DNA of 64,000 nt from Myxosarcina sp. GI1 (lineage in GTDB: Bacteria; Cyanobacteriota; Cyanobacteriia; Cyanobacteriales; Xenococcaceae): assembly GCF_000756305.1 (NCBI RefSeq), contig NZ_JRFE01000028.1, positions 8,633 through 72,632 of the forward strand, given 5' to 3'. Both the position numbers and the translations under genes were made by a program. The notes below the pieces were generated by a model. It worked only from the letters and a program-made list of their open reading frames with translations. It had not been told where the DNA came from and did no database searches. Position 1 is the first letter of the stretch; each line of letters opens with the position of its first letter. Positions 1 to 64,000 of this stretch are shown here, piece by piece.

Positions 1-1067
1 AAGCCGCTAGAAAACTAAATCTGGAACTAATCGTTCAAACTCCACGACAAGCCGATCCTGCTGTAAGTAGAGCCACAGGAGTAGTGTTAGCAGATATTAA
101 AGATGTAGCTGCAACAGCAGAATTAGCAAAACGCTGCGATATTATCACTTTTGAAAATGAATTTATCGATCTTGATGCCCTAAAAACTCTAGAACAGCGG
201 GGAGTTTGTTTTAGTCCCAACCTCGCTACCCTGTCACCTCTATTAGATAAGTACGAACAGCGTAGCTATCTTCGACAAATTGGCATAGATGTACCTCGCT
301 TTGCCGCGATTGAGACAGCAGCAGATATTGATTCTTTTGGCGATTTTCCCCTGGTTCTGAAAGCGCGTCGTCATGGTTATGACGGACAAGGAACTTTCAT
401 TGTGCGCGATCGCCCTTCATTAGAAAAAATATTAGAATCTAATTCTGCACCAATAATGCTTGAAGAGTTCGTTCCCTTTACTAAAGAATTAGCGGTAATT
501 GCTGCCCGTAGCGCATCGGGAGAAATTGTCACCTATCCCGTAGTAGAAACCTATCAACAAGAGCAAGTCTGTCACTGGGTAATTGCTCCTGCCGATATTT
601 CGGAAACGGTGGCGGAAAAATGTCAGGCGATCGCCAGCAAGATATTAGAACGGCTGCAGGTAGTGGGATTATTCGGTATCGAATTATTTTTGACACCAGA
701 AGAAAAAGTCCTGGTAAACGAAATTGCCCCCCGTACACACAATTCGGGACACTACACCCTAGATGCCTGTCATACTTCTCAATTTGCCATGCAGCTACAG
801 GCGATCGCTAATTTACCTCTTGGTTCGCCGCAGTTGAAATCTGCTGGTGCGGTAATGATTAATCTACTCGGCTACGAAAATTCACAGTCAGATTATCAAC
901 AGCAGCGCGATCGCCTTAATGCTATTCCCAATGCTTACGTACACTGGTATGGCAAAACCTCTTATCCTGGCAGAAAACTAGGTCACGTTACAGTCTTATT
1001 AGATAGAGAAACAATTTCCCAAACTAAATCGATAATTGAACAAGTTAAAACGATTTGGTATGAGTGA
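1..1067 (+). CDS. purK: 5-(carboxyamino)imidazole ribonucleotide synthase, 5' partial
   Basis: PurK is the ATP-grasp enzyme that carboxylates aminoimidazole ribonucleotide to N5-CAIR in de novo purine synthesis (cytosol). The frame is open from base 3, so the true start lies before the window. A GTG at 84 lies inside the coding region because the 27 codons before it also read as PurK (ELIVQTPRQADPA). About 354 residues are visible of a family usually 380-390 long. The ATP-grasp core shows in FPLVLKARRHGYDGQG, the EEFVPFTKELAV segment and the metal-binding NEIAPRTHNSGHYT segment near the C-terminus. No terminator is obvious; a short heptamer repeat follows. Identification is firm. Confidence 0.95.
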   Translation, partial: AARKLNLELIVQTPRQADPAVSRATGVVLADIKDVAATAELAKRCDIITFENEFIDLDALKTLEQRGVCFSPNLATLSPLLDKYEQRSYLRQIGIDVPRFAAIETAADIDSFGDFPLVLKARRHGYDGQGTFIVRDRPSLEKILESNSAPIMLEEFVPFTKELAVIAARSASGEIVTYPVVETYQQEQVCHWVIAPADISETVAEKCQAIASKILERLQVVGLFGIELFLTPEEKVLVNEIAPRTHNSGHYTLDACHTSQFAMQLQAIANLPLGSPQLKSAGAVMINLLGYENSQSDYQQQRDRLNAIPNAYVHWYGKTSYPGRKLGHVTVLLDRETISQTKSIIEQVKTIWYE

Positions 1068-1137
1068 GGAGATAGAGGGCAGAGGACAGAAAATTTCAAG
1101 CTCTAAGAAACAGACAAGACAAGAATAAAAACTTTTT

Positions 1138-1155
1138 ACTCGCTACTCGCTACTC
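1138..1155. repeat. Short heptanucleotide tandem repeat (STRR)
   Basis: Two exact copies of ACTCGCT followed by a partial third (ACTC). The same heptamer opens the array at 30789. Heptameric short tandem repeats are a known feature of cyanobacterial intergenic DNA. They are too short and lack spacers, so this is not CRISPR. Confidence 0.7.
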
Positions 1156-1189
1156 AAGAAACTTCTCCTGCTTCTCTACTAACTACTCG

Positions 1190-1396
1190 CTAATCTCTCT
1201 CTCCCAAAACGCTCCAAGGAGAAAGCTGAGTAGTAGTAGCGTTATGATTTGGGCTAGCGGTATCGAGACTCAAACCATAAATCACTGGAATCGCTCCAAT
1301 AACAAAAGAGCTACAAACAACTAAAAGTACGGTATAAATTGGATTGTCGTGATGTTCGCTAACTTCAACGCGATGATGAGTTGGATTAGTTCTCAT
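1190..1396 (-). CDS. Small single-pass membrane protein, unknown
   Basis: A 68-residue protein with a hydrophilic N-terminus rich in His (MRTNPTHHRVEVSEHHDNP), one hydrophobic helix at about residues 21-43 (YTVLLVVCSSFVIGAIPVIYG) and a polar tail. The ATG is preceded by a strong GGAGGG ribosome site about 8 bases upstream, which supports translation and fixes the start. I do not recognise a named family. Its size and single-helix layout are like those of the small thylakoid proteins that accompany photosystems, but nothing in the sequence proves that. It is transcribed divergently from pds, with about 280 bases between the starts. Confidence 0.7.
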   Translation of the reverse strand: MRTNPTHHRVEVSEHHDNPIYTVLLVVCSSFVIGAIPVIYGLSLDTASPNHNATTTQLSPWSVLGERD

Positions 1397-1674
1397 GGTT
1401 TTTACCCTCCGAAAAATTACTGAATCAATTTTCAGTCTATAAAAGTTTTTGTAACAATGACTACTGTTTTAAGTAACTGTAACAAAAAGTACTTTTTAGC
1501 AATGTTATTGTCAATCGATCGACAAATTAATGCAAAAATCGCATGGAATTAGTTTGTCAATCCGAAATATTTTTAGATCTTTGGCTCGATCCACAAAAAT
1601 TCGAGCAAATGTAACGAAGTGCAAACTATAATAATTTGAGTAATTAAAAACCTTATTAAAGTTAAAATTTTTAG

Positions 1675-3096
<1,422 letters not shown>

Positions 3097-3218
3097 CTTA
3101 AGACGATCGGCATAAAACGGTTGATAGAATGAGACAATTCTAAACGAGCGAAGCGACTAAAAATATAATCTTACTCTTTGCCCTCCAAAAAAAAGACAGT
3201 GTTTCTGTTTGCTTGTGA

Positions 3219-4139
3219 ATGTTGCAACTACCAAAATCACAACCGAAAAAAAATCTCGTCTCGACCGCCGAGTCTTATGAATACTGCCGTCAGGTTACGG
3301 CAGAATATGCCAAAACTTTTTATCTCGGCACTTTGTTGATGCCCAAAGAAAAAAGTAGGGCTATTTGGGCAATTTATGCTTGGTGCCGTATGACCGACGA
3401 ACTGGTAGACGGTGCCAAAGCACAATATACAACTCAAGAAACTCTGGCAGAATGGGAACGGCAGCTAGAATCAGTTTTTGCAGGACAGCCCATTGATGAT
3501 ACAGATGTTGCCTTAGTAGACACCATCAACCGTTTCCCCCTTGATATTCAGCCGTTTCGAGACATGATTGCAGGACAACAAATGGATTTAAACCGCAATC
3601 GCTATCAAACTTTTGAAGAGCTAAAGCTCTATTGCTATCGGGTAGCAGGTACGGTAGGTTTGATGTCAAACGCAGTGTTGGGCATCAAAAATCGCTCTAA
3701 TTCTGTTCCCTGGGAAAAAGGCACGACATACATTCCTACAGATGAAGCGGTAAGTTTGGGCATTGCCATGCAGCTAACCAATATCTTACGGGATGTGGGT
3801 GAAGATGCCAGGCGCGATCGCATTTACTTGCCTCTAGAAGATTTAGCTGCTTTTAACTACACCGAAGAGGAACTTTTAGCAGGAGTTATCGACGATCGCT
3901 GGCGAGCAATTATGCGCTATCAGATCGAACGAGCGAGAAACTACTATCAGCAGGCAGAGATAGGAATTCGCTATCTGGATTCTCGTTTGGCGGTGTGGTC
4001 GGCTCTAATGCTCTATCAAGGAATTTTAGACGCGATCGAAGCTAATAACTATGATGTGTTTAGCCGTAGGGCTTTCGTACCCAACTATAAAAAGTCATTG
4101 GCTTTACCTGTCGCCTGGTTGAGAGCGCAAGTCTTATAA
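3219..4139 (+). CDS. crtB: Phytoene synthase
   Basis: It condenses two geranylgeranyl diphosphates to phytoene, the step before Pds. Both Asp-rich, magnesium-diphosphate-binding motifs of the squalene/phytoene synthase family are visible: DELVD at residues 60-64 and DVGED at about 192-196 (inside LTNILRDVGEDARRDR). The 306 residues match the family length. The ATG at 3219 is a reasonable start, because the conserved part begins about 15 residues later. It lies 122 bases after pds on the same strand. A degenerate heptamer array starts 10 bases after the stop codon. Confidence 0.96.
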   Translation: MLQLPKSQPKKNLVSTAESYEYCRQVTAEYAKTFYLGTLLMPKEKSRAIWAIYAWCRMTDELVDGAKAQYTTQETLAEWERQLESVFAGQPIDDTDVALVDTINRFPLDIQPFRDMIAGQQMDLNRNRYQTFEELKLYCYRVAGTVGLMSNAVLGIKNRSNSVPWEKGTTYIPTDEAVSLGIAMQLTNILRDVGEDARRDRIYLPLEDLAAFNYTEEELLAGVIDDRWRAIMRYQIERARNYYQQAEIGIRYLDSRLAVWSALMLYQGILDAIEANNYDVFSRRAFVPNYKKSLALPVAWLRAQVL

Positions 4140-4148
4140 CAATTTTTC

Positions 4149-4190
4149 AATGAACAATGAACAGCGAGCAATAAACAGTGAGCAGCGAAC
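4149..4190. repeat. Degenerate heptamer array (STRR)
   Basis: Six heptamers in perfect register: AATGAAC, AATGAAC, AGCGAGC, AATAAAC, AGTGAGC, AGCGAAC. They share the pattern A-R-Y-R-A-R-C. The array begins 10 bases after the crtB stop and is non-coding. Such arrays are typical of cyanobacterial genomes and probably arise by slippage. Confidence 0.75.
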
Positions 4191-4314
4191 ATTGTTAAAT
4201 GTTGAATGCTAAATAATAATTGCTCATTATTAAAGTAGTAACAATGTAGCTGGCAATCTGTTACAATACTTTTGAAATATGAAGTAATTCGTAACTTGCT
4301 GACTCGCTACAAAC

Positions 4315-5550
4315 ATGAGAATTGAAAATATTAGAACTGCGATCGATAGCGGTCATAAAAGAGCTATAGCTACGTTGGTTTGGGAAAAGCGCGATCGCCC
4401 CAGTCAGGAAATTTTTTTTGAAACTACAGAGGATTTTGCCGAAGATTTAACCGCTAATCCCCAGGCTTTTCTAATTGCGGGGATAATTCCTGCCATGCGC
4501 TACGGAGAAAGCCGAATTGCTATCGATGCAGAAATTTCTCCTGAATTATATAAGGGTTTGACCGCAGTAATGGAAATCTTTAGCTACTGGTATGGAGAAA
4601 AACGTAAGCCCATACCTATTGAGGCTATAGTTCGCAAGCGATCGCTAACAGAGCCGAAAAGCAAGCGAGCGGGTTTATTTTTTTCGGGTGGCGTAGATTC
4701 TCTATCGGCTTTGAGAACCAACCGTCTGGCTTTTGCCGAGGAACATCCGCGAGCGGTAAAAGACGGGATTTTGATTTACGGACTGTTGAGCGGCGAAACC
4801 GAACCAGAACAGTCTTACACAAAAGTAATTGAGGCAACTACTAAAATCGCCGTAGATGCAGGGCTAAATTTGATTCCCGTTACCACTAATATTTATTCTC
4901 ACTTACAAGATTTAGACCGAGATTTTAATTTTTGGAAATTTGAGTATCAAGGTGCGGCACTAGCGGCTGTAGCTCATGCCTTGGCATCGCGATTTAGTAC
5001 GGTATCGATCGCCTCGACCTACAATTTAGAACATCTAGCACCCTGGGGTTCTCATCCTTTAATCGATCCTAACTATAGCAGTAGCGAGTTACAGATTACT
5101 CATGAAGATCTTACTCTGTCTAGATGGGCTAAGACTAAGCTAATTGCCGACTGGGATATGGGTTTGCAAAACCTGAGAGTCTGTAGCGAAAACCAAAGCT
5201 ATCGCCAGGGACAATTAAACTGCGGTAAATGCGAAAAATGTGTCAGAACTATGACTACGCTCATAGCCTTAGATAAACTCGATCGCGCTACGGCATTTTC
5301 TGCTTCTGACTTATCTGAAGACTTGTTAGTTAAAGCAGCCTATATTAGCGATCTATATACACTGTCTTGCTACCAAGATTTAATCGAACCTCTAAAAGCT
5401 AGAGGTCGCCATGACTTAGTTAGAGGAATCAAAAGAGCTACAACCAGCTATTTTGAAACCGATTTGAAAGGACTGCTCAAACGCAGCGATCGCTATTTGT
5501 TTGGCGGTAATTTGCTCAAATTGAGTAATAAATTTAAAAAGTCAGTTTGA
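4315..5550 (+). CDS. QueC-like PP-loop ATP pyrophosphatase family protein
   Basis: A 411-residue protein with the PP-loop SGGVDS at residues 124-129 (RAGLFFSGGVDSLSALRT). This is the ATP-binding signature of N-type ATP pyrophosphatases and adenine nucleotide alpha-hydrolases. A Cys cluster follows at about C290, C303, C306 and C309 (LNCGKCEKCVRT), much like the structural zinc site of QueC. The first 120 residues are not part of the core and I do not recognise them. QueC itself is about 230 residues, so this is probably a relative that activates a carboxylate or carbonyl of an unknown substrate rather than a preQ0 synthase. It ends 9 bases from the convergent ribBA. The family assignment is firm, but the substrate is unknown. 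Confidence 0.7.
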   Translation: MRIENIRTAIDSGHKRAIATLVWEKRDRPSQEIFFETTEDFAEDLTANPQAFLIAGIIPAMRYGESRIAIDAEISPELYKGLTAVMEIFSYWYGEKRKPIPIEAIVRKRSLTEPKSKRAGLFFSGGVDSLSALRTNRLAFAEEHPRAVKDGILIYGLLSGETEPEQSYTKVIEATTKIAVDAGLNLIPVTTNIYSHLQDLDRDFNFWKFEYQGAALAAVAHALASRFSTVSIASTYNLEHLAPWGSHPLIDPNYSSSELQITHEDLTLSRWAKTKLIADWDMGLQNLRVCSENQSYRQGQLNCGKCEKCVRTMTTLIALDKLDRATAFSASDLSEDLLVKAAYISDLYTLSCYQDLIEPLKARGRHDLVRGIKRATTSYFETDLKGLLKRSDRYLFGGNLLKLSNKFKKSV

Positions 5551-5559
5551 ATTTGTACT

Positions 5560-7236
5560 TTAGCGACTAAAACTATAAATAGTCTGACTGGCTAAATCTC
5601 CACAGAGTTCGGATGGCTTAGTGGTCAAGGGATAGGTTTGTCGATCGAGGTTTACTTGCAACCCCGTCATCGGATCGTCACCAGGAGCGAGCAAAAACTC
5701 CAAACTTTCTACTTCGTGCCAACTTACTAAAGTATCTAGTAAATTGGCTATCCCCGACATATAAGGATGATGGCAATCTCGATACCAATCTGAGGTGGCT
5801 AAGTTTGGCTGGTCGAAACCTAGATGAAAAATCAACGACGAACGGTTGAATAGAGCAACGGCAATAGGTCTAGCTTCTTCTTGCAGTAGAAAATCGTGAG
5901 TTTGAGCTAGATAGCGTATTTTATCCAGTTTTTGATAGCGAGCGGCAACAGAATTTAATTCTTGTTTCCAAGATATAGCGATGGTAATCAAATAAGTTTG
6001 CAGCAGCAAGTGACCGAGCTTTTTGGCTTTGGTTGCCAAATATTCAGAATTATAGTCATTGGCTTCAATTAATAGCGGCAGGCGATCGACAATTTCCAAA
6101 CCATAACCTTTTAAACCCGCAATTTTACGAGGATTGTTAGTAATCAAACGAATTTGCTTAATGCCCAAATCGTTGAGTATTTGCGCTCCCATACCGTAAT
6201 CGCGTAAATCTGGAGCAAATCCCAAGCGTTCGTTTGCTTCTACCGTATCCAAACCAATATCTTGTAAGGTATAGGCTTTAAGCTTGTTAACCAAGCCAAT
6301 TCCCCTACCTTCCTGGCGTAAATAAACTACTACTCCCAAACCATGTGCCTCGATCATTTTTAAAGCCGACTGAAGCTGCATTCGACAGTCACAGCGCATC
6401 GATCCGAGAGCATCCCCCGTGAGACATTCGGAGTGCATTCTAACTACAGCTGGTTTGGCGGCAAGTTCTGCCAGTTCTCCTTTGACAATTGCCAAATGCT
6501 CGCTGTTATCGAGGGTATTGCGATAGGCATAAATTTGAAAATCGCCAAACTGACTGGGAAATTTACAAACTGTTTCTCGGTAGACAAAGCGATCGTTTTG
6601 CAGGCGATAACTAATCAAATCGGCAATGCTAATTAGCTTTAGTTGATGTTGACGAGCATATTCGACTAGCTGAGATAACCGCGCCATCGAACCATCAGGA
6701 TTTTGAATTTCGCAAATTACGCCCGCAGGATACAAACCTGCCAGTCTCGCCAGGTCTACGGCTGCTTCTGTATGTCCCGCCCGTTTTAAAACCCCGCCCG
6801 TTCTAGCTCTCAAAGGAAAAATATGTCCCGGACGTACCAAATCTTCGGGACGGCTGACAGGATTGATTGCTACCTGAATCGTCCGAGCGCGGTCTTCAGC
6901 AGATATTCCCGTAGTTACCCCAAGTTTTGGTGCAGCGTCGATGCTAACTGTAAAAGCTGTTTGATTGCTGTCGGTATTTTTGGTCACCATCAATGGCAGA
7001 TCCAGGCTATCCAAACGTTCGCCAGTCATTGCCAGACAGATTAGTCCTCTGGCTTCTACTGCCATAAAATTGATAGTCTGCGGCGTAGCAAACTGAGCGG
7101 CGCAGATAATGTCGCCTTCATTTTCTCGATTTTCATCGTCTACTACTACTATCGAACGTCCTGCTTTAATATCGGCCAGGGCAGAATCTATAGAATCAAA
7201 ATTAATCGGGGTGTTTTGCGGCGTTTTCACTAACAA
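5560..7236 (-). CDS. ribBA: Bifunctional DHBP synthase / GTP cyclohydrolase II
   Basis: This enzyme makes both branch precursors of riboflavin: 3,4-dihydroxy-2-butanone 4-phosphate from ribulose 5-phosphate, and the pyrimidine precursor from GTP. The RibB domain covers about residues 10-205 and contains DDENRENEGD and RPGHIFPLRA. The RibA domain follows at about 210-400 with zinc cysteines in HSECLTGDALGSMRCDC and the GTP-contact stretch RQEGRGIGLVNKLKAY. A C-terminal extension of about 150 residues has no catalytic motif that I recognise; cyanobacterial RibBA proteins of about 550 residues are usual. It is convergent with the PP-loop gene. No FMN riboswitch was recognised upstream. Confidence 0.95.
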   Translation of the reverse strand: MLVKTPQNTPINFDSIDSALADIKAGRSIVVVDDENRENEGDIICAAQFATPQTINFMAVEARGLICLAMTGERLDSLDLPLMVTKNTDSNQTAFTVSIDAAPKLGVTTGISAEDRARTIQVAINPVSRPEDLVRPGHIFPLRARTGGVLKRAGHTEAAVDLARLAGLYPAGVICEIQNPDGSMARLSQLVEYARQHQLKLISIADLISYRLQNDRFVYRETVCKFPSQFGDFQIYAYRNTLDNSEHLAIVKGELAELAAKPAVVRMHSECLTGDALGSMRCDCRMQLQSALKMIEAHGLGVVVYLRQEGRGIGLVNKLKAYTLQDIGLDTVEANERLGFAPDLRDYGMGAQILNDLGIKQIRLITNNPRKIAGLKGYGLEIVDRLPLLIEANDYNSEYLATKAKKLGHLLLQTYLITIAISWKQELNSVAARYQKLDKIRYLAQTHDFLLQEEARPIAVALFNRSSLIFHLGFDQPNLATSDWYRDCHHPYMSGIANLLDTLVSWHEVESLEFLLAPGDDPMTGLQVNLDRQTYPLTTKPSELCGDLASQTIYSFSR

Positions 7237-7995
7237 AATTTATTTTACAGCAGCGCGAACTTACTATCTACTTTTTTCCTTAATTGTAGCTTTTTTTTTG
7301 CAAGCGACATGAGTACGGCTTTTACAGGCAGGGCATCCGCCTCGCGATTGCAACTTTCAATCTACCAAGCTACAACTCTAAGGCTATTAAAGATATAACT
7401 TATTCAAAATAGCTGTTTGGAAGGCAGTGTAGCTCAGGCAACCAAAAGTTGCCGCACGTATATAGCAATTCTCGGTTGAATAAGGTACACTTCGGTCTTA
7501 CCAGACACTAGGCACTAGGGTTTGAGTGATTTATCTTGAGCGTAGAGCGCGTACCTCACCACTATAAGAAACGCTATATTTTGCTTGAAAATTTTGAAAA
7601 CTGCTATCAATTTTTGTCAAGTAAAATACATAAAAAATTGCGATTCACCTTATACATTACACTTCTTAAGTTTTAATGTTTTAAAATGCAATTGCAATAG
7701 AAACTATGAGGTTTAATAAAATTGGCAAACTTTTCAATCAGCTAACCTGGAATTTAAAAATTTAAATAAATTGCAGTACGTTCTGCCCAAAATTTAGTAG
7801 AAATCTGGTGCGTTTTTTGGTTTAATAATACTAAAATAAGCTGTTAAGAAAAGTATAAAGTAGCTTGACTAAAAATAAATGTTGAGGTTTAAACAGTTTG
7901 GATTTAAGCAATTGGTATTTTAGCGATCGCAAGTTAGCGATCGAGCGAGTTTTTTTCTCTGCAAACTGCCAAGTCAAATAATTTAACGATCTTAA
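7237..7995. other. Long intergenic region between divergent ribBA and AEC permease genes
   Basis: About 760 bases without a convincing gene. It holds a small perfect hairpin at 7437-7453 (GGCAAC, 5-base loop, GTTGCC) and the minus-strand copy of a 30-base dispersed repeat at 7488-7517. An AT-rich stretch at 7600-7900 and two close GCGATCG sites near 7924-7945 precede the permease gene. The promoters of both divergent genes must lie here, but I could not pick them out with confidence. Confidence 0.6.
7488..7517 (-). repeat. Dispersed 30-base repeat, copy 1
   Basis: Read on the minus strand it is TAGTGCCTAGTG, 7 variable bases, then AGACCGAAGTG. The same 12 + 7 + 11 layout is found on the plus strand at 32300-32329. 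The left part is itself made of TAGTGYC heptamers, so this is a heptamer repeat joined to a conserved flank. Confidence 0.7.
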
Positions 7996-9558
7996 ATGTT
8001 CATAGTTGCTGAAAGTATTTTCTGGACAAGCCTGGGAATTTTTTTATCGCGGGGAAGATTTATTACCGCTAAAACCCCAAAATTACTCGGACAACTCTTG
8101 TATTGGATTGGAATTCCCTGGCAAATTTTAGCTTTAGTTCGTCGCTCCAATTTTCAAGAAACAGCTTTACTTCCACCCACAGTAGCTATTGTGATGTTTC
8201 TGGTAGGAATGTGCCTGGCTTTATTTTGCTGGAAAGCTTTTAATTTTTTTGGCAATAGCCAATCGCGGCAGAAATCATCACATCACTTGACTAATATCAA
8301 AAAAACACGGTGGTCGAACCCAGTTGAGCAGCTAACGAAGTTTGTGCCGACACGGGTAAAAGTTCTGTACGGAAACTCAAGCAAATTATTCTCTAGAAAA
8401 GCTTACAATACGGGCGATCGCGCTCGGCGACGGGGCTTACAAGCACCTGAAGTAAATTCAGGTGACAGCCCCTCCGCTGGCTTCGCCAATCGCCAAAATA
8501 GAGTACGCACGCCCCTTTATAAAAGCCAAAAAACTTCAGCCACAGATTCCTTACCTGCTTTAAACATTTATGGATTTCGTTGCGAGACTAATTTTCATCC
8601 AGGCAACGGAACAGTTCCAAAGACGGAAATTTATGTAGAACCAGAGACTGGTTGCGACTACGAAAGATCGAATTCATCAATAAAATTTGGCGTGCCTTGG
8701 GGTTATCGCTCTCTAAGTTCTAATACCTATAGGTCGGGAAACTCTCAGAGAACAGTTCCCTACGGTGAAGCTGTTCCGACAATGAAAGCTTCATCTAAGC
8801 TTCACAATCCTTTACCTGTGGCAGTTATCGATCGGCGATCGCTTTCTTCTACCTATTCTCCCGATCCTGTTGAGAATTCTACAGAGCGACCTGCAATCGC
8901 TAATAATAGTAGAACTAGTAAAGGTAGCTTTGTTTTAGCTTCTATGCTTGGCAACACTGGTTTTATTGGTTTGGCTGTCGCTCCAGCTTTGGTCAGTCAA
9001 GCCTACTGGAGTTGGATTGTTATTTATGGTGTAGCTCACAATGTCTTAGGTAGTTATGGTCTGGGAGTACTTTTGGCTAATTATTACAGTCATTCCAACC
9101 GACAACCTAATTGGCGGCAACAGCTAGGACACATTTTTTTGATTCCCTCTTTGTGGGCTTTTATTGTAGGTTGGTTGAGTAAAGATTTATGGCTGCCCAA
9201 TCCGATTGAATCGGGAATCCAAACCTCAAGTTTATTCGTCGTTCCTGGTGCTTTTTTGCTGATTGGAATGCAGTTAAGCACGATTCAGCAAATTGCCAGT
9301 TGGCACGAAGTTTTGTCGTCTACAGCTATTAAAATCTTTATTTTGCCTTTGCTAGCAGGCTTGAGTCTGACTTTAATGGGTGTAAGCGGAGATGGTCGTT
9401 TGGCTTTGGTGTTAATGTCTGGTATGCCTACTGCATTTGTTAACGTGATTTTAGCCGAACAGTACGATCTCAATCGACAAATAGCTGCCAGCAGTATTTT
9501 GCTCAGTACGGTTGCTTTTCCACTCATCTTGCCCTTATGGTGGCTTTTGTTTAAATAA
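7996..9558 (+). CDS. AEC (auxin efflux carrier)-type permease with a large hydrophilic insert
   Basis: The C-terminal part (about residues 308-520) has at least six hydrophobic helices and the AEC-family stretch GSFVLASMLGNTGFIGLAVAP. The N-terminus has two or three helices (residues 1-80). AEC permeases are usually about 300-320 residues; here about 228 residues of polar, low-complexity sequence (about 80-307) lie between the N- and C-terminal halves. The insert is rich in Ser, Arg, Asn and Pro, has no helices, and its DNA contains a nested palindrome (8432-8472). The frame is open throughout, so a 520-residue protein is possible. The substrate is unknown. The ATG at 7996 starts directly in the first helix, which may mean a slightly shortened N-terminus. 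Confidence 0.75.
   Translation: MFIVAESIFWTSLGIFLSRGRFITAKTPKLLGQLLYWIGIPWQILALVRRSNFQETALLPPTVAIVMFLVGMCLALFCWKAFNFFGNSQSRQKSSHHLTNIKKTRWSNPVEQLTKFVPTRVKVLYGNSSKLFSRKAYNTGDRARRRGLQAPEVNSGDSPSAGFANRQNRVRTPLYKSQKTSATDSLPALNIYGFRCETNFHPGNGTVPKTEIYVEPETGCDYERSNSSIKFGVPWGYRSLSSNTYRSGNSQRTVPYGEAVPTMKASSKLHNPLPVAVIDRRSLSSTYSPDPVENSTERPAIANNSRTSKGSFVLASMLGNTGFIGLAVAPALVSQAYWSWIVIYGVAHNVLGSYGLGVLLANYYSHSNRQPNWRQQLGHIFLIPSLWAFIVGWLSKDLWLPNPIESGIQTSSLFVVPGAFLLIGMQLSTIQQIASWHEVLSSTAIKIFILPLLAGLSLTLMGVSGDGRLALVLMSGMPTAFVNVILAEQYDLNRQIAASSILLSTVAFPLILPLWWLLFK
8432..8472. repeat. Nested palindrome inside the permease reading frame
   Basis: The outer arms are GGGGCT (8432-8437) and AGCCCC (8467-8472). The inner arms are CACCTGAA (8444-8451) and TTCAGGTG (8457-8464) around a 5-base loop. 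A further TGGC-TTC-GCCA hairpin follows at 8478-8488. All arms are perfect. It lies in the extra hydrophilic region of the AEC permease, as expected of a repeat inserted without breaking the frame. Confidence 0.75.
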
Positions 9559-9571
9559 AGGCAGAAATTTA

Positions 9572-9606
9572 GTCTATGAACCAAATTATTTATGGTTTTC
9601 ATAGAC
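9572..9606. terminator. Inverted repeat after the AEC permease gene
   Basis: GTCTATGAA (9572-9580) pairs perfectly with TTCATAGAC (9598-9606). CCA and TGG just inside extend the stem around an AT-rich loop. It starts 14 bases after the permease stop. There is no clear T-run, so the terminator role is likely but not certain. Confidence 0.45.
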
Positions 9607-9690
9607 AAATTCTATGTTTGGTATAAGCATGAATCTATTGTTCTAGCTTAAACTAGGTATGAGGGGCATTTTTATATTAGGAAGTATTGA

Positions 9691-10506
9691 ATGACTAATC
9701 TAGATTATCGGAGGCAAAACCCAACTACAAATCAGTCCATACCAGAACCTTCGTTAAAAGAACATCCGTTTCAAGACAGTGCCTTGGGATTAGTATCTAC
9801 TAGAAGTTTTCCAGCCATTGTCGGTACTGCCGATATGATGCTCAAATCGGCTGAAGTAACCATGGTTGGTTATGAAAAGATTGGTAGTGGATACTGTACT
9901 GCTGTGGTTAGAGGTAATATTGCCGATGTGCGATTAGCTGTAGAAGAAGGTGCTAGAACAGCGGAACAATTTGGCAGCTTGGTATCTAAACTGGTTTTAG
10001 CCCGACCAATGCCCAATCTAGAAGCCGTATTTCCTATTGGCAGTCATTTATTAGAACTTACTCAAAGCAGAAGGGGTTATAGTCGCCTTAGTAACCGTGC
10101 GATCGGATTGGTAGAAACTAGAGGTTTTCCTGCTATGGTAGGAGCGGCAGACGCGATGTTGAAATCAGCAGATGTACAGTTAGCTTCTTATGAAAAAATT
10201 GGCGATGGTTTGTGTACGGCAATTATTCGCGGTTCGATCTCTAATGTAGCGATCGCAGTTGATGCGGGAATGCACGAAGCAGAACGGATTGGCGAACTCC
10301 ACTCGATCATGATTATTCCCAGACTGCTAGAAGATTTAGAACACACTCTCCCTGTTGCCAGCTACTGGTTAGATGAAGTAGAACCCCTACCAGTATTGTT
10401 ACCTAATAAAGTTAAAGAAAAAGAAAAACAGCCATTGGAATTACCCCAAGCAGATACCAAATCAGTTCCCCTCAAAAGAAGACAGATGGAAATCGAAGAA
10501 CTATAG
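9691..10506 (+). CDS. ccmO: Carboxysome shell protein CcmO (two BMC domains)
   Basis: The protein has two bacterial microcompartment (BMC) domains in tandem, at about residues 28-110 and 135-215. Each begins with a version of ALGLVSTRSFPAIVGTADMM and carries the YEKIGSGYCTAVVRG strand. CcmO is a double-domain component of the beta-carboxysome shell, which encloses Rubisco and carbonic anhydrase. The 271 residues and a polar C-terminal tail of about 45 residues fit CcmO. As in many cyanobacteria it stands apart from the main ccmKLMN cluster, which is not in this window. It is followed after 24 bases by a pseudouridine-synthase-like gene that may share its transcript. Confidence 0.93.
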   Translation: MTNLDYRRQNPTTNQSIPEPSLKEHPFQDSALGLVSTRSFPAIVGTADMMLKSAEVTMVGYEKIGSGYCTAVVRGNIADVRLAVEEGARTAEQFGSLVSKLVLARPMPNLEAVFPIGSHLLELTQSRRGYSRLSNRAIGLVETRGFPAMVGAADAMLKSADVQLASYEKIGDGLCTAIIRGSISNVAIAVDAGMHEAERIGELHSIMIIPRLLEDLEHTLPVASYWLDEVEPLPVLLPNKVKEKEKQPLELPQADTKSVPLKRRQMEIEEL

Positions 10507-10530
10507 CGAATTGCGATTCGCCCTACTGGT

Positions 10531-11445
10531 ATGAATCAAGGCTGGATTTATCGCGAACGGGTTAATAAATTCGACGCGGGACAAACGATTTTATCGTATT
10601 ACAACAGCAAATACCGTCACTCTAGTAAAGAAGAATGGCGAGAAAGAATTATTAAAAGACAGATTTTACTCGATGAAAGTCCTGCAACTCCCGAAACCAA
10701 ATTGACCGCAGGACAAAAGTTGGCCTATCATCGTCCACCTTGGAACGAACCGCCAGTTCCTCTAGATTTTACAGTACTGTATGAAGATAGCGATTTACTA
10801 GCGATCGCCAAACCCAAAGGACTTCCCGTACTACCAGGAGGTGGTTTTTTAGAACATACTCTATGGTGGCAACTCCAACAAAAATATTCACAACCTATAC
10901 CAGTACCAGTGCATCGTTTGGGAAGGGGAACTTCAGGAATAATGCTGCTAGCGCGATCGCACCTGGCAAAATCTAGCTTGAGTCACCAACTGCGAACTAA
11001 TTCGATTGATAAAGTATATTTAGCTTTAGTGTCTGGTACTGACATTCCCCAACATCTAATTATTAGCGATCACATCGGCAAAATTCCCCATTCTAGTTTA
11101 GGCTACATTTACGGTGCAACTTCTCAAGGCAAATCTGCCCGTAGCGAATGCCGAGTTTTGTCTCGTCAGAGCGATCGCACTATAGTAGAAGTAACTATTT
11201 TTACTGGTCGTCCCCATCAAATCAGAATTCATTTAGCAGCAGCAGGTTTTCCTTTACTAGGCGATCCTTTGTATTTACCTGGAGGAAAACCGCGCCTTAT
11301 TTCATCAATCTCTGAGGATAAAAAACTTCCCGTTCCTAGTGACTGCGGTTATTACCTTCACGCTTATCGCTTGGGCTTTACTCATCCGCGATCGGGTGAC
11401 AAAATAACTTTGGAATGTAAGCCACCATTAGAATTATCGGTATAA
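10531..11445 (+). CDS. RluA-family pseudouridine synthase-like protein (HRLG variant)
   Basis: A 304-residue member of the RluA/YlyB family, which isomerises uridine in rRNA or tRNA. The N-terminal 80 residues look like an S4-type RNA-binding segment. The core begins at LYEDSDLLAIAKPKGLPVLPG. The signature stretch reads VHRLGRGTSGIMLLA at about residues 127-141. In canonical RluA enzymes it is HRLD, where the Asp is the catalytic nucleophile; here position 131 is Gly. TGRPHQIRIHLAAAGFPLLGDP downstream is normal. HRLGRGTSG variants occur in plant and cyanobacterial relatives as I recall, so this is a subfamily trait rather than a fresh mutation. Whether it is active is uncertain. Confidence 0.85.
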   Translation: MNQGWIYRERVNKFDAGQTILSYYNSKYRHSSKEEWRERIIKRQILLDESPATPETKLTAGQKLAYHRPPWNEPPVPLDFTVLYEDSDLLAIAKPKGLPVLPGGGFLEHTLWWQLQQKYSQPIPVPVHRLGRGTSGIMLLARSHLAKSSLSHQLRTNSIDKVYLALVSGTDIPQHLIISDHIGKIPHSSLGYIYGATSQGKSARSECRVLSRQSDRTIVEVTIFTGRPHQIRIHLAAAGFPLLGDPLYLPGGKPRLISSISEDKKLPVPSDCGYYLHAYRLGFTHPRSGDKITLECKPPLELSV

Positions 11446-11690
11446 AAACGAAAATATTTTTGTAGAAATAAGAAATACCGCAGCATCTAAAAACTATGAC
11501 AACTTCATATACAATTGAGAATATTTATCATTTGTATAGGATGTCGCATTTAAAACTTCTGATAAAAAAATTGAGATTAATAGAATCTTAGTGTCAGATA
11601 ATACTTATAAAACTTCTGCCCATTCCCTTGAATGAAGTAGGATTACTAAAAAATTGCTATAGCTCGTTCTTTGAACAAACATACAGTCTA

Positions 11691-12812
11691 ATGATTCCCA
11701 ACATCTCTACTATCGAACTTTGCAAACTAGCTTCTGGCGATAATATTGCGTTACAGGTATATAAATTTATTGGTAGGCAGCCTGGTAAAAAAACTTATAT
11801 TCAAGCTAATCTACACGGTGCAGAGATTGTCGGTAATGCAGTTATCTATCAGCTAATTGAATTTTTATCTAATTTAGACGAGTCGCAAATTAACGGCGAA
11901 ATTTGGCTAGTTCCCGTCTGTAATCCTTTGGGTGTAAATCAGCGATCGCATTTTTTTTCTACAGGAAGATTTAATAGTTACGATGGCAAAAATTGGAATC
12001 GTATTTTTTGGGATTATGAAAAAGAATGCGAAGATTTAGAAAAGTTTGCTAAATCTCAAATCGATAACAAACCAGAAGCAATTAGACAAAACTATCTCGA
12101 TAAAATTTTAGCCGCCTGGCAAGAAGAAATATTCGCCCTACAAGAACCTAGTAGTTTAGAAATTAGCAAACAATATCGCATTAAACTACAATCTTTGTGT
12201 TTGGATGCTAATTATGTAATTGATATTCATAGTTCTAGCAACCAAGCGATCGACTATACTTTTTGTTTTCAAGATCGAGAAAATTCCGCTCCATATTTAT
12301 TATTAGAATATGCAATTTTGTTCGATGAATATGATGGAGATGCTTTTGATGAGGCTTTTTTAAAACCCTGGTTGGCATTGGAACGAGAGCTAAAAAAATT
12401 AGGTAAAGATATTCGTTTTGATGTTGAATCTTGGACTTTAGAATTAGGTTCTGGTATGTTAATGAACCCCGATTCTATCGACAAAGGATTTAAGGGGATT
12501 ATTAATTATCTAACTTATAAAAATATCTTGCAGTTAGATGAACCAGCGATCGCAGGAAAAGTAAATTTAGTAGAAAGAGATAAAATTATTAGTTACTATG
12601 CTCCTACTGGAGGTATGATTCAAGCGAGATTACCTTTAGGAACTAAAGCGATCGCTGGCGATCGCTTGTATCAGCTTTTAAGCTTCAATAAACAGCAGCA
12701 GCCACCAGAAGTAATTGATATTTGTGCCGAAACTTCAGGAATAGTTTTCGATATTTCTACTAATAATTGCGTCAATCAAGGAGAATACGTTTTAGATATT
12801 TTAGAACTTTAA
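11691..12812 (+). CDS. Succinylglutamate desuccinylase/aspartoacylase-type M14 metalloenzyme
   Basis: A zinc-dependent deacylase of the AstE/AspA branch of the M14 fold. The first two metal ligands are in ANLHGAEIVGNA (His about residue 42, Glu about 45) and the third in DANYVIDIHSSSN. It also has the VPVCNPLGVNQRSHF segment typical of the family. The C-terminal part (TSGIVFDISTNNCVNQGEYVLDI) is the usual small beta domain. Upstream in-frame codons allow a TTG start at 11628, but ATG 11691 (MIPNISTIELCKL) is a better fit to the family N-terminus; neither has a strong ribosome site. The substrate is unknown. It ends two bases before the era start codon. Confidence 0.8.
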   Translation: MIPNISTIELCKLASGDNIALQVYKFIGRQPGKKTYIQANLHGAEIVGNAVIYQLIEFLSNLDESQINGEIWLVPVCNPLGVNQRSHFFSTGRFNSYDGKNWNRIFWDYEKECEDLEKFAKSQIDNKPEAIRQNYLDKILAAWQEEIFALQEPSSLEISKQYRIKLQSLCLDANYVIDIHSSSNQAIDYTFCFQDRENSAPYLLLEYAILFDEYDGDAFDEAFLKPWLALERELKKLGKDIRFDVESWTLELGSGMLMNPDSIDKGFKGIINYLTYKNILQLDEPAIAGKVNLVERDKIISYYAPTGGMIQARLPLGTKAIAGDRLYQLLSFNKQQQPPEVIDICAETSGIVFDISTNNCVNQGEYVLDILEL

Positions 12813-12814
12813 TC

Positions 12815-13744
12815 ATGAACGAACTTTTAACAACTATTCCTATCGCGCCAGAAGGTTTCAAATCTGGTTTTGTCGCCATTATTGGTAGACCGAATGTGGG
12901 TAAGTCTACTTTAATGAATCATTTGATCGGACAAAAAGTTGCTATTACTTCTCCCGTCGCTCAAACTACTCGCAATCGTTTACAGGGAATTTTAACCACA
13001 GAAAAAGCGCAAATAATTTTTGTCGATACGCCAGGAATACACAAACCCCACCACGAATTAGGTAAGGTATTAGTTAAAAATGCCAAAATAGCGATCGAAT
13101 CTGTAGATTTAATTTTATTTGTCGTTGATGGTTCGGTAAAGGCAGGAACGGGCGATCGCTTTATAGCCGACTTGTTAAAAAATAGTTCTGTTCCCGTAAT
13201 TTTGGGCTTAAATAAAATAGATTTGCGATCGGATACTGATAGTTTTATCGATGATAGCTATAAAGAATTAATAGGCGATTGCAACTGGTCATTAGTCAAG
13301 TTTTCGGCAATAACAGGGGAAGGAACGCCCAGCTTACAAAACTCGTTAGTTGAATATTTAGAATCAGGTCCATATTACTATCCTCCCGATTTAGTTACGG
13401 ATAAACCAGAACGCTTTATTATGGCGGAACTAATTCGAGAACAAATACTACTACAAACCAAACAGGAAGTTCCCCATTCAGTAGCAATTGCGATCGAAAA
13501 GGTCGAAGAAACCCCAAAAATCACTAAAGTTTATGCCGCAATCAATGTCGAACGCAATTCCCAAAAAGGAATTCTCATCGGTAAAAAAGGCAGTATGCTC
13601 AAGGCGATCGGTTCTGCTGCACGCCAGCAAATACAGAAGCTAATTTCGGGCAACGTATACTTAGAGTTATTTGTTAAAGTAGAACCAAAATGGCGACAGT
13701 CGCGCTTGCGTTTGGCGGAATTTGGCTATCAGGTAGAAGAATAA
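12815..13744 (+). CDS. era: GTPase Era
   Basis: Era binds the 3' end of 16S rRNA and assists assembly of the 30S subunit. The GTPase motifs are G1 GRPNVGKST at residues 24-32, G3 DTPGIH and G4 NKID. The C-terminal KH RNA-binding domain has GKKGSMLKAIG. ATG 12815 gives 309 residues, the normal length. A longer frame from 12767 adds 16 unlikely Arg-rich residues that overlap the preceding gene, so I rejected that start. It starts two bases after the stop of the deacylase gene, and moaD follows three bases after its own stop, which suggests one operon. Confidence 0.96.
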   Translation: MNELLTTIPIAPEGFKSGFVAIIGRPNVGKSTLMNHLIGQKVAITSPVAQTTRNRLQGILTTEKAQIIFVDTPGIHKPHHELGKVLVKNAKIAIESVDLILFVVDGSVKAGTGDRFIADLLKNSSVPVILGLNKIDLRSDTDSFIDDSYKELIGDCNWSLVKFSAITGEGTPSLQNSLVEYLESGPYYYPPDLVTDKPERFIMAELIREQILLQTKQEVPHSVAIAIEKVEETPKITKVYAAINVERNSQKGILIGKKGSMLKAIGSAARQQIQKLISGNVYLELFVKVEPKWRQSRLRLAEFGYQVEE

Positions 13745-13747
13745 TTT

Positions 13748-14014
13748 ATGGATAGATCGAACTCATCAATAGCAATTACAGTCAAGCTATTTGCCGTTTA
13801 TCAAGAAGTTTTTGGCAAACCAGAACTAAATCTAAACTTTCCCCAACCAACTACAGTAGATTCGGTATTAGATTACTTAATCGAACAAAAACCAGAATTA
13901 GCCAAGTGGCGCGATATTACTCGTTTTGGAGTCAACTTAAAATTTGTTGAAGCCGATACTTTGCTTGAAGACAGCGATGAGGTGGTATTGATTCCTCCTG
14001 TGAGTGGTGGTTAG
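13748..14014 (+). CDS. moaD: MoaD/ThiS-family sulfur carrier, MoaD-like
   Basis: An 88-residue beta-grasp protein ending in the Gly-Gly tail (VVLIPPVSGG), which is adenylated and thiocarboxylated before donating sulfur. The core VKLFAVYQEVFGKPELNLNF and the segment preceding the tail (DTLLEDSDEVVLIPPVSGG) match MoaD, the small subunit of molybdopterin synthase. A ThiS-type or other carrier role is not excluded because no partner gene (moaE, moeB) is adjacent. It starts three bases after era and probably shares its transcript. Confidence 0.85.
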   Translation: MDRSNSSIAITVKLFAVYQEVFGKPELNLNFPQPTTVDSVLDYLIEQKPELAKWRDITRFGVNLKFVEADTLLEDSDEVVLIPPVSGG

Positions 14015-14119
14015 ATAAAAAGGCTTGCATTGTTTACTTATTATTTTTTTCGATTATCTTGAGACGAAATTATCAATTTTAGAATTGCAAAAAGTATAAG
14101 CAAAGATAATAATCGAAAT

Positions 14120-15742
14120 ATGGTTAAATCTCTTCCTTCTCCTACATCTGAGCAACTCAAGCTTGTTTCAAGCTACAAAGAAAAATGGAAGAGAATTGCG
14201 ACCAGTACGAACAGAATTAACCGCTCAAAAGCAGAAGATGTAATCGAAAAGATTTACAAGCGGCTCGATCGAGCTGTCCCAATTTTATTGTTTGCCGATA
14301 GTCCTTTTAGTGGCACCTCTATGTTGCAAAACTTGATAGAGAGGCAGAGTTACTCTCCTTTTCTTAGTTTGAGCAAGCAGTTTCAAAGACATTTGAAAGA
14401 AGAAATTACACTTCAAATCACTGGCTATTCAGATGTAAGAGTCTATCCAGCAAAACTCAAGCAACAACCAAACTATGAGTTGCAAACGCAATTGTACCAT
14501 CAATTACATATGTGTTTGTCTTCAGTATTATGGGCACAAGCATGGCGACCTGCTTGGGTAACTTTCCAAACTCAAGCTTGGAATTATAGCAATTGCTATA
14601 TTGCTCCTGAATATTGGGCATGTGATGGCTGTTATCTAGATTGGCTTTGCAATTGTTTAAACTGTGAACACGATGTTAAACTATGGAAACTTTTTGAAAC
14701 TTTATTAACAGAATGTGGTTGGATATTTCCATTTGAAGAAGTTTGTATTATTTCTGACCACCCAACATATGTTAATTTTGATGCTAAACAACGTTTACAT
14801 GCAGAAGGAAAACCTGCATTAGCTTTCTCAGATGGTTTTTGTGTCTACGCTTACTGTGGAGTCGTATTACCTGCTCAGTATGGAAAACTTCTTCCAGAAC
14901 AGTGGCGACCTGAATGGTACACAAAGGAAAAAAAGAAATCTATCAAAAAGATACTTTTACAAGAGTTACCACCTAATAAAATCGAGCGAAAATGGCTATT
15001 ATCAGAGTCAGATATAGACATAAAAAAACTATTAGTTCAAAAATTAGGCATAAAAATTCAATTTATTAGTGAGTTTCAAGTTACTGCTTTAGATGTTTAT
15101 CGCAAAAAATGGCGAGCAGTAGCCTTTCAGACTACTCCTATCGATCGGCAAAAAGCTACTGAAGCTATTCATCAATTTTATACTGCCAATAAATCAGCAT
15201 ATGAGCCTGTAGTTGTATTTGCCGATAGTCCTTATACTGGTCGAAAACTTGTAAAGCAGAAGTGCCGTGGACAATCATTAAATTGCAAGATAGGTAAAAA
15301 TTATGGGTTATATCCCTCAGATCGAAGTCCTATTGATAACTTATGGAAGTCGATAATCGTCCAATTAAGCGAGACTGTTTTTAAGCAACTTTGCAATGCT
15401 CTTATAATTAAACGCTCTTGGAATTTGGATTATCCATCTAGCTGGGTTCAGCCTGAAGAATTAAGCAGTTGGTTTAGTTTGTTTGATTTCTGCATCTCAA
15501 TTCTTAAATGCGTTCATGACTCTGAGCTTTGGACTATTCTTCAAGCAGTGTTTACAGAGTGTGGATGGTTTTATCCTGCCCAACGCATCTGTATAGTTTG
15601 CGATCGCCCGATTGAGTTGTCTGTGGACGACCGAGATCGATTGCACAATGAAACCAAGCCTGCAATTATCTATTCAGATGGATATAAACTAAGAGCACGT
15701 CATGGATTGCATCCCAAACAGTATTTTAATTTAAACAAGTGA
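14120..15742 (+). CDS. Internally duplicated DUF6745-like protein
   Basis: A 540-residue protein built from two homologous halves, about residues 14-265 and 324-535. Each half starts with a KWR(R/A)-IA-(T)-x-IxR-x-KA(E/T) segment, then FADSPFSG or FADSPYTG. Each ends with ECGW-(I/F)-(F/Y)-P, a stretch of the type CIISDHPTYVNFDAKQRLH or CIVCDRPIELSVDDRDRLH, and PA-(L/I)-x-(F/Y)-SDG. The DRxRLHNExxPAxxYxDG block is what I associate with DUF6745, a family of unknown role in actinobacteria and cyanobacteria. There are no membrane helices or enzymatic motifs that I recognise. Several tryptophans are conserved between halves. Its 3' end has replaced the end of a neighbouring toxin gene. Confidence 0.65.
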   Translation: MVKSLPSPTSEQLKLVSSYKEKWKRIATSTNRINRSKAEDVIEKIYKRLDRAVPILLFADSPFSGTSMLQNLIERQSYSPFLSLSKQFQRHLKEEITLQITGYSDVRVYPAKLKQQPNYELQTQLYHQLHMCLSSVLWAQAWRPAWVTFQTQAWNYSNCYIAPEYWACDGCYLDWLCNCLNCEHDVKLWKLFETLLTECGWIFPFEEVCIISDHPTYVNFDAKQRLHAEGKPALAFSDGFCVYAYCGVVLPAQYGKLLPEQWRPEWYTKEKKKSIKKILLQELPPNKIERKWLLSESDIDIKKLLVQKLGIKIQFISEFQVTALDVYRKKWRAVAFQTTPIDRQKATEAIHQFYTANKSAYEPVVVFADSPYTGRKLVKQKCRGQSLNCKIGKNYGLYPSDRSPIDNLWKSIIVQLSETVFKQLCNALIIKRSWNLDYPSSWVQPEELSSWFSLFDFCISILKCVHDSELWTILQAVFTECGWFYPAQRICIVCDRPIELSVDDRDRLHNETKPAIIYSDGYKLRARHGLHPKQYFNLNK

Positions 15743-15743
15743 T

Positions 15744-15971
15744 TTAATGTAGCCAAATTACTTTGAGTGGAGAACCGTATAATTGACTTCGTTCACCAAA
15801 GTCTGCATCTTGAGTCACAATGCAGAAGTCGTTTAACTTAGCAAACTCCCATATTTCTGTATCTGTCTTGTCTGCTAACTGATGAAACTGAACATGGCTA
15901 GATTCAGAGAAAAGATCGTTCAAACGCGTCACTAGTTTGCGGATCAAATTTTGGTCAAATAACAGTTTCAA
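15744..15971 (-). pseudogene. DUF5615 PIN-like toxin, C-terminally truncated
   Basis: Seventy-five residues (MKLLFDQNLIRKL to KVIWLH) matching the N-terminal two thirds of DUF5615 PIN-like nucleases, including the acidic LLFDQN start and the VTQDADF stretch. Full-length members are about 110-120 residues; here a stop codon directly follows KVIWLH, next to the end of the converging DUF6745-like gene. The start is a TTG (15969-15971) overlapping the stop codon of the upstream DUF433 fragment, the usual coupled layout of this toxin-antitoxin pair. With both partners truncated the module is most likely dead. Confidence 0.7.
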
Positions 15972-16078
15972 TCTGCACTTACCAAAGTTACTATGCGTCG
16001 ATTGCGATCGGCGGCAAACTCTAAACAGGCTCTAATATCTTTTTCTGTCAACTCAGGAAAATTATCAATATTTGCGCA
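15968..16078 (-). pseudogene. DUF433 antitoxin remnant, N-terminally truncated
   Basis: Translating the minus strand gives NIDNFPELTEKDIRACLEFAA and then DRNRRIVTLVSAD before a TGA. This is the C-terminal end of DUF433 antitoxins (PELTEEDIRACLAYAADRE type). An in-frame TAG at 16079-16081 lies just before it, and the N-terminal helix-turn-helix part is missing. Its stop overlaps the toxin start codon. Confidence 0.7.
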
Positions 16079-16092
16079 CTAAATAAAAAAAA

Positions 16093-16122
16093 GACGTAAA
16101 GCAACTTTAAAAACCTTACGTC
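16093..16122 (-). terminator. Rho-independent terminator for the DUF4079 gene
   Basis: On the minus strand GACGTAA (16122-16116) pairs with TTACGTC (16099-16093) and is followed by a run of eight T. It lies 45 bases after the DUF4079 stop codon. Confidence 0.8.
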
Positions 16123-16166
16123 CGTTTGATAAAACAATAGTTAAATCTTTAAAATCTCAGTAAACT

Positions 16167-16637
16167 CTACATTTTACTAATAATTTTTTGTACGATTTGC
16201 ATTCCGCTTACAGCTTGCCAGCTAAATAATCCTAAAAGAATGAGATTCAAAGAAATATGGGTATAGCGAGCAAAATTATTGCCTTTTTGTAATAAGGGAA
16301 CTAACGAAGCAGATGTAGCAATAAGACCAGTCATACCCAATCCTGTAAGCAGATGGGGACCGACAAAAAGCTTACCGTTGTTGATATAAGTAACCGCCAT
16401 GCCGCCAATGCTGCCCAATACCATACAAGCTAAAAGTATCGAACCTACTTTATGATGTCTCCTACCAAAATTTTTCTTAACTAGCTCTTTGCGCGTTTCT
16501 TTATCGGCATCGCGAGTCACGCGAACCTGCCAGCCTAGATACAAAGCATAAACTGTAAGACCTAATAAGATCCACATAAAAATTGGATGTCCAAACTGCG
16601 ACCAAGTTTTAATCGCATCAGGAATTCCTGATTCCAT
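16167..16637 (-). CDS. DUF4079 family membrane protein
   Basis: A protein of about 156 residues with four hydrophobic helices, conserved in cyanobacteria and chloroplast-bearing organisms as DUF4079; its function is unknown. His residues at the helix ends (FGHPIFMW, GRRHHKVG, GPHLLTG, YTHISLN) resemble those of cytochrome-b561-type membrane haem proteins, which is only a suggestion. A longer frame opens with TTG at 16658, but GAGGAG six bases before ATG 16637 (MESGIPDAIKTWSQF) decides for the shorter form. A good terminator follows. Confidence 0.8.
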   Translation of the reverse strand: MESGIPDAIKTWSQFGHPIFMWILLGLTVYALYLGWQVRVTRDADKETRKELVKKNFGRRHHKVGSILLACMVLGSIGGMAVTYINNGKLFVGPHLLTGLGMTGLIATSASLVPLLQKGNNFARYTHISLNLILLGLFSWQAVSGMQIVQKIISKM

Positions 16638-16767
16638 ATTATTCTCCTCTATAATCAATTTTTGAAATGAAATGTCGATCGAACTCTGTTTTATAACATA
16701 ACTTAATTCTTCATTCCAACCAGTCAGTAAGACAACATTTCCCTTATCTTATTTTGAGGTTGGCAAC

Positions 16768-18195
16768 TCAAACCGCAGAATAGCGATCGCTCTCAGCTAA
16801 TTCGCGCACGTCAGCAACTTTACCCTCTACTGCTGCCGCTACCACCATTGCAGGACTCATCAGTAAGGTTCTACCAGTTGCCGAACCCTGACGACCCTTA
16901 AAGTTGCGGTTGGAAGAAGAAGCACTAATTTGATCGCCCTGAAGTTTATCGGGATTCATTGCCAAGCACATCGAACAGCCTGGTTCGCGCCATTCAAAAC
17001 CAGCTTCGAGAAAAACTTTATCCAAACCTTCAGCTTCTGCTTCTTGTTTGACTCTTTCCGAACCTGGAACCACAAAAGCTTTAACTCCCGATGCTACCCG
17101 TTTGCCCTGGGCAACTTTCGCTGCTTCTTGCAAATCGCTCAACCTGCCATTAGTACAGCTACCGATAAAGCAAACGTCTACTTTAGTTCCTTTTATAGGT
17201 TTGCCAGGAGTTAATTTCATATAGCTATATGCCTCTTCGGCGATCGCCCGTTCGTTAGCAGGAAGGCTTTCGGTAGTGGGAATAGCTTCACTCACTCCCA
17301 ATCCTTGACCAGGGGTAATGCCCCAGGTTACTGTAGGTTCAATTTCTGCTGCATCAAAAGTCACTACATCGTCGTATTCAGCATCTTCATCGCTGCGGAT
17401 ACTCTGCCACCACTGTACCGCTTTATCCCAATCCGCTCCTTTAGGAGCAAAGTCTCTACCTTTAAGATATTCAAAAGTAGTGCGATCGGGATTGATATAG
17501 CCGCATCTCGCACCACCTTCAATAGACATATTACATACAGTCATTCTTTCTTCCATACTCATGGCTTCAAAGGTAGTTCCTGCATATTCATAGGCATATC
17601 CCACGCCACCTTTTACCCCTAGTTTGCGAATAACGTGGAGAATTACGTCTTTGGCATACACGCCAGGGGCAAGATCGCCGTTAATTTCAATTTTGCGGAC
17701 TTTTAACTTAGTGAGAGCCAGAGTTTGAGAAGCGAGAACATCCCTTACTTGCGAAGTACCAATACCAAAAGCGATCGCGCCAAAGGCACCATGAGTAGAA
17801 GTGTGAGAATCACCACAGGCAACGGTCATCCCTGGCTGAGTCAATCCCTGTTCGGGGGCAATAACGTGAACCACACCCTGATTGCCCGAACCGACATTAT
17901 AAAATCTAATGTCGTAGTCTTTAGCATTATTTTCTAGTGCCTGCATCATTTCTTCTGCTAACACATCGACAAAAGGACGCTGGCGATTTTCGGTGGGAAC
18001 GATATGATCTACCGTAGCAATAGTGCGATCGGGAAATAAGACTTGTAAATTTCGCTCGCGCAGCATGGCAAATGCCTGGGGGCTAGTTACTTCGTGAATC
18101 AAATGCAAGCCGATAAATAACTGAGTTTGTCCTGAAGGCAAAGTACCAACGGTATGTAAATCCCAAACTTTATCAAATAGCGTTCCTTTACTCAT
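16768..18195 (-). CDS. leuC: 3-isopropylmalate dehydratase large subunit
   Basis: LeuC with LeuD isomerises 2-isopropylmalate to 3-isopropylmalate in leucine synthesis. It is an aconitase-fold protein with a [4Fe-4S] cluster. The sequence has [20 protein letters not shown], the cluster cysteines in FIGSCTNGR and [10 protein letters not shown], and the C-terminal [12 protein letters not shown]. The ATG at 18195 ([16 protein letters not shown]) gives 475 residues, close to the usual 467-475. An in-frame TTG four codons earlier is less likely. leuD is not adjacent, which is common in cyanobacteria. Confidence 0.96.
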
Positions 18196-18420
18196 ATAAT
18201 TTATCAATAGTTATCTTTATTAAATATCTGTCGTTTATTTTACAATTTTTATTACATCTGCTGCTGAGTTATCTCCAACAGATTCGGATGCTACAAACAC
18301 CCCGATCGAGAATTAAAATTACAATTTTGTAATCTTAAAGATAAGATTGCAATAATTGTGATTTGTTTATATGAGATAGTTTTAAAATCTCAATTAATTT
18401 TTAGCAATACTTTGACAGGG

Positions 18421-18660
18421 TTTGAGTTTATAATTAATGGTCCTCCAGTATCTCAACAGACTCGCAGACGACAGCGTTTAAAAGATTGGAAAGAAACTGT
18501 AAAGCAAGAGGCTGAATAAATACTGGTCGTCAAAGCAGAAAACAGCTACTGGCTCTGTTATGTTGCAAGTAACTTATTTTTATGATTCAGTTGCAATGGA
18601 TGTTGATAACATTGTTAAGCCAATTCAAGATGCAATTATTGGCTTAGCGTATAACGAGTG
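18421..18660 (+). pseudogene. RusA-like Holliday junction resolvase, frameshifted remnant
   Basis: The frame from 18421 reads FEFIINGPPVSQQTRRRQRL and KDWKETVKQEAE up to TAA at 18517. The next frame continues YWSSKQKTATGSVMLQVTYF and YDSVAMDVDNIVKPIQDAIIGLAY. Together they match cyanobacterial RusA-family endonucleases, including the metal-binding DVDN(I)xKPxxDA motif. One extra base near 18517 explains the shift. The last third of the family is missing, because after GLAY the DNA runs into the ftsH terminator. There is no start codon. This is a decayed gene, possibly from a former mobile element. Confidence 0.75.
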
Positions 18661-18670
18661 CCAAATCCCA

Positions 18671-18706
18671 AGAAAAAACAGCATCTTAAGTTTTCAAGAT
18701 GCTGTT
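18671..18706 (-). terminator. Rho-independent terminator of ftsH
   Basis: On the minus strand AACAGCATCTT and AAGATGCTGTT form an 11-bp perfect stem with an 8-base loop, followed by a T-rich tail (TTTTCTT). It lies about 50 bases after the ftsH stop codon and directly after the rusA remnant. Confidence 0.85.
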
Positions 18707-18755
18707 GCTAAACAAGCTATTTATGACCGCATCGAGAGCGATGCAGTCGTTAAAA

Positions 18756-20606
18756 CTAAGCTAATGCCGCCATTGTTACTTCATTTTCATTGAGAATTGC
18801 TTGTAACTCGTCAGCTTCGACAGTTTCTTTTTCTACTAGCATTTCTGCCAGGCGATCTAAGATATGACGATTTTTGACTAACACTTCTTTAGCACGACGA
18901 TAGGCTTGATCTACTAAGTTACGTACCTCTTCGTCGATCGCCGCCGCTGTTTCGTCGGAAAAGTCGCGGTCGGAGGCAATATCGCGCCCCAAGAACACGT
19001 TACCATTTTGACGACCTAAAGCTACAGGACCCAGGCGATCGCTCATACCAAAGCGAGTGACCATTTGGCGTGCCACCTTAGTTACCTGCTGTAAATCGTT
19101 AGAGGCACCAGTGGTTACTTCTTCCTCACCATAAATAATTTCTTCTGCCAAACGACCGCCTAAAGCTACCGCCATTTGGTTTTGCAAATAGGAACGGGAA
19201 TACAAACCAGACTCCATACGATCTTCGCTAGGAGTAAACCAGGTCAAACCACCCGCACGTCCGCGAGGAATAATACTGATTTTTTGTACGGGATCGTAAT
19301 CTGGCATCAAAGCACCAATTAAAGCGTGACCTGCTTCGTGATACGCTACTAATTCTTTGCGTTTTTCGCTCATCACGCGGTTTTTCTTCTCAGGACCTGC
19401 TAAAACCCGATCGATCGCATCGTTGACTTCATCCATCGAAATTTCGGTCAGGTTGCGACGTGCAGCTAAGATGGCTGCTTCATTTAGTAAGTTTGCCAAG
19501 TCGGCACCAGTAAATCCAGGAGTACGACGGGCAATTTTATCTAGATCGACATCTTTAGAAAGAGTCTTACCGCGAGAGTGTACTTTGAGGATTTCTTGAC
19601 GACCTGCATAGTCGGGACGATCTACTACTACCTGACGGTCAAAACGTCCTGGACGCAGCAAAGCGGCATCTAATACGTCGGGACGGTTGGTAGCAGCGAT
19701 GAGAATAATTCCCGTGTTGCCTTCAAAACCATCCATTTCGGTCAGCAACTGGTTGAGAGTTTGTTCTCTCTCATCGTTACCACCACCAAGTCCAGCACCG
19801 CGTTGACGACCTACGGCATCGATTTCATCGATAAACACGATGCAGGGAGCATTAGATTTGGCTTGCTCGAACAAGTCGCGGACGCGAGATGCACCTACAC
19901 CGACGAACATTTCTACAAATTCCGAACCAGAAATACTGAAGAAAGGTACGCCAGCTTCGCCAGCAACGGCTTTAGCGAGTAAGGTTTTACCAGTTCCTGG
20001 AGGTCCTACAAGCAATACGCCTTTAGGAATTTTGGCACCGACTGCCGTAAAGCGATCGGCATTTTTAAGAAAGTCTACTACCTCGGTTAGTTCTAATTTT
20101 GCCTGTTCGATGCCTGCAACGTCGCCAAAAGTGACTTGTGTTTTTGGTTCCATTTGAACTCTAGCTTTGGATTTACCAAAGTTCATCGCCTGCGAACCAG
20201 GACCGCTTTGCGCCCGTCTCAATAAGAAAAATAGTCCTGCTAACAGCAATATTGGGAAAAAGAGGCTGCTTAAGGCTCTAAACCAAAATCCCTCATCGTT
20301 CTGGGGTAAAACGGCAATATCTACGCCATTTTCACTCAAGATATCGATAAATTCGCGATCTTGAGGTAAGTTAACCAAAATTGGCGTACCTTCACTGTCA
20401 ATTACCTGCGCTTTAGTGCGATCGGCAGTAATCTTAACGGTTTCTACTCTACCGTTTTCAACTTCATTAATTAATTTACTATATGCCCAAGTTTGACGGC
20501 TTTGAGGTTCTCTGTCTAAAAAGGCAGTTCCTAAAGCCACCACAACTATGGCTAGCAGTACATACAATCCTGCATTACGCCATTTTTTATTGTTGTCTTT
20601 ACTCAC
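18756..20606 (-). CDS. ftsH: ATP-dependent zinc metalloprotease FtsH
   Basis: A membrane-bound AAA+ protease. In cyanobacteria FtsH hexamers degrade damaged D1 during photosystem II repair and other membrane proteins. Two N-terminal helices (about residues 12-30 and 112-130) flank a lumenal or periplasmic domain. The AAA domain has Walker A GPPGTGKT at 201-208, Walker [15 protein letters not shown], and the second region of homology. The zinc protease motif HEAGH is near residue 423. The 616 residues are typical. The start is GTG at 20606 with an AGGAGG ribosome site about 10 bases upstream. Which of the usual four cyanobacterial paralogues it is cannot be decided here. Confidence 0.97.
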
Positions 20607-20813
20607 TCTTACAGCCTCCTATAGCTGAGGATATGAAATCTATATTAAAGAATCGCTATATATATTTTTACACTTTTAAAATGTGGCTTGAATTTAGCGG
20701 CGATTCTCACAATTTTTGTTTTTAATATACTAGGTTGTTAATTTATGTTAACGTTTCTCAGGAAATATTGAGCAAAATTTTTAAAATTTAAATTTTAAAG
20801 CGTTTCATGATTT

Positions 20814-20847
20814 GTAGTAATGGCGTTTTATAAAATGCCATTACTAC
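20814..20847 (-). terminator. Hairpin at the stop codon of the VOC gene
   Basis: GTAGTAATGGC (20814-20824) and GCCATTACTAC (20837-20847) form an 11-bp perfect stem. The loop contains the AT palindrome TTTTATAAAA. It overlaps the TAG stop of the minus-strand VOC gene. On the minus strand there is no T-run, so this is a putative terminator or mRNA-end stabiliser. Confidence 0.55.
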
Positions 20848-21287
20848 GATGTTTTTTCCAAACACCGTATAAACTCCAGAGGTAAACCATCAGTATCGGC
20901 AATAAAAGCGACTTCGTAAAGGCGATCGCCTATTATTTGCTGCTGTGGTTCTAATAAAACTTTAAACGAGCGAGCTAATTGAGTATCGGTTTTGGCAGCC
21001 TCGGTTAAATTAGCTTGCAAACTAGACAACCAAGCGGGCAAGTCGGTCGTAATTTCTGTCAGGTCGAAAGAAAGATGGTAATAGCCCACATAACTTTCAT
21101 CATTAAAAGCATCGGGTGCTGGTTTGGGCTGAGGAATTTCAATAAGCTCGATTCTTCCTCCCAAGCCTTCCATCCAGCAGGCAAGGGTATATCCTGTAGT
21201 AAAGCGATCGCCTACAGTAAAACCTAACTGTTCGTAAAAAGCGATCGCCCTACGAATATTCGCCGTACGAATTGAGACATGATGCAT
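20844..21287 (-). CDS. VOC (glyoxalase/bleomycin-resistance fold) protein
   Basis: A 147-residue single VOC-superfamily protein. It begins MHHVSIRTANIRRAIAFYEQ, with the first metal-ligand His position, and has GYYHLSFDL and a C-terminal DTDGLPLEFI with a Glu ligand position. This layout fits a small metal-dependent lyase or dioxygenase of the glyoxalase I superfamily. The substrate is unknown. It lies 6 bases after the TIGR02652-like gene on the same strand, so the two probably form an operon. Confidence 0.8.
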   Translation of the reverse strand: MHHVSIRTANIRRAIAFYEQLGFTVGDRFTTGYTLACWMEGLGGRIELIEIPQPKPAPDAFNDESYVGYYHLSFDLTEITTDLPAWLSSLQANLTEAAKTDTQLARSFKVLLEPQQQIIGDRLYEVAFIADTDGLPLEFIRCLEKTS

Positions 21288-21293
21288 TATTAT

Positions 21294-21800
21294 TTAATCG
21301 AGTAAAAAACGATAGGGATAATTACGAGGAACTCCTGGTTCTTTTTCTAAAGAAAAATTGATTATTTCCCAACGGGGTTCGTCTAGAGACTCTGGACTAA
21401 AAGCTACGGGAAGTCCGTATAGTTTTGGTGTTTTACGATCTATATTTTCCCGCCAGGGATGAGCGCGTTCTAAATAAGAACTTACTAAGTCTCGGTAGCG
21501 ATTGGCAATAATTACTTTAGTAGCCCGATACCCTTCCGTATATAGCCGATCCAAAGCTTCGTGAATTTCAAAACGAATTCCGTCTGGATGGGTGTGTTGA
21601 CGATACCAACAGTCTTGCCAAAGTCGCCAACGCCTTCCCGATGGTAAATGTACCAATTCTTTGGTTTTGGGATCGGCTTCAAAAGCACCATGACGACTAC
21701 AAAGATAAGTGTCGGTTAAGGTCAAAGCGGGTATAGTTTTACGGCAGTGTGGACAAGAAATTTCCGAGCCGAATATGGGATATTGTAAACTAAGGTTCAT
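21294..21800 (-). CDS. Zinc-ribbon protein of the TIGR02652 type, unknown function
   Basis: A 168-residue cyanobacterial conserved protein. A CPHC...C-RH zinc-ribbon-like segment lies near the N-terminus (EISCPHCRKTIPALT then YLCSRHGAFEAD). It is followed by a Trp- and Arg-rich region (SGRRWRLWQDCWYRQHTHPDG) and ends in YPYRFLLD. I associate it with the uncharacterised family TIGR02652. It probably forms an operon with the VOC gene 6 bases downstream. No function can be given. Confidence 0.7.
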   Translation of the reverse strand: MNLSLQYPIFGSEISCPHCRKTIPALTLTDTYLCSRHGAFEADPKTKELVHLPSGRRWRLWQDCWYRQHTHPDGIRFEIHEALDRLYTEGYRATKVIIANRYRDLVSSYLERAHPWRENIDRKTPKLYGLPVAFSPESLDEPRWEIINFSLEKEPGVPRNYPYRFLLD

Positions 21801-21905
21801 TGTTCAAACTAAGTTTTTCTTTCAGCTTATATCACGCTTCAATGTCAAGCGGAATAGTTATTCAAAAAATAATAAATAAATATAGGTATTTATAAGTATA
21901 TCGTT

Positions 21906-22445
21906 ATGGACCGCACTTCTATTGATACCAATCATTCATCTTGGAGACATCCCGAGCTTTCAACCGCAGCTTTCGTAGCCACAAACGCTACGGTTATGGG
22001 TGATGTTTCTGTAGCAAAAAACTCTAGCATTTGGTACGGTGCAGTAGTTAGAGCCGATGTCGAACGAATTATCATCGGTGAGTACACTAACGTTCAAGAT
22101 GGCGCAATTTTACACGGAGATCCTGGGGAACCAACTATATTGGAAGATTACGTTACCGTAGGACATCGAGCGGTCATTCACTCGGCACATATCGAACGTG
22201 GATGCTTAATTGGTATTGGCGCGATCGTTTTAAATGGGGTAACGGTAGGAGCAGAAAGTATTATTGGTGCTGGCAGTGTAGTCACTAAAGATGTTCCGCC
22301 GCGATCGCTTTTTGTTGGTGTACCTGCCAAAAAAATTAAAGATGTTTCTGCTGCCCAAGCTGAAGAACTATTAGAACACGCTCGACACTATGCCGATCTG
22401 GCTTTAGTTCACGCGGGTAAAAAAACAGACCTAGATTTAAGTTAA
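21906..22445 (+). CDS. Gamma-class carbonic anhydrase family protein
   Basis: A 179-residue left-handed beta-helix (hexapeptide repeat) protein of the YrdA/CaiE/gamma-CA group. Zinc-ligand histidines are visible in GDPGEPTILEDYVTVGHRAV and HSAHIERG, with the hexapeptide pattern (I/V/L)GxGxxV repeated through the middle (IGIGAIVLNGVTVGAESIIG). It may hydrate CO2 or be an inactive homologue. In this family activity cannot be predicted reliably. It is transcribed divergently from the TIGR02652-like gene. Confidence 0.85.
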   Translation: MDRTSIDTNHSSWRHPELSTAAFVATNATVMGDVSVAKNSSIWYGAVVRADVERIIIGEYTNVQDGAILHGDPGEPTILEDYVTVGHRAVIHSAHIERGCLIGIGAIVLNGVTVGAESIIGAGSVVTKDVPPRSLFVGVPAKKIKDVSAAQAEELLEHARHYADLALVHAGKKTDLDLS

Positions 22446-22612
22446 CAAATTTGGAGTAAGCCTCATATAACCTCTGACCTGCTTTGCCCAGACGGAATTT
22501 TAAAATCGATCGTAAAAGCTGGTACATTTATATATATACTATGCGTGCTTACCATTCATGCATTCATAAACCTTTAATATAAAATCGATCGTTCTTGGGA
22601 GGAAAAACTTTT

Positions 22613-22732
22613 ATGGATTGGCGTGTTCTCATTGTCGTTGCACCGATTGCAGTCGCCGCTAGTTGGGCTATTTTTAATATTGGAGCGGTTGCTCTTACTC
22701 AATTACAAAGATACTTGAATAGAGAGTCATAG
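22613..22732 (+). CDS. psbY: Photosystem II protein Y
   Basis: A 39-residue single-helix thylakoid protein, [20 protein letters not shown] then [19 protein letters not shown]. The WRVL(I/V)V-AP-(I/V) start and AASWA-FNIG centre are characteristic of PsbY, a peripheral small subunit at the cytochrome b559 side of photosystem II. A GGGAGG ribosome site precedes the ATG by about 10 bases. A strong terminator follows about 40 bases after the stop, so the gene is probably monocistronic. Confidence 0.93.
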
Positions 22733-22769
22733 GCGACCGACCAGAATCAATTGATTTTTTAATATATTG

Positions 22770-22805
22770 CCGTTCGATTATTTGCTTTCAATCGGACGGT
22801 TTTTT
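22770..22805 (+). terminator. Rho-independent terminator of psbY
   Basis: CCGTTCGATT (22770-22779) pairs with AATCGGACGG (22790-22799), with one G-T pair, and is followed by six T. Confidence 0.9.
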
Positions 22806-23168
22806 GCTTGACAGTCTACCAAAATTTCAAATTACGATTGTTAATCTAATACCACACAATAAAACTATGCTTAGAGCAAAAAATTTTATTATTAATAGTT
22901 TCATAATATCCAGATGAAAAAATAAAGACACTAGTAGTTTATTTTATAGCTTTACAGCTTACAATTTAACTTGTATTCGCTATTTGAATTAGGATAAAAC
23001 CCGAAGAACTTTAAACTATTAATTTGTAATTCGTATTACAATTCTGTAGTAATATCGATAACTTAATTACGAACACTTAAAGAAGTTTATAAACTAAAAA
23101 AGATCGGTAATAACACTGAGATAAATTAAATCGAGTTTAATTATAATTTTACCGATCGTTTAGCTCGC
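22806..23168. other. AT-rich intergenic region with a nested palindrome
   Basis: No gene is visible. At 23102-23157 GATCGGTAA and TTACCGATC form a 9-bp outer stem enclosing AATTAAA-TCGAG-TTTAATT (23124-23142). It ends 27 bases before the ATG of the glycosyltransferase gene and could lie in its leader. Confidence 0.6.
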
Positions 23169-23183
23169 TTGATTGGCAAAAAC

Positions 23184-24062
23184 ATGAATAATATTGTCGC
23201 AAAATTTGTTTCGGTGATTATTCCAGTCTATAACGATCGCGAGAGACTGAAGTTATGTTTGACAGCTTTAGAAAATCAAACTTACCCTCAAGAATTATAC
23301 GAAGTTATTGTTGTAGATAATGCTTCAGAAGAAAGTATTGCTGAGATTGTCGCCTGTTTCGATCGAGTAGTTTTAACTACAGAAACACGACGAGGTTCTT
23401 ATGCTGCTCGTAACCAAGGAATTAAAATTGCTAAAGGAGAACTAATAGCTTTTACAGACTCCGATTGTATTCCTGCTGCCGACTGGTTAGAAAAAGGAGT
23501 AAAACGCCTTTTATCTTCAACAGATTATGCTGTATTTGCAGGTAGAATAGATATTTTTTTTAAAAATACCAACCGTCCTACAGCAGCAGAAGTTTTTGAT
23601 AAAATTTGTCACTTAAAACAGCAAGACTACGTAGAAAAGCATCACTATGGAGCAACTGCAAATCTCTTTACCTTCAAACAGATTTTTAAAGAAGTAGGTT
23701 TGTTTAATGCTCGACTAAAATCTGGGGGCGATGCTAATTGGGGTCAGCGAGTTTTTGCTTATGGTTATCCTATAATTTATGCTGATGAAGTCAGGATTTC
23801 ACATCCAGCTAGAAATTCTGTAGCTCAGTTAGTTAAAAAAGCTATTAGGACTACAGGAGGAACTTTTGACTGGAACGATCGCCGTCCTCTCAAACTAAAA
23901 ATAAAACCGCCAGTTAGATCGGCAATTAGAAAAACTCTTGGCGATCGAAATCTAAAAAGTATTTGGGGAAAAATTAAATTAACTTTTATTATTATTTATA
24001 TTCATTACATAAGATTGGGCGAAACTATTCGTTTACAAATGGGCGGAGAATCAAGATTTTGA
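23184..24062 (+). CDS. Family 2 glycosyltransferase
   Basis: A GT-A fold sugar transferase of 292 residues. The nucleotide-sugar-binding N-terminus reads VSVIIPVYNDRERLKLCLTA, followed by VVDNASEES and the metal-binding region LIAFTDSDCIPAADWLEKG. There is an acceptor-side ED-like segment around KSGGDANWGQRVFAYG. A hydrophobic segment near the C-terminus (LTFIIIYIHYIRLGE) suggests membrane association. ATG 23184 is preferred over a TTG five codons earlier. The donor and acceptor are unknown; a polysaccharide or lipid-linked glycan role is likely. Confidence 0.85.
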   Translation: MNNIVAKFVSVIIPVYNDRERLKLCLTALENQTYPQELYEVIVVDNASEESIAEIVACFDRVVLTTETRRGSYAARNQGIKIAKGELIAFTDSDCIPAADWLEKGVKRLLSSTDYAVFAGRIDIFFKNTNRPTAAEVFDKICHLKQQDYVEKHHYGATANLFTFKQIFKEVGLFNARLKSGGDANWGQRVFAYGYPIIYADEVRISHPARNSVAQLVKKAIRTTGGTFDWNDRRPLKLKIKPPVRSAIRKTLGDRNLKSIWGKIKLTFIIIYIHYIRLGETIRLQMGGESRF

Positions 24063-24084
24063 AGTTGAACTTAATATATTTCTT

Positions 24085-24768
24085 GTGAATAGCAAAACAT
24101 CTTACAATGTATTACTATTAATTGTTTTTGCAATTAGTTTGAGTTTTGCTGAAGAAGCAAATGCTTTTACCGTAGATTTTTTCAACTCGTCTACTGCCGT
24201 CGATAGTTTGGAAGATGCTGATGCCTTAATTGATGGTAATAGTAGTACGGCAACGGGAACTTACGATACTATCAATTTAAGTAATGCAGGATATGGTCAG
24301 CCTTGAGGGAATTACAGTGAAAACAATGCTTTTCCAGGTATTCCTCTCGTATCCAATGTTGAAAATTTTGCTGTTCGAGTAACATCTGAACTAATAGTAA
24401 ATACTGCGGGTGATTGGACATTTTTAACTAATTCTGATGACGGCGTGCGCCTTCGTATAGACGGTGCTGATGTTATTGTTGATAATGCTCTACATCCTGA
24501 TGCCGATCGCTGGGGAACGACTAATTTATCTACTGGTTCTCACGACCTAGAATTAATTTTCTTTGAGCATACTGGAATAGCTTCATTAGAATTGACTGCT
24601 GCTCAAGGAAATTATCCTGTCTACAGTAGTGCTAGCACTTATACTCCATACGCTAACAATAGTAGTGATTTTCAACTAGTAGGAGACACATTGAATGGAG
24701 TGCAAGCTGTACCTTTTGAATTTTCTCCTGGCATAGGTCTTTTTTTATCATTAAGTATTATAGGTTAG
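24085..24768 (+). pseudogene. Secreted PA14-type protein with C-terminal anchor, interrupted by an in-frame stop
   Basis: A GTG start gives a signal peptide (LLLIVFAISLSFAEEANAF). The frame stops at TGA 24304-24306, then continues without a shift to 24768. The second part has a PA14-like sugar-binding stretch (WTFLTNSDDGVRLRIDGADV, HDLELIFFEHTGIASLEL). It ends VPFEFSPGIGLFLSLSIIG, which resembles the PFE/PEP-CTERM type sorting tails of cyanobacterial surface proteins but lacks the final basic residues. One stop inside and one premature end suggest a decayed gene. A sequencing error at the TGA cannot be excluded. It follows the glycosyltransferase by 22 bases. Confidence 0.7.
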
Positions 24769-24862
24769 CTGAAATTCCGCTCCGCACTATTACTTTGCTG
24801 CAAATTCGACCGATTGCTTGAGATAATTGGTACAAAATACAAAAATAACTAAAAGGCAATAA

Positions 24863-25957
24863 ATGCCAAAATTAAGCTTGGGAACTCGTCTGTTTTTTTC
24901 TCACCTTTTAGTCATGATGGTGGGATTGGGTAGCTTTGTGGCGATCGCTAAATTTTCTTCACCGCGAATGTTTGTTTTGCGTTTAGAACAATTAGAAAAA
25001 AGAGGTTTATTTACAGTTCGTTCTGCTCGTACCTATTTGGTAGAGGGATTTGAAAATGCCTGGAATCGTAGTGCGATCGTCTCAGTAATTGTTGGGGGAG
25101 GTACGGCTGCAGGATTGAGCTATCTACTTTCTAGCCGCATTACTCAACCCGTCAAGCAAATGAAACAAATTACGCAAAAGTTTGCCGCAGGAGATTTAGA
25201 AGAACGAGTTCCAGAAAATCAAATCCCAGAACTAAACCAACTCAGCGTTAGCTTTAATTCTATGGCCAGTAGTTTGGGGAATGTCGAACAGAGACGTAGA
25301 GAATTAATTAGCGATCTCACTCACGAATTACGTACCCCTCTAACTGTAATGCGCGGTTATTTAGAAGAATTGGCTGATGGCAAACTAGAGGGTACGCCAG
25401 AGATGTACTCGCGTCTGGTTAGAGAAACTAGACGTTTGGAAAGATTAATTCGCGATTTACAAGAACTTTCTAAAGCCGAAGCAGGCTATCTATCGATTAA
25501 TTTACGTTCGGTCAAACTGTATCCTCTATTGTCTTCCCTGGTTGAGAGATTTGCCGATCAGTTACTAGAAGAAGGACCTACTTTAAAACTCGATTGTCCT
25601 TCCGACTTACCGCCAGTTTTAGGCGATCTCGACCGTATCGAACAAATATTAGTTAATTTGTTGGGTAATGCCATTCGCTATACCGAAACGGGAACGATTA
25701 CAGTCAAAGCCTGTCAGGACAATCGACATATTTGGGTAGCAGTTATCGATACGGGAGTAGGTATTGCTAAAGAAGATTTACCCTATGTCTTTGAACGTTT
25801 TTGGCGCGCCGATCGCTCTCGTTCCAGTCATTCGGGAGGCACGGGAATCGGGCTGGCGATCGCTCGAAGACTGGTAGAGTTACAAGGTGGAGTCATTGAA
25901 GTAGAAAGCGAACCAGGTAAAGGCAGTATCTTTCGTTTTTGTCTACCTATAGCTTGA
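24863..25957 (+). CDS. Membrane sensor histidine kinase
   Basis: A 364-residue kinase. Two transmembrane segments (about residues 8-28 and 68-90) enclose a short periplasmic loop. A HAMP linker follows at about 90-142 (SSRITQPVKQMKQITQKFAAGDLEERV). The H-box is DLTHELRTPLTVMRGYLEEL, with the phosphorylated His near residue 153. The catalytic domain has the N-box NLLGNAIRYTETG and the G-boxes DTGVGIAKEDLPYVFERFWR and GGTGIGLAIARRLVELQGG. No response regulator is adjacent, so it is an orphan here. It resembles the BaeS class in domain order. The signal is unknown. Confidence 0.92.
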   Translation: MPKLSLGTRLFFSHLLVMMVGLGSFVAIAKFSSPRMFVLRLEQLEKRGLFTVRSARTYLVEGFENAWNRSAIVSVIVGGGTAAGLSYLLSSRITQPVKQMKQITQKFAAGDLEERVPENQIPELNQLSVSFNSMASSLGNVEQRRRELISDLTHELRTPLTVMRGYLEELADGKLEGTPEMYSRLVRETRRLERLIRDLQELSKAEAGYLSINLRSVKLYPLLSSLVERFADQLLEEGPTLKLDCPSDLPPVLGDLDRIEQILVNLLGNAIRYTETGTITVKACQDNRHIWVAVIDTGVGIAKEDLPYVFERFWRADRSRSSHSGGTGIGLAIARRLVELQGGVIEVESEPGKGSIFRFCLPIA

Positions 25958-26008
25958 ATATCTTTTAAACTGTATCGTCAGTTCTGTCTAAATTTAATTT
26001 ATAGTCTT

Positions 26009-26698
26009 TCATTCGCGATCTTGCCACTTTTGCCACAAATCAGGGCGACGTTGCTTAGTTCGCTTGAGTCTTTCTCGTTCGCGCCATTCGGCGATCGCCT
26101 GATGATTTCCCGAACGCAAAATCTGTGGGACTTCCCAACCGCGAAAATTAGCAGGTCTGGTATATTGAGGATAATCAAGCAGTTCGGTTTCAAAACTTTC
26201 AGTTTTGAGTGATTCTTCTTTACCAACGGTTCCTGGCAACAGCCTGACTACACCATTAATCAAAGCCAAAGCTGGTATCTCGCCACAGGTTAACACAAAA
26301 TCTCCCAAAGATATTTCTTTAGTAACCAGGTTTTGGCGCACTCTTTCATCAACTCCTTCGTAGTGTCCGCAAATTATAACTAGCTGTTGGTGACGAGCTA
26401 GTTTTTTCAGCAAAGGTTGGTTGAGCGGTTCGCCCTGGGGAGTCATTAAAATAATCTCTGTCTGCGGTAAGATTTTTAAAGATTCTACAGCACTAAAAAT
26501 AGGTTCTGGTTTGAGCAACATGCCCACTCCTCCACCATAAGGTTCGTCATCGACTCGACGGTGTTTGTCTGTAGCAAAATCGCGAGGATTAGTAAAATTA
26601 ACAGTAGCAATGCCAGAGGTAATCGCTCTTCCCAATAAACTAGTCTGTAAGGGAGAGGTGAAAAATTCAGGAAATAAAGTAATGATATCAAACTGCAC
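26009..26698 (-). CDS. trmD: tRNA (guanine-N1)-methyltransferase
   Basis: TrmD makes m1G37 in tRNAs that read codons such as CUN and CCN, preventing frameshifts. It belongs to the SPOUT class with a trefoil-knot SAM site. Diagnostic stretches are MQFDIITLFPEFF, DDEPYGGGVGMLLKPEP, ICGHYEGVDERV and GDFVLTCGEIPALALINGVV followed by RLLPG. The 229 residues are normal. It converges on the histidine kinase. The usual rpsP-rimM neighbours of enterobacteria are absent, as in other cyanobacteria. Confidence 0.96.
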   Translation of the reverse strand: MQFDIITLFPEFFTSPLQTSLLGRAITSGIATVNFTNPRDFATDKHRRVDDEPYGGGVGMLLKPEPIFSAVESLKILPQTEIILMTPQGEPLNQPLLKKLARHQQLVIICGHYEGVDERVRQNLVTKEISLGDFVLTCGEIPALALINGVVRLLPGTVGKEESLKTESFETELLDYPQYTRPANFRGWEVPQILRSGNHQAIAEWRERERLKRTKQRRPDLWQKWQDRE

Positions 26699-27011
26699 GG
26701 TATTTTAAAGAATGATGACCGAAGATTGAGGTTTTATAAGATCGAGCGATATCGTCATTCAAACGAATGTATCGATTTTCAATCGTATATTAAGTTTTTC
26801 CCAAACAAAGCGATGCAAAAATCTCATAAATTTTATACAATAAGCAAACTCGAATAAAATCGATCTCAACAAACTTTACTATTTAACTCTATAATGTTTG
26901 GTGATAAATATTAATTGTTATAAATTCAACAATAAAAAGATTTTTTAATTTTAAGAACTAGCTAGATTAACACTATTATTTTTGTTATTACCAACTAATA
27001 TAGAATGATTT
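26699..27011. other. Intergenic region upstream of cphB
   Basis: About 310 AT-rich bases between the divergent trmD and cphB genes. No repeat or small gene was recognised. Both promoters should lie here. Confidence 0.5.
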
Positions 27012-27878
27012 TTGTCTGTAAGCCCAATTATGTTTAATACAGAAATAAAAACTCAGATAACTGCTTTTGCTCAATCAACCAAAAACGCCATTTTAGTAAT
27101 TGGTGGTGCTGAAGACAAAATACATGGGCGAGAAATATTACAAACTTTTTTAAATCGTTCTGGAGGTTCGGAAGCAGTTATCGGTATTGTTCCCTGTGCC
27201 TCAAGGGAGCCAACTTTAATTGGCGATCGCTACCAACGGATATTTAGCGATATGAGAGCGAAAGAAGTTAGGATTTTAGATGTACGCGAACGCTCTGGAG
27301 GAGAAGATTCGGGCTATTTAAAGTTTGTAAATGAGTGTACGGGAATTTTTTTGACTGGTGGCGATCAGTTACGTCTCTGCGGCTTGCTGGCAGAAACCCC
27401 TTTAATGAACCGTATTGTCGAGCGATCGCAGAAACAAGAAATAAGTTTGGCAGGAACTAGTGCGGGAGCGGCAGTAATGGGAGAACACATGATTGCTGGC
27501 GGTAGTAGTGGTGAATTTCCCAATCGCGCTCTAGTAGATCTCGCAATGGGTTTGAGCATTATTCCTGAAGTTTTGGTCGATCAACACTTTTATGCTCGCA
27601 ATCGTCTGGCAAGATTATTGAGTGCAGTTGCCTCACATCCTAACTTACTCGGCATCGGTATTGATGAAGATACCTGTGCCATGTTTGAATCTGACAATAC
27701 CATCCAAATTCTTGGTAGGGGAACGGTGACAATTATCGATGCCCGTCAATTGTCATACACTAACCAACCGCAAGCTTTAGGTAGCGAACCATTAAGTATT
27801 CACAACTTAAAACTACACGTATTAGCTCATGGCGATCGCTACGACTTGCAAAAACATCAACCCTTTACTAGTTTTTAA
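27012..27878 (+). CDS. cphB: Cyanophycinase
   Basis: A serine exopeptidase that cuts cyanophycin into beta-aspartyl-arginine dipeptides (peptidase family S51). The nucleophile elbow is in ISLAGTSAGAAVMGEHMIAGG, and CTGIFLTGGDQLRL and IPEVLVDQHFYARNRLARLL are typical. A TTG at 27012 gives 288 residues; an internal ATG at 27030 (MFNTEIKTQ) gives 282 and is an equally good start. It is followed after 166 bases by cphA, the common cphB-cphA arrangement that couples mobilisation and synthesis of the nitrogen reserve. Confidence 0.95.
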   Translation: MSVSPIMFNTEIKTQITAFAQSTKNAILVIGGAEDKIHGREILQTFLNRSGGSEAVIGIVPCASREPTLIGDRYQRIFSDMRAKEVRILDVRERSGGEDSGYLKFVNECTGIFLTGGDQLRLCGLLAETPLMNRIVERSQKQEISLAGTSAGAAVMGEHMIAGGSSGEFPNRALVDLAMGLSIIPEVLVDQHFYARNRLARLLSAVASHPNLLGIGIDEDTCAMFESDNTIQILGRGTVTIIDARQLSYTNQPQALGSEPLSIHNLKLHVLAHGDRYDLQKHQPFTSF

Positions 27879-28044
27879 AACACGATGAAAAACTCCTAAA
27901 TTGTTCGTGAAGAACAGTTAGCCGATTTCAAGAAAAGAGAAACTTATTAAGTCACAGATTACTTCGTCGTTTTAAGATGAAGCTCGCTGCGACTAATAGT
28001 CAGAATAGCTGTTTTGTGCCTCCGAATCGAACGAGAAATTAACC

Positions 28045-30657
28045 ATGAAAATTTTGAAAACCCAGACCTTACGTGGACCTAACTATTGGAGCATTCGGCG
28101 ACACAAGCTAATTTTGATGCTGCTCGACCTGGAAGAATTGACAGAGAAACCCTCTAATGAAATTCCAGGTTTCTATGAAGGTTTAGTAGAAGTTTTACCT
28201 GGCACCATAGAGCATTACTGCTCTCGCGGTTATCGAGGGGGATTTTTAGAAAGAGTTCGTGAGGGGACTCTGATGGGACATATTGTCGAACACGTAGCAT
28301 TAGAACTACAAGAATTAGCAGGGATGCCTGTAGGCTTTGGTCGTACCAGAGAAACTTCAACACCAGGAACTTTTAATGTAGTTTTTGAGTATGTCGAAGA
28401 GCAAGCAGGTCGCTATGCAGGACGAGCGGCAGTCAGACTGTGTAAATCTATAGTAGAAACGGGAACCTATCCAGCAGCAGAATTAGCACAAGATTTAGCC
28501 GATCTCAAAGATCTAAAAGCCAATACCGCTCTCGGTCCTTCAACAGAAACAATCATTAAAGAAGCCGAAGCTAGAAAAATTCCCTGGATGTGGTTGAGTG
28601 CCAGAGCCATGCTGCAATTGGGGTATGGTATTCATCAAAAGCGTATCCAGGCTACCTTGAGTCAAAATACAGGAATTTTAGCTGTAGAATTGGCTTGTGA
28701 CAAAGAAGGAACGAAAACTATGTTAGGCGATGCGGGAGTTCCCGTACCGCGAGGCACAGTAATTCAATATCTAGACGAGCTAGAAACGGCAATTGACGAC
28801 GTTGGTGGCTATCCTATTGTTATTAAACCCTTAGATGGCAATCACGGGCGCGGTATTACTATTGATATTAATAGCTGGCATGAAGCAGAAGCAGCTTACG
28901 ATCTCGCTAGCGCGGCTTCTAAAACGCGGTCGGTCATCGTCGAACGCTTCTATCGAGGTAGCGATCATCGAGTTTTGGTAATTAATGGCAAAGTAGTGGC
29001 AGTATCAGAAAGAATTCCCGCTCATGTAGTTGGTGATGGTCGCTCTACCATTAAAGAACTAATTGAAATTACCAACCGCAATCCCGACCGAGGAGAGGGA
29101 CACGATAATGTCTTGACTAAAATTGCGATCGATAAAACTTCCGAAGCGGTATTAGAAAAACAGGGTTATAGTTTAGATCGCATTTTACCCGAAGGAGAAA
29201 CCGCTTATTTACGTGATACCGCCAATCTCAGTACGGGTGGTATTGCCGTAGATCGTACCGATGAAATTCATCCCGAAAATATTTGGCTCGCTCAAAGGGT
29301 TGCCAAAATAATTGGTTTGGATATTGCGGGCATCGATATGGTGACTCCTGACATTAGTAAGCCCCTGCGTCAGGTAGACGGAGTTATTGTCGAAGTCAAT
29401 GCCGCTCCAGGTTTTAGAATGCACGCCGCTCCCAGTCGCGGATTGCCACGTAATGTAGGCGCATCGGTACTGGATATGTTGTTTCCCCCCGATAAACCCA
29501 GTCGAATTCCAATTATTGCCATTACGGGAACCAATGGCAAAACAACTACTACCCGATTGACAGCACATATTTATCGTCAGACAGGAAAAATTACTGGTTA
29601 TACCACTACCGATGGCGTTTATATTCAAAATTATTTGGTGGAAAAAGGGGATAACACAGGTCCTTATAGTGCGGGCATGATTTTAAAAGACCCCACTGTA
29701 GAGGTAGCGGTACTAGAAACCGCTAGAGGAGGTATTTTGCGCTCTGGGTTGGCTTTCGATCGCTGCGATATCGCCATCGTACTCAATGTAGCAGCAGATC
29801 ACCTGGGTTTGGGAGGCATCGATACCATCGAACAGATGGCAAGGGTAAAAAGCGTAGTTCCCGAAACCGTAAAGCCCGATGGTTACGCCATTCTCAATGC
29901 TGACGATCCTTTAGTGGCAGCTATGGCGCAGCAGGTTAAATGTAAAGTAGCTTATTTTTCTCTAAATCCCGACAATCCACTTATTGCCGAAAGTACCCGT
30001 CGTAACGGTCTGGCAGCAGTCTACGAAAATGGCTATCTTTCAATTCTAGAAGGTAACTGGACTCTAAGAGTGGAGAAAGCAGTGAAAGTACCGATGACTA
30101 TGGGCGGTATGGCACCGTTTATGATCGCTAATGCGCTGGCAGGTTGTTTGGCAGCTTTTGTCCAAGGGGTAGATATCGAAACCATTCGACGCGGCGTTCG
30201 TACCTTCAAGCCTTCAGCAAACCAAACTCCAGGCAGAATGAATCTGTTTGATGTTGGAGACTATCATGCTTTGGTAGATTACGCTCATAACCCTCATGGA
30301 TATGAAGCAGTAGGAGATTTTGTTCGTAACTGGGAAGGCACGAGAATTGGCGTAGTTGGTGGACCTGGCGATCGCCGCGATGAAGACTTGATTTTACTTG
30401 GTAGAATTGCAGCGCAAATTTTCAATCGCATTATTATCAAGGAAGATGACGATTCTAGAGGCAGAAAAACAGGGGAAGCAGCCGATCTAATAGCCAAAGG
30501 TATCTATCAAGAGAACCCCAATGCTAGTTACGAAACCGTACTTAATGAGGTAGAAGCAATTAACTTGGGGTTAGAGGGAGCAGAAAAAGATAGTTTGGTA
30601 GTAATATTTCCCGAACAAGTCACTCGGGCGATCGAGCTAATCGAACAGCGAATGTAG
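28045..30657 (+). CDS. cphA: Cyanophycin synthetase
   Basis: It polymerises aspartate and arginine into cyanophycin, without ribosomes, at the expense of ATP. The N-terminal domain is followed by an ATP-grasp domain (about residues 215-470; VIKPLDGNHGRGITID), which adds Asp. A Mur-ligase-like domain with the P-loop ITGTNGKTTTTRLTAHI at about 493-509 adds Arg. LVDYAHNPHGYEAVGDF and GVVGGPGDRRDED in the C-terminal part are typical. The 870 residues match the family. ATG 28045 begins the conserved MKILKTQTLRGPNYWSIRRH. Confidence 0.97.
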   Translation: MKILKTQTLRGPNYWSIRRHKLILMLLDLEELTEKPSNEIPGFYEGLVEVLPGTIEHYCSRGYRGGFLERVREGTLMGHIVEHVALELQELAGMPVGFGRTRETSTPGTFNVVFEYVEEQAGRYAGRAAVRLCKSIVETGTYPAAELAQDLADLKDLKANTALGPSTETIIKEAEARKIPWMWLSARAMLQLGYGIHQKRIQATLSQNTGILAVELACDKEGTKTMLGDAGVPVPRGTVIQYLDELETAIDDVGGYPIVIKPLDGNHGRGITIDINSWHEAEAAYDLASAASKTRSVIVERFYRGSDHRVLVINGKVVAVSERIPAHVVGDGRSTIKELIEITNRNPDRGEGHDNVLTKIAIDKTSEAVLEKQGYSLDRILPEGETAYLRDTANLSTGGIAVDRTDEIHPENIWLAQRVAKIIGLDIAGIDMVTPDISKPLRQVDGVIVEVNAAPGFRMHAAPSRGLPRNVGASVLDMLFPPDKPSRIPIIAITGTNGKTTTTRLTAHIYRQTGKITGYTTTDGVYIQNYLVEKGDNTGPYSAGMILKDPTVEVAVLETARGGILRSGLAFDRCDIAIVLNVAADHLGLGGIDTIEQMARVKSVVPETVKPDGYAILNADDPLVAAMAQQVKCKVAYFSLNPDNPLIAESTRRNGLAAVYENGYLSILEGNWTLRVEKAVKVPMTMGGMAPFMIANALAGCLAAFVQGVDIETIRRGVRTFKPSANQTPGRMNLFDVGDYHALVDYAHNPHGYEAVGDFVRNWEGTRIGVVGGPGDRRDEDLILLGRIAAQIFNRIIIKEDDDSRGRKTGEAADLIAKGIYQENPNASYETVLNEVEAINLGLEGAEKDSLVVIFPEQVTRAIELIEQRM

Positions 30658-30727
30658 AAAACTATAGCATTACGTTAGTAGGTTAGGACATTAATCGGTT
30701 TTGTTAGACAAAAGGAGTGGCGACCCC

Positions 30728-30744
30728 GCGCCGTAAGACGGCGC
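30728..30744. repeat. Single perfect hairpin after cphA
   Basis: GCGCCGT, loop AAG, ACGGCGC. This is a GC-rich 7-bp stem in AT-rich surroundings, 70 bases after the cphA stop and 45 bases before a heptamer array. There is no T-run. It looks like the hairpins of the string elements at 32.0 and 34.0 kb. Confidence 0.65.
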
Positions 30745-30788
30745 AAGGGAACGCGCCGCGATGCAAAAGGCAAGAGTAAAAATTTTTT

Positions 30789-30816
30789 ACTCGCTACTTG
30801 CTACTTGCTACTTGCT
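30789..30816. repeat. Heptamer array (STRR), four units
   Basis: One ACTCGCT followed by three exact ACTTGCT copies, ending 8 bases before the stop codon of the aldolase gene on the other strand. Confidence 0.8.
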
Positions 30817-30823
30817 GCGATAG

Positions 30824-31669
30824 TCAAGCTTTGCCAGCACTACCAAACAACCCGATCTTTTCGGCAATTACCTCTTGCATCGCCGCCGTTGCCGCCTTTT
30901 GACAATCTAAGAGATCGATTTGAGATTCTTTTCTTCCGTACTCGCGCCAAAACTGGAGATATTTTTTCCGCACTTCGGTATTGACGTTAAACTTGCAAAT
31001 CCCCAGTTCGATCGACTGTCGAATCATTTTTGCAGGTAAACCAGAGGCACCGTGTAACACCAAAGGAATCTGGAGTTGTTGGCGAATCTTGGCAAGACGA
31101 TCGAAATCTAATTGCGGTTCGCCGTGATACTTGCCGTGAACATTACCGATGGTGACAGCGAGAAAATCTACTCCAGATTCGGCTACAAATTCTTTTGCTT
31201 GTTGAGGATTGGTCATTTTAGCTTCTTTTTGGGCAACGGTCATTCCGTCTTCTGTGCCGCTAATTCTGCCTACTTCTGCTTCGACTGTTGCTCCCTTAGC
31301 GTGAGCTAGATCGGTCATTTCGCTGGTAAAAGCCAGATTATCTTGAAAAGAAAGTTCGGAACCATCGGCTAAAACCGATGTAACACCTGCTTCTAAAGCC
31401 GTTTTAATCATGCTGCGATCGCCACAATGATCTAAGTGGACTGACATCGGTACTTTTGCAGAGTCTGCTGCTTCTAAAAATAGTGCAACCAAAGCAGAAC
31501 CGCCGTAATCCAGTACATGAGGCAGAATTTGAATTATGGCGGGGCTATTTTCGGCTTCGGCAGCATTGACAACTGCTTTAGCTCCTTCGAGATTATACAA
31601 GTTAAAAGCACCAATAGCGTAGGAATGTTTTTGGGCTGTTTCTAGAAGTTCTTTGGTAGAAGTGAGCAT
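30824..31669 (-). CDS. Class II fructose/tagatose-bisphosphate aldolase family protein
   Basis: A 281-residue zinc-dependent aldolase of the FbaA/GatY/KbaY superfamily. The catalytic region MSVHLDHCGDRSMIKTALEA contains the HLDH metal-binding motif. Further ligands are in GNVHGKYHGEPQLDF and PLVLHGASGLPAKMIRQSIE, and the phosphate-binding NVNTEVRKKYLQFW follows. The length and KVPMSVHLDHC are nearer the tagatose/ketose-bisphosphate aldolase branch than the Calvin-cycle CbbA type of about 360 residues. The substrate is therefore uncertain. Confidence 0.85.
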   Translation of the reverse strand: MLTSTKELLETAQKHSYAIGAFNLYNLEGAKAVVNAAEAENSPAIIQILPHVLDYGGSALVALFLEAADSAKVPMSVHLDHCGDRSMIKTALEAGVTSVLADGSELSFQDNLAFTSEMTDLAHAKGATVEAEVGRISGTEDGMTVAQKEAKMTNPQQAKEFVAESGVDFLAVTIGNVHGKYHGEPQLDFDRLAKIRQQLQIPLVLHGASGLPAKMIRQSIELGICKFNVNTEVRKKYLQFWREYGRKESQIDLLDCQKAATAAMQEVIAEKIGLFGSAGKA

Positions 31670-31848
31670 AAATTTGTTTTTATAGGCTCTTTTACTGTAA
31701 TCGTACTATCTTAAAGTGGCAGACAAACGACTCTAGATCGAATTGTTCGCAATACTATAGTCATTCCTAAAAGAAACCAGAGGTATGAGTCACTGAGATT
31801 GAATTAGCTTTAACCTTACTAACAACGTCGCCATATGCGTCGGCTCCC

Positions 31849-31869
31849 CTAACTACTAACCACTAACAA
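31849..31869. repeat. Degenerate heptamer array (STRR)
   Basis: Three units in register, CTAACTA, CTAACCA and CTAACAA, inside the segment bounded by the TAGTCATTCC inverted repeat. Confidence 0.6.
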
Positions 31870-32036
31870 CAAGCTAGTTGACCATACGGAAATTAATTGG
31901 AATGACTACAATTACTTGTCTTCAGCTTTCTTTTCTTCTTCAAACACAACAGCAAAAGCTTTCTTCTTGATTTTTGCAGTTAATGAATATAAAAGAATAT
32001 ACAGCGGTTTTCACATCAACAGCGGCGCGTTCCCAT

Positions 32037-32225
32037 GCGGAGTTTTCCTCCGCGGAGTTAGTGCGGTCTTGGTGGTTTCCCCGCAGCACGCAAAAGCGTG
32101 CAAGCGTCGCTTCTTGCGGCGCGACTTCAAGCGCAGGAAGCAAAGCTTCCAAACGCCGCTAGGCGGCTTTGAGCCGTCAGGCTCTGCCTTGTGCAGCAAC
32201 TAACGTTGGCGTAGCCTTCTCGAAG
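32037..32225. repeat. String of short perfect hairpins (GC-rich)
   Basis: Consecutive palindromes: GCGGAG/CTCCGC (32037-32053, with CTCCGCGGAG at 32048-32057), GCACGC-AAAA-GCGTGC (32086-32101), GTCGC/GCGAC (32106-32125), GGAAGC-AAA-GCTTCC (32136-32150), GCCGC-TAG-GCGGC (32155-32167), GAGCC-GTCA-GGCTC (32171-32184) and CTTC-TC-GAAG (32216-32225). The stretch is clearly richer in G and C than its surroundings. It has no T-runs and no conserved protein in any frame. Confidence 0.75.
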
Positions 32226-32292
32226 AGTACCCTTTAAGAGGTCGCCGCTCAGTTTGGTACCAAGTTGGCTCAGACAAAAATTTTAAACCATT

Positions 32293-32329
32293 TAGTGCTT
32301 AGTGCCTAGTGCCTAACCAGACCGAAGTG
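32293..32329 (+). repeat. Heptamers plus dispersed 30-base repeat, copy 2
   Basis: TAGTGCT, TAGTGCC, TAGTGCC, then after four more bases AGACCGAAGTG. Positions 32300-32329 match the minus-strand copy at 7488-7517 at 25 of 30 bases, with all differences confined to the 7-base centre. Confidence 0.7.
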
Positions 32330-32358
32330 GGTCATATACGACCGATAAGTGCTGTATT

Positions 32359-32401
32359 TGGTTAAAAATAATAACACCCAGACATATTTACAGCCTGGGT
32401 G
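32359..32401 (-). terminator. Possible terminator of the phosphodiester glycosidase gene
   Basis: On the minus strand CACCCAG (32401-32395) pairs with CTGGGTG (32381-32375), and a T-rich tail (TTATTATTTTT) follows. It lies about 220 bases after the stop codon, so the assignment is moderate. Confidence 0.5.
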
Positions 32402-32619
32402 CGGATTTATATAATCTTAACTATAGTTTGCTTTTATTTATTGTATGCTTTGATTTAGCGAGATTGCTTTAACTTCATACTGTTCGAGAAATTTTTACTT
32501 ATACTTTATCAAAAAGCTTTTAGCCTTTAGCTTAAAATTAACTGCTGCAAGCATTATTGGGTAAAAGACTCCACAAACCATGAGTTTGGCTCGCTTACCT
32601 GACATTTGCTCTTACTTTA

Positions 32620-33489
32620 TTAGTAAATTAGTAAAACCGATTTGATTTGACGCTCGACTCTATTCCCTTCCGAGTCTACTTTGCCATAAAAGGTTTGCCC
32701 GTCATAATACAGAGCCGATGAACTACCGCCATCGAGATTCATGGCTTTAGTTACTCCTAAAGTAGACATAAAATCGGCTAGGTCTGGTAGAGACATTCCT
32801 GAGTTACTGGGTAGCTGCGACTGCTGTGCCACCATTACTAAAATAAGATCGCCTTCAGGAGTAATTCCTACTGCACTTCTAGCATTAAGACTATTACTAC
32901 CGATCGCATCGCGAATTATTTCTTTATCCTGGTAAGCAATAAAGCCTTCAGCTACAGAAGTATCTTGGGGTAACAAACCAGGACCACCTCCCAAGGCAGC
33001 CTTAAGAGTGCAATTATCGGGAACGGGAACCGAATGTAAGACTATATCGTAATTTACCTCTTCCTGACAGAGATACTGACGCAACTCAACTCTATTTAAG
33101 ATTTTGCCCAAATATGGTTGCAAATCGGGGTTATCAATTAGTCTTTCATTGGTACGAGGATCGGAGACTAATTTTCCATCCCGAACGATATAAGAAGTGG
33201 TTTTGTAATTTACGGGATCGAAATAACCGCCATTGATAGCTGCGATCGCATTATATTTTTCGGCAAATTCTTTAATACCCTGCAATTCACCTACTACCGA
33301 AGGTACTAACCGATAATTACTGTCATGAGGAATAGTAACGGCATGAATTGTTTGTTGCGATCGCTCGTAAACATCGTAATGAATAGCTGTTGACGTCGGA
33401 AGTTTTGACTGAGATAAACTATCAATGCTAAAAGACAAGAAAATTCCTAGAGCGATCGCCAAGATAAATAGCTGCTTACGATAATTCAT
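32620..33489 (-). CDS. Phosphodiester glycosidase (NAGPA-domain) family protein
   Basis: A 289-residue exported protein. The N-terminal hydrophobic segment (QLFILAIALGIFLSFSIDSL) is a signal peptide or anchor. The domain shows the family landmarks YNAIAAINGGYFDPVNYKTT, the middle KAALGGGPGLLPQ, NARSAVGITPEGDLILV and the C-terminal KAMNLDGGSSSALYYDG. The family includes the enzyme that uncovers mannose-6-phosphate in animals. In bacteria the substrates are poorly known, but cell-surface phosphodiesters are plausible. Confidence 0.85.
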   Translation of the reverse strand: MNYRKQLFILAIALGIFLSFSIDSLSQSKLPTSTAIHYDVYERSQQTIHAVTIPHDSNYRLVPSVVGELQGIKEFAEKYNAIAAINGGYFDPVNYKTTSYIVRDGKLVSDPRTNERLIDNPDLQPYLGKILNRVELRQYLCQEEVNYDIVLHSVPVPDNCTLKAALGGGPGLLPQDTSVAEGFIAYQDKEIIRDAIGSNSLNARSAVGITPEGDLILVMVAQQSQLPSNSGMSLPDLADFMSTLGVTKAMNLDGGSSSALYYDGQTFYGKVDSEGNRVERQIKSVLLIY

Positions 33490-33554
33490 ATTGCTTAAAA
33501 TTTTTCTCTGCTCCTCTGCTTAATCTCAGCCATCCTCTTATGATGCAATGCCGT

Positions 33555-33791
33555 CTATTTTTGTTGCCGAGGATAATAAATCGAGCCTACACCCATTTTG
33601 TTTTGGCGAGCGTAGATTTGCTTGGCAGAGATTAAGTTTTTTAAACAAACTTGAATCATCGATATGGGACGTTGAACGCGATCGCTAATTTGTTTTATAG
33701 TAATACCAGTGCTATGTGCCTGAATAATCTCCAAAATTTGTTCGGTAGTATTTGGTCCTGGGGTGGGACTGATAATTTTAATCGCTATCAC
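33555..33791 (-). CDS. Small winged-helix DNA-binding-like protein
   Basis: Seventy-eight residues with a predicted winged helix-turn-helix: EQILEIIQAHSTGITIKQIS (helices 1-2), DRVQRPISMIQVCLKNLISA (recognition helix) and a wing-like QNKMGVGSIYYPRQ. It resembles small wHTH proteins seen in cyanobacteria, some of which regulate adjacent genes. The target is unknown. It lies 65 bases upstream of the phosphodiester glycosidase on the same strand. Confidence 0.6.
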   Translation of the reverse strand: MIAIKIISPTPGPNTTEQILEIIQAHSTGITIKQISDRVQRPISMIQVCLKNLISAKQIYARQNKMGVGSIYYPRQQK

Positions 33792-34490
33792 TAAAAACAG
33801 TTCCTCAATCGCAGCAATAAATTAGTCGCAGCAGCTTAATTCGCACGGCAAAACAAGCAGCGCGAATTAAGCTAACTAGCAAAAGCTATAGGTTGTCTAT
33901 GCTGTTATACTCGCGATTTTGAAAAGTGGCAACCAATTGTGGCAAGTTAGGGAACTATGCTTCTTGCTCCGTCAGTCGCGCTCTGCGACTCGCCATCGCT
34001 TTGCGATGCAGGCGAACACAGGGGCTGGTGCCGCTTGCGCGTTCGCGCTGTGTTCGCGTCTGAAGAAACCTCACACAGAGAGGTTCGCTATTTGTCAATC
34101 GGTGTCTTACGTAGTCTGACTTGCCGAGCTTCCGTCATAAATGCCTGTTGCTTGTTCCCTGTTTCATAACTCGATTGAAATAGATCTTATTCAATCGAGA
34201 ATTACTATAAAATCTACATATTTTATTAATACCCAATTGGGTTAATACGTTAGTATCATAAAGAAGTTGGGCTGGCGTAATCTGTCAGCTAACGGCACTT
34301 GTGCTTACTGTATTCTACGATTACAGAGCCGTGGTATCGTTTTGTGGCATAATCTCAAAGCGTCAGCCAAACTTTTCTAAGCAGCCAAACGAAATCAGAA
34401 CAATTAGACCTAAGATAGAAGTGAAATTGGCGCACCAAATAAGGGCAGCTATTTCTAAGGTTATTTAAAAATTTAATAATAGAGGCATTT
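33792..34490. other. Intergenic region upstream of recA with a hairpin string
   Basis: About 700 bases. The first third holds nothing recognised. The hairpin string occupies 33974-34085. The rest, about 400 bases, should contain the recA promoter and leader; I could not identify a LexA-type box with confidence. Open frames at 33919-34169 fall on the hairpin string. Confidence 0.55.
33974..34085. repeat. Second string of short perfect hairpins
   Basis: AGTCGC-GCTCT-GCGACT (33974-33990), CATCGC-TTT-GCGATG (33994-34008), GCGAACACAG/CTGTGTTCGC (34012-34021 with 34048-34057) enclosing GCGCG-TT-CGCGC (34037-34048), and AACCTC/GAGGTT (34067-34085). All arms are perfect. The layout is like 32037-32225 but with different arm sequences. 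Confidence 0.75.
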
Positions 34491-35558
34491 ATGGCAACCA
34501 GCGTAAACATTTCTAGCAATCCCGATAAAGAAAAAGCTTTAAATTTAGTCTTAAAACAAATCGAGCGCAATTTTGGTAAAGGCGCGATTATGCGCTTGGG
34601 TGATGCCGCTCAGATGAGAGTAGAAACTATACCCAGCGGCGCATTAACGTTAGATGTTGCCCTGGGTGGTGGTTTACCCAGAGGCAGAGTAATTGAAATT
34701 TACGGTCCAGAAAGTTCTGGTAAAACCACTCTGGCTCTACATGCCATTGCCGAAACTCAAAAACAAGGTGGCGTAGCCGCTTTTGTCGATGCCGAACATG
34801 CTCTCGATCCTACTTACTCAGCTGCTTTAGGAGTCGATATTGAAAACTTGCTGGTAGCACAACCAGACAATGGAGAGTCAGCATTAGAAATAGTCGATCA
34901 GCTTGTGCGATCGGCAGCAGTAGATTTAGTCGTAGTAGACTCGGTAGCAGCTCTAACACCTCGCGCTGAAATTGAAGGGGAAATGGGCGATACTCAAGTT
35001 GGTTTGCAGGCGCGGTTAATGAGTAAAGCACTGCGAAAAATTGCGGGTAATATTGGTAAATCTGGCTCGACGGTAATTTTTCTCAACCAGCTAAGACAAA
35101 AAATTGGCATCAGTTATGGCAACCCCGAAGTAACAACTGGTGGTACGGCACTCAAATTTTATGCTTCTGTACGCCTGGATATTCGACGCATTCAAACTTT
35201 GAAAAAAGGGAGCGAAGGCGAATATGGTATTCGAGCCAAAGTTAAAGTAGCAAAAAATAAAGTCGCTCCTCCGTTTCGGATTGCTGAATTCGATATTATT
35301 TTCGGACAGGGAATCTCTCGTCTGGGATGTTTGTTAGACTTGGCTGAAGATGCAGATGTCGTCGTGCGTAAGGGTGCTTGGTATAGCTATGACGGTGAAA
35401 ATATCGGTCAGGGTAGAGACAATACGGTCAAGTATTTAATAGAAAATGAAGAACTTGCTAATACTATCGAACAACAGGTTAAAGAAAAATTAGCTATGGG
35501 AGTAGCGGTTTCTGCTAACTCAGTAGCTGAAATCAATCGCGATTCGGAAGAAGAATAG
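34491..35558 (+). CDS. recA: Recombinase RecA
   Basis: The DNA strand-exchange protein. Walker A GPESSGKT is at residues 72-79, followed by [20 protein letters not shown], the Walker B region [21 protein letters not shown] and the L2-adjacent [22 protein letters not shown]. The 355 residues are usual. The C-terminal tail is acidic (INRDSEEE). The gene stands alone; recX is not adjacent. Confidence 0.98.
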
Positions 35559-35673
35559 ACCTAAAGGTGCGATTAGGGGCTGGTGAGCGTTAGCTTTACA
35601 CTGTTTATTCTGCTAGCTAGCATAGAAGCGAATAATAACTACTTGCTACAAGAGATAAAACTAGTTCGGCTAT

Positions 35674-36159
35674 ATGAATTATTATTCGGCTAATAACTAT
35701 AAAGCGATCGCTGCCCCTATTTCTGTAGCAATGGCGATTCTCTATCAAAATGGCAAATTTTTAATGCAGTTGAGAGATAATATTCCCAATATTTATTATC
35801 CAGGAGTGTGGGGACTTTTTGGCGGACACCTGGAGCCAGAAGAAGCTCCAAATGTGGGGCTTAAAAGAGAGTTGCTAGAAGAAATTAATTATTCTGCCGA
35901 GCGACTGAAAGAGTTTCGCTGCTACCAAGACAGTAAGATAGTTCGCCATATTTTTCACGCACCACTGTCAGTAGATTTAAGCAGTTTGGAATTAAATGAG
36001 GGATGGGATTTAGATCTAGTCAGTATAGAAGATATTCGACGCGGACGTTGTTATTCTAAACGAGCGCGACAAGAAAAAGCATTAGGTTCTATCCACCAGA
36101 AAATTCTGCTCGATTTTCTGTTTGAGTTTAAAAAAGACACATCGATCTTTTTTAGTTAA
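35674..36159 (+). CDS. Nudix hydrolase
   Basis: A 161-residue protein with the Nudix box GGHLEPEEAPNVGLKRELLEEI at about residues 50-71, which matches GX5EX7REUXEEXGU except that the final G-U part reads N-Y. These enzymes cleave nucleoside diphosphates linked to other groups. The specific substrate is unknown. It follows recA by about 115 bases on the same strand. Confidence 0.85.
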   Translation: MNYYSANNYKAIAAPISVAMAILYQNGKFLMQLRDNIPNIYYPGVWGLFGGHLEPEEAPNVGLKRELLEEINYSAERLKEFRCYQDSKIVRHIFHAPLSVDLSSLELNEGWDLDLVSIEDIRRGRCYSKRARQEKALGSIHQKILLDFLFEFKKDTSIFFS

Positions 36160-36295
36160 GAATCGCGGGCAAAATGCCAATCACAATACATAATAAAAAA
36201 TAGAAGGTTAGTATATTTGAGAAAAAGTCTCGCGCCGCTTTGTTCTTAATCAAAAAATTGTAGTTTGAGTAGAATTAGTGGTATTCGACTGAAAC

Positions 36296-37681
36296 TTGAC
36301 TCTAAAAATCGCCTTTAATATTTTATTTATAGTTGTATTGCTCGGTTTACCCATGAATCATTTTGCCAACCGTTTCAATCTGAGTAAAAAGTTGAGATTT
36401 AGAAACTGTAAAGCTTCGTCATTAAGATTACTGGCTATTTTTGCTTTTACCTCGGTCTTTACTGCTTATAACAATTCAATTGAGGCAGCAATTGAGGATA
36501 GTCCCAAAACCGTCGTCGATGAGGTTTGGCAAATTGTTAATAATGAATTTGTCGATCGCGGGTTCAATCGGGTTGATTGGCGGCAACAGCGTCAAGAATT
36601 ATTACGTAAAAACTATACGGATAATGCCGAAGCCTATCAAGCAATTCGTCACTCTCTAAAAAGTTTGGGCGATCCTTATACTCGCTTTCTCGATCCAGAT
36701 GAGTTCGAGCAGTTGACCAGTCAAACTTCTGGAGAATTATCTGGAGTGGGTATTCGGCTGGCAATTGATGAAAGTAACAATCAGCTAGTTGTAGTCGAAC
36801 CGTTGGTTGACTCTCCTGCTGCTGAAGCAGGAATTGAAAGCGGCGATCGCATTGTCAAGATTGACAATCGACCCACAGAGTTAATGAGTATCGAACAAGC
36901 ATCCCAGGCAATTAAAGGCGAAGTGGGAACGGAAGTAAACCTGCAAATAGCCAGACAAGGAGAGCCAAACTTTGATGTAGTACTAGAAAGAGCGCAAATA
37001 GAACTACCCTCTGTAGATTACCGACTAGATAGCGAAAATGGTAATAAAGTTGGTTACATCAAGCTAGATGAGTTTAGCTCCCATGCTGCCGAACAAATGC
37101 AGCAAGCTATTGAAGAACTCAGCGAAAAACAGGCTTCTGGCTTTGTGTTAGATTTACGCGGCAATCCTGGCGGTTTATTGTTTTCTAGCGTCGAGATCGC
37201 GCGGATGTGGCTGGAAAAAGGCGAAATTGTTTCGACCATAGACCGTCAGGGAGGCAATCAAGAGTTTTCTGCTAATGGTAAAGCTCTTACCGATCTACCA
37301 CTAGTTGTTTTAGTAGACGGCTATTCAGCTAGTGCCAGCGAAATTTTGGCAGGAGCTTTAAAAGAAAATCAGCGCGCTACTGTAGTCGGTACCAAAACTT
37401 ATGGTAAAGGAACGGTACAGTCAGTACATTCGCTTTCCGATGGTTCGGGACTGGCTGTAACCATTGCTCGTTACTATCCTCCCAGCGGCATAGATATCAA
37501 TCATAAAGGTATTGCACCAGATATTCAGGTCGATCTCACTATGGAAGAGCAAACTAATCTCAGCACCAATCCTACTTTGATTGGTACTAAGGACGATCCG
37601 CAGTACGCCAGAGCGATCTCTATTTTGCGTGACTATCTTTTTGAAAGCAGCGAAAGTCTACCTGCTGCCGTTACTAAATAG
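36296..37681 (+). CDS. C-terminal processing protease (S41 family)
   Basis: A 461-residue exported serine protease of the Ctp group. A hydrophobic segment (LLAIFAFTSVFTAY, about residues 48-61) precedes the mature part. The PDZ domain is at about 150-230 (GIRLAIDESNNQLVVVEPLV and AGIESGDRIVKIDNRP). The catalytic Ser is in GYSASASEILAGALKENQ and the catalytic Lys in GTKTYGKGTVQS. CtpA of this family trims the D1 C-terminus, but cyanobacteria have three paralogues and I cannot tell which this is. The TTG at 36296 or ATG 36353 (MNHFANRFNL) could be the start; ATG 36353 gives a more usual signal sequence. Confidence 0.9.
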   Translation: MTLKIAFNILFIVVLLGLPMNHFANRFNLSKKLRFRNCKASSLRLLAIFAFTSVFTAYNNSIEAAIEDSPKTVVDEVWQIVNNEFVDRGFNRVDWRQQRQELLRKNYTDNAEAYQAIRHSLKSLGDPYTRFLDPDEFEQLTSQTSGELSGVGIRLAIDESNNQLVVVEPLVDSPAAEAGIESGDRIVKIDNRPTELMSIEQASQAIKGEVGTEVNLQIARQGEPNFDVVLERAQIELPSVDYRLDSENGNKVGYIKLDEFSSHAAEQMQQAIEELSEKQASGFVLDLRGNPGGLLFSSVEIARMWLEKGEIVSTIDRQGGNQEFSANGKALTDLPLVVLVDGYSASASEILAGALKENQRATVVGTKTYGKGTVQSVHSLSDGSGLAVTIARYYPPSGIDINHKGIAPDIQVDLTMEEQTNLSTNPTLIGTKDDPQYARAISILRDYLFESSESLPAAVTK

Positions 37682-37791
37682 AGCGAGCAGTTTTATACTT
37701 ACTAGAGTTTACGAGTTGATGGTAAATTTATAGTTTTTTTGGGCAGCTTAAGAAATAGATAGGTGTATATAATTACTTAAGCGAGCTAACT

Positions 37792-38562
37792 ATGACGTTA
37801 TCTAATTTAGAAACTCAAGTCGATTCCCAGTTGACGGCAGAAACGATTGAAGAAATTTCAATTATCATTGCAGCTAGAAATTTGACTCCTACCGTAATGA
37901 GTCTAGATTTTTTAAAGTTTGGCGGTATTGTTGCTAAAGATTGGGAGCTATCACAACAGCCAATTTTAAACCCCAATCTAGCTCAACTACACTTTAAAAA
38001 TGGTATTAATATTACCGCTCAACCCCGTACGATTACTATCAGCGAATCTCTCAACGGTAAAAATATCGGTGAAATTCATGCTCCCCAAATAGCAGTTAGA
38101 TACATCGAAAAATTACCACACGCGGAATATTTAGGATTGAGCTTTAGCCCAAAGATTTTAGTACCTTTTCCTAACTCTCCTCAAACACCCCGAAAATACA
38201 TTACCGAGACTTTATTAAACTCTGGTGTTTGGAAAAATATCGGTCAATCTCCAGTACAGGCAGGAATTAACCTTATGTATTTGCTCGATCGCTGCCAGTT
38301 AACTATTAATGTAGCAGAGGCGAGGTTGCATCATGAGGAAATGCCGCGTTTGACCGCACTATTGTTTACTGGCAATTTTAATTACGATGTCAGCGAAACT
38401 AAAGAACTTTCTAAAGCCGAACGTATAACTGAGATCGCTAATAACTGGCAAGAAGATCTTGAAGCTTTTCGTGAAATGGTCAAGGATAAGTTTCTGGCAG
38501 CAACAAACGAAAATTTCGGACAACTGCCAGAAGAAAACATCTTTCCAGGAACAGTTCTGTAA
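37792..38562 (+). CDS. Conserved hypothetical protein
   Basis: A 256-residue soluble protein that I do not recognise. It has no signal peptide or membrane helix. The C-terminal 60 residues are helical and charged (SKAERITEIANNWQEDLEAF). The middle holds HAEYLGLSFSPKILVPFPNS. It lies between the Ctp protease and rpmF on the same strand, 60 bases before rpmF, so co-transcription with the ribosomal protein is possible. Confidence 0.65.
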   Translation: MTLSNLETQVDSQLTAETIEEISIIIAARNLTPTVMSLDFLKFGGIVAKDWELSQQPILNPNLAQLHFKNGINITAQPRTITISESLNGKNIGEIHAPQIAVRYIEKLPHAEYLGLSFSPKILVPFPNSPQTPRKYITETLLNSGVWKNIGQSPVQAGINLMYLLDRCQLTINVAEARLHHEEMPRLTALLFTGNFNYDVSETKELSKAERITEIANNWQEDLEAFREMVKDKFLAATNENFGQLPEENIFPGTVL

Positions 38563-38621
38563 TTTTGTTGCCAAACAATTAAAATAGAAAGGTTGTCTTT
38601 TTACTTTTACCTCAAACAGAT

Positions 38622-38801
38622 ATGGCAGTTCCTAAGAAGAAAACTTCAAAATCAAAACGCGACAGTCGTAAGGCTCATTGGAAGCGCAAAGCAGCTTTTG
38701 AGGCGCAAAAAGCTCTTTCTTTGGGTAAATCGGTGTTGACGGGACGCTCTAATAGTTTTGTGTATCTTCAAAATGAAGATGACGAAGACGAAGAGGAGTA
38801 A
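38622..38801 (+). CDS. rpmF: 50S ribosomal protein L32
   Basis: Fifty-nine residues starting [20 protein letters not shown], the classic L32 N-terminus, and ending in an acidic tail (NEDDEDEEE). It lacks the zinc-binding cysteines of many L32 proteins, as is usual for cyanobacteria. It was found by direct translation. A HIP1-type inverted repeat follows. Confidence 0.95.
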
Positions 38802-38818
38802 CCGCGAGCTAAAATCCT

Positions 38819-38843
38819 GGCGATCGCTATATTTGCGATCGCC
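38819..38843. repeat. Inverted HIP1 pair after rpmF
   Basis: GGCGATCGC (38819-38827) and GCGATCGCC (38835-38843) form a 9-bp perfect stem with a 7-base loop, 18 bases after the rpmF stop. No T-run follows. It may act as a weak terminator. Confidence 0.6.
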
Positions 38844-38953
38844 ACAAAGATAATATTTAGTTAAATTTACTTTAACCATTGGTTTTTATTTGTCTTTTTA
38901 GCAAGCTTCAGCCTATCATTGCTAAAGTTTAACCACTTAAATTGACTGAAGCT

Positions 38954-41893
38954 ATGAACAATGCGCTAAGAGAACAAACCGTACTGATTATTACAGGAAT
39001 GCACCGTTCGGGAACTTCTCTGACAGCATCTTTGCTGCAAAGCGCAGGAGTACATATTGGCGATCGCCTATTGGGAGAAGACGCGGGAAATAAACGGGGG
39101 CATTTTGAAGATTTAGATTTTGTCGAACTCCATCAAAACATCTTACAATCTCAAGGAATCAGTATCGCTGGCTGGACGAGAGAAACGAGTATTGTAGTTC
39201 AAGAGCAGTATCGAAATATCGCTCAAACTTTAGTTACAGCTAGACAACAGCATCAAATCTGGGGATGGAAAGACCCTAGAACTACTTTATTTTTAGATTT
39301 TTGGTCGAAATTAATTCCAGCAGCTAAATTTATTTTTGTCTATCGTTCGCCTTGGGAAGTAGTCGATTCTCTATTTCGTCGTGGTGACGTTATATTTAAA
39401 ACCAATCCTAATTTTGCTGTTCAGCAATGGATTAACTACAATCGGACTGTTTTGGATTTTGGCGGTCGCTTTGGCGATCGGTGTTTGCTATTTGGAATTG
39501 AAGATATTATTAGTAATCCCAAATTTACAGTCGAACAAATTAATAAAAAATTTGGCTTAAATTTACCAGCACCACAAGATCTTTATGAAGAATCGTTATT
39601 ACAAAATAATTCTATTGATTCTTATCGAGCAGCATTAATTAAACGATATTTTCCTCGAGCATTCGAGCTATATTTGGAATTACAAAAAAAAGCTCGGGAC
39701 GAAGATTTACGCTTCGAGGGACTAAACGAAAGCCTTATAGATTCTACTTGCCAGTCTTGGATTTTACAAGACTGGTTAGATTTAAGCTGGCGATCGCGAG
39801 AATTAAAACAATCTCAGCAGAAGTTGAAGTCAAATGAAGCAGAATTAGCCCGACTTCAACAGCAGTTGCAACAAACGCAACAGCTATTACAATTAGCTAA
39901 AGAAGAATCAAATCGACTAAAGCAGCAGCAAGAACAATCTGTAACTGCATCTCCTCAATTTAAAGAGCAATTGCAGGTAGTTCAAAAGCAAAAACAGCAG
40001 CTACAGCAGTTAGTAGTAGCTATGGAAAGTAGTAAGTTTTGGCAGTTGAGAAAATGGTGGTTTGAAGCCAAACAAAAATTTAAAATTACTGGAGACGATA
40101 TTGTCTATCAAAATTATTTAAATTCGCTCGTTAGAGATTCTCCCTTACCAATTGTAGAAGAATTACCAGTTACTACTGCTGCCAATAATATTCTCAACAA
40201 CGAACGAAAATATCAAAAATGGTTTGAAAGATATTACCCCAAATCAGCCGACTTAAAACAGATCGCGCAAAAACTTTCTAAGTTATCCGATCGACCATTA
40301 ATTAGCATTATCGTACCGATATACAATCCCGAAGCACATTTTTTGCGCGAAGCAATAGAATCGGTTTTGGCACAAGTGTATGGTAATTGGGAACTTTGTC
40401 TAGCTGATGACTGCTCGACTCAACCATACGTTCGCTCTATCTTAGAAAAGTATGCTCGAAAAGATAAACGCATTAAAGTAGTCTTTCGCGAATCAAACGG
40501 ACATATCAGTCGTACCTCCAATTCAGCTTTAGAAATAGCTACTGGAGAATATATTGCCTTGCTCGATCACGACGACTTATTAGCACCACACGCTCTATCA
40601 GAAGTTGTATCGCTATTAAACCAATATCCAGAAGCAGATTTTATTTATTCCGACGAAGACAAAATAGACGAGAACAATATACACCGAGAGCCGTTTTTCA
40701 AACCAGATTGGTGTCCAGACTCGTTTTTGTCGCGAATGTATACCTGTCATTTGGGAGTTTATCGGCGATCGCTTGTAGAAGAAATTGGTGGATTCCGAGT
40801 TGGGTTTGAAGGCAGTCAAGACTACGATCTAGTATTGCGCCTGACAGAAAAAACCGACAATATCTTTCACATACCTAATATACTGTATCATTGGCGCATT
40901 CATTCGCGATCGGCTGCCGCTAATGTCAACGCCAAACCTTATGCTAGTGACGCAGCGCAAAAAGCTCTAGCAGAAGCAATAAACAGAAGAAGTGAACCAG
41001 GACGGATAATTGCCGAACCTAATTTTCCAGGAGTATATACAGTTCGCTACCGCATCACTAAACCCAAACTGGTCAGCATTATTATTCCTACCAAAGATTT
41101 AGCCCCAACACTTGATGTTTGCTTAAAATCTATTTTTGCTAAAACTACCTATCCTAACTACGAAGTTATAGTAATCGACAATGGTAGTGTCGAGTCTGCG
41201 ACCAAAAAATGTTTTACCTATTGGCAGCAACAAGAACCAGCGCGATTTAAATGTTATTCCTATGATATTCCATTTAATTATTCACGAATCAACAACTACG
41301 GCGTAGAACGAGCTACAGGCGACTATTTACTTTTCCTCAATAACGATACAGAAGTTATTAGTGAAGACTGGTTAGAAGCGATGGTAGAACAGGCACAAAG
41401 ACCCTCAATTGGCATGGTAGGTGCTTTACTACTCTATCCGGATAAAACTATACAACATGCGGGAGTAGTACTCGGTATTGGTGGAGTTGCAGGACATAGC
41501 CACAAAAATCTTCCCTACGGACATTCGGGATATATTTCGCAGGCAGTTTCGATAAATAATTATTCTGCGCTGACTGGTGCATGTTTGATGTGTCGGCGAG
41601 AAGTATTTTCTCAAATCCAAGGATTTGAAACCAATTTAGCCGTAGCTTTTAATGATGTCGATATTTGTTTGAAAGCGATCGCGCGTGGTTATTATAATGT
41701 CTATCTTCCTCATGTAGTCTTGTATCATTACGAATCTAAAAGTCGAGGTTATGATAATACTCGCGAAAAACAAGCAAGAGCAGCGAAAGAAGTTGAGTAT
41801 ATGAAGCAAAAGTGGCAGCATTTTTTCGACCACGATCCTTGTTATAGTCCTCATCTTACTAAAAAAATTGAAGACTATAGTATTAATATTTAG
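38954..41893 (+). CDS. Sulfotransferase-glycosyltransferase fusion (sulfotransferase, coiled coil, GT2, GT2)
   Basis: About 979 residues. The N-terminal domain (about 1-275) is a sulfotransferase with the PAPS 5'-phosphosulfate loop TGMHRSGTSLTASLLQSAG and the 3'-phosphate segment FIFVYRSPWEVVDSLFRR. A Gln- and Lys-rich coiled coil follows (about 285-355). The first GT2 domain starts near residue 448 (LISIIVPIYNPEAHFL; YIALLDHDDLLAPHAL) and the second near 705 (LVSIIIPTKDLAPTLDVCLK; DYLLFLNNDTEVISEDWLEA). ATG 38954 is preferred to the TTG four codons earlier. It probably builds and sulfates surface polysaccharide. It lies upstream of a GT4 gene on the same strand. Confidence 0.85.
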   Translation: MNNALREQTVLIITGMHRSGTSLTASLLQSAGVHIGDRLLGEDAGNKRGHFEDLDFVELHQNILQSQGISIAGWTRETSIVVQEQYRNIAQTLVTARQQHQIWGWKDPRTTLFLDFWSKLIPAAKFIFVYRSPWEVVDSLFRRGDVIFKTNPNFAVQQWINYNRTVLDFGGRFGDRCLLFGIEDIISNPKFTVEQINKKFGLNLPAPQDLYEESLLQNNSIDSYRAALIKRYFPRAFELYLELQKKARDEDLRFEGLNESLIDSTCQSWILQDWLDLSWRSRELKQSQQKLKSNEAELARLQQQLQQTQQLLQLAKEESNRLKQQQEQSVTASPQFKEQLQVVQKQKQQLQQLVVAMESSKFWQLRKWWFEAKQKFKITGDDIVYQNYLNSLVRDSPLPIVEELPVTTAANNILNNERKYQKWFERYYPKSADLKQIAQKLSKLSDRPLISIIVPIYNPEAHFLREAIESVLAQVYGNWELCLADDCSTQPYVRSILEKYARKDKRIKVVFRESNGHISRTSNSALEIATGEYIALLDHDDLLAPHALSEVVSLLNQYPEADFIYSDEDKIDENNIHREPFFKPDWCPDSFLSRMYTCHLGVYRRSLVEEIGGFRVGFEGSQDYDLVLRLTEKTDNIFHIPNILYHWRIHSRSAAANVNAKPYASDAAQKALAEAINRRSEPGRIIAEPNFPGVYTVRYRITKPKLVSIIIPTKDLAPTLDVCLKSIFAKTTYPNYEVIVIDNGSVESATKKCFTYWQQQEPARFKCYSYDIPFNYSRINNYGVERATGDYLLFLNNDTEVISEDWLEAMVEQAQRPSIGMVGALLLYPDKTIQHAGVVLGIGGVAGHSHKNLPYGHSGYISQAVSINNYSALTGACLMCRREVFSQIQGFETNLAVAFNDVDICLKAIARGYYNVYLPHVVLYHYESKSRGYDNTREKQARAAKEVEYMKQKWQHFFDHDPCYSPHLTKKIEDYSINI

Positions 41894-41984
41894 CTACAAA
41901 TTTATTTGTTTTTTATAGCTAATAGAAAAACTTTTAGATAATTAACAGTGCTTTTTTTGCTGTTATATATTACATTTCATTCAT

Positions 41985-43298
41985 ATGAATTTGCAAAACA
42001 GACGTATTTTAGTTGACGGCTATAATTTAGAATTACCTAAAGGAACTGGGATTAAAACTTATGGAATTAGTTTGGTTAGAGCTTTACAAAAACTAAATGC
42101 TAAAGTGGATATTCTTTACAGTATCCCATTCCACAAGCAAGGTTTAACTAAGATAAATGTTGAAAAGATGTTTTTTGAGCCTACTTTGGAAAGCGATTTA
42201 AAATATTTAAACTACTATATAAGCTATTTTTTAAGGACGCTATTCAATACCTCTGTTACCGCCAAGCAGTTGTCGCTTACAGATACCTTATTGTGCGAAC
42301 GACAAAATAATTTTAATAGCAAGTCTTTCGAGCGTAAAAATATTTTACATCTTCCCTTATGCTATCGATTAGCCAATCAAAGTTTTAAGAAATTTTCTTT
42401 ACAATTAAAAATAGCTCCTACCAAAAAAATTGATGTATGGCACGCTACATATCCCCTGCCAATTGAGATCGTTGGAGCAAAAAAAATCACGACAATTCAC
42501 GATTTAATACCCTTACGGCTGCCTTCTACCACTCTTGATAATAAAAAGTTTTATTATCGACTAGTTAAATCTGCTATAGATACTTCCGAGTTGATTATTA
42601 CTATTTCAGAAAATACCAAACAGGATTTAATCGAAATATATAAATGTCCCGAAAACAAAATTGCAGTAACTTATCAGCCAGTAGCGATCGAGCGCGGTCA
42701 TAAAACAGAAGTAGAAGTAATAAACTATCTTCAGACACACAATCTTCAAGCTAATAACTATATTTTATTTGTTGGGGCGATCGAACCAAAAAAAAATTTA
42801 GGACGAGCGATCGATGCCTATAAGCAGTCTTCAACTACTATGCCTTTAGTAGTCGTAGGCAAAAAAGGCTGGCTGTGGCAGCAGGATTTAGCTAAGTTAG
42901 ACTCTTTGCCAAAATCTCAAACAGACAATATCTCTAAATGGGCATTAGTGTTAGATTTTGTATCTGATGAAGACTTGGAATATTTATATCGAGGTGCTTA
43001 CTGTCTGGTCTTTCCTTCTCTTTATGAAGGCTTTGGTTTACCAGTGTTAGAAGCGATGAGTTTTGGCTGTCCGATAATTACTTCCAATACATCTTCGCTA
43101 CCAGAAATTTGTCAGGATGCTGCTTTATATGTCAACCCCTACAGTACGGATGATATTGCTAACAAACTAGAACGTTTGACTCAAGATACTGCTTTGCGTA
43201 CTCATTTGTCCCATACTGGCAAAATAAGAGCCAAATTTTTTAGTAGGGAAAATTATTTGACAAGATTATCGTCTGCCTATCAAAAACTTTTTATTTAA
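41985..43298 (+). CDS. Family 4 glycosyltransferase
   Basis: A 437-residue GT-B fold transferase. The N-terminal domain begins RRILVDGYNLELPKGTGIKT and includes VWHATYPLPIE and TIHDLIPLRLP. The C-terminal nucleotide-sugar domain has NYILFVGAIEPKKNLGRAID and the E-x7-E motif in YEGFGLPVLEAMSFGCPIIT. The donor is unknown (GDP-mannose and UDP-sugars are usual). It follows the sulfotransferase-GT2 fusion by about 90 bases, suggesting a shared glycan pathway, and converges on galE. Confidence 0.9.
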   Translation: MNLQNRRILVDGYNLELPKGTGIKTYGISLVRALQKLNAKVDILYSIPFHKQGLTKINVEKMFFEPTLESDLKYLNYYISYFLRTLFNTSVTAKQLSLTDTLLCERQNNFNSKSFERKNILHLPLCYRLANQSFKKFSLQLKIAPTKKIDVWHATYPLPIEIVGAKKITTIHDLIPLRLPSTTLDNKKFYYRLVKSAIDTSELIITISENTKQDLIEIYKCPENKIAVTYQPVAIERGHKTEVEVINYLQTHNLQANNYILFVGAIEPKKNLGRAIDAYKQSSTTMPLVVVGKKGWLWQQDLAKLDSLPKSQTDNISKWALVLDFVSDEDLEYLYRGAYCLVFPSLYEGFGLPVLEAMSFGCPIITSNTSSLPEICQDAALYVNPYSTDDIANKLERLTQDTALRTHLSHTGKIRAKFFSRENYLTRLSSAYQKLFI

Positions 43299-43304
43299 GT
43301 AGAT

Positions 43305-44303
43305 TTAGCCATGCCGTTGCTGATGCCATCGCCAAGCATCGCCAATAATTTTATTTAGATCGGCGTATTGAGGATTCCAACCTAATATTCGACGAACTTT
43401 ATCGCTACTGCCAACCAAAATAGGAGCATCTCCAGAACGGCGGTCGGTTATTTCGGCAGGAATATCTTTACCCGTGACTTGTCTGGCGGTTTCAATTACT
43501 GCTTTTACCGAAAAACCATTGCCGTTACCCAAATTAAATACTTGTGATTCACCACCAGACAATAAATACTCCAAACCCAAAACATGAGCGTCGGCTAAAT
43601 CGCTAACGTGAATGTAGTCTCGTACTGCCGTACCGTCTGGGGTATCGTAATCCGTACCAAAAATGTAAAGCGTTTTTCTCTTACCCAAAGCCGTTAATAA
43701 AGCTAAGGGTATGAGATGGGTTTCTGGTGCGTGGTCTTCTCCTAAAGTGCCGCTAGGGTCTGCCCCCGAAGCATTAAAATAACGAAAAGCAACCGATTTT
43801 AAACCTCTAGCAATATCGAAATCGCTTAAAATTCGCTCTACCATATCTTTACTCGCTGCATAGGGGCTGAGTGGGCTATGAGGATGAGCTTCGGTCATGG
43901 GAATTTCTTGCGGCATACCATAAACGGCACAGGTAGAAGAAAATACAAATTTATCGATCCCATGTGCTAGCATTGCTTCTAGCAAAGTCAGGGTACTAGA
44001 AACATTATTACGATAGTATTTACCTGGTTCTTTAACCGATTCGCCGACGGCAATATAGGCAGCAAAGTGCATTACTGCTGCAATATTATGAGTAGTAAAA
44101 AGTTTGTCTAATAAGGCGCGATCGCTAGTATCTCCAATTACTAAATCTACTTCTACTACCTGTTCGATTAATTCTCGATGCCCGTAAGATAAATTGTCGA
44201 GGACGATAACTCGATAACCTGCTTTTTTGAGTGCGAGTGAGGCATGAGAACCAATATAGCCCGCTCCTCCAGTAACTAAAATAGTGGGTTGTTCTGTTGA
44301 CAC
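43305..44303 (-). CDS. galE: UDP-glucose 4-epimerase
   Basis: It interconverts UDP-glucose and UDP-galactose, supplying galactose for surface glycans. NAD-binding TGGAGYIGSHASLALKKAG is at the N-terminus. The catalytic Ser/Thr region VFSSTCAVYGMPQ is followed by the YxxxK pair in LSPYAASKDMVERIL. NYFNASGADP-type RYFNASGADPSGTLGEDH and AVRDYIHVSDLADAH are GalE signatures. The 332 residues fit. It probably supplies donors for the neighbouring glycosyltransferases. Confidence 0.95.
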   Translation of the reverse strand: MSTEQPTILVTGGAGYIGSHASLALKKAGYRVIVLDNLSYGHRELIEQVVEVDLVIGDTSDRALLDKLFTTHNIAAVMHFAAYIAVGESVKEPGKYYRNNVSSTLTLLEAMLAHGIDKFVFSSTCAVYGMPQEIPMTEAHPHSPLSPYAASKDMVERILSDFDIARGLKSVAFRYFNASGADPSGTLGEDHAPETHLIPLALLTALGKRKTLYIFGTDYDTPDGTAVRDYIHVSDLADAHVLGLEYLLSGGESQVFNLGNGNGFSVKAVIETARQVTGKDIPAEITDRRSGDAPILVGSSDKVRRILGWNPQYADLNKIIGDAWRWHQQRHG

Positions 44304-44349
44304 TGGTATTTTTAAAATAAACGCTATCTACCATTTGACCGATTTGTGT

Positions 44350-45324
44350 CTAATATAAACGACTGAGAACATAATCGGTAAGTTCTTTTAGAGCTTGAGT
44401 AGATTCAGATGGAGATAGACAGCTTAAATTGTCAGCAGCAAGATGAGCATAATGAGCAGCTAGTTCGCGAGATTTTTTAATTCCGTCACTGGCTTCAATT
44501 ATTTCTAAGGCTCGTTCGAGATCGTTGACTTCTGAAAATTCTCGTTCGACCAGTATTTTTAACTGAGGATTTTGTTCTAAAGCATAAAGCACGGGAACGG
44601 TTAAAATACCGCTTGCTAAATCTGAGGTTGCTGGCTTGCCTAATACCTCAGTGGCAGTCGTGAAGTCTAAAATATCATCGACAATTTGAAAAGCTAATCC
44701 CAGATAGCGACCATAATCATAGAGGCGATCGCAAATTTCTGGCTCTACTTCGCTTAATATTGCTGCTGCTTTAGCACTATTAGCTATAAGAGAGGCTGCT
44801 TTGTAATAGCTTTTTTCAAGATAGCGATCGATTGATAAGTTGACATCAAAACGGTTTAAGTCCTGTAAAATTTCTCCTTCGGCAAAGTCTTTGATTACTT
44901 CTGACAGCAGTTTAACTACCTGTAAATTGTCGAGATTGGCTAAATACCAAGAAGATTGAGCGAATAAAAAGTCACCTGCTAATACGGCAATACGATTGTT
45001 AAAAAGACTGTGAACTGTAGCCACATTACGGCGCAAGTCAGCTTCATCTACTACATCATCGTGTACCAAACTAGCAGTATGAATCATTTCAGTAATTTCT
45101 GCTAAACGACGATGTCTGTGTGTTAGACCTCCATTACTCATTGTCGAGCGAGACACCAAAAACACAATTGCGGGTCGAATTCGCTTGCCACCTGCCGAAA
45201 ATAGATGTTCGGCAGCCGCCCCCAAAATTGGATGACGTGCGCCAATAAGCTGTTTTAAATTGTCGGTTAGAATCTGTAAGTCGCGCTCTACAGGAGCTAA
45301 TAACGAACTAGTTGAAAATGTCAT
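44350..45324 (-). CDS. sds: Solanesyl diphosphate synthase
   Basis: A trans-polyprenyl synthase making the C45 side chain of plastoquinone. The two Asp-rich motifs are ASLVHDDVVDEADLRRN (first) and AFQIVDDILDFT (second), with GGKRIRPAIVFLVSRS near the N-terminus. The 324 residues match cyanobacterial solanesyl diphosphate synthases, which usually lie near murI as here. Chain length cannot be read directly from the sequence, so the name rests on the cyanobacterial context. Confidence 0.88.
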   Translation of the reverse strand: MTFSTSSLLAPVERDLQILTDNLKQLIGARHPILGAAAEHLFSAGGKRIRPAIVFLVSRSTMSNGGLTHRHRRLAEITEMIHTASLVHDDVVDEADLRRNVATVHSLFNNRIAVLAGDFLFAQSSWYLANLDNLQVVKLLSEVIKDFAEGEILQDLNRFDVNLSIDRYLEKSYYKAASLIANSAKAAAILSEVEPEICDRLYDYGRYLGLAFQIVDDILDFTTATEVLGKPATSDLASGILTVPVLYALEQNPQLKILVEREFSEVNDLERALEIIEASDGIKKSRELAAHYAHLAADNLSCLSPSESTQALKELTDYVLSRLY

Positions 45325-45551
45325 TGTTAAGCCAAATCTGGCAGATGTTTAATTTAAGAAAGTTTACATATTATTGTACTTATTTTAAGTAAACCTAACT
45401 GTAAAGCCAACTGTCAACTACTGTTAAAGACTCGATTAAGAGGGATGTTAAGCTTGATTTCAGTAAAGTGCTAATGCCGACTCTTGTGTTATTCTAAGAT
45501 GTAGAAGTTTTAAGAGAACTAATACGATCGAAGCCCAATCCAATTTGTGCC

Positions 45552-45571
45552 GATAAAATCTTGATTTTATC
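45552..45571. repeat. Perfect AT-rich hairpin
   Basis: GATAAAATC, loop TT, GATTTTATC. A near-copy with a longer loop lies at 45866-45887. Confidence 0.65.
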
Positions 45572-45865
45572 TTAAGTAAACCATACAATACTTAATGGTT
45601 TTAGTAGATTTAAAGGCACGGCTCGATAAGCAAATAGTAAAATACTTGAGGTTCAGAAATTATAAGTAGCTCTTTTGAGCCAAGATAATTTTTGTATTGA
45701 GTCTGATGTTTTTTAAGTGCTCGATTTTTTGAAAGCCTTAACTGGCTAAATCAGAGCGCAGCAAGTGCAAGTATCGATCGGCATAATTGGAACAAAGTAG
45801 AGTAAGCGGTGTTAGTTTACATAACAAATTGCTCTGCGGTAGTTTACCAGCTTATTACTAATGTA

Positions 45866-45887
45866 GATAAAACTTAACGGTTTTATC
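45866..45887. repeat. Perfect AT-rich hairpin, related to 45552-45571
   Basis: GATAAAAC, loop TTAACG, GTTTTATC. The arms share seven bases with the hairpin about 300 bases upstream. Confidence 0.6.
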
Positions 45888-46249
45888 TCTATTTAATTAA
45901 CGCTCTAGTTGAAGCGAGTAAAAAGGTCGGTCGGAGAGTCTCGGCGCAAACTCACTGGGGCATATAAATACAGCGATTATGTCCGCAGATATGCTCTAGG
46001 TTTGTTCTAACTTCTTCAAGCCATAGTAGTTAGCAATGAGCAGCTACCAATGAGCAATAGATCGAGTAACACCGAACAGCTAAACTTTTATTGTTTAAAG
46101 CTTATCGTTTATCGAACAATTGTTTAATGCTCGATCGCACTCGCTCGGCTAACAACCTGTTAAATACCGATTGCGGAACTTCACCGTAAACTCGGATTTT
46201 CGGGCTCTCAATTTTTAACCCTTACACTTACACAATATTTATTTGACTG

Positions 46250-46393
46250 ATGCAATACGAAAATTTACCCGTGTTTATAACCTTCTTCGCTGCCGCCTAC
46301 CTGTTCGTAATCTATGGAGCATTAAAAATAGCCGAACTGCAAAGTAGACCAAAGTCTTTAGCTTCGGGGAAGATTGAAAAAGCCAGCAACTAA
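46250..46393 (+). CDS. Putative 47-residue single-helix membrane protein
   Basis: Translation from ATG 46250 gives MQYENLPVFITFFAAAYLFV then IYGALKIAELQSRPK and a Lys/Ser-rich tail. One strongly hydrophobic helix (about residues 7-25) sits between an acidic N-terminus and a basic C-terminus, the usual design of tiny thylakoid subunits. I could not match it to a named PSII, PSI, cytochrome b6f or NDH small subunit. The ribosome site is weak. It ends 13 bases before the stop of the convergent murI. Confidence 0.55.
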   Translation: MQYENLPVFITFFAAAYLFVIYGALKIAELQSRPKSLASGKIEKASN

Positions 46394-46406
46394 TTAGAGT
46401 TATAAC

Positions 46407-47243
46407 TTATTGTAATAAATTGAGAGTCATCATAAAAATTGATGGCTCTTTTACATTTATCTGCTCGACGTTAGGCGTGAAACCCAACCACTGCCGAGAC
46501 AGGCTGGCAAATTGCTGGGGAGAGCCGCTAACGCAAAAGCGAGTCGGTAGAGCAGATAAGTTGTTTTTTAGACTCATGATTGACAATTCCTTTTCTGCTG
46601 CCATGACAATGTATTTTGCAGGATCGATAACTCGAACCCTGTCTGGCAATAGAGAGCGGATAATTCCTTCTAGATGCCTGTAGTGAGTGCAGCCATAGAC
46701 CAAAGTATCGATGTCTTGCTGCAACAGGGGTTCTAGATAGCGTCGAGCAACTTCTTTAGTGCGATCGCAATAGACTAAATTTTGTTCGATAAGAGGTACG
46801 AATTGGGGACAGGGCATTTGCCAGACAGAGGTAAAAGGGTCTATTTCCTGAATAGCTTGGGGATAGGCATTACTAGCTACAGTAGCAGGAGTGGCAATGA
46901 CACCGATGCGCTTGCCCGTAGCTACGGCAGCTTTAGCACCAGATAAAATAACTCCCAAAATTGGGATGTCGTATTCTTTTCTAACTATTTCTAAAGCTAG
47001 TGCCGAACTGGTATTGCAAGCCATAATTATCATTTTTACGCCTTGAGCGCACATCCAGTCCAAAATTTCGCGGACAAATTGAAGGATTTCTTCTGGCGAT
47101 CGCGTACCGTAAGGCAATCGAGCCGAATCGGCAAAATATAATAGAGACTCTTGAGGCAGTTGACGATAGACTTCTCTCAATACGGTTAGTCCACCCACAC
47201 CACTATCAAATAAGCCAATTCTTAGATTGGATTTTGTTAACAT
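46407..47243 (-). CDS. murI: Glutamate racemase
   Basis: It supplies D-glutamate for peptidoglycan. The two catalytic cysteines are in IIMACNTSSALALE and LVYGCTHYRHLEGIIRSLLP. The N-terminal IGLFDSGVGGLTVLREVYRQ and YFADSARLPYGTRSPEEI are typical. The 278 residues are normal. It lies 22 bases downstream of the cell-wall amidase on the same strand, so the two are likely co-transcribed. Confidence 0.96.
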   Translation of the reverse strand: MLTKSNLRIGLFDSGVGGLTVLREVYRQLPQESLLYFADSARLPYGTRSPEEILQFVREILDWMCAQGVKMIIMACNTSSALALEIVRKEYDIPILGVILSGAKAAVATGKRIGVIATPATVASNAYPQAIQEIDPFTSVWQMPCPQFVPLIEQNLVYCDRTKEVARRYLEPLLQQDIDTLVYGCTHYRHLEGIIRSLLPDRVRVIDPAKYIVMAAEKELSIMSLKNNLSALPTRFCVSGSPQQFASLSRQWLGFTPNVEQINVKEPSIFMMTLNLLQ

Positions 47244-47265
47244 TTGATTTTATTAATAGAACGTA

Positions 47266-49206
47266 TTATAGATTGTTTTCTTTAATATATAAAATGATTC
47301 CTCTAGCGATCGCCTCTGCCATTTGGCGGCGATGATTGGGATCTTTTAGTTTGGGAGCATCTTCGGCACCAGTAACAAAACCCACTTCGACTAGTACTGC
47401 AGGCATTACCGAGTGTCTGAGTACGTAGAATCTAGCGCGGCGGATATTACGATTTTTAATGTTGACTCCATTAAGAATACTCCAGTGAATTGTCTCCGCC
47501 AAACGCCGTCCATTTTTATAGTAATAAGTCTCTAAACCATTAACATCGGGACGAGAAAGATTGATGGCATTAGCATGAATGCTGACGAACAAGTCGGCAT
47601 CAATTTCGTTAGCATAATCGGTTCTACCCTCAAGGCTGACAAAATAATCGCTGTCTCTAGTCATTTTGACATCGATACCTTGTTTGCGGAGAATTTCGGC
47701 TACGTCGAGAGAAATCGGTAAAACAATGTCTTTTTCAACCAAACCATTACCCATAGTGCCTGGATCTTGTCCTCCATGACCCGCATCAATAACCACCATC
47801 GGACTATTTAAAGGTGGTAGGGGACGAAGCAGGGGGCTAGTAGTAGTTGATTCTGCTTGAGGAACTTCTAGCGATCGCGGCGACATTAGCGGGCTGTTGT
47901 CATCGGGAAGCAGTGCCGCTCCCCGTTGAATGGGAAAAGCAACCGCTTTGTTTTGAGGTTCTAGCTGCCCGAGGCGATATCTTAATTTAGTAGTAATAGC
48001 GATTGCTACAGCAGTACCTTCTTCTCGAACGCGGATTTGAGCGATCGAACCATCTGCTTCCAGACTTCGCGGTCCTTTAAAGTTATCTGAAAGTTCGGCA
48101 TTGTCGATTTTAATTTCGTAAACTCCGTTAGCCCTTCTGGTGGTAGCAGCCTGAAAGTCGCGATCGCCACGAATTCGTAGTTGAGTATCATCGTCAACCA
48201 ATTCAATCTCCTTAATGACTGCCGCTTCTTCTGTTTCAGTCGCTCGTGATATAGAAGACAGACGATCTGGCGTTTCAGTTATTGAAGGGACGGTCTCGGT
48301 AGTTTCTGACAGCGAACGATCCGAGGTTTCGGTTATTGAAGATGAGGTAGTAGTAGAATCTGGGAGTTTTCCCCTGGGAATCAAAATTAAACCTTTGATG
48401 CGGCTAAAAGTTGCCAGCCAATCTGGACTACCTGCCGCTATTTTCAAACTCATTCTAGCGACTGGAGGGGAAGTAGATGTTTGAGTAAACTCAATTTCAT
48501 CTACGCCGTATTGAGCGACTGCTACCGACTGAGCGGCTAAATCTTCAGGAAGTATTACTCCTTCCATGTCAAAATTCAAGCGATCGCCTTCACGACTGGA
48601 AGTAATCCGATCTTGGCGACTGCCATCAATACTGATAAAAAAGCCGTTGCGAGTAGTGGTTACATAGGGAGAGCTAGCAACTGAAGAGACATTACTACTA
48701 TTGTCTGTATTATCCTCTATAGGAGCTGGAGCAGCAACAGCGGGTCGAACTCCAGGAAGTTGTCTGGTAGCAGGATTGGTACGAACGGTTTGAGGTTGAG
48801 TGGCTGTCGATATAGGAGCTACCTTTGGCGTGGGAATCTTTACCGACCATTGAGTGCTAGAAACACCGCGAAATTCAATTTCGTCGGGATCTATAGTATA
48901 TCCAGGGGCTAACTCAACCACGATTCGAGATGTTTCGGGTTCTGGCTGTCCGATACGGAAGCCTCTAACTGCGCCGCTGTAATTTTCTTTGATTGTTTCT
49001 CGACCTAGAGTAGTTCCTGGTAAATCGATGACTAAACGAGTAGGACCTGTAAGCAACTGTGCCTCAGGCTGTACTCCTTCGTCGGTAATAAATACTAAAT
49101 TGTTATCTTGTGTCTCAAACTCCCAAGAAATTAACTTTCCTGCTTTGGCTGGCAGACAAAACAGAAAAATTCCCAGAAAACTCGATAATAGCCAGTGAAA
49201 TCTCAC
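47266..49206 (-). CDS. amiC: N-acetylmuramoyl-L-alanine amidase with AMIN domains
   Basis: An exported cell-wall hydrolase of 646 residues that cleaves the bond between the glycan and the peptide stem. A signal peptide is at 1-22 (LLSSFLGIFLFCLPAKAG). An AMIN domain at about 25-135 targets the protein to the wall. A Ser/Thr-rich linker contains repeated TET/SITET segments, and there is a second AMIN-like region at about 330-430. The catalytic Amidase_3 domain begins near residue 470 with zinc ligands in VIDAGHGGQDPG, VEKDIVL and SIHANAINLS, and the Glu in VLVEVGFVTG. In filamentous forms AmiC drills septal pores. The gene symbol is by analogy. Confidence 0.92.
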   Translation of the reverse strand: MRFHWLLSSFLGIFLFCLPAKAGKLISWEFETQDNNLVFITDEGVQPEAQLLTGPTRLVIDLPGTTLGRETIKENYSGAVRGFRIGQPEPETSRIVVELAPGYTIDPDEIEFRGVSSTQWSVKIPTPKVAPISTATQPQTVRTNPATRQLPGVRPAVAAPAPIEDNTDNSSNVSSVASSPYVTTTRNGFFISIDGSRQDRITSSREGDRLNFDMEGVILPEDLAAQSVAVAQYGVDEIEFTQTSTSPPVARMSLKIAAGSPDWLATFSRIKGLILIPRGKLPDSTTTSSSITETSDRSLSETTETVPSITETPDRLSSISRATETEEAAVIKEIELVDDDTQLRIRGDRDFQAATTRRANGVYEIKIDNAELSDNFKGPRSLEADGSIAQIRVREEGTAVAIAITTKLRYRLGQLEPQNKAVAFPIQRGAALLPDDNSPLMSPRSLEVPQAESTTTSPLLRPLPPLNSPMVVIDAGHGGQDPGTMGNGLVEKDIVLPISLDVAEILRKQGIDVKMTRDSDYFVSLEGRTDYANEIDADLFVSIHANAINLSRPDVNGLETYYYKNGRRLAETIHWSILNGVNIKNRNIRRARFYVLRHSVMPAVLVEVGFVTGAEDAPKLKDPNHRRQMAEAIARGIILYIKENNL

Positions 49207-49437
49207 AATTACTGCTCCTCACATTGAAGTAGACAATGACCTAAAATCACTCTCATGCTCTTTAGTCTACCCAGATAGACCTCTATAATATCCGCTTTAT
49301 AAGATCTGTTCTCAACCTCGATCGAATGGACGTAAATAAAAGCAGTTAAGTTTCATCTAATACCTTAAGCGAATCAAAAAAAATAACTAGGTTTTTTTAC
49401 TGAGTTTTGTTTAAGATTCTCGTCCTATTCTGTAAAT

Positions 49438-49476
49438 CCAGTCAGTGCGAACGATAATTGGGTTCGCAATGACTGG
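49438..49476 (-). terminator. Long hairpin after the antiporter gene
   Basis: CCAGTCA, G, TGCGAAC (49438-49452) pairs with GTTCGCA, A, TGACTGG (49462-49476). This gives 14 of 15 paired positions around a 9-base loop. It begins 9 bases after the antiporter stop on the minus strand. There is no long T-run. Confidence 0.55.
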
Positions 49477-49484
49477 AGTTATAG

Positions 49485-50927
49485 CTACTCTTCTAAAGAA
49501 GGAGTAGAATTCGATTGAGCTACAGCGTCTGTTTCTTTAAATACCAAGCGTAGCAGAGGAGGCGCGATAAAGGTAGTTGTAATTACCATGACAATAATTG
49601 CCGCATCTGTAGACTCGGATAAAGCTCCGCTGGCAGAACCAACTCCAGCAAATACCAGTCCCACCTCTCCTCTAGGAATCATACCTACACCAATCGAAAG
49701 TTTGTTGAGATCGGGTTGACCAAAAACAGTAAAACCAGTTATTACCTTACCCAAGATAGCAACCAAAATTAAAAATGTGGCAACAATTAATCCTTCTCGA
49801 TTACTGGGGACGGCTGGATTGAGAACGCTTAAATCGGTTTTAGCACCAACAACAACAAAAAATATCGGTACCAGAACATCGGCAACGGGAATTACCTGTT
49901 CTTCCAACTCTCGACGTTTTTCCGTCTCTGCCAAAATCAATCCTGCAGCAAAAGCACCTAAAATCCCTTCCAAATGAATTGCCGTAGCAATATAAGACAG
50001 AGAAAAAGCAAAAACCAAACCCGTTAACAGTACTTGTCCGCGTGTATTCATTTCATTTACCAGTCCTACTATATAAGGACTAATTAAACGACCGATTAAA
50101 ATCGAACCGACAAGAAAAGCACCAGCACTAACGATTAAGATTCCAATATTGGCAATTTTGACTTCTCCCGTTTTAACCAAGCTGGCAACTACAGCCAGAA
50201 CTACAATTCCCAAAACATCGTCTAGAACCGCAGCCCCAATAATAATTTGTCCTTCTTTAGAACTAAGCTGTCCCAATTCTGCTAACACCTTAGCGGTAAT
50301 ACCAATACTAGTCGCAGTTAATGCTGCACCTGCAAAAATGGCAGGGATTGCAGGAACGTTAAATATATAAACCAAACCAGCAGTACCAGCAGCAAAAGGA
50401 GCGACTACTCCTACTACCGCTACAACTGCTGCTTGGGGTCCTACACGAATTAATTCTTTTAGATCGGACTCTAAACCAATTTCAAACAGTAAAATGATGA
50501 CTCCTAATTCCGATAGCAGTCCAATTACTTCACTTTGGGTGGCAAAAACCGATTCAGCCGCTTCTGGAGTCAAACCAGCCGTGCTTTCTAGAAAATTAAT
50601 AATTAGAGAATCTGTAGCTAAAGCACCGCCTTCTGGAAAAACTAAGAGGTGAAATACAGAAACGCCTATTACAACTCCACCAACTAATTCCCCCAAAACT
50701 GGCGGTAAATTGATGCGAGAACAAATTTCACCTCCAAGTTTGCTGGCAAAATAAATCACGACCAAACTGAGTAAAACTCCCGCTAAAATTAGCGTACCTT
50801 CTTCAGCCCCAGATTCAGCTACAACTTCGGAAGTGGCTTCTGTAGCGGCGGCAAACAAAGTATAATCGGTCGAGCCAGATTGAGATAGCAGCCCGTTCCA
50901 ATTTATTAGATCGATAATATCGCTCAT
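49485..50927 (-). CDS. Cation:proton antiporter (CPA2 / KefB type)
   Basis: A 480-residue membrane protein with about 12-13 hydrophobic helices. LPPVLGELVGGVVIGVSVFH near residue 75 is the TM2 signature of the monovalent cation:proton antiporter-2 family. LGVIILLFEIGLESDLKEL and AALTATSIGITAKVLAELGQ are its typical continuation. AAVLDDVLGIVVLAVVASLV carries the essential Asp pair. There is no C-terminal RCK/TrkA-N domain, which is the shorter form. It probably exchanges Na+ or K+ for H+ in the plasma or thylakoid membrane. Confidence 0.9.
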   Translation of the reverse strand: MSDIIDLINWNGLLSQSGSTDYTLFAAATEATSEVVAESGAEEGTLILAGVLLSLVVIYFASKLGGEICSRINLPPVLGELVGGVVIGVSVFHLLVFPEGGALATDSLIINFLESTAGLTPEAAESVFATQSEVIGLLSELGVIILLFEIGLESDLKELIRVGPQAAVVAVVGVVAPFAAGTAGLVYIFNVPAIPAIFAGAALTATSIGITAKVLAELGQLSSKEGQIIIGAAVLDDVLGIVVLAVVASLVKTGEVKIANIGILIVSAGAFLVGSILIGRLISPYIVGLVNEMNTRGQVLLTGLVFAFSLSYIATAIHLEGILGAFAAGLILAETEKRRELEEQVIPVADVLVPIFFVVVGAKTDLSVLNPAVPSNREGLIVATFLILVAILGKVITGFTVFGQPDLNKLSIGVGMIPRGEVGLVFAGVGSASGALSESTDAAIIVMVITTTFIAPPLLRLVFKETDAVAQSNSTPSLEE

Positions 50928-51114
50928 ATTTATGGACTAAATTTCGTTTTATCTAATTTATAAGCTTATCGTTATCTTTTTAGATATTGCTTTTACTCTG
51001 AAATTAAAAAATTTATGTTATGACAAAATTCTCTAACTTCCAATTTTTTATTAGCTTTTAAGAATTTGTAATCTTAATTTGTGCGAGTAGCCATTGCAGT
51101 AAAGTATAAAGTAT

Positions 51115-52611
51115 ATGTCAAATAAAAAAATTATCGTAATTGGTGCTGGTTGGGCGGGTTTGGGAGCAACTTATCACCTGGCACGACAGGGCTATGATGT
51201 TACCCTCCTTGAAGCCGCACCCTATCCAGGAGGCTTGGTAGCTGGCTGGAAAACATCGGGAGGCAGATCGGTAGAAGGTGGAATACACGGTTTCTGGTAC
51301 CCTTATCGCAATATTTTTAGTCTGGTAAAAGAACTCGGTCTGAGTCCCTTTACTCCTTTCACTCGTTCATCTCAGTATTCTCCCGCTGGTTTGGAGGTAG
51401 AGTCGCCCATATTTCAAAATGAGCCGCGTTTGCCTTCGCCACTAGGTACTTTTCTCTACACTCGCTTTAAAAGATTGCCTTTGAGCGATCGCCTGTCGGC
51501 TCTGCCTTTACTTTATGCGGTAATCGATTTCGATAATTCTGACGAAGCTTGGCAGAGATACGACAAAGTAACTGCCAGAGAATTATTCAAACAGTTTGGG
51601 GTATCTGCCAGACTGTATCGCGAAGCTTTTGAGCCGATGCTGTTGGTTGGTTTATTTGCCCCAGGGGAACAATGTTCGGCGGCTGCGGCTTTGGGAATGC
51701 TGTATTATTTTATTCTGGCGCATCAGCCAGATTTCGATGTGGTATGGTGTCGCGGTACGGTAGGAGAACAAATATTTAAACCCTGGATCGAAAGCATCGA
51801 GAAATCTGGGGGCAAAGTATTAACCGATAAAAGAGTCAGCGATATTGTTATTGATGATGTGGGTAAGGCTACTGGTGTCAAATGTGACTCGGAGTTTTTT
51901 GCTGCCGATGCGGTTATCTCTGCCGTTAGCGTCAGCGGCATCAAAAAAATTGTCGCTAGCAGCACCAGCCTGAAAAATCACCCCCAGTTTCGCAATTTAG
52001 CCGAACTTAAAGGTATCGACGTGCTGGCTACGCGGCTGTGGTTCGATCGCCAGATTGAGGTTCCGTTGCCTTCTAATGCCTGTTTTGGATTTGACGCTAA
52101 TGTGGGCTGGACTTTCTTCGATCTCAATGCCTTACAAGATGAATATCACAGTGAACCTCACACGGTAATTGAAGCCGATTTTTATCACGCGGATCGCTTG
52201 TTGCCTATGAGTGACGAACAAATTCTGGCTAAAGTGCAGCGAGACTTAGCTACCTGTATTCCCGATTTTGGTGAAGCAGAAATAATCGACAGTAGTATAA
52301 TTCGCGTAAAAGAGGGAGTTACTCACTTTTTTCCTGGCAGCTATCAAAATTTGTTACCCGCCACAACTCCAATTCCCAATCTATTTATGAGCGGTGATTG
52401 GATCGTGACCAGACATGGTTCTTGGTCGCAGGAAAAAGCCTATGTTACTGGTTTAGAAGCGGCTAACTTAGTTATCGATAAATTTGGTAAAAGGACTAAA
52501 GCTAACATTATTCTTATAGAACCAGACGAACCTCATATACAAACCGCTAGAACTATTAATAAAACTTTACGAGATTGGGCTAAGGTTTTACCCAGTTATT
52601 GGCTGCCTTGA
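51115..52611 (+). CDS. FAD-dependent oxidoreductase related to carotenoid desaturases
   Basis: A 498-residue flavoprotein. The dinucleotide-binding fold IIVIGAGWAGLGATYHLARQ is followed by LLEAAPYPGGLVAGWKTSGG. The isomerase/desaturase motif GIHGFWYPYRNIFSLVKELG aligns in position with the HVFFG region of Pds. A C-terminal FAD-contact LFMSGDWIVTRHGSWSQEKA is present. It is a distant relative of Pds/Zds and of squalene-type dehydrogenases, with a distinct His-Gly-Phe-Trp signature. Zeta-carotene desaturase itself has a Pds-like HVFFGC signature, so that name is not justified. The substrate is unknown. Confidence 0.75.
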   Translation: MSNKKIIVIGAGWAGLGATYHLARQGYDVTLLEAAPYPGGLVAGWKTSGGRSVEGGIHGFWYPYRNIFSLVKELGLSPFTPFTRSSQYSPAGLEVESPIFQNEPRLPSPLGTFLYTRFKRLPLSDRLSALPLLYAVIDFDNSDEAWQRYDKVTARELFKQFGVSARLYREAFEPMLLVGLFAPGEQCSAAAALGMLYYFILAHQPDFDVVWCRGTVGEQIFKPWIESIEKSGGKVLTDKRVSDIVIDDVGKATGVKCDSEFFAADAVISAVSVSGIKKIVASSTSLKNHPQFRNLAELKGIDVLATRLWFDRQIEVPLPSNACFGFDANVGWTFFDLNALQDEYHSEPHTVIEADFYHADRLLPMSDEQILAKVQRDLATCIPDFGEAEIIDSSIIRVKEGVTHFFPGSYQNLLPATTPIPNLFMSGDWIVTRHGSWSQEKAYVTGLEAANLVIDKFGKRTKANIILIEPDEPHIQTARTINKTLRDWAKVLPSYWLP

Positions 52612-52643
52612 CGACTCACCGCCCTAAAGGGATCGGTGATTCT

Positions 52644-52671
52644 AGCCATAAGCCATAAGCCATAAGCCATA
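52644..52671. repeat. Heptamer array, four perfect AGCCATA units
   Basis: Four exact tandem copies of AGCCATA. The reverse complement (TATGGCT) occurs twice in tandem at 53120-53133, so the disrupted four-helix-bundle gene is bracketed by inverted copies of the same heptamer. Confidence 0.85.
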
Positions 52672-52710
52672 GGCTGTAATACGCTATAATTAATATTTGC
52701 TTTGAAAAAA

Positions 52711-53115
52711 ATGTCAACTTTTACAGATTTAAAGATTTGGCAAAAAGCACATGAATTTACTTTGCTAGTATACAAAGCAACAGCTAGCTTCCCATCAGAA
52801 GAAAAATTTGGATTGACCAATCAAATTAGAAGAGCTTCAGTATCTATCGAGTCTAATATAGCAGAGGGTCGCGGACGAGGAAGTGATAAGGATTTTAGCA
52901 GATTTTTATCCATTGCAATGCAGGCTGGAGCCTGCCGACTTTGGCGGTAGCCAAAGGCGATGCCCTCCAGGGCATGTTGTTTTGAAGTTAAGAGCCAGAT
53001 TTTAATTGCTAAAGATTTAAAATTTATTTCCATTTCTCAAGCTGATTTTCTAGGATCTAAAATTGATGAAGTTTCCAGAATGATATACTCTTTTCAATCT
53101 AAGCTTAAAGCTTAA
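52711..53115 (+). pseudogene. Four-helix-bundle (23S rRNA intervening-sequence type) protein, disrupted by a small hairpin element
   Basis: ATG 52711 (MSTFTDLKIWQKAHEFTLLV, then SIESNIAEGRGRGSDKDFSR and FLSIAM) is the N-terminal part of the S23/IVP-type four-helix-bundle family, usually about 115-120 residues. After FLSIAM the reading frame enters three hairpins and meets TAG at 52948-52950. In the same frame beyond the element it continues CFEVKSQILIAKDLKFISIS and QADFLGSKIDEVSRMIYSFQ to a TAA at 53113. Removing about 57 bases gives a normal-length protein. Homologues stand free in many bacteria; their role is unknown. Confidence 0.85.
52920..52976. mobile_element. Tiny three-hairpin element inserted in the four-helix-bundle gene
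   Basis: Three perfect hairpins lie in a row: GCAGGCT-GG-AGCCTGC (52920-52935), CTTTGGC-GGTA-GCCAAAG (52939-52956) and ATGCCCT-CC-AGGGCAT (52960-52975). The spacers are three bases (CGA and GCG). ATG occurs at both edges (52918-52920 and 52974-52976), possibly a 3-base target duplication. The size is a multiple of three, so the downstream frame is kept, but a TAG in the middle loop ends translation. The exact boundaries are uncertain by a few bases. Confidence 0.75.
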
Positions 53116-53135
53116 AGCTTATGGCTTATGGCTTT
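53101..53135. repeat. Heptamer array, five units
   Basis: AAGCTTA three times, then TGGCTTA and TGGCTTT in the same register. The first two units run through the last codons and stop of the four-helix-bundle gene. It contains two tandem TATGGCT copies, the inverse of the AGCCATA array at 52644. Confidence 0.8.
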
Positions 53136-53186
53136 ACAGCCCTGAAGTGCTGGGCTTTAAACCTAAAAACTTTTGGTAAGTTTTCC

Positions 53187-55778
53187 TTAACCAGATGGCT
53201 CTACTGGAAAAGATCGTTTGCGACTGAGGCGATCGCCCTTACGACAGACAAGATCGAAAGCACAATAGTTGCAGGCTTTATTGTCTACATCTGGGTCAAC
53301 GGGATAGTATCCGCGATCTAAGTGCGATTTAACTCGTTCGGCAAAGGCGGCTAGTTCTTTGGAATCGGTTTTAGGTCGCTTGAAAGCTTGACGTTTGGTC
53401 AAAGAATAATAGGTAGCGGTTACGCTTGCTTCGGGATAAACTTTGGCGATCGCCTCTGCATATAGAGCCAGCTGAAGATCTAAGTTAGCTTTACCAGTTT
53501 TATCTTTCACTCCTACAGGTTTGGTACTGCTAGTTTTATAGTCAATTACAGCTAACCCTTCGGCAGTGCGATCAATCCGATCTACTTTGCCCTGAATTTG
53601 TAAGTTATGCCATTCAAAAGCAAATTCCCGTTCTCTGGCAATAACTTGGCAATCTGATGGTAAAAATTCTGAGGCACTAAGGTTTAAAGCCAGCAGTTTG
53701 AGATGTTCTTGGCGTTGGACTTCCCAGCCTGGTAGCTGAGTTAATTCTAATTCTTCTTCGGCGCGAATAAAGGCTCGCTCTAACTGTTCGCGATTAAAAT
53801 TTTCTAAGTCGGCAGCAGTGGCAACATTTTCTAGAGACAATTCCAAACAGCGATGATATAAATTACCTCTAAAAGCAGCACTTAAATCTAGTTCGGCTTC
53901 GGATAATTCTTGAAGTCTTAACAAACGTCTACTAAACCATTTAAACGGACATTGTCCCAATTGAGTTAGCTGTGAAGCACTCAAGATCTTACTCTCTGGT
54001 GCGATTTTTATACCGATAACGCCATCGTATTCATCTGCTATGGGTGCGAGTTCTCGATTAAGTTCTACCTGCCAGGCTTTAGCAATTTGAGGCAACAGGC
54101 TATCTTGCAATTGTTCTGGCTGTCTTAGATACCTGCGACGAGCAGCTTCAACACTGGCAAGAGGTAGATTAATGACTGGCTGAGGTTGCAGTCCCCAATT
54201 TGTTAGATAGGTACTAGGCAGCAAAGTATCTTTGGCAAGTGACTGAGGATAGGAAAAAATAATTTTCTGCTGCGGTATTGCCAGCAAACTAGAACAAATA
54301 AAGGCTTCTCTTTGCGCTAAATTGATGGCGGTATCGATGTTAAAACCCTGTCGGGCTAGCTGGCGGCGATCGCAAAAATCCAGTCTAGGATCGTCACTAA
54401 GAGACTGAGGAAACATACCTTCAGCCATACCCAACACAAAAACATATTTATACTTAGTACCGTATAAAGATGTAGGTGCGTGTAATTCTACTCCCCCTCT
54501 ACCAGGCTGTGCGGGTACACATAATAAAGCCAATGTTTCTTTAATGTCGCGAATAAAAGTTTGTTTGCTGACAGTCGCTAATTCTGGTTTGGTTAATTCC
54601 TGTAAAGCTTCTTTAACCCGATAAAAAGCCAGAATCTCTCGCGCCCATTTCTTACTATTTTCTAAAATTTCCCAGCTAGAAAATATTTCTAGCAGTCGCC
54701 CGATCCAATCTTTACGACTGCTAGTTTGTGGAAAGTTTAATAGATTTAAATCTAATCCTAACTCTTGCCAGCCTTTAAAACTTTGCGGATGCGTAGTTCT
54801 AGCTCGTTCCCAAACTTCTGCAGACATTTGCTTTACTAAAGGATGAAAGAGTAGTTTAGCGGTAGCTTCAAAAGCAAATTCGGTTTCTATTACCTCCATT
54901 AGCAGCTTTAACCAGGCACCGACGCGAGTAGCTTCTAAGGCAACTTCATACCAAACTCGGATCGGTAGCTGATATTCCCAGGCAATGTCAATGAGTGTTT
55001 CGCCATACAGCCTTTCATCTCTAGCTACTAAAACGATATCTTTAGCTTTTACTCCCTCATTTAGCAATGCTTTGACCTGAGTTAAAACTCCTCGTACTTC
55101 GGCATCTAAATTGGAATATGAATGCAAAGTTTTGTTTTCTGGCAGATTTTTAGGATTTATATGAGGAGAAACTAGAGAACTAGCTGCTAAAGTTGATTTT
55201 ACCCCATTACCTAACACCCAACCCCAATCTTGTAGCCAGGCGATCGCTCTACTTTCAGCAGGCAAGACTATAATACTGCCGTCTCCTGCAACTGTATCGA
55301 TAAATGCCAATTCATCTCTAGCAGGAATTAAGTAACCATAAAATAAATAGGCAGCGGGAGTTCCCCCACCGTGCCAAAAGACCTCGGCAGGATCGAGATA
55401 ATTTTGACTCCGCAGACGTTGTTGATAGGCTAGTGCCAAATTAGCCAACTGCTGAATTTTTGGCGATGAATTTTGCTGTAACACTTTTAGATCGCTGCCG
55501 CTATGAAACAATTCGCGAATCGGAGTTAAAAAAGCTCGCGCCGTACCAGTAACATCGTGAGTTCCTACGATTTCTCTCACTGCATCTTGTAGCCAACGGC
55601 GACTGAGTAAAGCTGAAGCTATATTCCATCCCTGACGGCGTACTACATTTTGAGCCAGGCTTTCTAAGCTACAGTGCGGTACTTTTAAGTAATTAGCGAT
55701 CGCCTTACTAGAAGTAATAATTTTTAAATCTTGACTCGCAGAATTTACTCCAATCTCAGAGACGATATATCTGTGCAT
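53187..55778 (-). CDS. AddB-like recombination nuclease (PD-(D/E)XK family)
   Basis: An 863-residue protein. The N-terminal and central parts look like an inactivated UvrD-type helicase fold as in AddB/RexB (YKYVFVLGMAEGMFPQSLSD near the centre). The C-terminal nuclease has GKVDRIDRTAEGLAVIDYKT with the PD-(D/E)XK acidic and Lys residues. Iron-sulfur cysteines are split as QCPFKWFSRR upstream and KACNYCAFDLVCR at the end, the AddB/Cas4 pattern. It probably processes double-strand DNA ends for RecA. An AddA-type helicase partner is not in the window. Confidence 0.82.
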   Translation of the reverse strand: MHRYIVSEIGVNSASQDLKIITSSKAIANYLKVPHCSLESLAQNVVRRQGWNIASALLSRRWLQDAVREIVGTHDVTGTARAFLTPIRELFHSGSDLKVLQQNSSPKIQQLANLALAYQQRLRSQNYLDPAEVFWHGGGTPAAYLFYGYLIPARDELAFIDTVAGDGSIIVLPAESRAIAWLQDWGWVLGNGVKSTLAASSLVSPHINPKNLPENKTLHSYSNLDAEVRGVLTQVKALLNEGVKAKDIVLVARDERLYGETLIDIAWEYQLPIRVWYEVALEATRVGAWLKLLMEVIETEFAFEATAKLLFHPLVKQMSAEVWERARTTHPQSFKGWQELGLDLNLLNFPQTSSRKDWIGRLLEIFSSWEILENSKKWAREILAFYRVKEALQELTKPELATVSKQTFIRDIKETLALLCVPAQPGRGGVELHAPTSLYGTKYKYVFVLGMAEGMFPQSLSDDPRLDFCDRRQLARQGFNIDTAINLAQREAFICSSLLAIPQQKIIFSYPQSLAKDTLLPSTYLTNWGLQPQPVINLPLASVEAARRRYLRQPEQLQDSLLPQIAKAWQVELNRELAPIADEYDGVIGIKIAPESKILSASQLTQLGQCPFKWFSRRLLRLQELSEAELDLSAAFRGNLYHRCLELSLENVATAADLENFNREQLERAFIRAEEELELTQLPGWEVQRQEHLKLLALNLSASEFLPSDCQVIAREREFAFEWHNLQIQGKVDRIDRTAEGLAVIDYKTSSTKPVGVKDKTGKANLDLQLALYAEAIAKVYPEASVTATYYSLTKRQAFKRPKTDSKELAAFAERVKSHLDRGYYPVDPDVDNKACNYCAFDLVCRKGDRLSRKRSFPVEPSG

Positions 55779-55783
55779 TTATT

Positions 55784-56611
55784 TCAATTTAGCAATTGCA
55801 TAACTGCATCTGTAATAGCATTTGGTATCCACAGTATGACAGGAGTAGCAAGCAAACACATAATACCTGCAATACCTGCTAGAGGCTGTCGGTCTACACC
55901 TGTTATCCAAACTATTTCTTGTTTATAAGTCAGCAATTGAGCCGAGTCAATACAGGTCAAGCCACAAATCCAGCCCGTATGAAGTCCCCAAGCCAAACCA
56001 ATACTACCGCCATCTACAATTTTGGCAACTGTTAAAACCATTCCCATTAACCACAAACCAGGTAGCTGGGGAATAGTTTGTTTTCTTTCCCAAACTAAAT
56101 GCAACAGAGCAAAAATAATGCTTGCTATGGTGGCAGCCAACCAGTAGGGCAAATCTATGGTTAATTCTCTAATTACATAACCGCGAAAAACTAGTTCTTC
56201 AACAAAACTTATTGCCAAACTCAATCCAAAAATTGGCAAAAATAAAGCCCGTAAAAACTGCCAATTTTGCCAATGCCATTTGATTAAATCCAATTTGAAT
56301 TCAACACCAAAAACTATTGCTAACTCGGCTAAACTAATCATTAAGCCCCAGCTAAAAGATGCTGCCAAGCTCAATTGCCAGTCTAAACCAAAATCTAAAA
56401 AAGATAGTCCCTCAAATCTGGTTTGCCACCAAAGAATTAAAGGCGCGATCGGATAAAGAGTTGCCAGGAGAATTAACTTTTGATTTGTGGTTAGAGAGCG
56501 ATTGGGCAGGCATTGGATTTTTCGCGAAACTAACACGCCAATTGGCAACCAAATAATAGCCCAGGCAATAAAGAAAAAAGCTACTTTTGACAGAGATGTA
56601 GCAAACATCAA
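55784..56611 (-). CDS. CPBP-family intramembrane protease-like protein
   Basis: A 275-residue protein with about seven hydrophobic helices. The CPBP (CAAX-processing/bacteriocin-processing, ABI) motif 1 EELVFRGYVIREL provides the Glu-Glu-x3-Arg residues. The second motif is the His of IIFALLHLVWERK, and a third lies in GLAWGLHTGWICG. These are intramembrane metalloproteases, or scaffold proteins of that fold. It lies 5 bases upstream of the AddB-like gene on the same strand. Confidence 0.88.
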   Translation of the reverse strand: MMFATSLSKVAFFFIAWAIIWLPIGVLVSRKIQCLPNRSLTTNQKLILLATLYPIAPLILWWQTRFEGLSFLDFGLDWQLSLAASFSWGLMISLAELAIVFGVEFKLDLIKWHWQNWQFLRALFLPIFGLSLAISFVEELVFRGYVIRELTIDLPYWLAATIASIIFALLHLVWERKQTIPQLPGLWLMGMVLTVAKIVDGGSIGLAWGLHTGWICGLTCIDSAQLLTYKQEIVWITGVDRQPLAGIAGIMCLLATPVILWIPNAITDAVMQLLN

Positions 56612-56683
56612 AACTGTTTAAATAGAACACTATCGCCCTTACTAACCAGGGCGATTTATGACAAATAATCTCTCAATCGCAGA

Positions 56684-57076
56684 TTAATTTTCTAAAACTC
56701 CGTTTTCATCGCCGTCAATTTGTTTGAGATGAATGTGTTTATAACCTAACTTAATTTCAAATTTATCTCCTTCTTTCAAACCCATAGCTTGAGTATAGGT
56801 AGAACCAATAACTATTTGTCCATTTTTGTGAACGCTTACACGATATGTGGGTTCGCGTCCTCTACCATCTTTTGCACCTTCAGGATCGAGAGGAACACCT
56901 TTTGCAGCCAGCACTGCATCATAAAAATCGGTTAAATTTACACGAACTTGGTTGTCTTTTGTAGTAGTGTAATATCCACATCGTTTTGCTGTTTCTCTTC
57001 TTGGTAAATGGGATAGCTCTTTGACTTTTTGAAGTAATGCTTTTCCTGTTAGAGCAGCGATTGCCGTTTCACTCAT
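56684..57076 (-). CDS. cyAbrB-family transcriptional regulator
   Basis: A 130-residue cyanobacterial AbrB-like protein. It begins with ALTGKALLQKVKELSHLPRR and TAKRCGYYTT, then VRVNLTDFYDAVLAAKG. The DNA-binding AbrB part, at the C-terminus unlike in Bacillus AbrB, reads GRGREPTYRVSVHKNGQIVI then EGDKFEIKLGYKHIHLKQI. cyAbrB proteins tune nitrogen and carbon metabolism genes and act partly like nucleoid proteins. Which of the two usual paralogues this is cannot be decided here. Confidence 0.93.
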   Translation of the reverse strand: MSETAIAALTGKALLQKVKELSHLPRRETAKRCGYYTTTKDNQVRVNLTDFYDAVLAAKGVPLDPEGAKDGRGREPTYRVSVHKNGQIVIGSTYTQAMGLKEGDKFEIKLGYKHIHLKQIDGDENGVLEN

Positions 57077-57758
57077 AATTTCTAAATCTTTCCTTAATTT
57101 TCCACTTAATTGAGAACAGAATTGTTCAATTATAATTTACATTATAAAAAATATACCGTTAATTCCCTAAAATGTCACAACTTTTTTGAGGATTATCATA
57201 ATATTTTTAATAAATCCCAAAACAATTTTATGATATTTTAATTTGTCGTTCAAACTCGAATAAATTATATACATAATAAACTTTAGCAATATTTGACTAC
57301 AAAAATCTATGCTTCTAGCAGAAGTAAGATATTTAATAAAAGTAAAGTTAAATACTGCTCTAGAAAACCGACTACACCAAAAGTAGCTTGACTATCCATA
57401 CTAGAAGTCTAATATATAGTAATTCTTGCTTAAGTTTAGAAGTTTTGATTCAGGTCAGAGCATAGATATTTCAGCAAATACTATTAAGTAACCCCCAAAC
57501 TCAGTTGTTGGAGAAAACTTTATGCTTCGCTGCTGCCAAAAGCGGCGTTGCCAATCTATAGCACGAAATTAAAAAGTAATGTGTTTGTAGCTGTTAGCTT
57601 TTTAGTTTATCTATTCAATCGCGAACATGATAAAAACGCACCTCTATACAGCAACACCCAAAAAGCTAGACTCTGAGATTGAAAAAACACCAATTTATTT
57701 AGAGTTTTTTTAAAATTGATAATTATAATCTACATACCCCTGGAGGTTGGAAACTAAC
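57077..57758. other. Intergenic region upstream of cyAbrB
   Basis: About 680 AT-rich bases with no convincing gene. The segment 57520-57560 contains small GC-rich pieces (CTGCTGCC-AAAA-GCGGCG) that look like a worn hairpin element. The rest shows no repeat or structure that I could identify. The cyAbrB promoter should lie near 57100-57300. Confidence 0.5.
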
Positions 57759-59072
57759 TCAACCAGAATATCGAACGCGATAAATACGACCGTTAGATTC
57801 TTCTGTAAACAGCAAGCTACCATCTGGTAAAACCAATAAACCTACAGGACGACCCCAAGTTGTGGGTACGCTGGGTTCGGTTAAAAAACCCGTGACAAAA
57901 TCTTGATAGTAGCCTTGAGGTTGTCCTTTACTAAAAGGAATAAAAACAAGTTTATAACCAGTTCCTCTCTGGCGATTCCAAGAACCCCGAAAAGCGACAA
58001 AAGCACCGTTATGATATTCAGCAGGAAAAGTTTCTTTGTCGTAGAATTGTAAACCTAAAGCGGCAGAATGAGACTGAAACAAAACATCGGGAGTTTGAGT
58101 TTTGGCTGCTAACTCTGGATTGGTACTTTTTCCTCCTTGCAAATGACGCGGATCGAGTAAATTGGGCTTCAAATAAGCATAAGGCCAGCCGTAAAATTCT
58201 TCTTTTTCTAACTTGGTAAAATAATCGGGAACGAGATTATCGCCTAATTTATCTCTTTCATTGACGGTGGCATAAAGTTCTTTAGTAACAGGATGAAAAT
58301 CGAGTCCGACAGGATTCCGCAAGCCATATGCAAATGTTTCTTGCTGCGAACCATCGAGATTCATTATTTGTACCGAGGCTCTCGGTAATGGTTCCGTACT
58401 GGCATTAGAACGCGAACCAATGGAAACATAAAGTTTTTGCCCATTGGGAGAAACTACTATATTTCTCGTCCAGTGCTGATTGTAGCCACCGCCAGGAAGC
58501 TTGGCTATGTGTTCTCCTTTACCCGTAATTTGCTCGTTGTTCGGATCGAAAACATAGCGGCGCACTTCATTTTGATTCCCTAAAAAGAAATAATTGTTGG
58601 CGAATGCCATGCCAAAAGGTAAATCTAAACCATTGCTAGTATCGGCAAATATTTGTTTATTTTCGGCAAATCCATCGCTGTCTTCATCGCGCAATAGCGT
58701 AATTTTATTGGCTTTACTTTGAGCTACCAAAACATTTCCATTAGGAGTAAGACTCAACCAACGAGGACTATCTAAATTGTCGGCAAAAATATTAATTTCA
58801 AATCCTTCAGGAACGTTTAATGTTGGATTATCTGGAATGGAAATTACTTGAGGACTGGCAGAAGCACTATTAGTAGCATAAGGTTCTGGTAGTTCATCTG
58901 GCGTGATTTTAATTGGTTTGGGCTGTAGTGGTTCGGTCGTAATCTTCTTAGTAGAAACGAGTTGGTTAGAAGTAGTTTGTGCTAAATCTGGAGAACTGCT
59001 GAATGCTTTACAAGAAGTTAAGAAAGTTAATGAGGTTAATAAAACAAATGTTGTTATTTGTCGTCGCTTCAT
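57759..59072 (-). CDS. PQQ-type glucose/sorbosone dehydrogenase-like lipoprotein
   Basis: A 437-residue protein with a lipoprotein signal (TTFVLLTSLTFLTSC, lipid Cys at about residue 21). After a Thr/Pro-rich linker comes a six-bladed beta-propeller of the sorbosone/soluble glucose dehydrogenase family: VPEGFEINIFADNLDSPRWL, then HWTRNIVVSPNGQKLYVSIG, AYGLRNPVGLDFHPVTKELY, and FYGWPYAYL. Members are periplasmic and may use PQQ, but cyanobacteria rarely make PQQ, so the cofactor and substrate are uncertain. Confidence 0.85.
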   Translation of the reverse strand: MKRRQITTFVLLTSLTFLTSCKAFSSSPDLAQTTSNQLVSTKKITTEPLQPKPIKITPDELPEPYATNSASASPQVISIPDNPTLNVPEGFEINIFADNLDSPRWLSLTPNGNVLVAQSKANKITLLRDEDSDGFAENKQIFADTSNGLDLPFGMAFANNYFFLGNQNEVRRYVFDPNNEQITGKGEHIAKLPGGGYNQHWTRNIVVSPNGQKLYVSIGSRSNASTEPLPRASVQIMNLDGSQQETFAYGLRNPVGLDFHPVTKELYATVNERDKLGDNLVPDYFTKLEKEEFYGWPYAYLKPNLLDPRHLQGGKSTNPELAAKTQTPDVLFQSHSAALGLQFYDKETFPAEYHNGAFVAFRGSWNRQRGTGYKLVFIPFSKGQPQGYYQDFVTGFLTEPSVPTTWGRPVGLLVLPDGSLLFTEESNGRIYRVRYSG

Positions 59073-59177
59073 AGCGTTAAGTTTAGTATACTCGTATTTA
59101 TATTTTAGAGTTTTAAACTAAGTCGAGCGGCTTGCTGATATTTTTAAAATGGTAGCAACAGATTGAAACTAAATTTA

Positions 59178-60407
59178 TTATCTTTTTATTTGTTCTATCT
59201 GGTTAGTAAAATAATTGACGCGATAGTTTAGAGATAAAGCTAATTTCAAACCTTGCTGATAAAAAAATTTAGCTCGGTCGTAGTCATTTAAATCTCGATA
59301 GATCTTGCCCAGGCGATCGCAAGTCTCCATCCAGCCATAATAATCGTAAGCTTGCTGTTGGAGTTTAATTTGTTGTTGATAAGTAGCGATCGCTTTGTTT
59401 ATTTGCTCTTGCTGTTGATAGAGTAAAGCTAATGCTGACAGTGCTTCTGTAGCTAGAGCCAACTGCTGTGTATTGGCAGCCAAACTATATGCTTGACGAT
59501 AATAATTTATCGCTTTTTTTGGGCTATTTAATTCTTTGTAGTCTCTGGCGATGTCTAGCTCGATCGCGGCAAGTTCTTTGATGTTTTGTTCCCGTGTGTA
59601 TTTTTCTGCCAGACGCTTTTTAACAGCGATCGCTCTATTGAGTTGCTTATTACGATCGTAAATTGTCGCTAGTTTATTTAGATAAACAGCTTCGTTGTCG
59701 GCAAGATCGGGAGAACGCTTAGAGTTAAATTTGGCTAACAATTCTTCATATACTTTGGCAGCTTCAGCATAATTAAATAAATCTAAATAGAGTGTGCCTA
59801 AAATCTCTAAATACTCTCGTTCCGATTTTAAATCTTCTGTCGCTCCGACACGCTCGACCATTTGCCGATAGATATCGATAGCGCGATCGAGATAGCGAAT
59901 TTTTCGATAGGCTGTACCTAACTCCTGCAAAAGTGCGGTTGTAAGATTATTTTTGGCAGCGGCAGCAGTGTGAATTTCTGTCAATCTTTTGGACATCGCT
60001 CTAAGATCGAAACCGCGATTTTGTTGCCAGGCGATACTGCCAATTCTACCTAAAGCAGATACCTCGGCTAAGTTACCAACTGCTCGCTGTAATCTTAACT
60101 CTCTATACCAAAGAGTAAATGCCCCTTCGACGTTTCCTGTCGCTAATCGAGCTTTAGCTTGTCGATCGATTCTTTCTATTTCGCGTTCGATCCGACTGAT
60201 TTCAAAGTCAGACAGGGGGCGATCGCTTGAAGCTGGCGGTAATAAAGGATCTGGTTGAGTAACTTCTAAAGGGTGAAGATTATTACTGCTGGCGATGGTA
60301 GTAAACACTGTAGTTTCAGCAATAGCGACCGTTAACAAGACCGATAAGACTGCGGTTAATTTATTAAACTTTATAAACCTGGAATTACTAAACACTACCC
60401 CTGCCAA
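59178..60407 (-). CDS. Tetratricopeptide repeat protein, exported
   Basis: A 409-residue protein with an N-terminal hydrophobic segment (LTAVLSVLLTVAIAETTVFT). It carries about seven TPR-type helical hairpins from residue 95 on, for example AIDIYRQMVERVGATEDLKS, AAKVYEELLAKF, AINYYRQAYSLAANTQQLAL and DYDRAKFFYQQGLKLAL. TPR arrays are protein-binding scaffolds. The partner is unknown. The start is TTG at 60407; GTG codons a few residues later are alternatives. Confidence 0.8.
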   Translation of the reverse strand: MAGVVFSNSRFIKFNKLTAVLSVLLTVAIAETTVFTTIASSNNLHPLEVTQPDPLLPPASSDRPLSDFEISRIEREIERIDRQAKARLATGNVEGAFTLWYRELRLQRAVGNLAEVSALGRIGSIAWQQNRGFDLRAMSKRLTEIHTAAAAKNNLTTALLQELGTAYRKIRYLDRAIDIYRQMVERVGATEDLKSEREYLEILGTLYLDLFNYAEAAKVYEELLAKFNSKRSPDLADNEAVYLNKLATIYDRNKQLNRAIAVKKRLAEKYTREQNIKELAAIELDIARDYKELNSPKKAINYYRQAYSLAANTQQLALATEALSALALLYQQQEQINKAIATYQQQIKLQQQAYDYYGWMETCDRLGKIYRDLNDYDRAKFFYQQGLKLALSLNYRVNYFTNQIEQIKR

Positions 60408-60475
60408 ATAAATTATGTTTCTAGAATCGAAGACTGCTACATTAAACTGTATGTTTCTAGCAGAAGAAAATAGCC

Positions 60476-61774
60476 GTGAGCGATCGCCAACTGCAATTAT
60501 CTAGAAAAATTCTATCTACAAGCCATCAGGCAACAGTAATCTGCCTTAATAAAAATTATCTCTCAACTATATTTTTCCCAAAAGAGACTTTCAATAAAAT
60601 CGAGCGAAAATTGTTTTTCTTGCTTAAAAGCTTTGCTACTGTGCTGATTGGTTTGGTTTTATGCTTTTCTCTAACGGGCTGTACTCCACCAAAACGATTG
60701 GCAGCATCAGAGAGAATTTTTACCGATTTATCATTAGAATTTCTCGATAAGTACGAACTCCCCAAAACTATTTATGAAGATACGCCAGTCGGAGGTCTTT
60801 CGGCGATTGCTTACGACCGCAATTTGGGTTTGTTCTATGCTATTTCAGACGATCGCAGCCAACGCGCTCCCGCTCGTTTTTATACTTTAAAACTAGATTT
60901 AAAATCGGATAACAATACGGGAATTAAAATAAATAGCTTAGAAGTCAAAAACGTAACTTTTCTACGTGACGCAAACGGCAACACTTATGCTCAAGGTACT
61001 ATTGATGCTGAAGGCATCGGTCTGTCTCCTAGAAAAACGGTATTTGTTAGTAGTGAAGGAGATCCCAAGTTAAATGTCGCTCCTTTTATCGCCGAATTTG
61101 ACCTTGAAACAGGTACAAAAAAATTAGACGCAACTATTCCCCAACGTTATTTACCAGATAGCAGTGGGACTGAACCAAAAGGAATACAAGAAAATCTAGC
61201 TTTTGAATCTTTGACTTTAAGCCAAAGCGGTTTATTATCGGACGATCCTTTTCGTCTGTTTGTAGCTACGGAGTCAGCATTAACTCAAGATAAAGCTGAT
61301 TCTGCCGATGTCGAGACGAGAATTCGTTTTCTGCACTACTCTATCGATTCGTTTAGCAAGCCCGTACTTTTAGCCGAACATCTTTATTTGTTAGAACCAG
61401 CACCTCCAGAGGTAATTGCTAACGGACTAACCGAACTAGTAGCTTTAGATTTAGAAGGAAAATTTCTTAGTTTGGAAAGAACTTTTGGCTTTACTGGAGT
61501 AGGAGCAAAAATTTTTCAGGTAGTTGTAGGTGACGCTACTGATATTACTAATGTAGCTAGTCTCAAAGGACAACTAGGACAAATCAAACCATTAAAAAAG
61601 AAATTACTGTTCGATCTTAGTGAATTAGGTATTTATCTAGATAATCTCGAAGGAATGACATTAGGTCCGCGCTTACCAGATGGCAGTCAAAGTTTATTAT
61701 TAGTAAGCGATGACAATTTTAATGAAGAACAAATAACCCAATTTTTGCTATTTCGTCTAGTTAATGGATCGTAG
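60476..61774 (+). CDS. Phytase-like esterase-domain lipoprotein
   Basis: A 432-residue protein beginning with GTG. A long N-terminal stretch ends in a lipobox (LVLCFSLTGC, Cys near residue 69), so it is an outer or plasma membrane lipoprotein. The main part is the esterase-like-activity-of-phytase domain, with GGLSAIAYDRNLGLFYAISD near the start, DAEGIGLSPRKTVFVSSEGD in the middle and NLEGMTLGPRLPDGSQSLLL with DDNF at the end. The substrate is unknown. An internal start nearer the signal peptide would shorten the unusually long leader. Confidence 0.82.
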   Translation: MSDRQLQLSRKILSTSHQATVICLNKNYLSTIFFPKETFNKIERKLFFLLKSFATVLIGLVLCFSLTGCTPPKRLAASERIFTDLSLEFLDKYELPKTIYEDTPVGGLSAIAYDRNLGLFYAISDDRSQRAPARFYTLKLDLKSDNNTGIKINSLEVKNVTFLRDANGNTYAQGTIDAEGIGLSPRKTVFVSSEGDPKLNVAPFIAEFDLETGTKKLDATIPQRYLPDSSGTEPKGIQENLAFESLTLSQSGLLSDDPFRLFVATESALTQDKADSADVETRIRFLHYSIDSFSKPVLLAEHLYLLEPAPPEVIANGLTELVALDLEGKFLSLERTFGFTGVGAKIFQVVVGDATDITNVASLKGQLGQIKPLKKKLLFDLSELGIYLDNLEGMTLGPRLPDGSQSLLLVSDDNFNEEQITQFLLFRLVNGS

Positions 61775-61912
61775 AAGTAGAGTATGGGAAGCAGAGAAGA
61801 TGGAGAGAGTAAGAGAAATTTGTCTCTTTATCTAACCTGCCACGTGACTCCATTCTTAATACTTCATAATTTTTTATAGCCTAAAAAACTTTTTATTTTC
61901 TACTTTTTTTTC

Positions 61913-62506
61913 ATGACACATTCTCAAGATATAACTACCTTAGTACGCTGGATGGCAGCAGACTTTAGCAATCAAGAACAGGCTTACGCCAATCCTCCAT
62001 TTTATGCTCATATTCGCGTTTGTATGCGCCCCCTTCCAGACGATTTACTAGACGGCAAAAGTTTGTTTTTAGAACAGGCTTATGATTTTGCCCTCCATCT
62101 CCCCTACCGACTGCGAGTATTAAAGTTTAGTTTGGTAGAAGACCGCATCCAACTAGAAAACTATAAAGTTAAGGACGCAGAAAAATTTTATGGTGCCTCG
62201 CGCGATCGCCAAAAGCTGCAAAATCTCACTGCCGACGTAATTGAAAAAATGCAGGGCTGCGATATGGATGTGGACTGGACTGGCAACAGCTTTAAAGGAG
62301 AAATCCAGCCAGGAAAAAACTGTATGGTCGAACGTAATGGCAGAATGACTTATTTAGTTAATAGCTTTGAAGTTACTCCAGAAAAGTTAATTAGTTTAGA
62401 TCGCGGACGCGACCCTGAAACAGACGAACTAGTATGGGGTTCGGTGGCAGGTGCTTTTCACTTTCAACCTATCCAAAGTTTTGCCGATGAGGTTACTTCG
62501 GACTAG
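61913..62506 (+). CDS. cpcT: Chromophore lyase CpcT/CpeT family
   Basis: A 197-residue lyase of the CpcT/CpeT fold, which attaches phycocyanobilin to Cys153 of the phycocyanin beta subunit (CpcT) or handles phycoerythrin (CpeT). Family stretches are DFSNQEQAYANPPFYAHIRV, FLEQAYDFALHLPYRLRVLK and CMVERNGRMTYLVNSFEV, ending with DELVWGSVAGAFHF. It is separated from phycobilisome genes here, as is common. CpcT is preferred because no phycoerythrin genes are seen, but the window is too small to exclude CpeT. Confidence 0.9.
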   Translation: MTHSQDITTLVRWMAADFSNQEQAYANPPFYAHIRVCMRPLPDDLLDGKSLFLEQAYDFALHLPYRLRVLKFSLVEDRIQLENYKVKDAEKFYGASRDRQKLQNLTADVIEKMQGCDMDVDWTGNSFKGEIQPGKNCMVERNGRMTYLVNSFEVTPEKLISLDRGRDPETDELVWGSVAGAFHFQPIQSFADEVTSD

Positions 62507-62535
62507 TACTAAAAAATAGTGTCTTTTATTTCTTG

Positions 62536-63282
62536 ATGAAAAAATATTTTATTGCGATTTCTCTCACCCTATCTGTAGTCTTATTAGTTTTAATTAACTT
62601 TACCTATACGCCAGTTGCTTCAGCCCAAGATAATAATACTAACTCTTACTACCGAGAAAAAGCCATTCATAACCCCGATGGTATTGGTAAATTTTATCTT
62701 GGTCGAGAAATTGCTAAAGTTATGGGACATCAGGCAAAGGACTGGTTGGAAAGACCGAGTCGAGAAAGAGAAGAAAGACCCCAGCAAACGGTAGCCGAAT
62801 TAGAATTGAAACCTGATGATATAGTTGCCGATCTCGGTGCGGGAACGGGTTACTTTAGCTTTCGTATCGCTAGAGAAATACCCCAGGGTAAAGTTTATGC
62901 TGTCGATGTTCAGCCTGAAATGCTCGACGCGCTTAATGATTCTAAAGCAGCAAATAAGATTGAAAATGTTGAAGCGGTTTTAGGAGAGGTAGACGATCCT
63001 AACTTACCCCAAGACAGTATTGACCTGGCTTTTATGGTAGATGCCTATCATGAATTTGAATACCCTAGAGAAATGATGAAAGGGCTGGTTAAAGCACTCA
63101 AACCTCAAGGTAGAGTAGTTTTGGTAGAATACCGCCAAGAAAACCCCTTTGTTCTCATCAAACCCCTGCATAAGATGAGCGAAAAACAAGTCAAAAAAGA
63201 AATGAAAGCTGTCGGTTTGCAATGGCAACAAACCAAAGAATTTTTGCCCGAACAGCATTTTTTGGTATTTAACAAATCTTAG
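62536..63282 (+). CDS. Class I SAM-dependent methyltransferase with signal peptide
   Basis: About 248 residues. The N-terminus (KKYFIAISLTLSVVLLVLIN) and the following PVASAQDNN look like a cleavable signal peptide (ASA-QD). The SAM-binding motif I is DIVADLGAGTGYFSFRIARE at about residues 95-114. VYAVDVQPEMLDALNDSKAA (motif II) and the post-I DLAFMVDAYHEFEYPREMMK follow. An ATG at 62536 is preferred over the TTG one codon earlier. Export of a SAM enzyme is odd, but signal-bearing relatives are known in bacteria. The target is unknown. It overlaps the stop codon of the convergent VOC gene. Confidence 0.85.
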   Translation: MKKYFIAISLTLSVVLLVLINFTYTPVASAQDNNTNSYYREKAIHNPDGIGKFYLGREIAKVMGHQAKDWLERPSREREERPQQTVAELELKPDDIVADLGAGTGYFSFRIAREIPQGKVYAVDVQPEMLDALNDSKAANKIENVEAVLGEVDDPNLPQDSIDLAFMVDAYHEFEYPREMMKGLVKALKPQGRVVLVEYRQENPFVLIKPLHKMSEKQVKKEMKAVGLQWQQTKEFLPEQHFLVFNKS

Positions 63283-63830
63283 TTAGAAACTTCTGCTATT
63301 TCTATAGTGCGATTGTCAATATCTTTAACCAAAAAATTCAATGGGCGATCGCGTCTAATTTTATATTTTAAGCGGCGAGACTGAATTTTTAATAATAAGT
63401 CTTCCAAACAGTCGCGATCGAAACAGACATGACGCTGACGCTCTTTATAGCCAGTACTCGCTCCAGAAATAACGTGAAGCTGAGTATTTTTTTTGAGTTG
63501 ATACCACAGACCATCGCTACCGACGGGACTAGTACTTCCAGCGGTAGTAGACATATATAAAGGGTCTAGTCCTCCAGCACCCATTGCCTGCTCGTAGTTG
63601 TAATAATAGTGGAGGGGAACATCAGCAGCAGGCAAGCTCAATAACCCTTCATAAAACTCTTGCGCCCCTCGCAGGTCAGAAACCATAACTGTATAAACTT
63701 TGGGCGCACTGGTTAAAAACATCCACATCGCCCCTGCATAAGCTACCAACAGCATCACCATGATACCTTGTGTCGAAAATAAGCTATCAAAAGCTATTGG
63801 GGGTAAGAATGCACCTAAATAACTAGTCAT
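63279..63830 (-). CDS. Membrane-anchored glyoxalase-like (VOC) protein
   Basis: A 183-residue protein with an N-terminal hydrophobic helix (GIMVMLLVAYAGAMWMFLT, about residues 23-41). A VOC-type domain follows (KVYTVMVSDLRGAQEFYEGL; QRHVCFDRDCLEDLLLKIQS; FLVKDIDNRTIEIAEVSN). The final Glu and the His in RHVCFD are at metal-ligand positions. The combination of a membrane helix with a VOC fold is characteristic of a cyanobacterial group of unknown role. Its last codons overlap those of the convergent methyltransferase by four bases. Confidence 0.75.
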   Translation of the reverse strand: MTSYLGAFLPPIAFDSLFSTQGIMVMLLVAYAGAMWMFLTSAPKVYTVMVSDLRGAQEFYEGLLSLPAADVPLHYYYNYEQAMGAGGLDPLYMSTTAGSTSPVGSDGLWYQLKKNTQLHVISGASTGYKERQRHVCFDRDCLEDLLLKIQSRRLKYKIRRDRPLNFLVKDIDNRTIEIAEVSN

Positions 63831-63929
63831 AAATACACCGAAAGTAAAATTATTTATTATTGTAATTATTATTGTTTACTAATTTAGATTGGTAAAGTGC
63901 TTCTATTGTTTCCTATAATATCTACCAAT

Positions 63930-64000
63930 TTATTCAGTCAAACCATGTTGCAGAGCAAAGCGAACTAGTTCGGTACGGCTATTAGTGCCAGTTTTACCAA
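63930..64000 (-). CDS. C-terminal end of a LuxR/NarL-type response regulator, 5' truncated by the window edge
   Basis: The minus strand reads GKTGTNSRTELVRFALQHGL then TE and TAA. This is the end of the helix-turn-helix of NarL/FixJ-type regulators (TNRTELVRFAL pattern). Only 22 residues are inside the window, so nothing more can be said about its partner or target. Confidence 0.75.
   Translation of the reverse strand, partial: GKTGTNSRTELVRFALQHGLTE

Follow-up and report, generated by a model that had tools for sequence, protein, structure and literature searches.

The segment that interrupts a four-helix-bundle gene in the window (the whole 64,000-nucleotide stretch of Myxosarcina sp. GI1 DNA that was analysed) is one copy of a dispersed repeat family. 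Judged from sequence comparison, the three-hairpin segments of this family are very probably very small, non-autonomous, modular mobile elements, each made of three hairpins without an unpaired linker. The first-pass annotation had proposed a very small mobile element in the window; the dispersed family and the empty homologs agree with this part of the proposal, while the precise insertion and the ATG duplication did not hold and the empty homologs are not syntenic. Two observations go beyond that annotation: stems varied between copies while the layout stayed, and near relatives carried other small hairpin inserts in the same PF05635 family.

The interrupted gene and its three-hairpin segment

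The interrupted gene and the segment within it comprised the following features:

52711..53115, plus strand: interrupted PF05635 gene (23S rRNA-intervening-sequence, four-helix-bundle), E 5.3e-35 in two stretches, with family matches at C28:61358-61555 and C28:61598-61720 of the GI1 genome
52920..52975, plus strand: core of the three-hairpin element, 56 bases, covariance-model E 9.9e-13 in the GI1 genome, missing in homologs
52920..52935, plus strand: hairpin 1, GCAGGCT GG AGCCTGC, read directly
52936..52938, plus strand: CGA spacer, forming the conserved base of the middle stem (CGA in 31 of 33 full copies, CGT in 2 of 33; fold)
52939..52956, plus strand: hairpin 2, CTTTGGC GGTA GCCAAAG, read directly
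52948..52950, plus strand: TAG stop formed by the hairpin 2 loop, in the frame that starts with the ATG at 52711
52957..52959, plus strand: GCG spacer, the other side of the conserved middle-stem base (33 of 33 full copies)
52960..52975, plus strand: hairpin 3, ATGCCCT CC AGGGCAT, read directly

Direct reading reproduced the three perfect hairpins described earlier, with stems of 7, 7 and 7, loops of 2, 4 and 2, and spacers of 3 and 3. The middle-loop TAG at 52948-52950 was indeed in frame with the ATG at 52711, and because the four-base loop makes this TAG, the window protein stops after 79 residues. One open frame ended at 52950 and another ran from 52960 to 53115. When the gene was translated with an X placed at the stop, PF05635 matched (E 5.3e-35) in two stretches of a single frame. 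The gene resumes in the same frame past the element, and the four-helix bundle named in the earlier reading is PF05635. The remark that the uninterrupted length would fit the family was also reasonable: homologs without an insert were commonly 116-120 amino acids long. The otherwise intact second half of the gene suggests that the insertion is recent.

The size and edges first given to the element fared differently. A length of 57 bases is reached by counting the next G; the core is 56 bases, and no clean 57-base insertion was found (58 bases in the window versus 7 in the empty site). The ATG at both edges had been read as a possible 3-base target duplication, but the G of the left ATG is the first base of hairpin 1 and the AT of the right one comes from hairpin 3. 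The empty sites contradict an element of exactly 57 bases that duplicated an ATG, and this reading was rejected.

In a 1.237 Mb sample of the GI1 genome, seven chains of at least three perfect hairpins, with stems of 6 or more and gaps of up to 6, were found versus none in one dinucleotide shuffle. Two-hairpin chains in the same sample showed no excess (27 versus 29 in the shuffle). Five of the seven three-hairpin chains, one duplicate pair among them, had the layout hairpin-CGA-hairpin-GCG-hairpin.

Empty sites and target replacement

The closest homolog found of the window gene, in genome G015 (83% protein identity over 70 residues), reads GCAAT GGGTAGC TGTTTTGAA at the insertion point, with 7 bases between the anchors versus 58 in the window. 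The site was also empty in the homolog on an uncultured Pleurocapsa contig (L057), and the window segment was seen in none of the PF05635 homologs listed. Because the closest homologs lack the segment, it is an insertion. Neither of the proteins encoded next to the window gene had a match at the seven homolog loci tested; what is empty is therefore the site in the gene and not the position in the chromosome. The earlier suggestion that close relatives be aligned for a gene without the segment was thus answered by homologs at other loci, not by syntenic orthologs.

Among the loci first collected, empty sites came only from window-gene homologs; family-wide DNA searches followed. The filled and empty lengths for the three-hairpin family were 58/7 (window), 53/5 (C34), 53/5 (C50), 53/5 (G024:C303) and 60/6 (C33). 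None of these five filled and empty pairs had a target-site duplication; 5-7 bases were replaced instead. For the 56-base core in the window, about 5 target bases were replaced with a net gain of 51. Comparison with homologous genes shows the window copy and the four others to be insertions, with about 5 target bases replaced in each case.

Other inserts occurred in genes of the same type. A few codons downstream of this point, the G015 homolog had a different 48-base insert that stayed in frame and contained no stop codon, and the homolog of Pleurocapsa sp. CCALA 161 (L065) had another, 45 bases in place of 3. A second four-helix gene of the GI1 genome (C34) contained two inserts, a three-hairpin element (53 bases for 5) and another hairpin chain (64 for 10). 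In total, at least five small hairpin insertions were found in four-helix-type genes of the GI1, G015 and CCALA 161 genomes, at sites that were neighbouring but not identical or further apart.

The G015 insert (L028/L138, G015:C7:6254797) represents a second kind of element of about 48 nt with the edges TTTTGAA and TTGAA. It had one further copy in G015 (L334, G015:C7:4195960) at 84%, with paired stem changes and a different layout from the three-hairpin elements. A GGGCGGTCA...TACGCCC shell surrounded both the CCALA 161 insert (L065/L141) and the three-hairpin element on C55 (L250, G000:C55:32405), which suggests nested elements.

Heptamer arrays around four-helix genes

The window gene was flanked by two short tandem arrays:

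52644..52679, plus strand: heptamer array upstream of the window gene, inverted partner of the downstream array
53102..53134, plus strand: heptamer array downstream of the window gene, inverted partner of 52644-52679

PF05635 genes tended to carry such inverted heptamer arrays on either side, with heptamers that differed between loci (L018, L145, L149, L160, L161, L164 and others). Of 37 four-helix loci, 32 yielded a match with flanks that could be used, and these were compared with 250 control ORFs of the GI1 genome. The two 200-nt flanks shared an inverted match of at least 14 nt in 11 of these 32 genes versus none of the 250 controls. A heptamer array lay on at least one side in 19 of the 32 versus 9 of the 250 controls, and on both sides in three versus none. 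The four-helix gene and its heptamer arrays may be a mobile unit in their own right; a moving host-gene unit would fit the lack of shared neighbours at the seven homolog loci.

A dispersed family with a constant layout

BLAST of the window element returned partial copies only. Since the stems vary, a plain sequence repeat search was insufficient, and a layout pattern and a covariance model were therefore used. The constant layout was an outer hairpin (loop usually GG), CGA, a middle hairpin, GCG, and a second outer hairpin (loop usually CC). In the GI1 sample the CGA and GCG spacers gave four full and three half chains; with 12 randomly drawn alternatives to these spacers (11 different), no chain was obtained.

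The pattern with fixed loops and spacers and free stems matched 14 times in 27 family genomes, with no match in the reversed control: seven matches in the GI1 genome (two of them identical), four in G013, two in G023 and one in G024. The free outer-stem positions of these matches were paired in 130 of 140 cases. Across 388 genomes of the class, the pattern gave nine matches in nine other genomes (one in the reversed control) with 20 of 90 positions paired, which is about chance.

Alignment A2 comprised ten copies, namely nine of the 14 pattern matches plus C19:176505, which has CGT; pattern matches with a 15-base middle were chosen, one identical copy was left out, and the window copy lay outside the alignment. 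The covariance model R1 was built from ten copies other than the window copy, and recovered the latter at E 9.9e-13 in the GI1 search. At least 35 places in the GI1 genome (7.07 Mb) reached E <= 0.005, many of them on both strands, with 150 of 1207 candidates scored. At E <= 0.001 and 150 candidates scored per genome, matches were found in at least 9 of the 27 family genomes, representing two of eight genera. With the same number scored, distinct places numbered at least 26 in G013, at least 23 in G024 and 1-3 in six others, in addition to the GI1 genome. Some places were exact duplicates of one another. Pattern and model were both built on the layout, so their matches conform to it.

The genome-wide search for further copies proposed at first pass was therefore positive: related copies lay elsewhere in the GI1 genome by pattern, spacer chains and covariance model. 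Partial copies were also seen at the ends of contigs C35, C49 and C28 (L003, L004, L005), and because the draft assembly has such copies at contig ends, the copy number is probably underestimated. Plasmid records gave one weak match (Shinella, 29 bases, 93%), taken as chance. A search of titles and abstract beginnings in one open-licence library returned no description of the three-hairpin family, which is weak evidence of novelty.

Stem pairing, loops and recurrent hairpins

In the ten-copy alignment, 97% of 200 cells were paired and two-sided changes occurred at 15 of 20 pairs. Changes affected both sides in 61 cells and a single side in none. Four of the five measures taken were reached by none of 500 shuffles; the fifth, further pair types, was reached by 32 of 500.

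Reducing 103 matches to distinct copies left 55, from 54 loci. Of their 1018 cells, 976 were Watson-Crick, 8 were G·U and 34 were other, with 82 further cells gapped. The G·U share of the non-Watson-Crick cells (8 of 42) was close to the chance expectation of 2/12, in an alignment fitted to structure, a procedure that favours G·U if anything. When 38 distinct copies were folded on both strands, 43 of 1452 pairs were G·U, mostly in copies that adopted another fold. The lack of a G·U excess points to upkeep of the pairing at the DNA level. Structure kept at the RNA level was disfavoured, as G·U pairs were no commoner than chance.

In the fold of the window copy, 52936-52938 faces 52957-52959 with a C-G and a G-C pair and an A opposite a G. 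Because CGA and GCG can pair in this way, the three hairpins abut without linkers. Three perfect stems (the cut applied) were present in 33 of the 55 copies, in which the left spacer was CGA 31 times and CGT twice and the right spacer was GCG in all 33. Among the 66 outer hairpins of these copies, the loop was GG or CC in 44 and different in the remaining 22. The outer hairpins represented 41 different sequences, 13 of them recurrent, and the middle hairpins 27; 12 of the 13 recurrent outer hairpins occurred with at least two partners, and five were found on both sides. As outer hairpins recur with different partners, either single hairpins are exchanged between copies or copies recombine; shared hairpins could also come from descent or recombination. 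In Rfam, five matches were obtained at E <= 5, none near the gathering score, and one of them (E 2) overlapped the element.

Host genes and reading frame

Hosts were assigned from Pfam matches in the GI1 genome and in relatives:

C32:39036: PIN protein
C33: OrfB_IS605/TnpB gene
C50:12587: DDE transposase
C9:93021, with a copy at C10:83227: DDE transposase, the frame past the insert judged from few residues
C1:251, with a copy at C50:7383: DDE transposase, the upstream side not established for C1
C55: open frame of at least 1017 amino acids with Toprim-like and DUF3991 domains
C19: kinase-TPR protein of at least 1017 amino acids, the insert lying between both parts
Window gene and C34: two four-helix genes
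G013 (relative): Uma2 gene
G023: two TnpB genes, with different elements at neighbouring but different points

The host frame on C15 (394 amino acids) had no Pfam match. Nineteen of the 32 distinct GI1 copies had no assigned host, and the frames beside three of them gave no Pfam match. The copy at C35:1939 lay at the end of a HicA-type gene.

A number of three-hairpin copies lie in frame in genes. Eight filled and empty pairs, five of the three-hairpin family and three of other layout, showed a net change that was always a multiple of three (51, 48, 54, 48, 48, 54, 48 and 42). The transposase copy on G024:C303 had a TAA stop at its left junction despite a length that is a multiple of three. 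Frame keeping is no rule, since two copies break the host frame: C14:524567, where the rve domain upstream and the Mu-transpos_C domain downstream lie in different frames, and C43:60547, where a DUF6717 gene is split out of frame in the assembly and the element contains an N. Because the GI1 hosts were mostly found through frames running through the element, this sample is biased towards in-frame cases.

Insertion points could be compared in two sets of hosts. One TnpB gene of the G023 pair (L228, L232) kept LT and was without GW, and the other showed the reverse, as judged against the residues usual at this region in TnpB genes in general. The DDE transposases at C50:12587 (L274), C9:93021 (L221) and G024:C303 (L288) had elements closely related to one another at an identical position, the codon directly following a glutamate, which is possibly a preferred site. 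The C9 and G024:C303 copies were 93% identical over 55 bases that included most of both elements, and the C50 and G024:C303 copies 74% identical over a longer stretch with flanks. These same-codon elements would fit separate arrivals without proving them.

Comparison with known systems

On the best reading, the three-hairpin elements are comparable to Rickettsia palindromic elements (RPE), REPs and the small dispersed repeats (SDR) of Nostoc, and match none of the kinds tested.

An identity of the family with REPs or REPIN-like elements, in which two outer hairpins of opposite loop orientation would flank a middle one and a Y1 HUH transposase (RAYT/TnpA-REP) would handle and move them as folded single-stranded DNA, is rather unlikely. 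GTAG/CGTC REPs and REPINs with RAYT are likewise short dispersed hairpins, some of them in ORFs, that occur in inverted pairs and sometimes recur at roughly the same position within a gene; intragenic REPs are reported to encode 20-30 amino acids when they are dimers or grouped (PMC3733652). Cyanobacteria have both REP families and class 2 TnpA proteins (PMC6006769, PMC3733652), and the outer hairpins of the present family tend to inverted loops, GG on the left and CC on the right, a tendency favoured by the pattern and the model. The end tag was nevertheless missing in most copies: among 32 distinct GI1 copies, GTAG was found in 3 and CGTC in 8 within about 8 bases of an end on either strand. 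Stems that vary from copy to copy are at odds with recognition of one fixed stem sequence, and the three abutting hairpins and unconserved stem sequence are further differences from REPs. The REP account in PMC3733652 cites GT pairing for transcription, whereas no G·U excess was found here.

RPE, of which RPE-4 and RPE-6 have been counted as REPs (PMC3733652), are palindromic selfish DNA that lies within various unrelated genes and keeps their frame (PMC10969869). The three-hairpin elements likewise sit in frame in protein genes of unrelated kinds, with C14:524567, C43:60547 and G024:C303 as exceptions. RPE are about 150 bp long with a conserved encoded peptide (PMC10969869), whereas the cores of the three-hairpin elements were about 46-61 nt, their encoded peptides differed, and their frames and strands varied. 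Several of their hosts were, in addition, themselves mobile genes.

The SDR of Nostoc, which the first-pass annotation had called similar in size and behaviour, are 21-27 nt long and have been proposed to move through RNA. Elhai (2008) reportedly described them as minute hairpin modules of cyanobacteria that are nested or linked and show compensatory changes. The style of the three-hairpin family is similar: both are very small cyanobacterial hairpin repeats with compensatory changes. Membership in or kinship with the SDR of Nostoc and allies is still improbable. The three-hairpin elements, compared here by description only, are larger (about 53 nt versus 21-27 nt), have three hairpins, and occurred in two genera among the 27 family genomes; the exact pattern had no paired match outside the GI1 genome in the 388 class genomes, and the lack of a G·U excess speaks against structure kept at the RNA level. 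SDR5 sits inside HIP1 (PMC4390886), but a core edge split HIP1 (GCGATCGC) exactly in none of 32 copies, and in 3 of 32 with four bases of slack.

A local origin of the hairpins at each gene through template switching, with no mobile element involved, is very improbable. Such switching does produce perfect hairpins and small replacements (PMC8794818), and about 5 bases were replaced per site, but independent sites share layout, spacers and loops, which local events would not produce, and the same hairpins recur at unrelated places.

Equally hard to credit is continued expression of the window gene by ribosomes that hop the hairpins (translational bypassing) or read through the TAG: the downstream half is intact in frame and two GI1 copies do break the frame, but all eight measured inserts kept it, many of them open through, as expected if they are simply translated, and a ribosome that hopped from the left to the right ATG would leave the frame. 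Bypassed inserts are known from the mitochondria of Magnusiomyces capitatus, where short blocks are likewise inserted in many coding genes (PMC5009743). Those blocks disrupt the frame and are bypassed in translation (PMC5009743), whereas most three-hairpin inserts measured keep the frame.

Proposed mechanism and implications

For the three-hairpin segments as very small mobile elements, the following course can be envisaged. During replication or transcription a copy would be exposed as single-stranded DNA and fold, and in this folded form it would spread and be joined into new sites with the loss of about 5 bases. Pairing could be kept despite stem drift by replication template switching (quasipalindrome correction), in which one arm is copied onto the other, and swapping of whole hairpins between copies would also keep it. 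Inside genes, inserts of a net length that is a multiple of three would survive best at tolerant places. Template switching has been proposed for RNA hairpins (PMC8794818) and for palindromes of Nematomorpha (PMC6649704); its part in the upkeep of the three-hairpin elements is drawn by analogy from this literature. It is conceivable, although doubtful, that the heritable identity of the family is a DNA shape and not a sequence, with fixed spacers and most loops fixed, paired stems that are rewritten, hairpins that reassort, and a folded single strand as the spreading form, replacing about 5 bases of its target.

The family adds a very small insertion class to bacterial mobile DNA. Its unusually clean compensatory change without a G·U excess makes maintenance at the DNA level, by template switching or by a structure-reading enzyme, testable. 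Short hairpin DNA added in frame to proteins, the kinase-TPR protein included, is a possible source of new linker segments.
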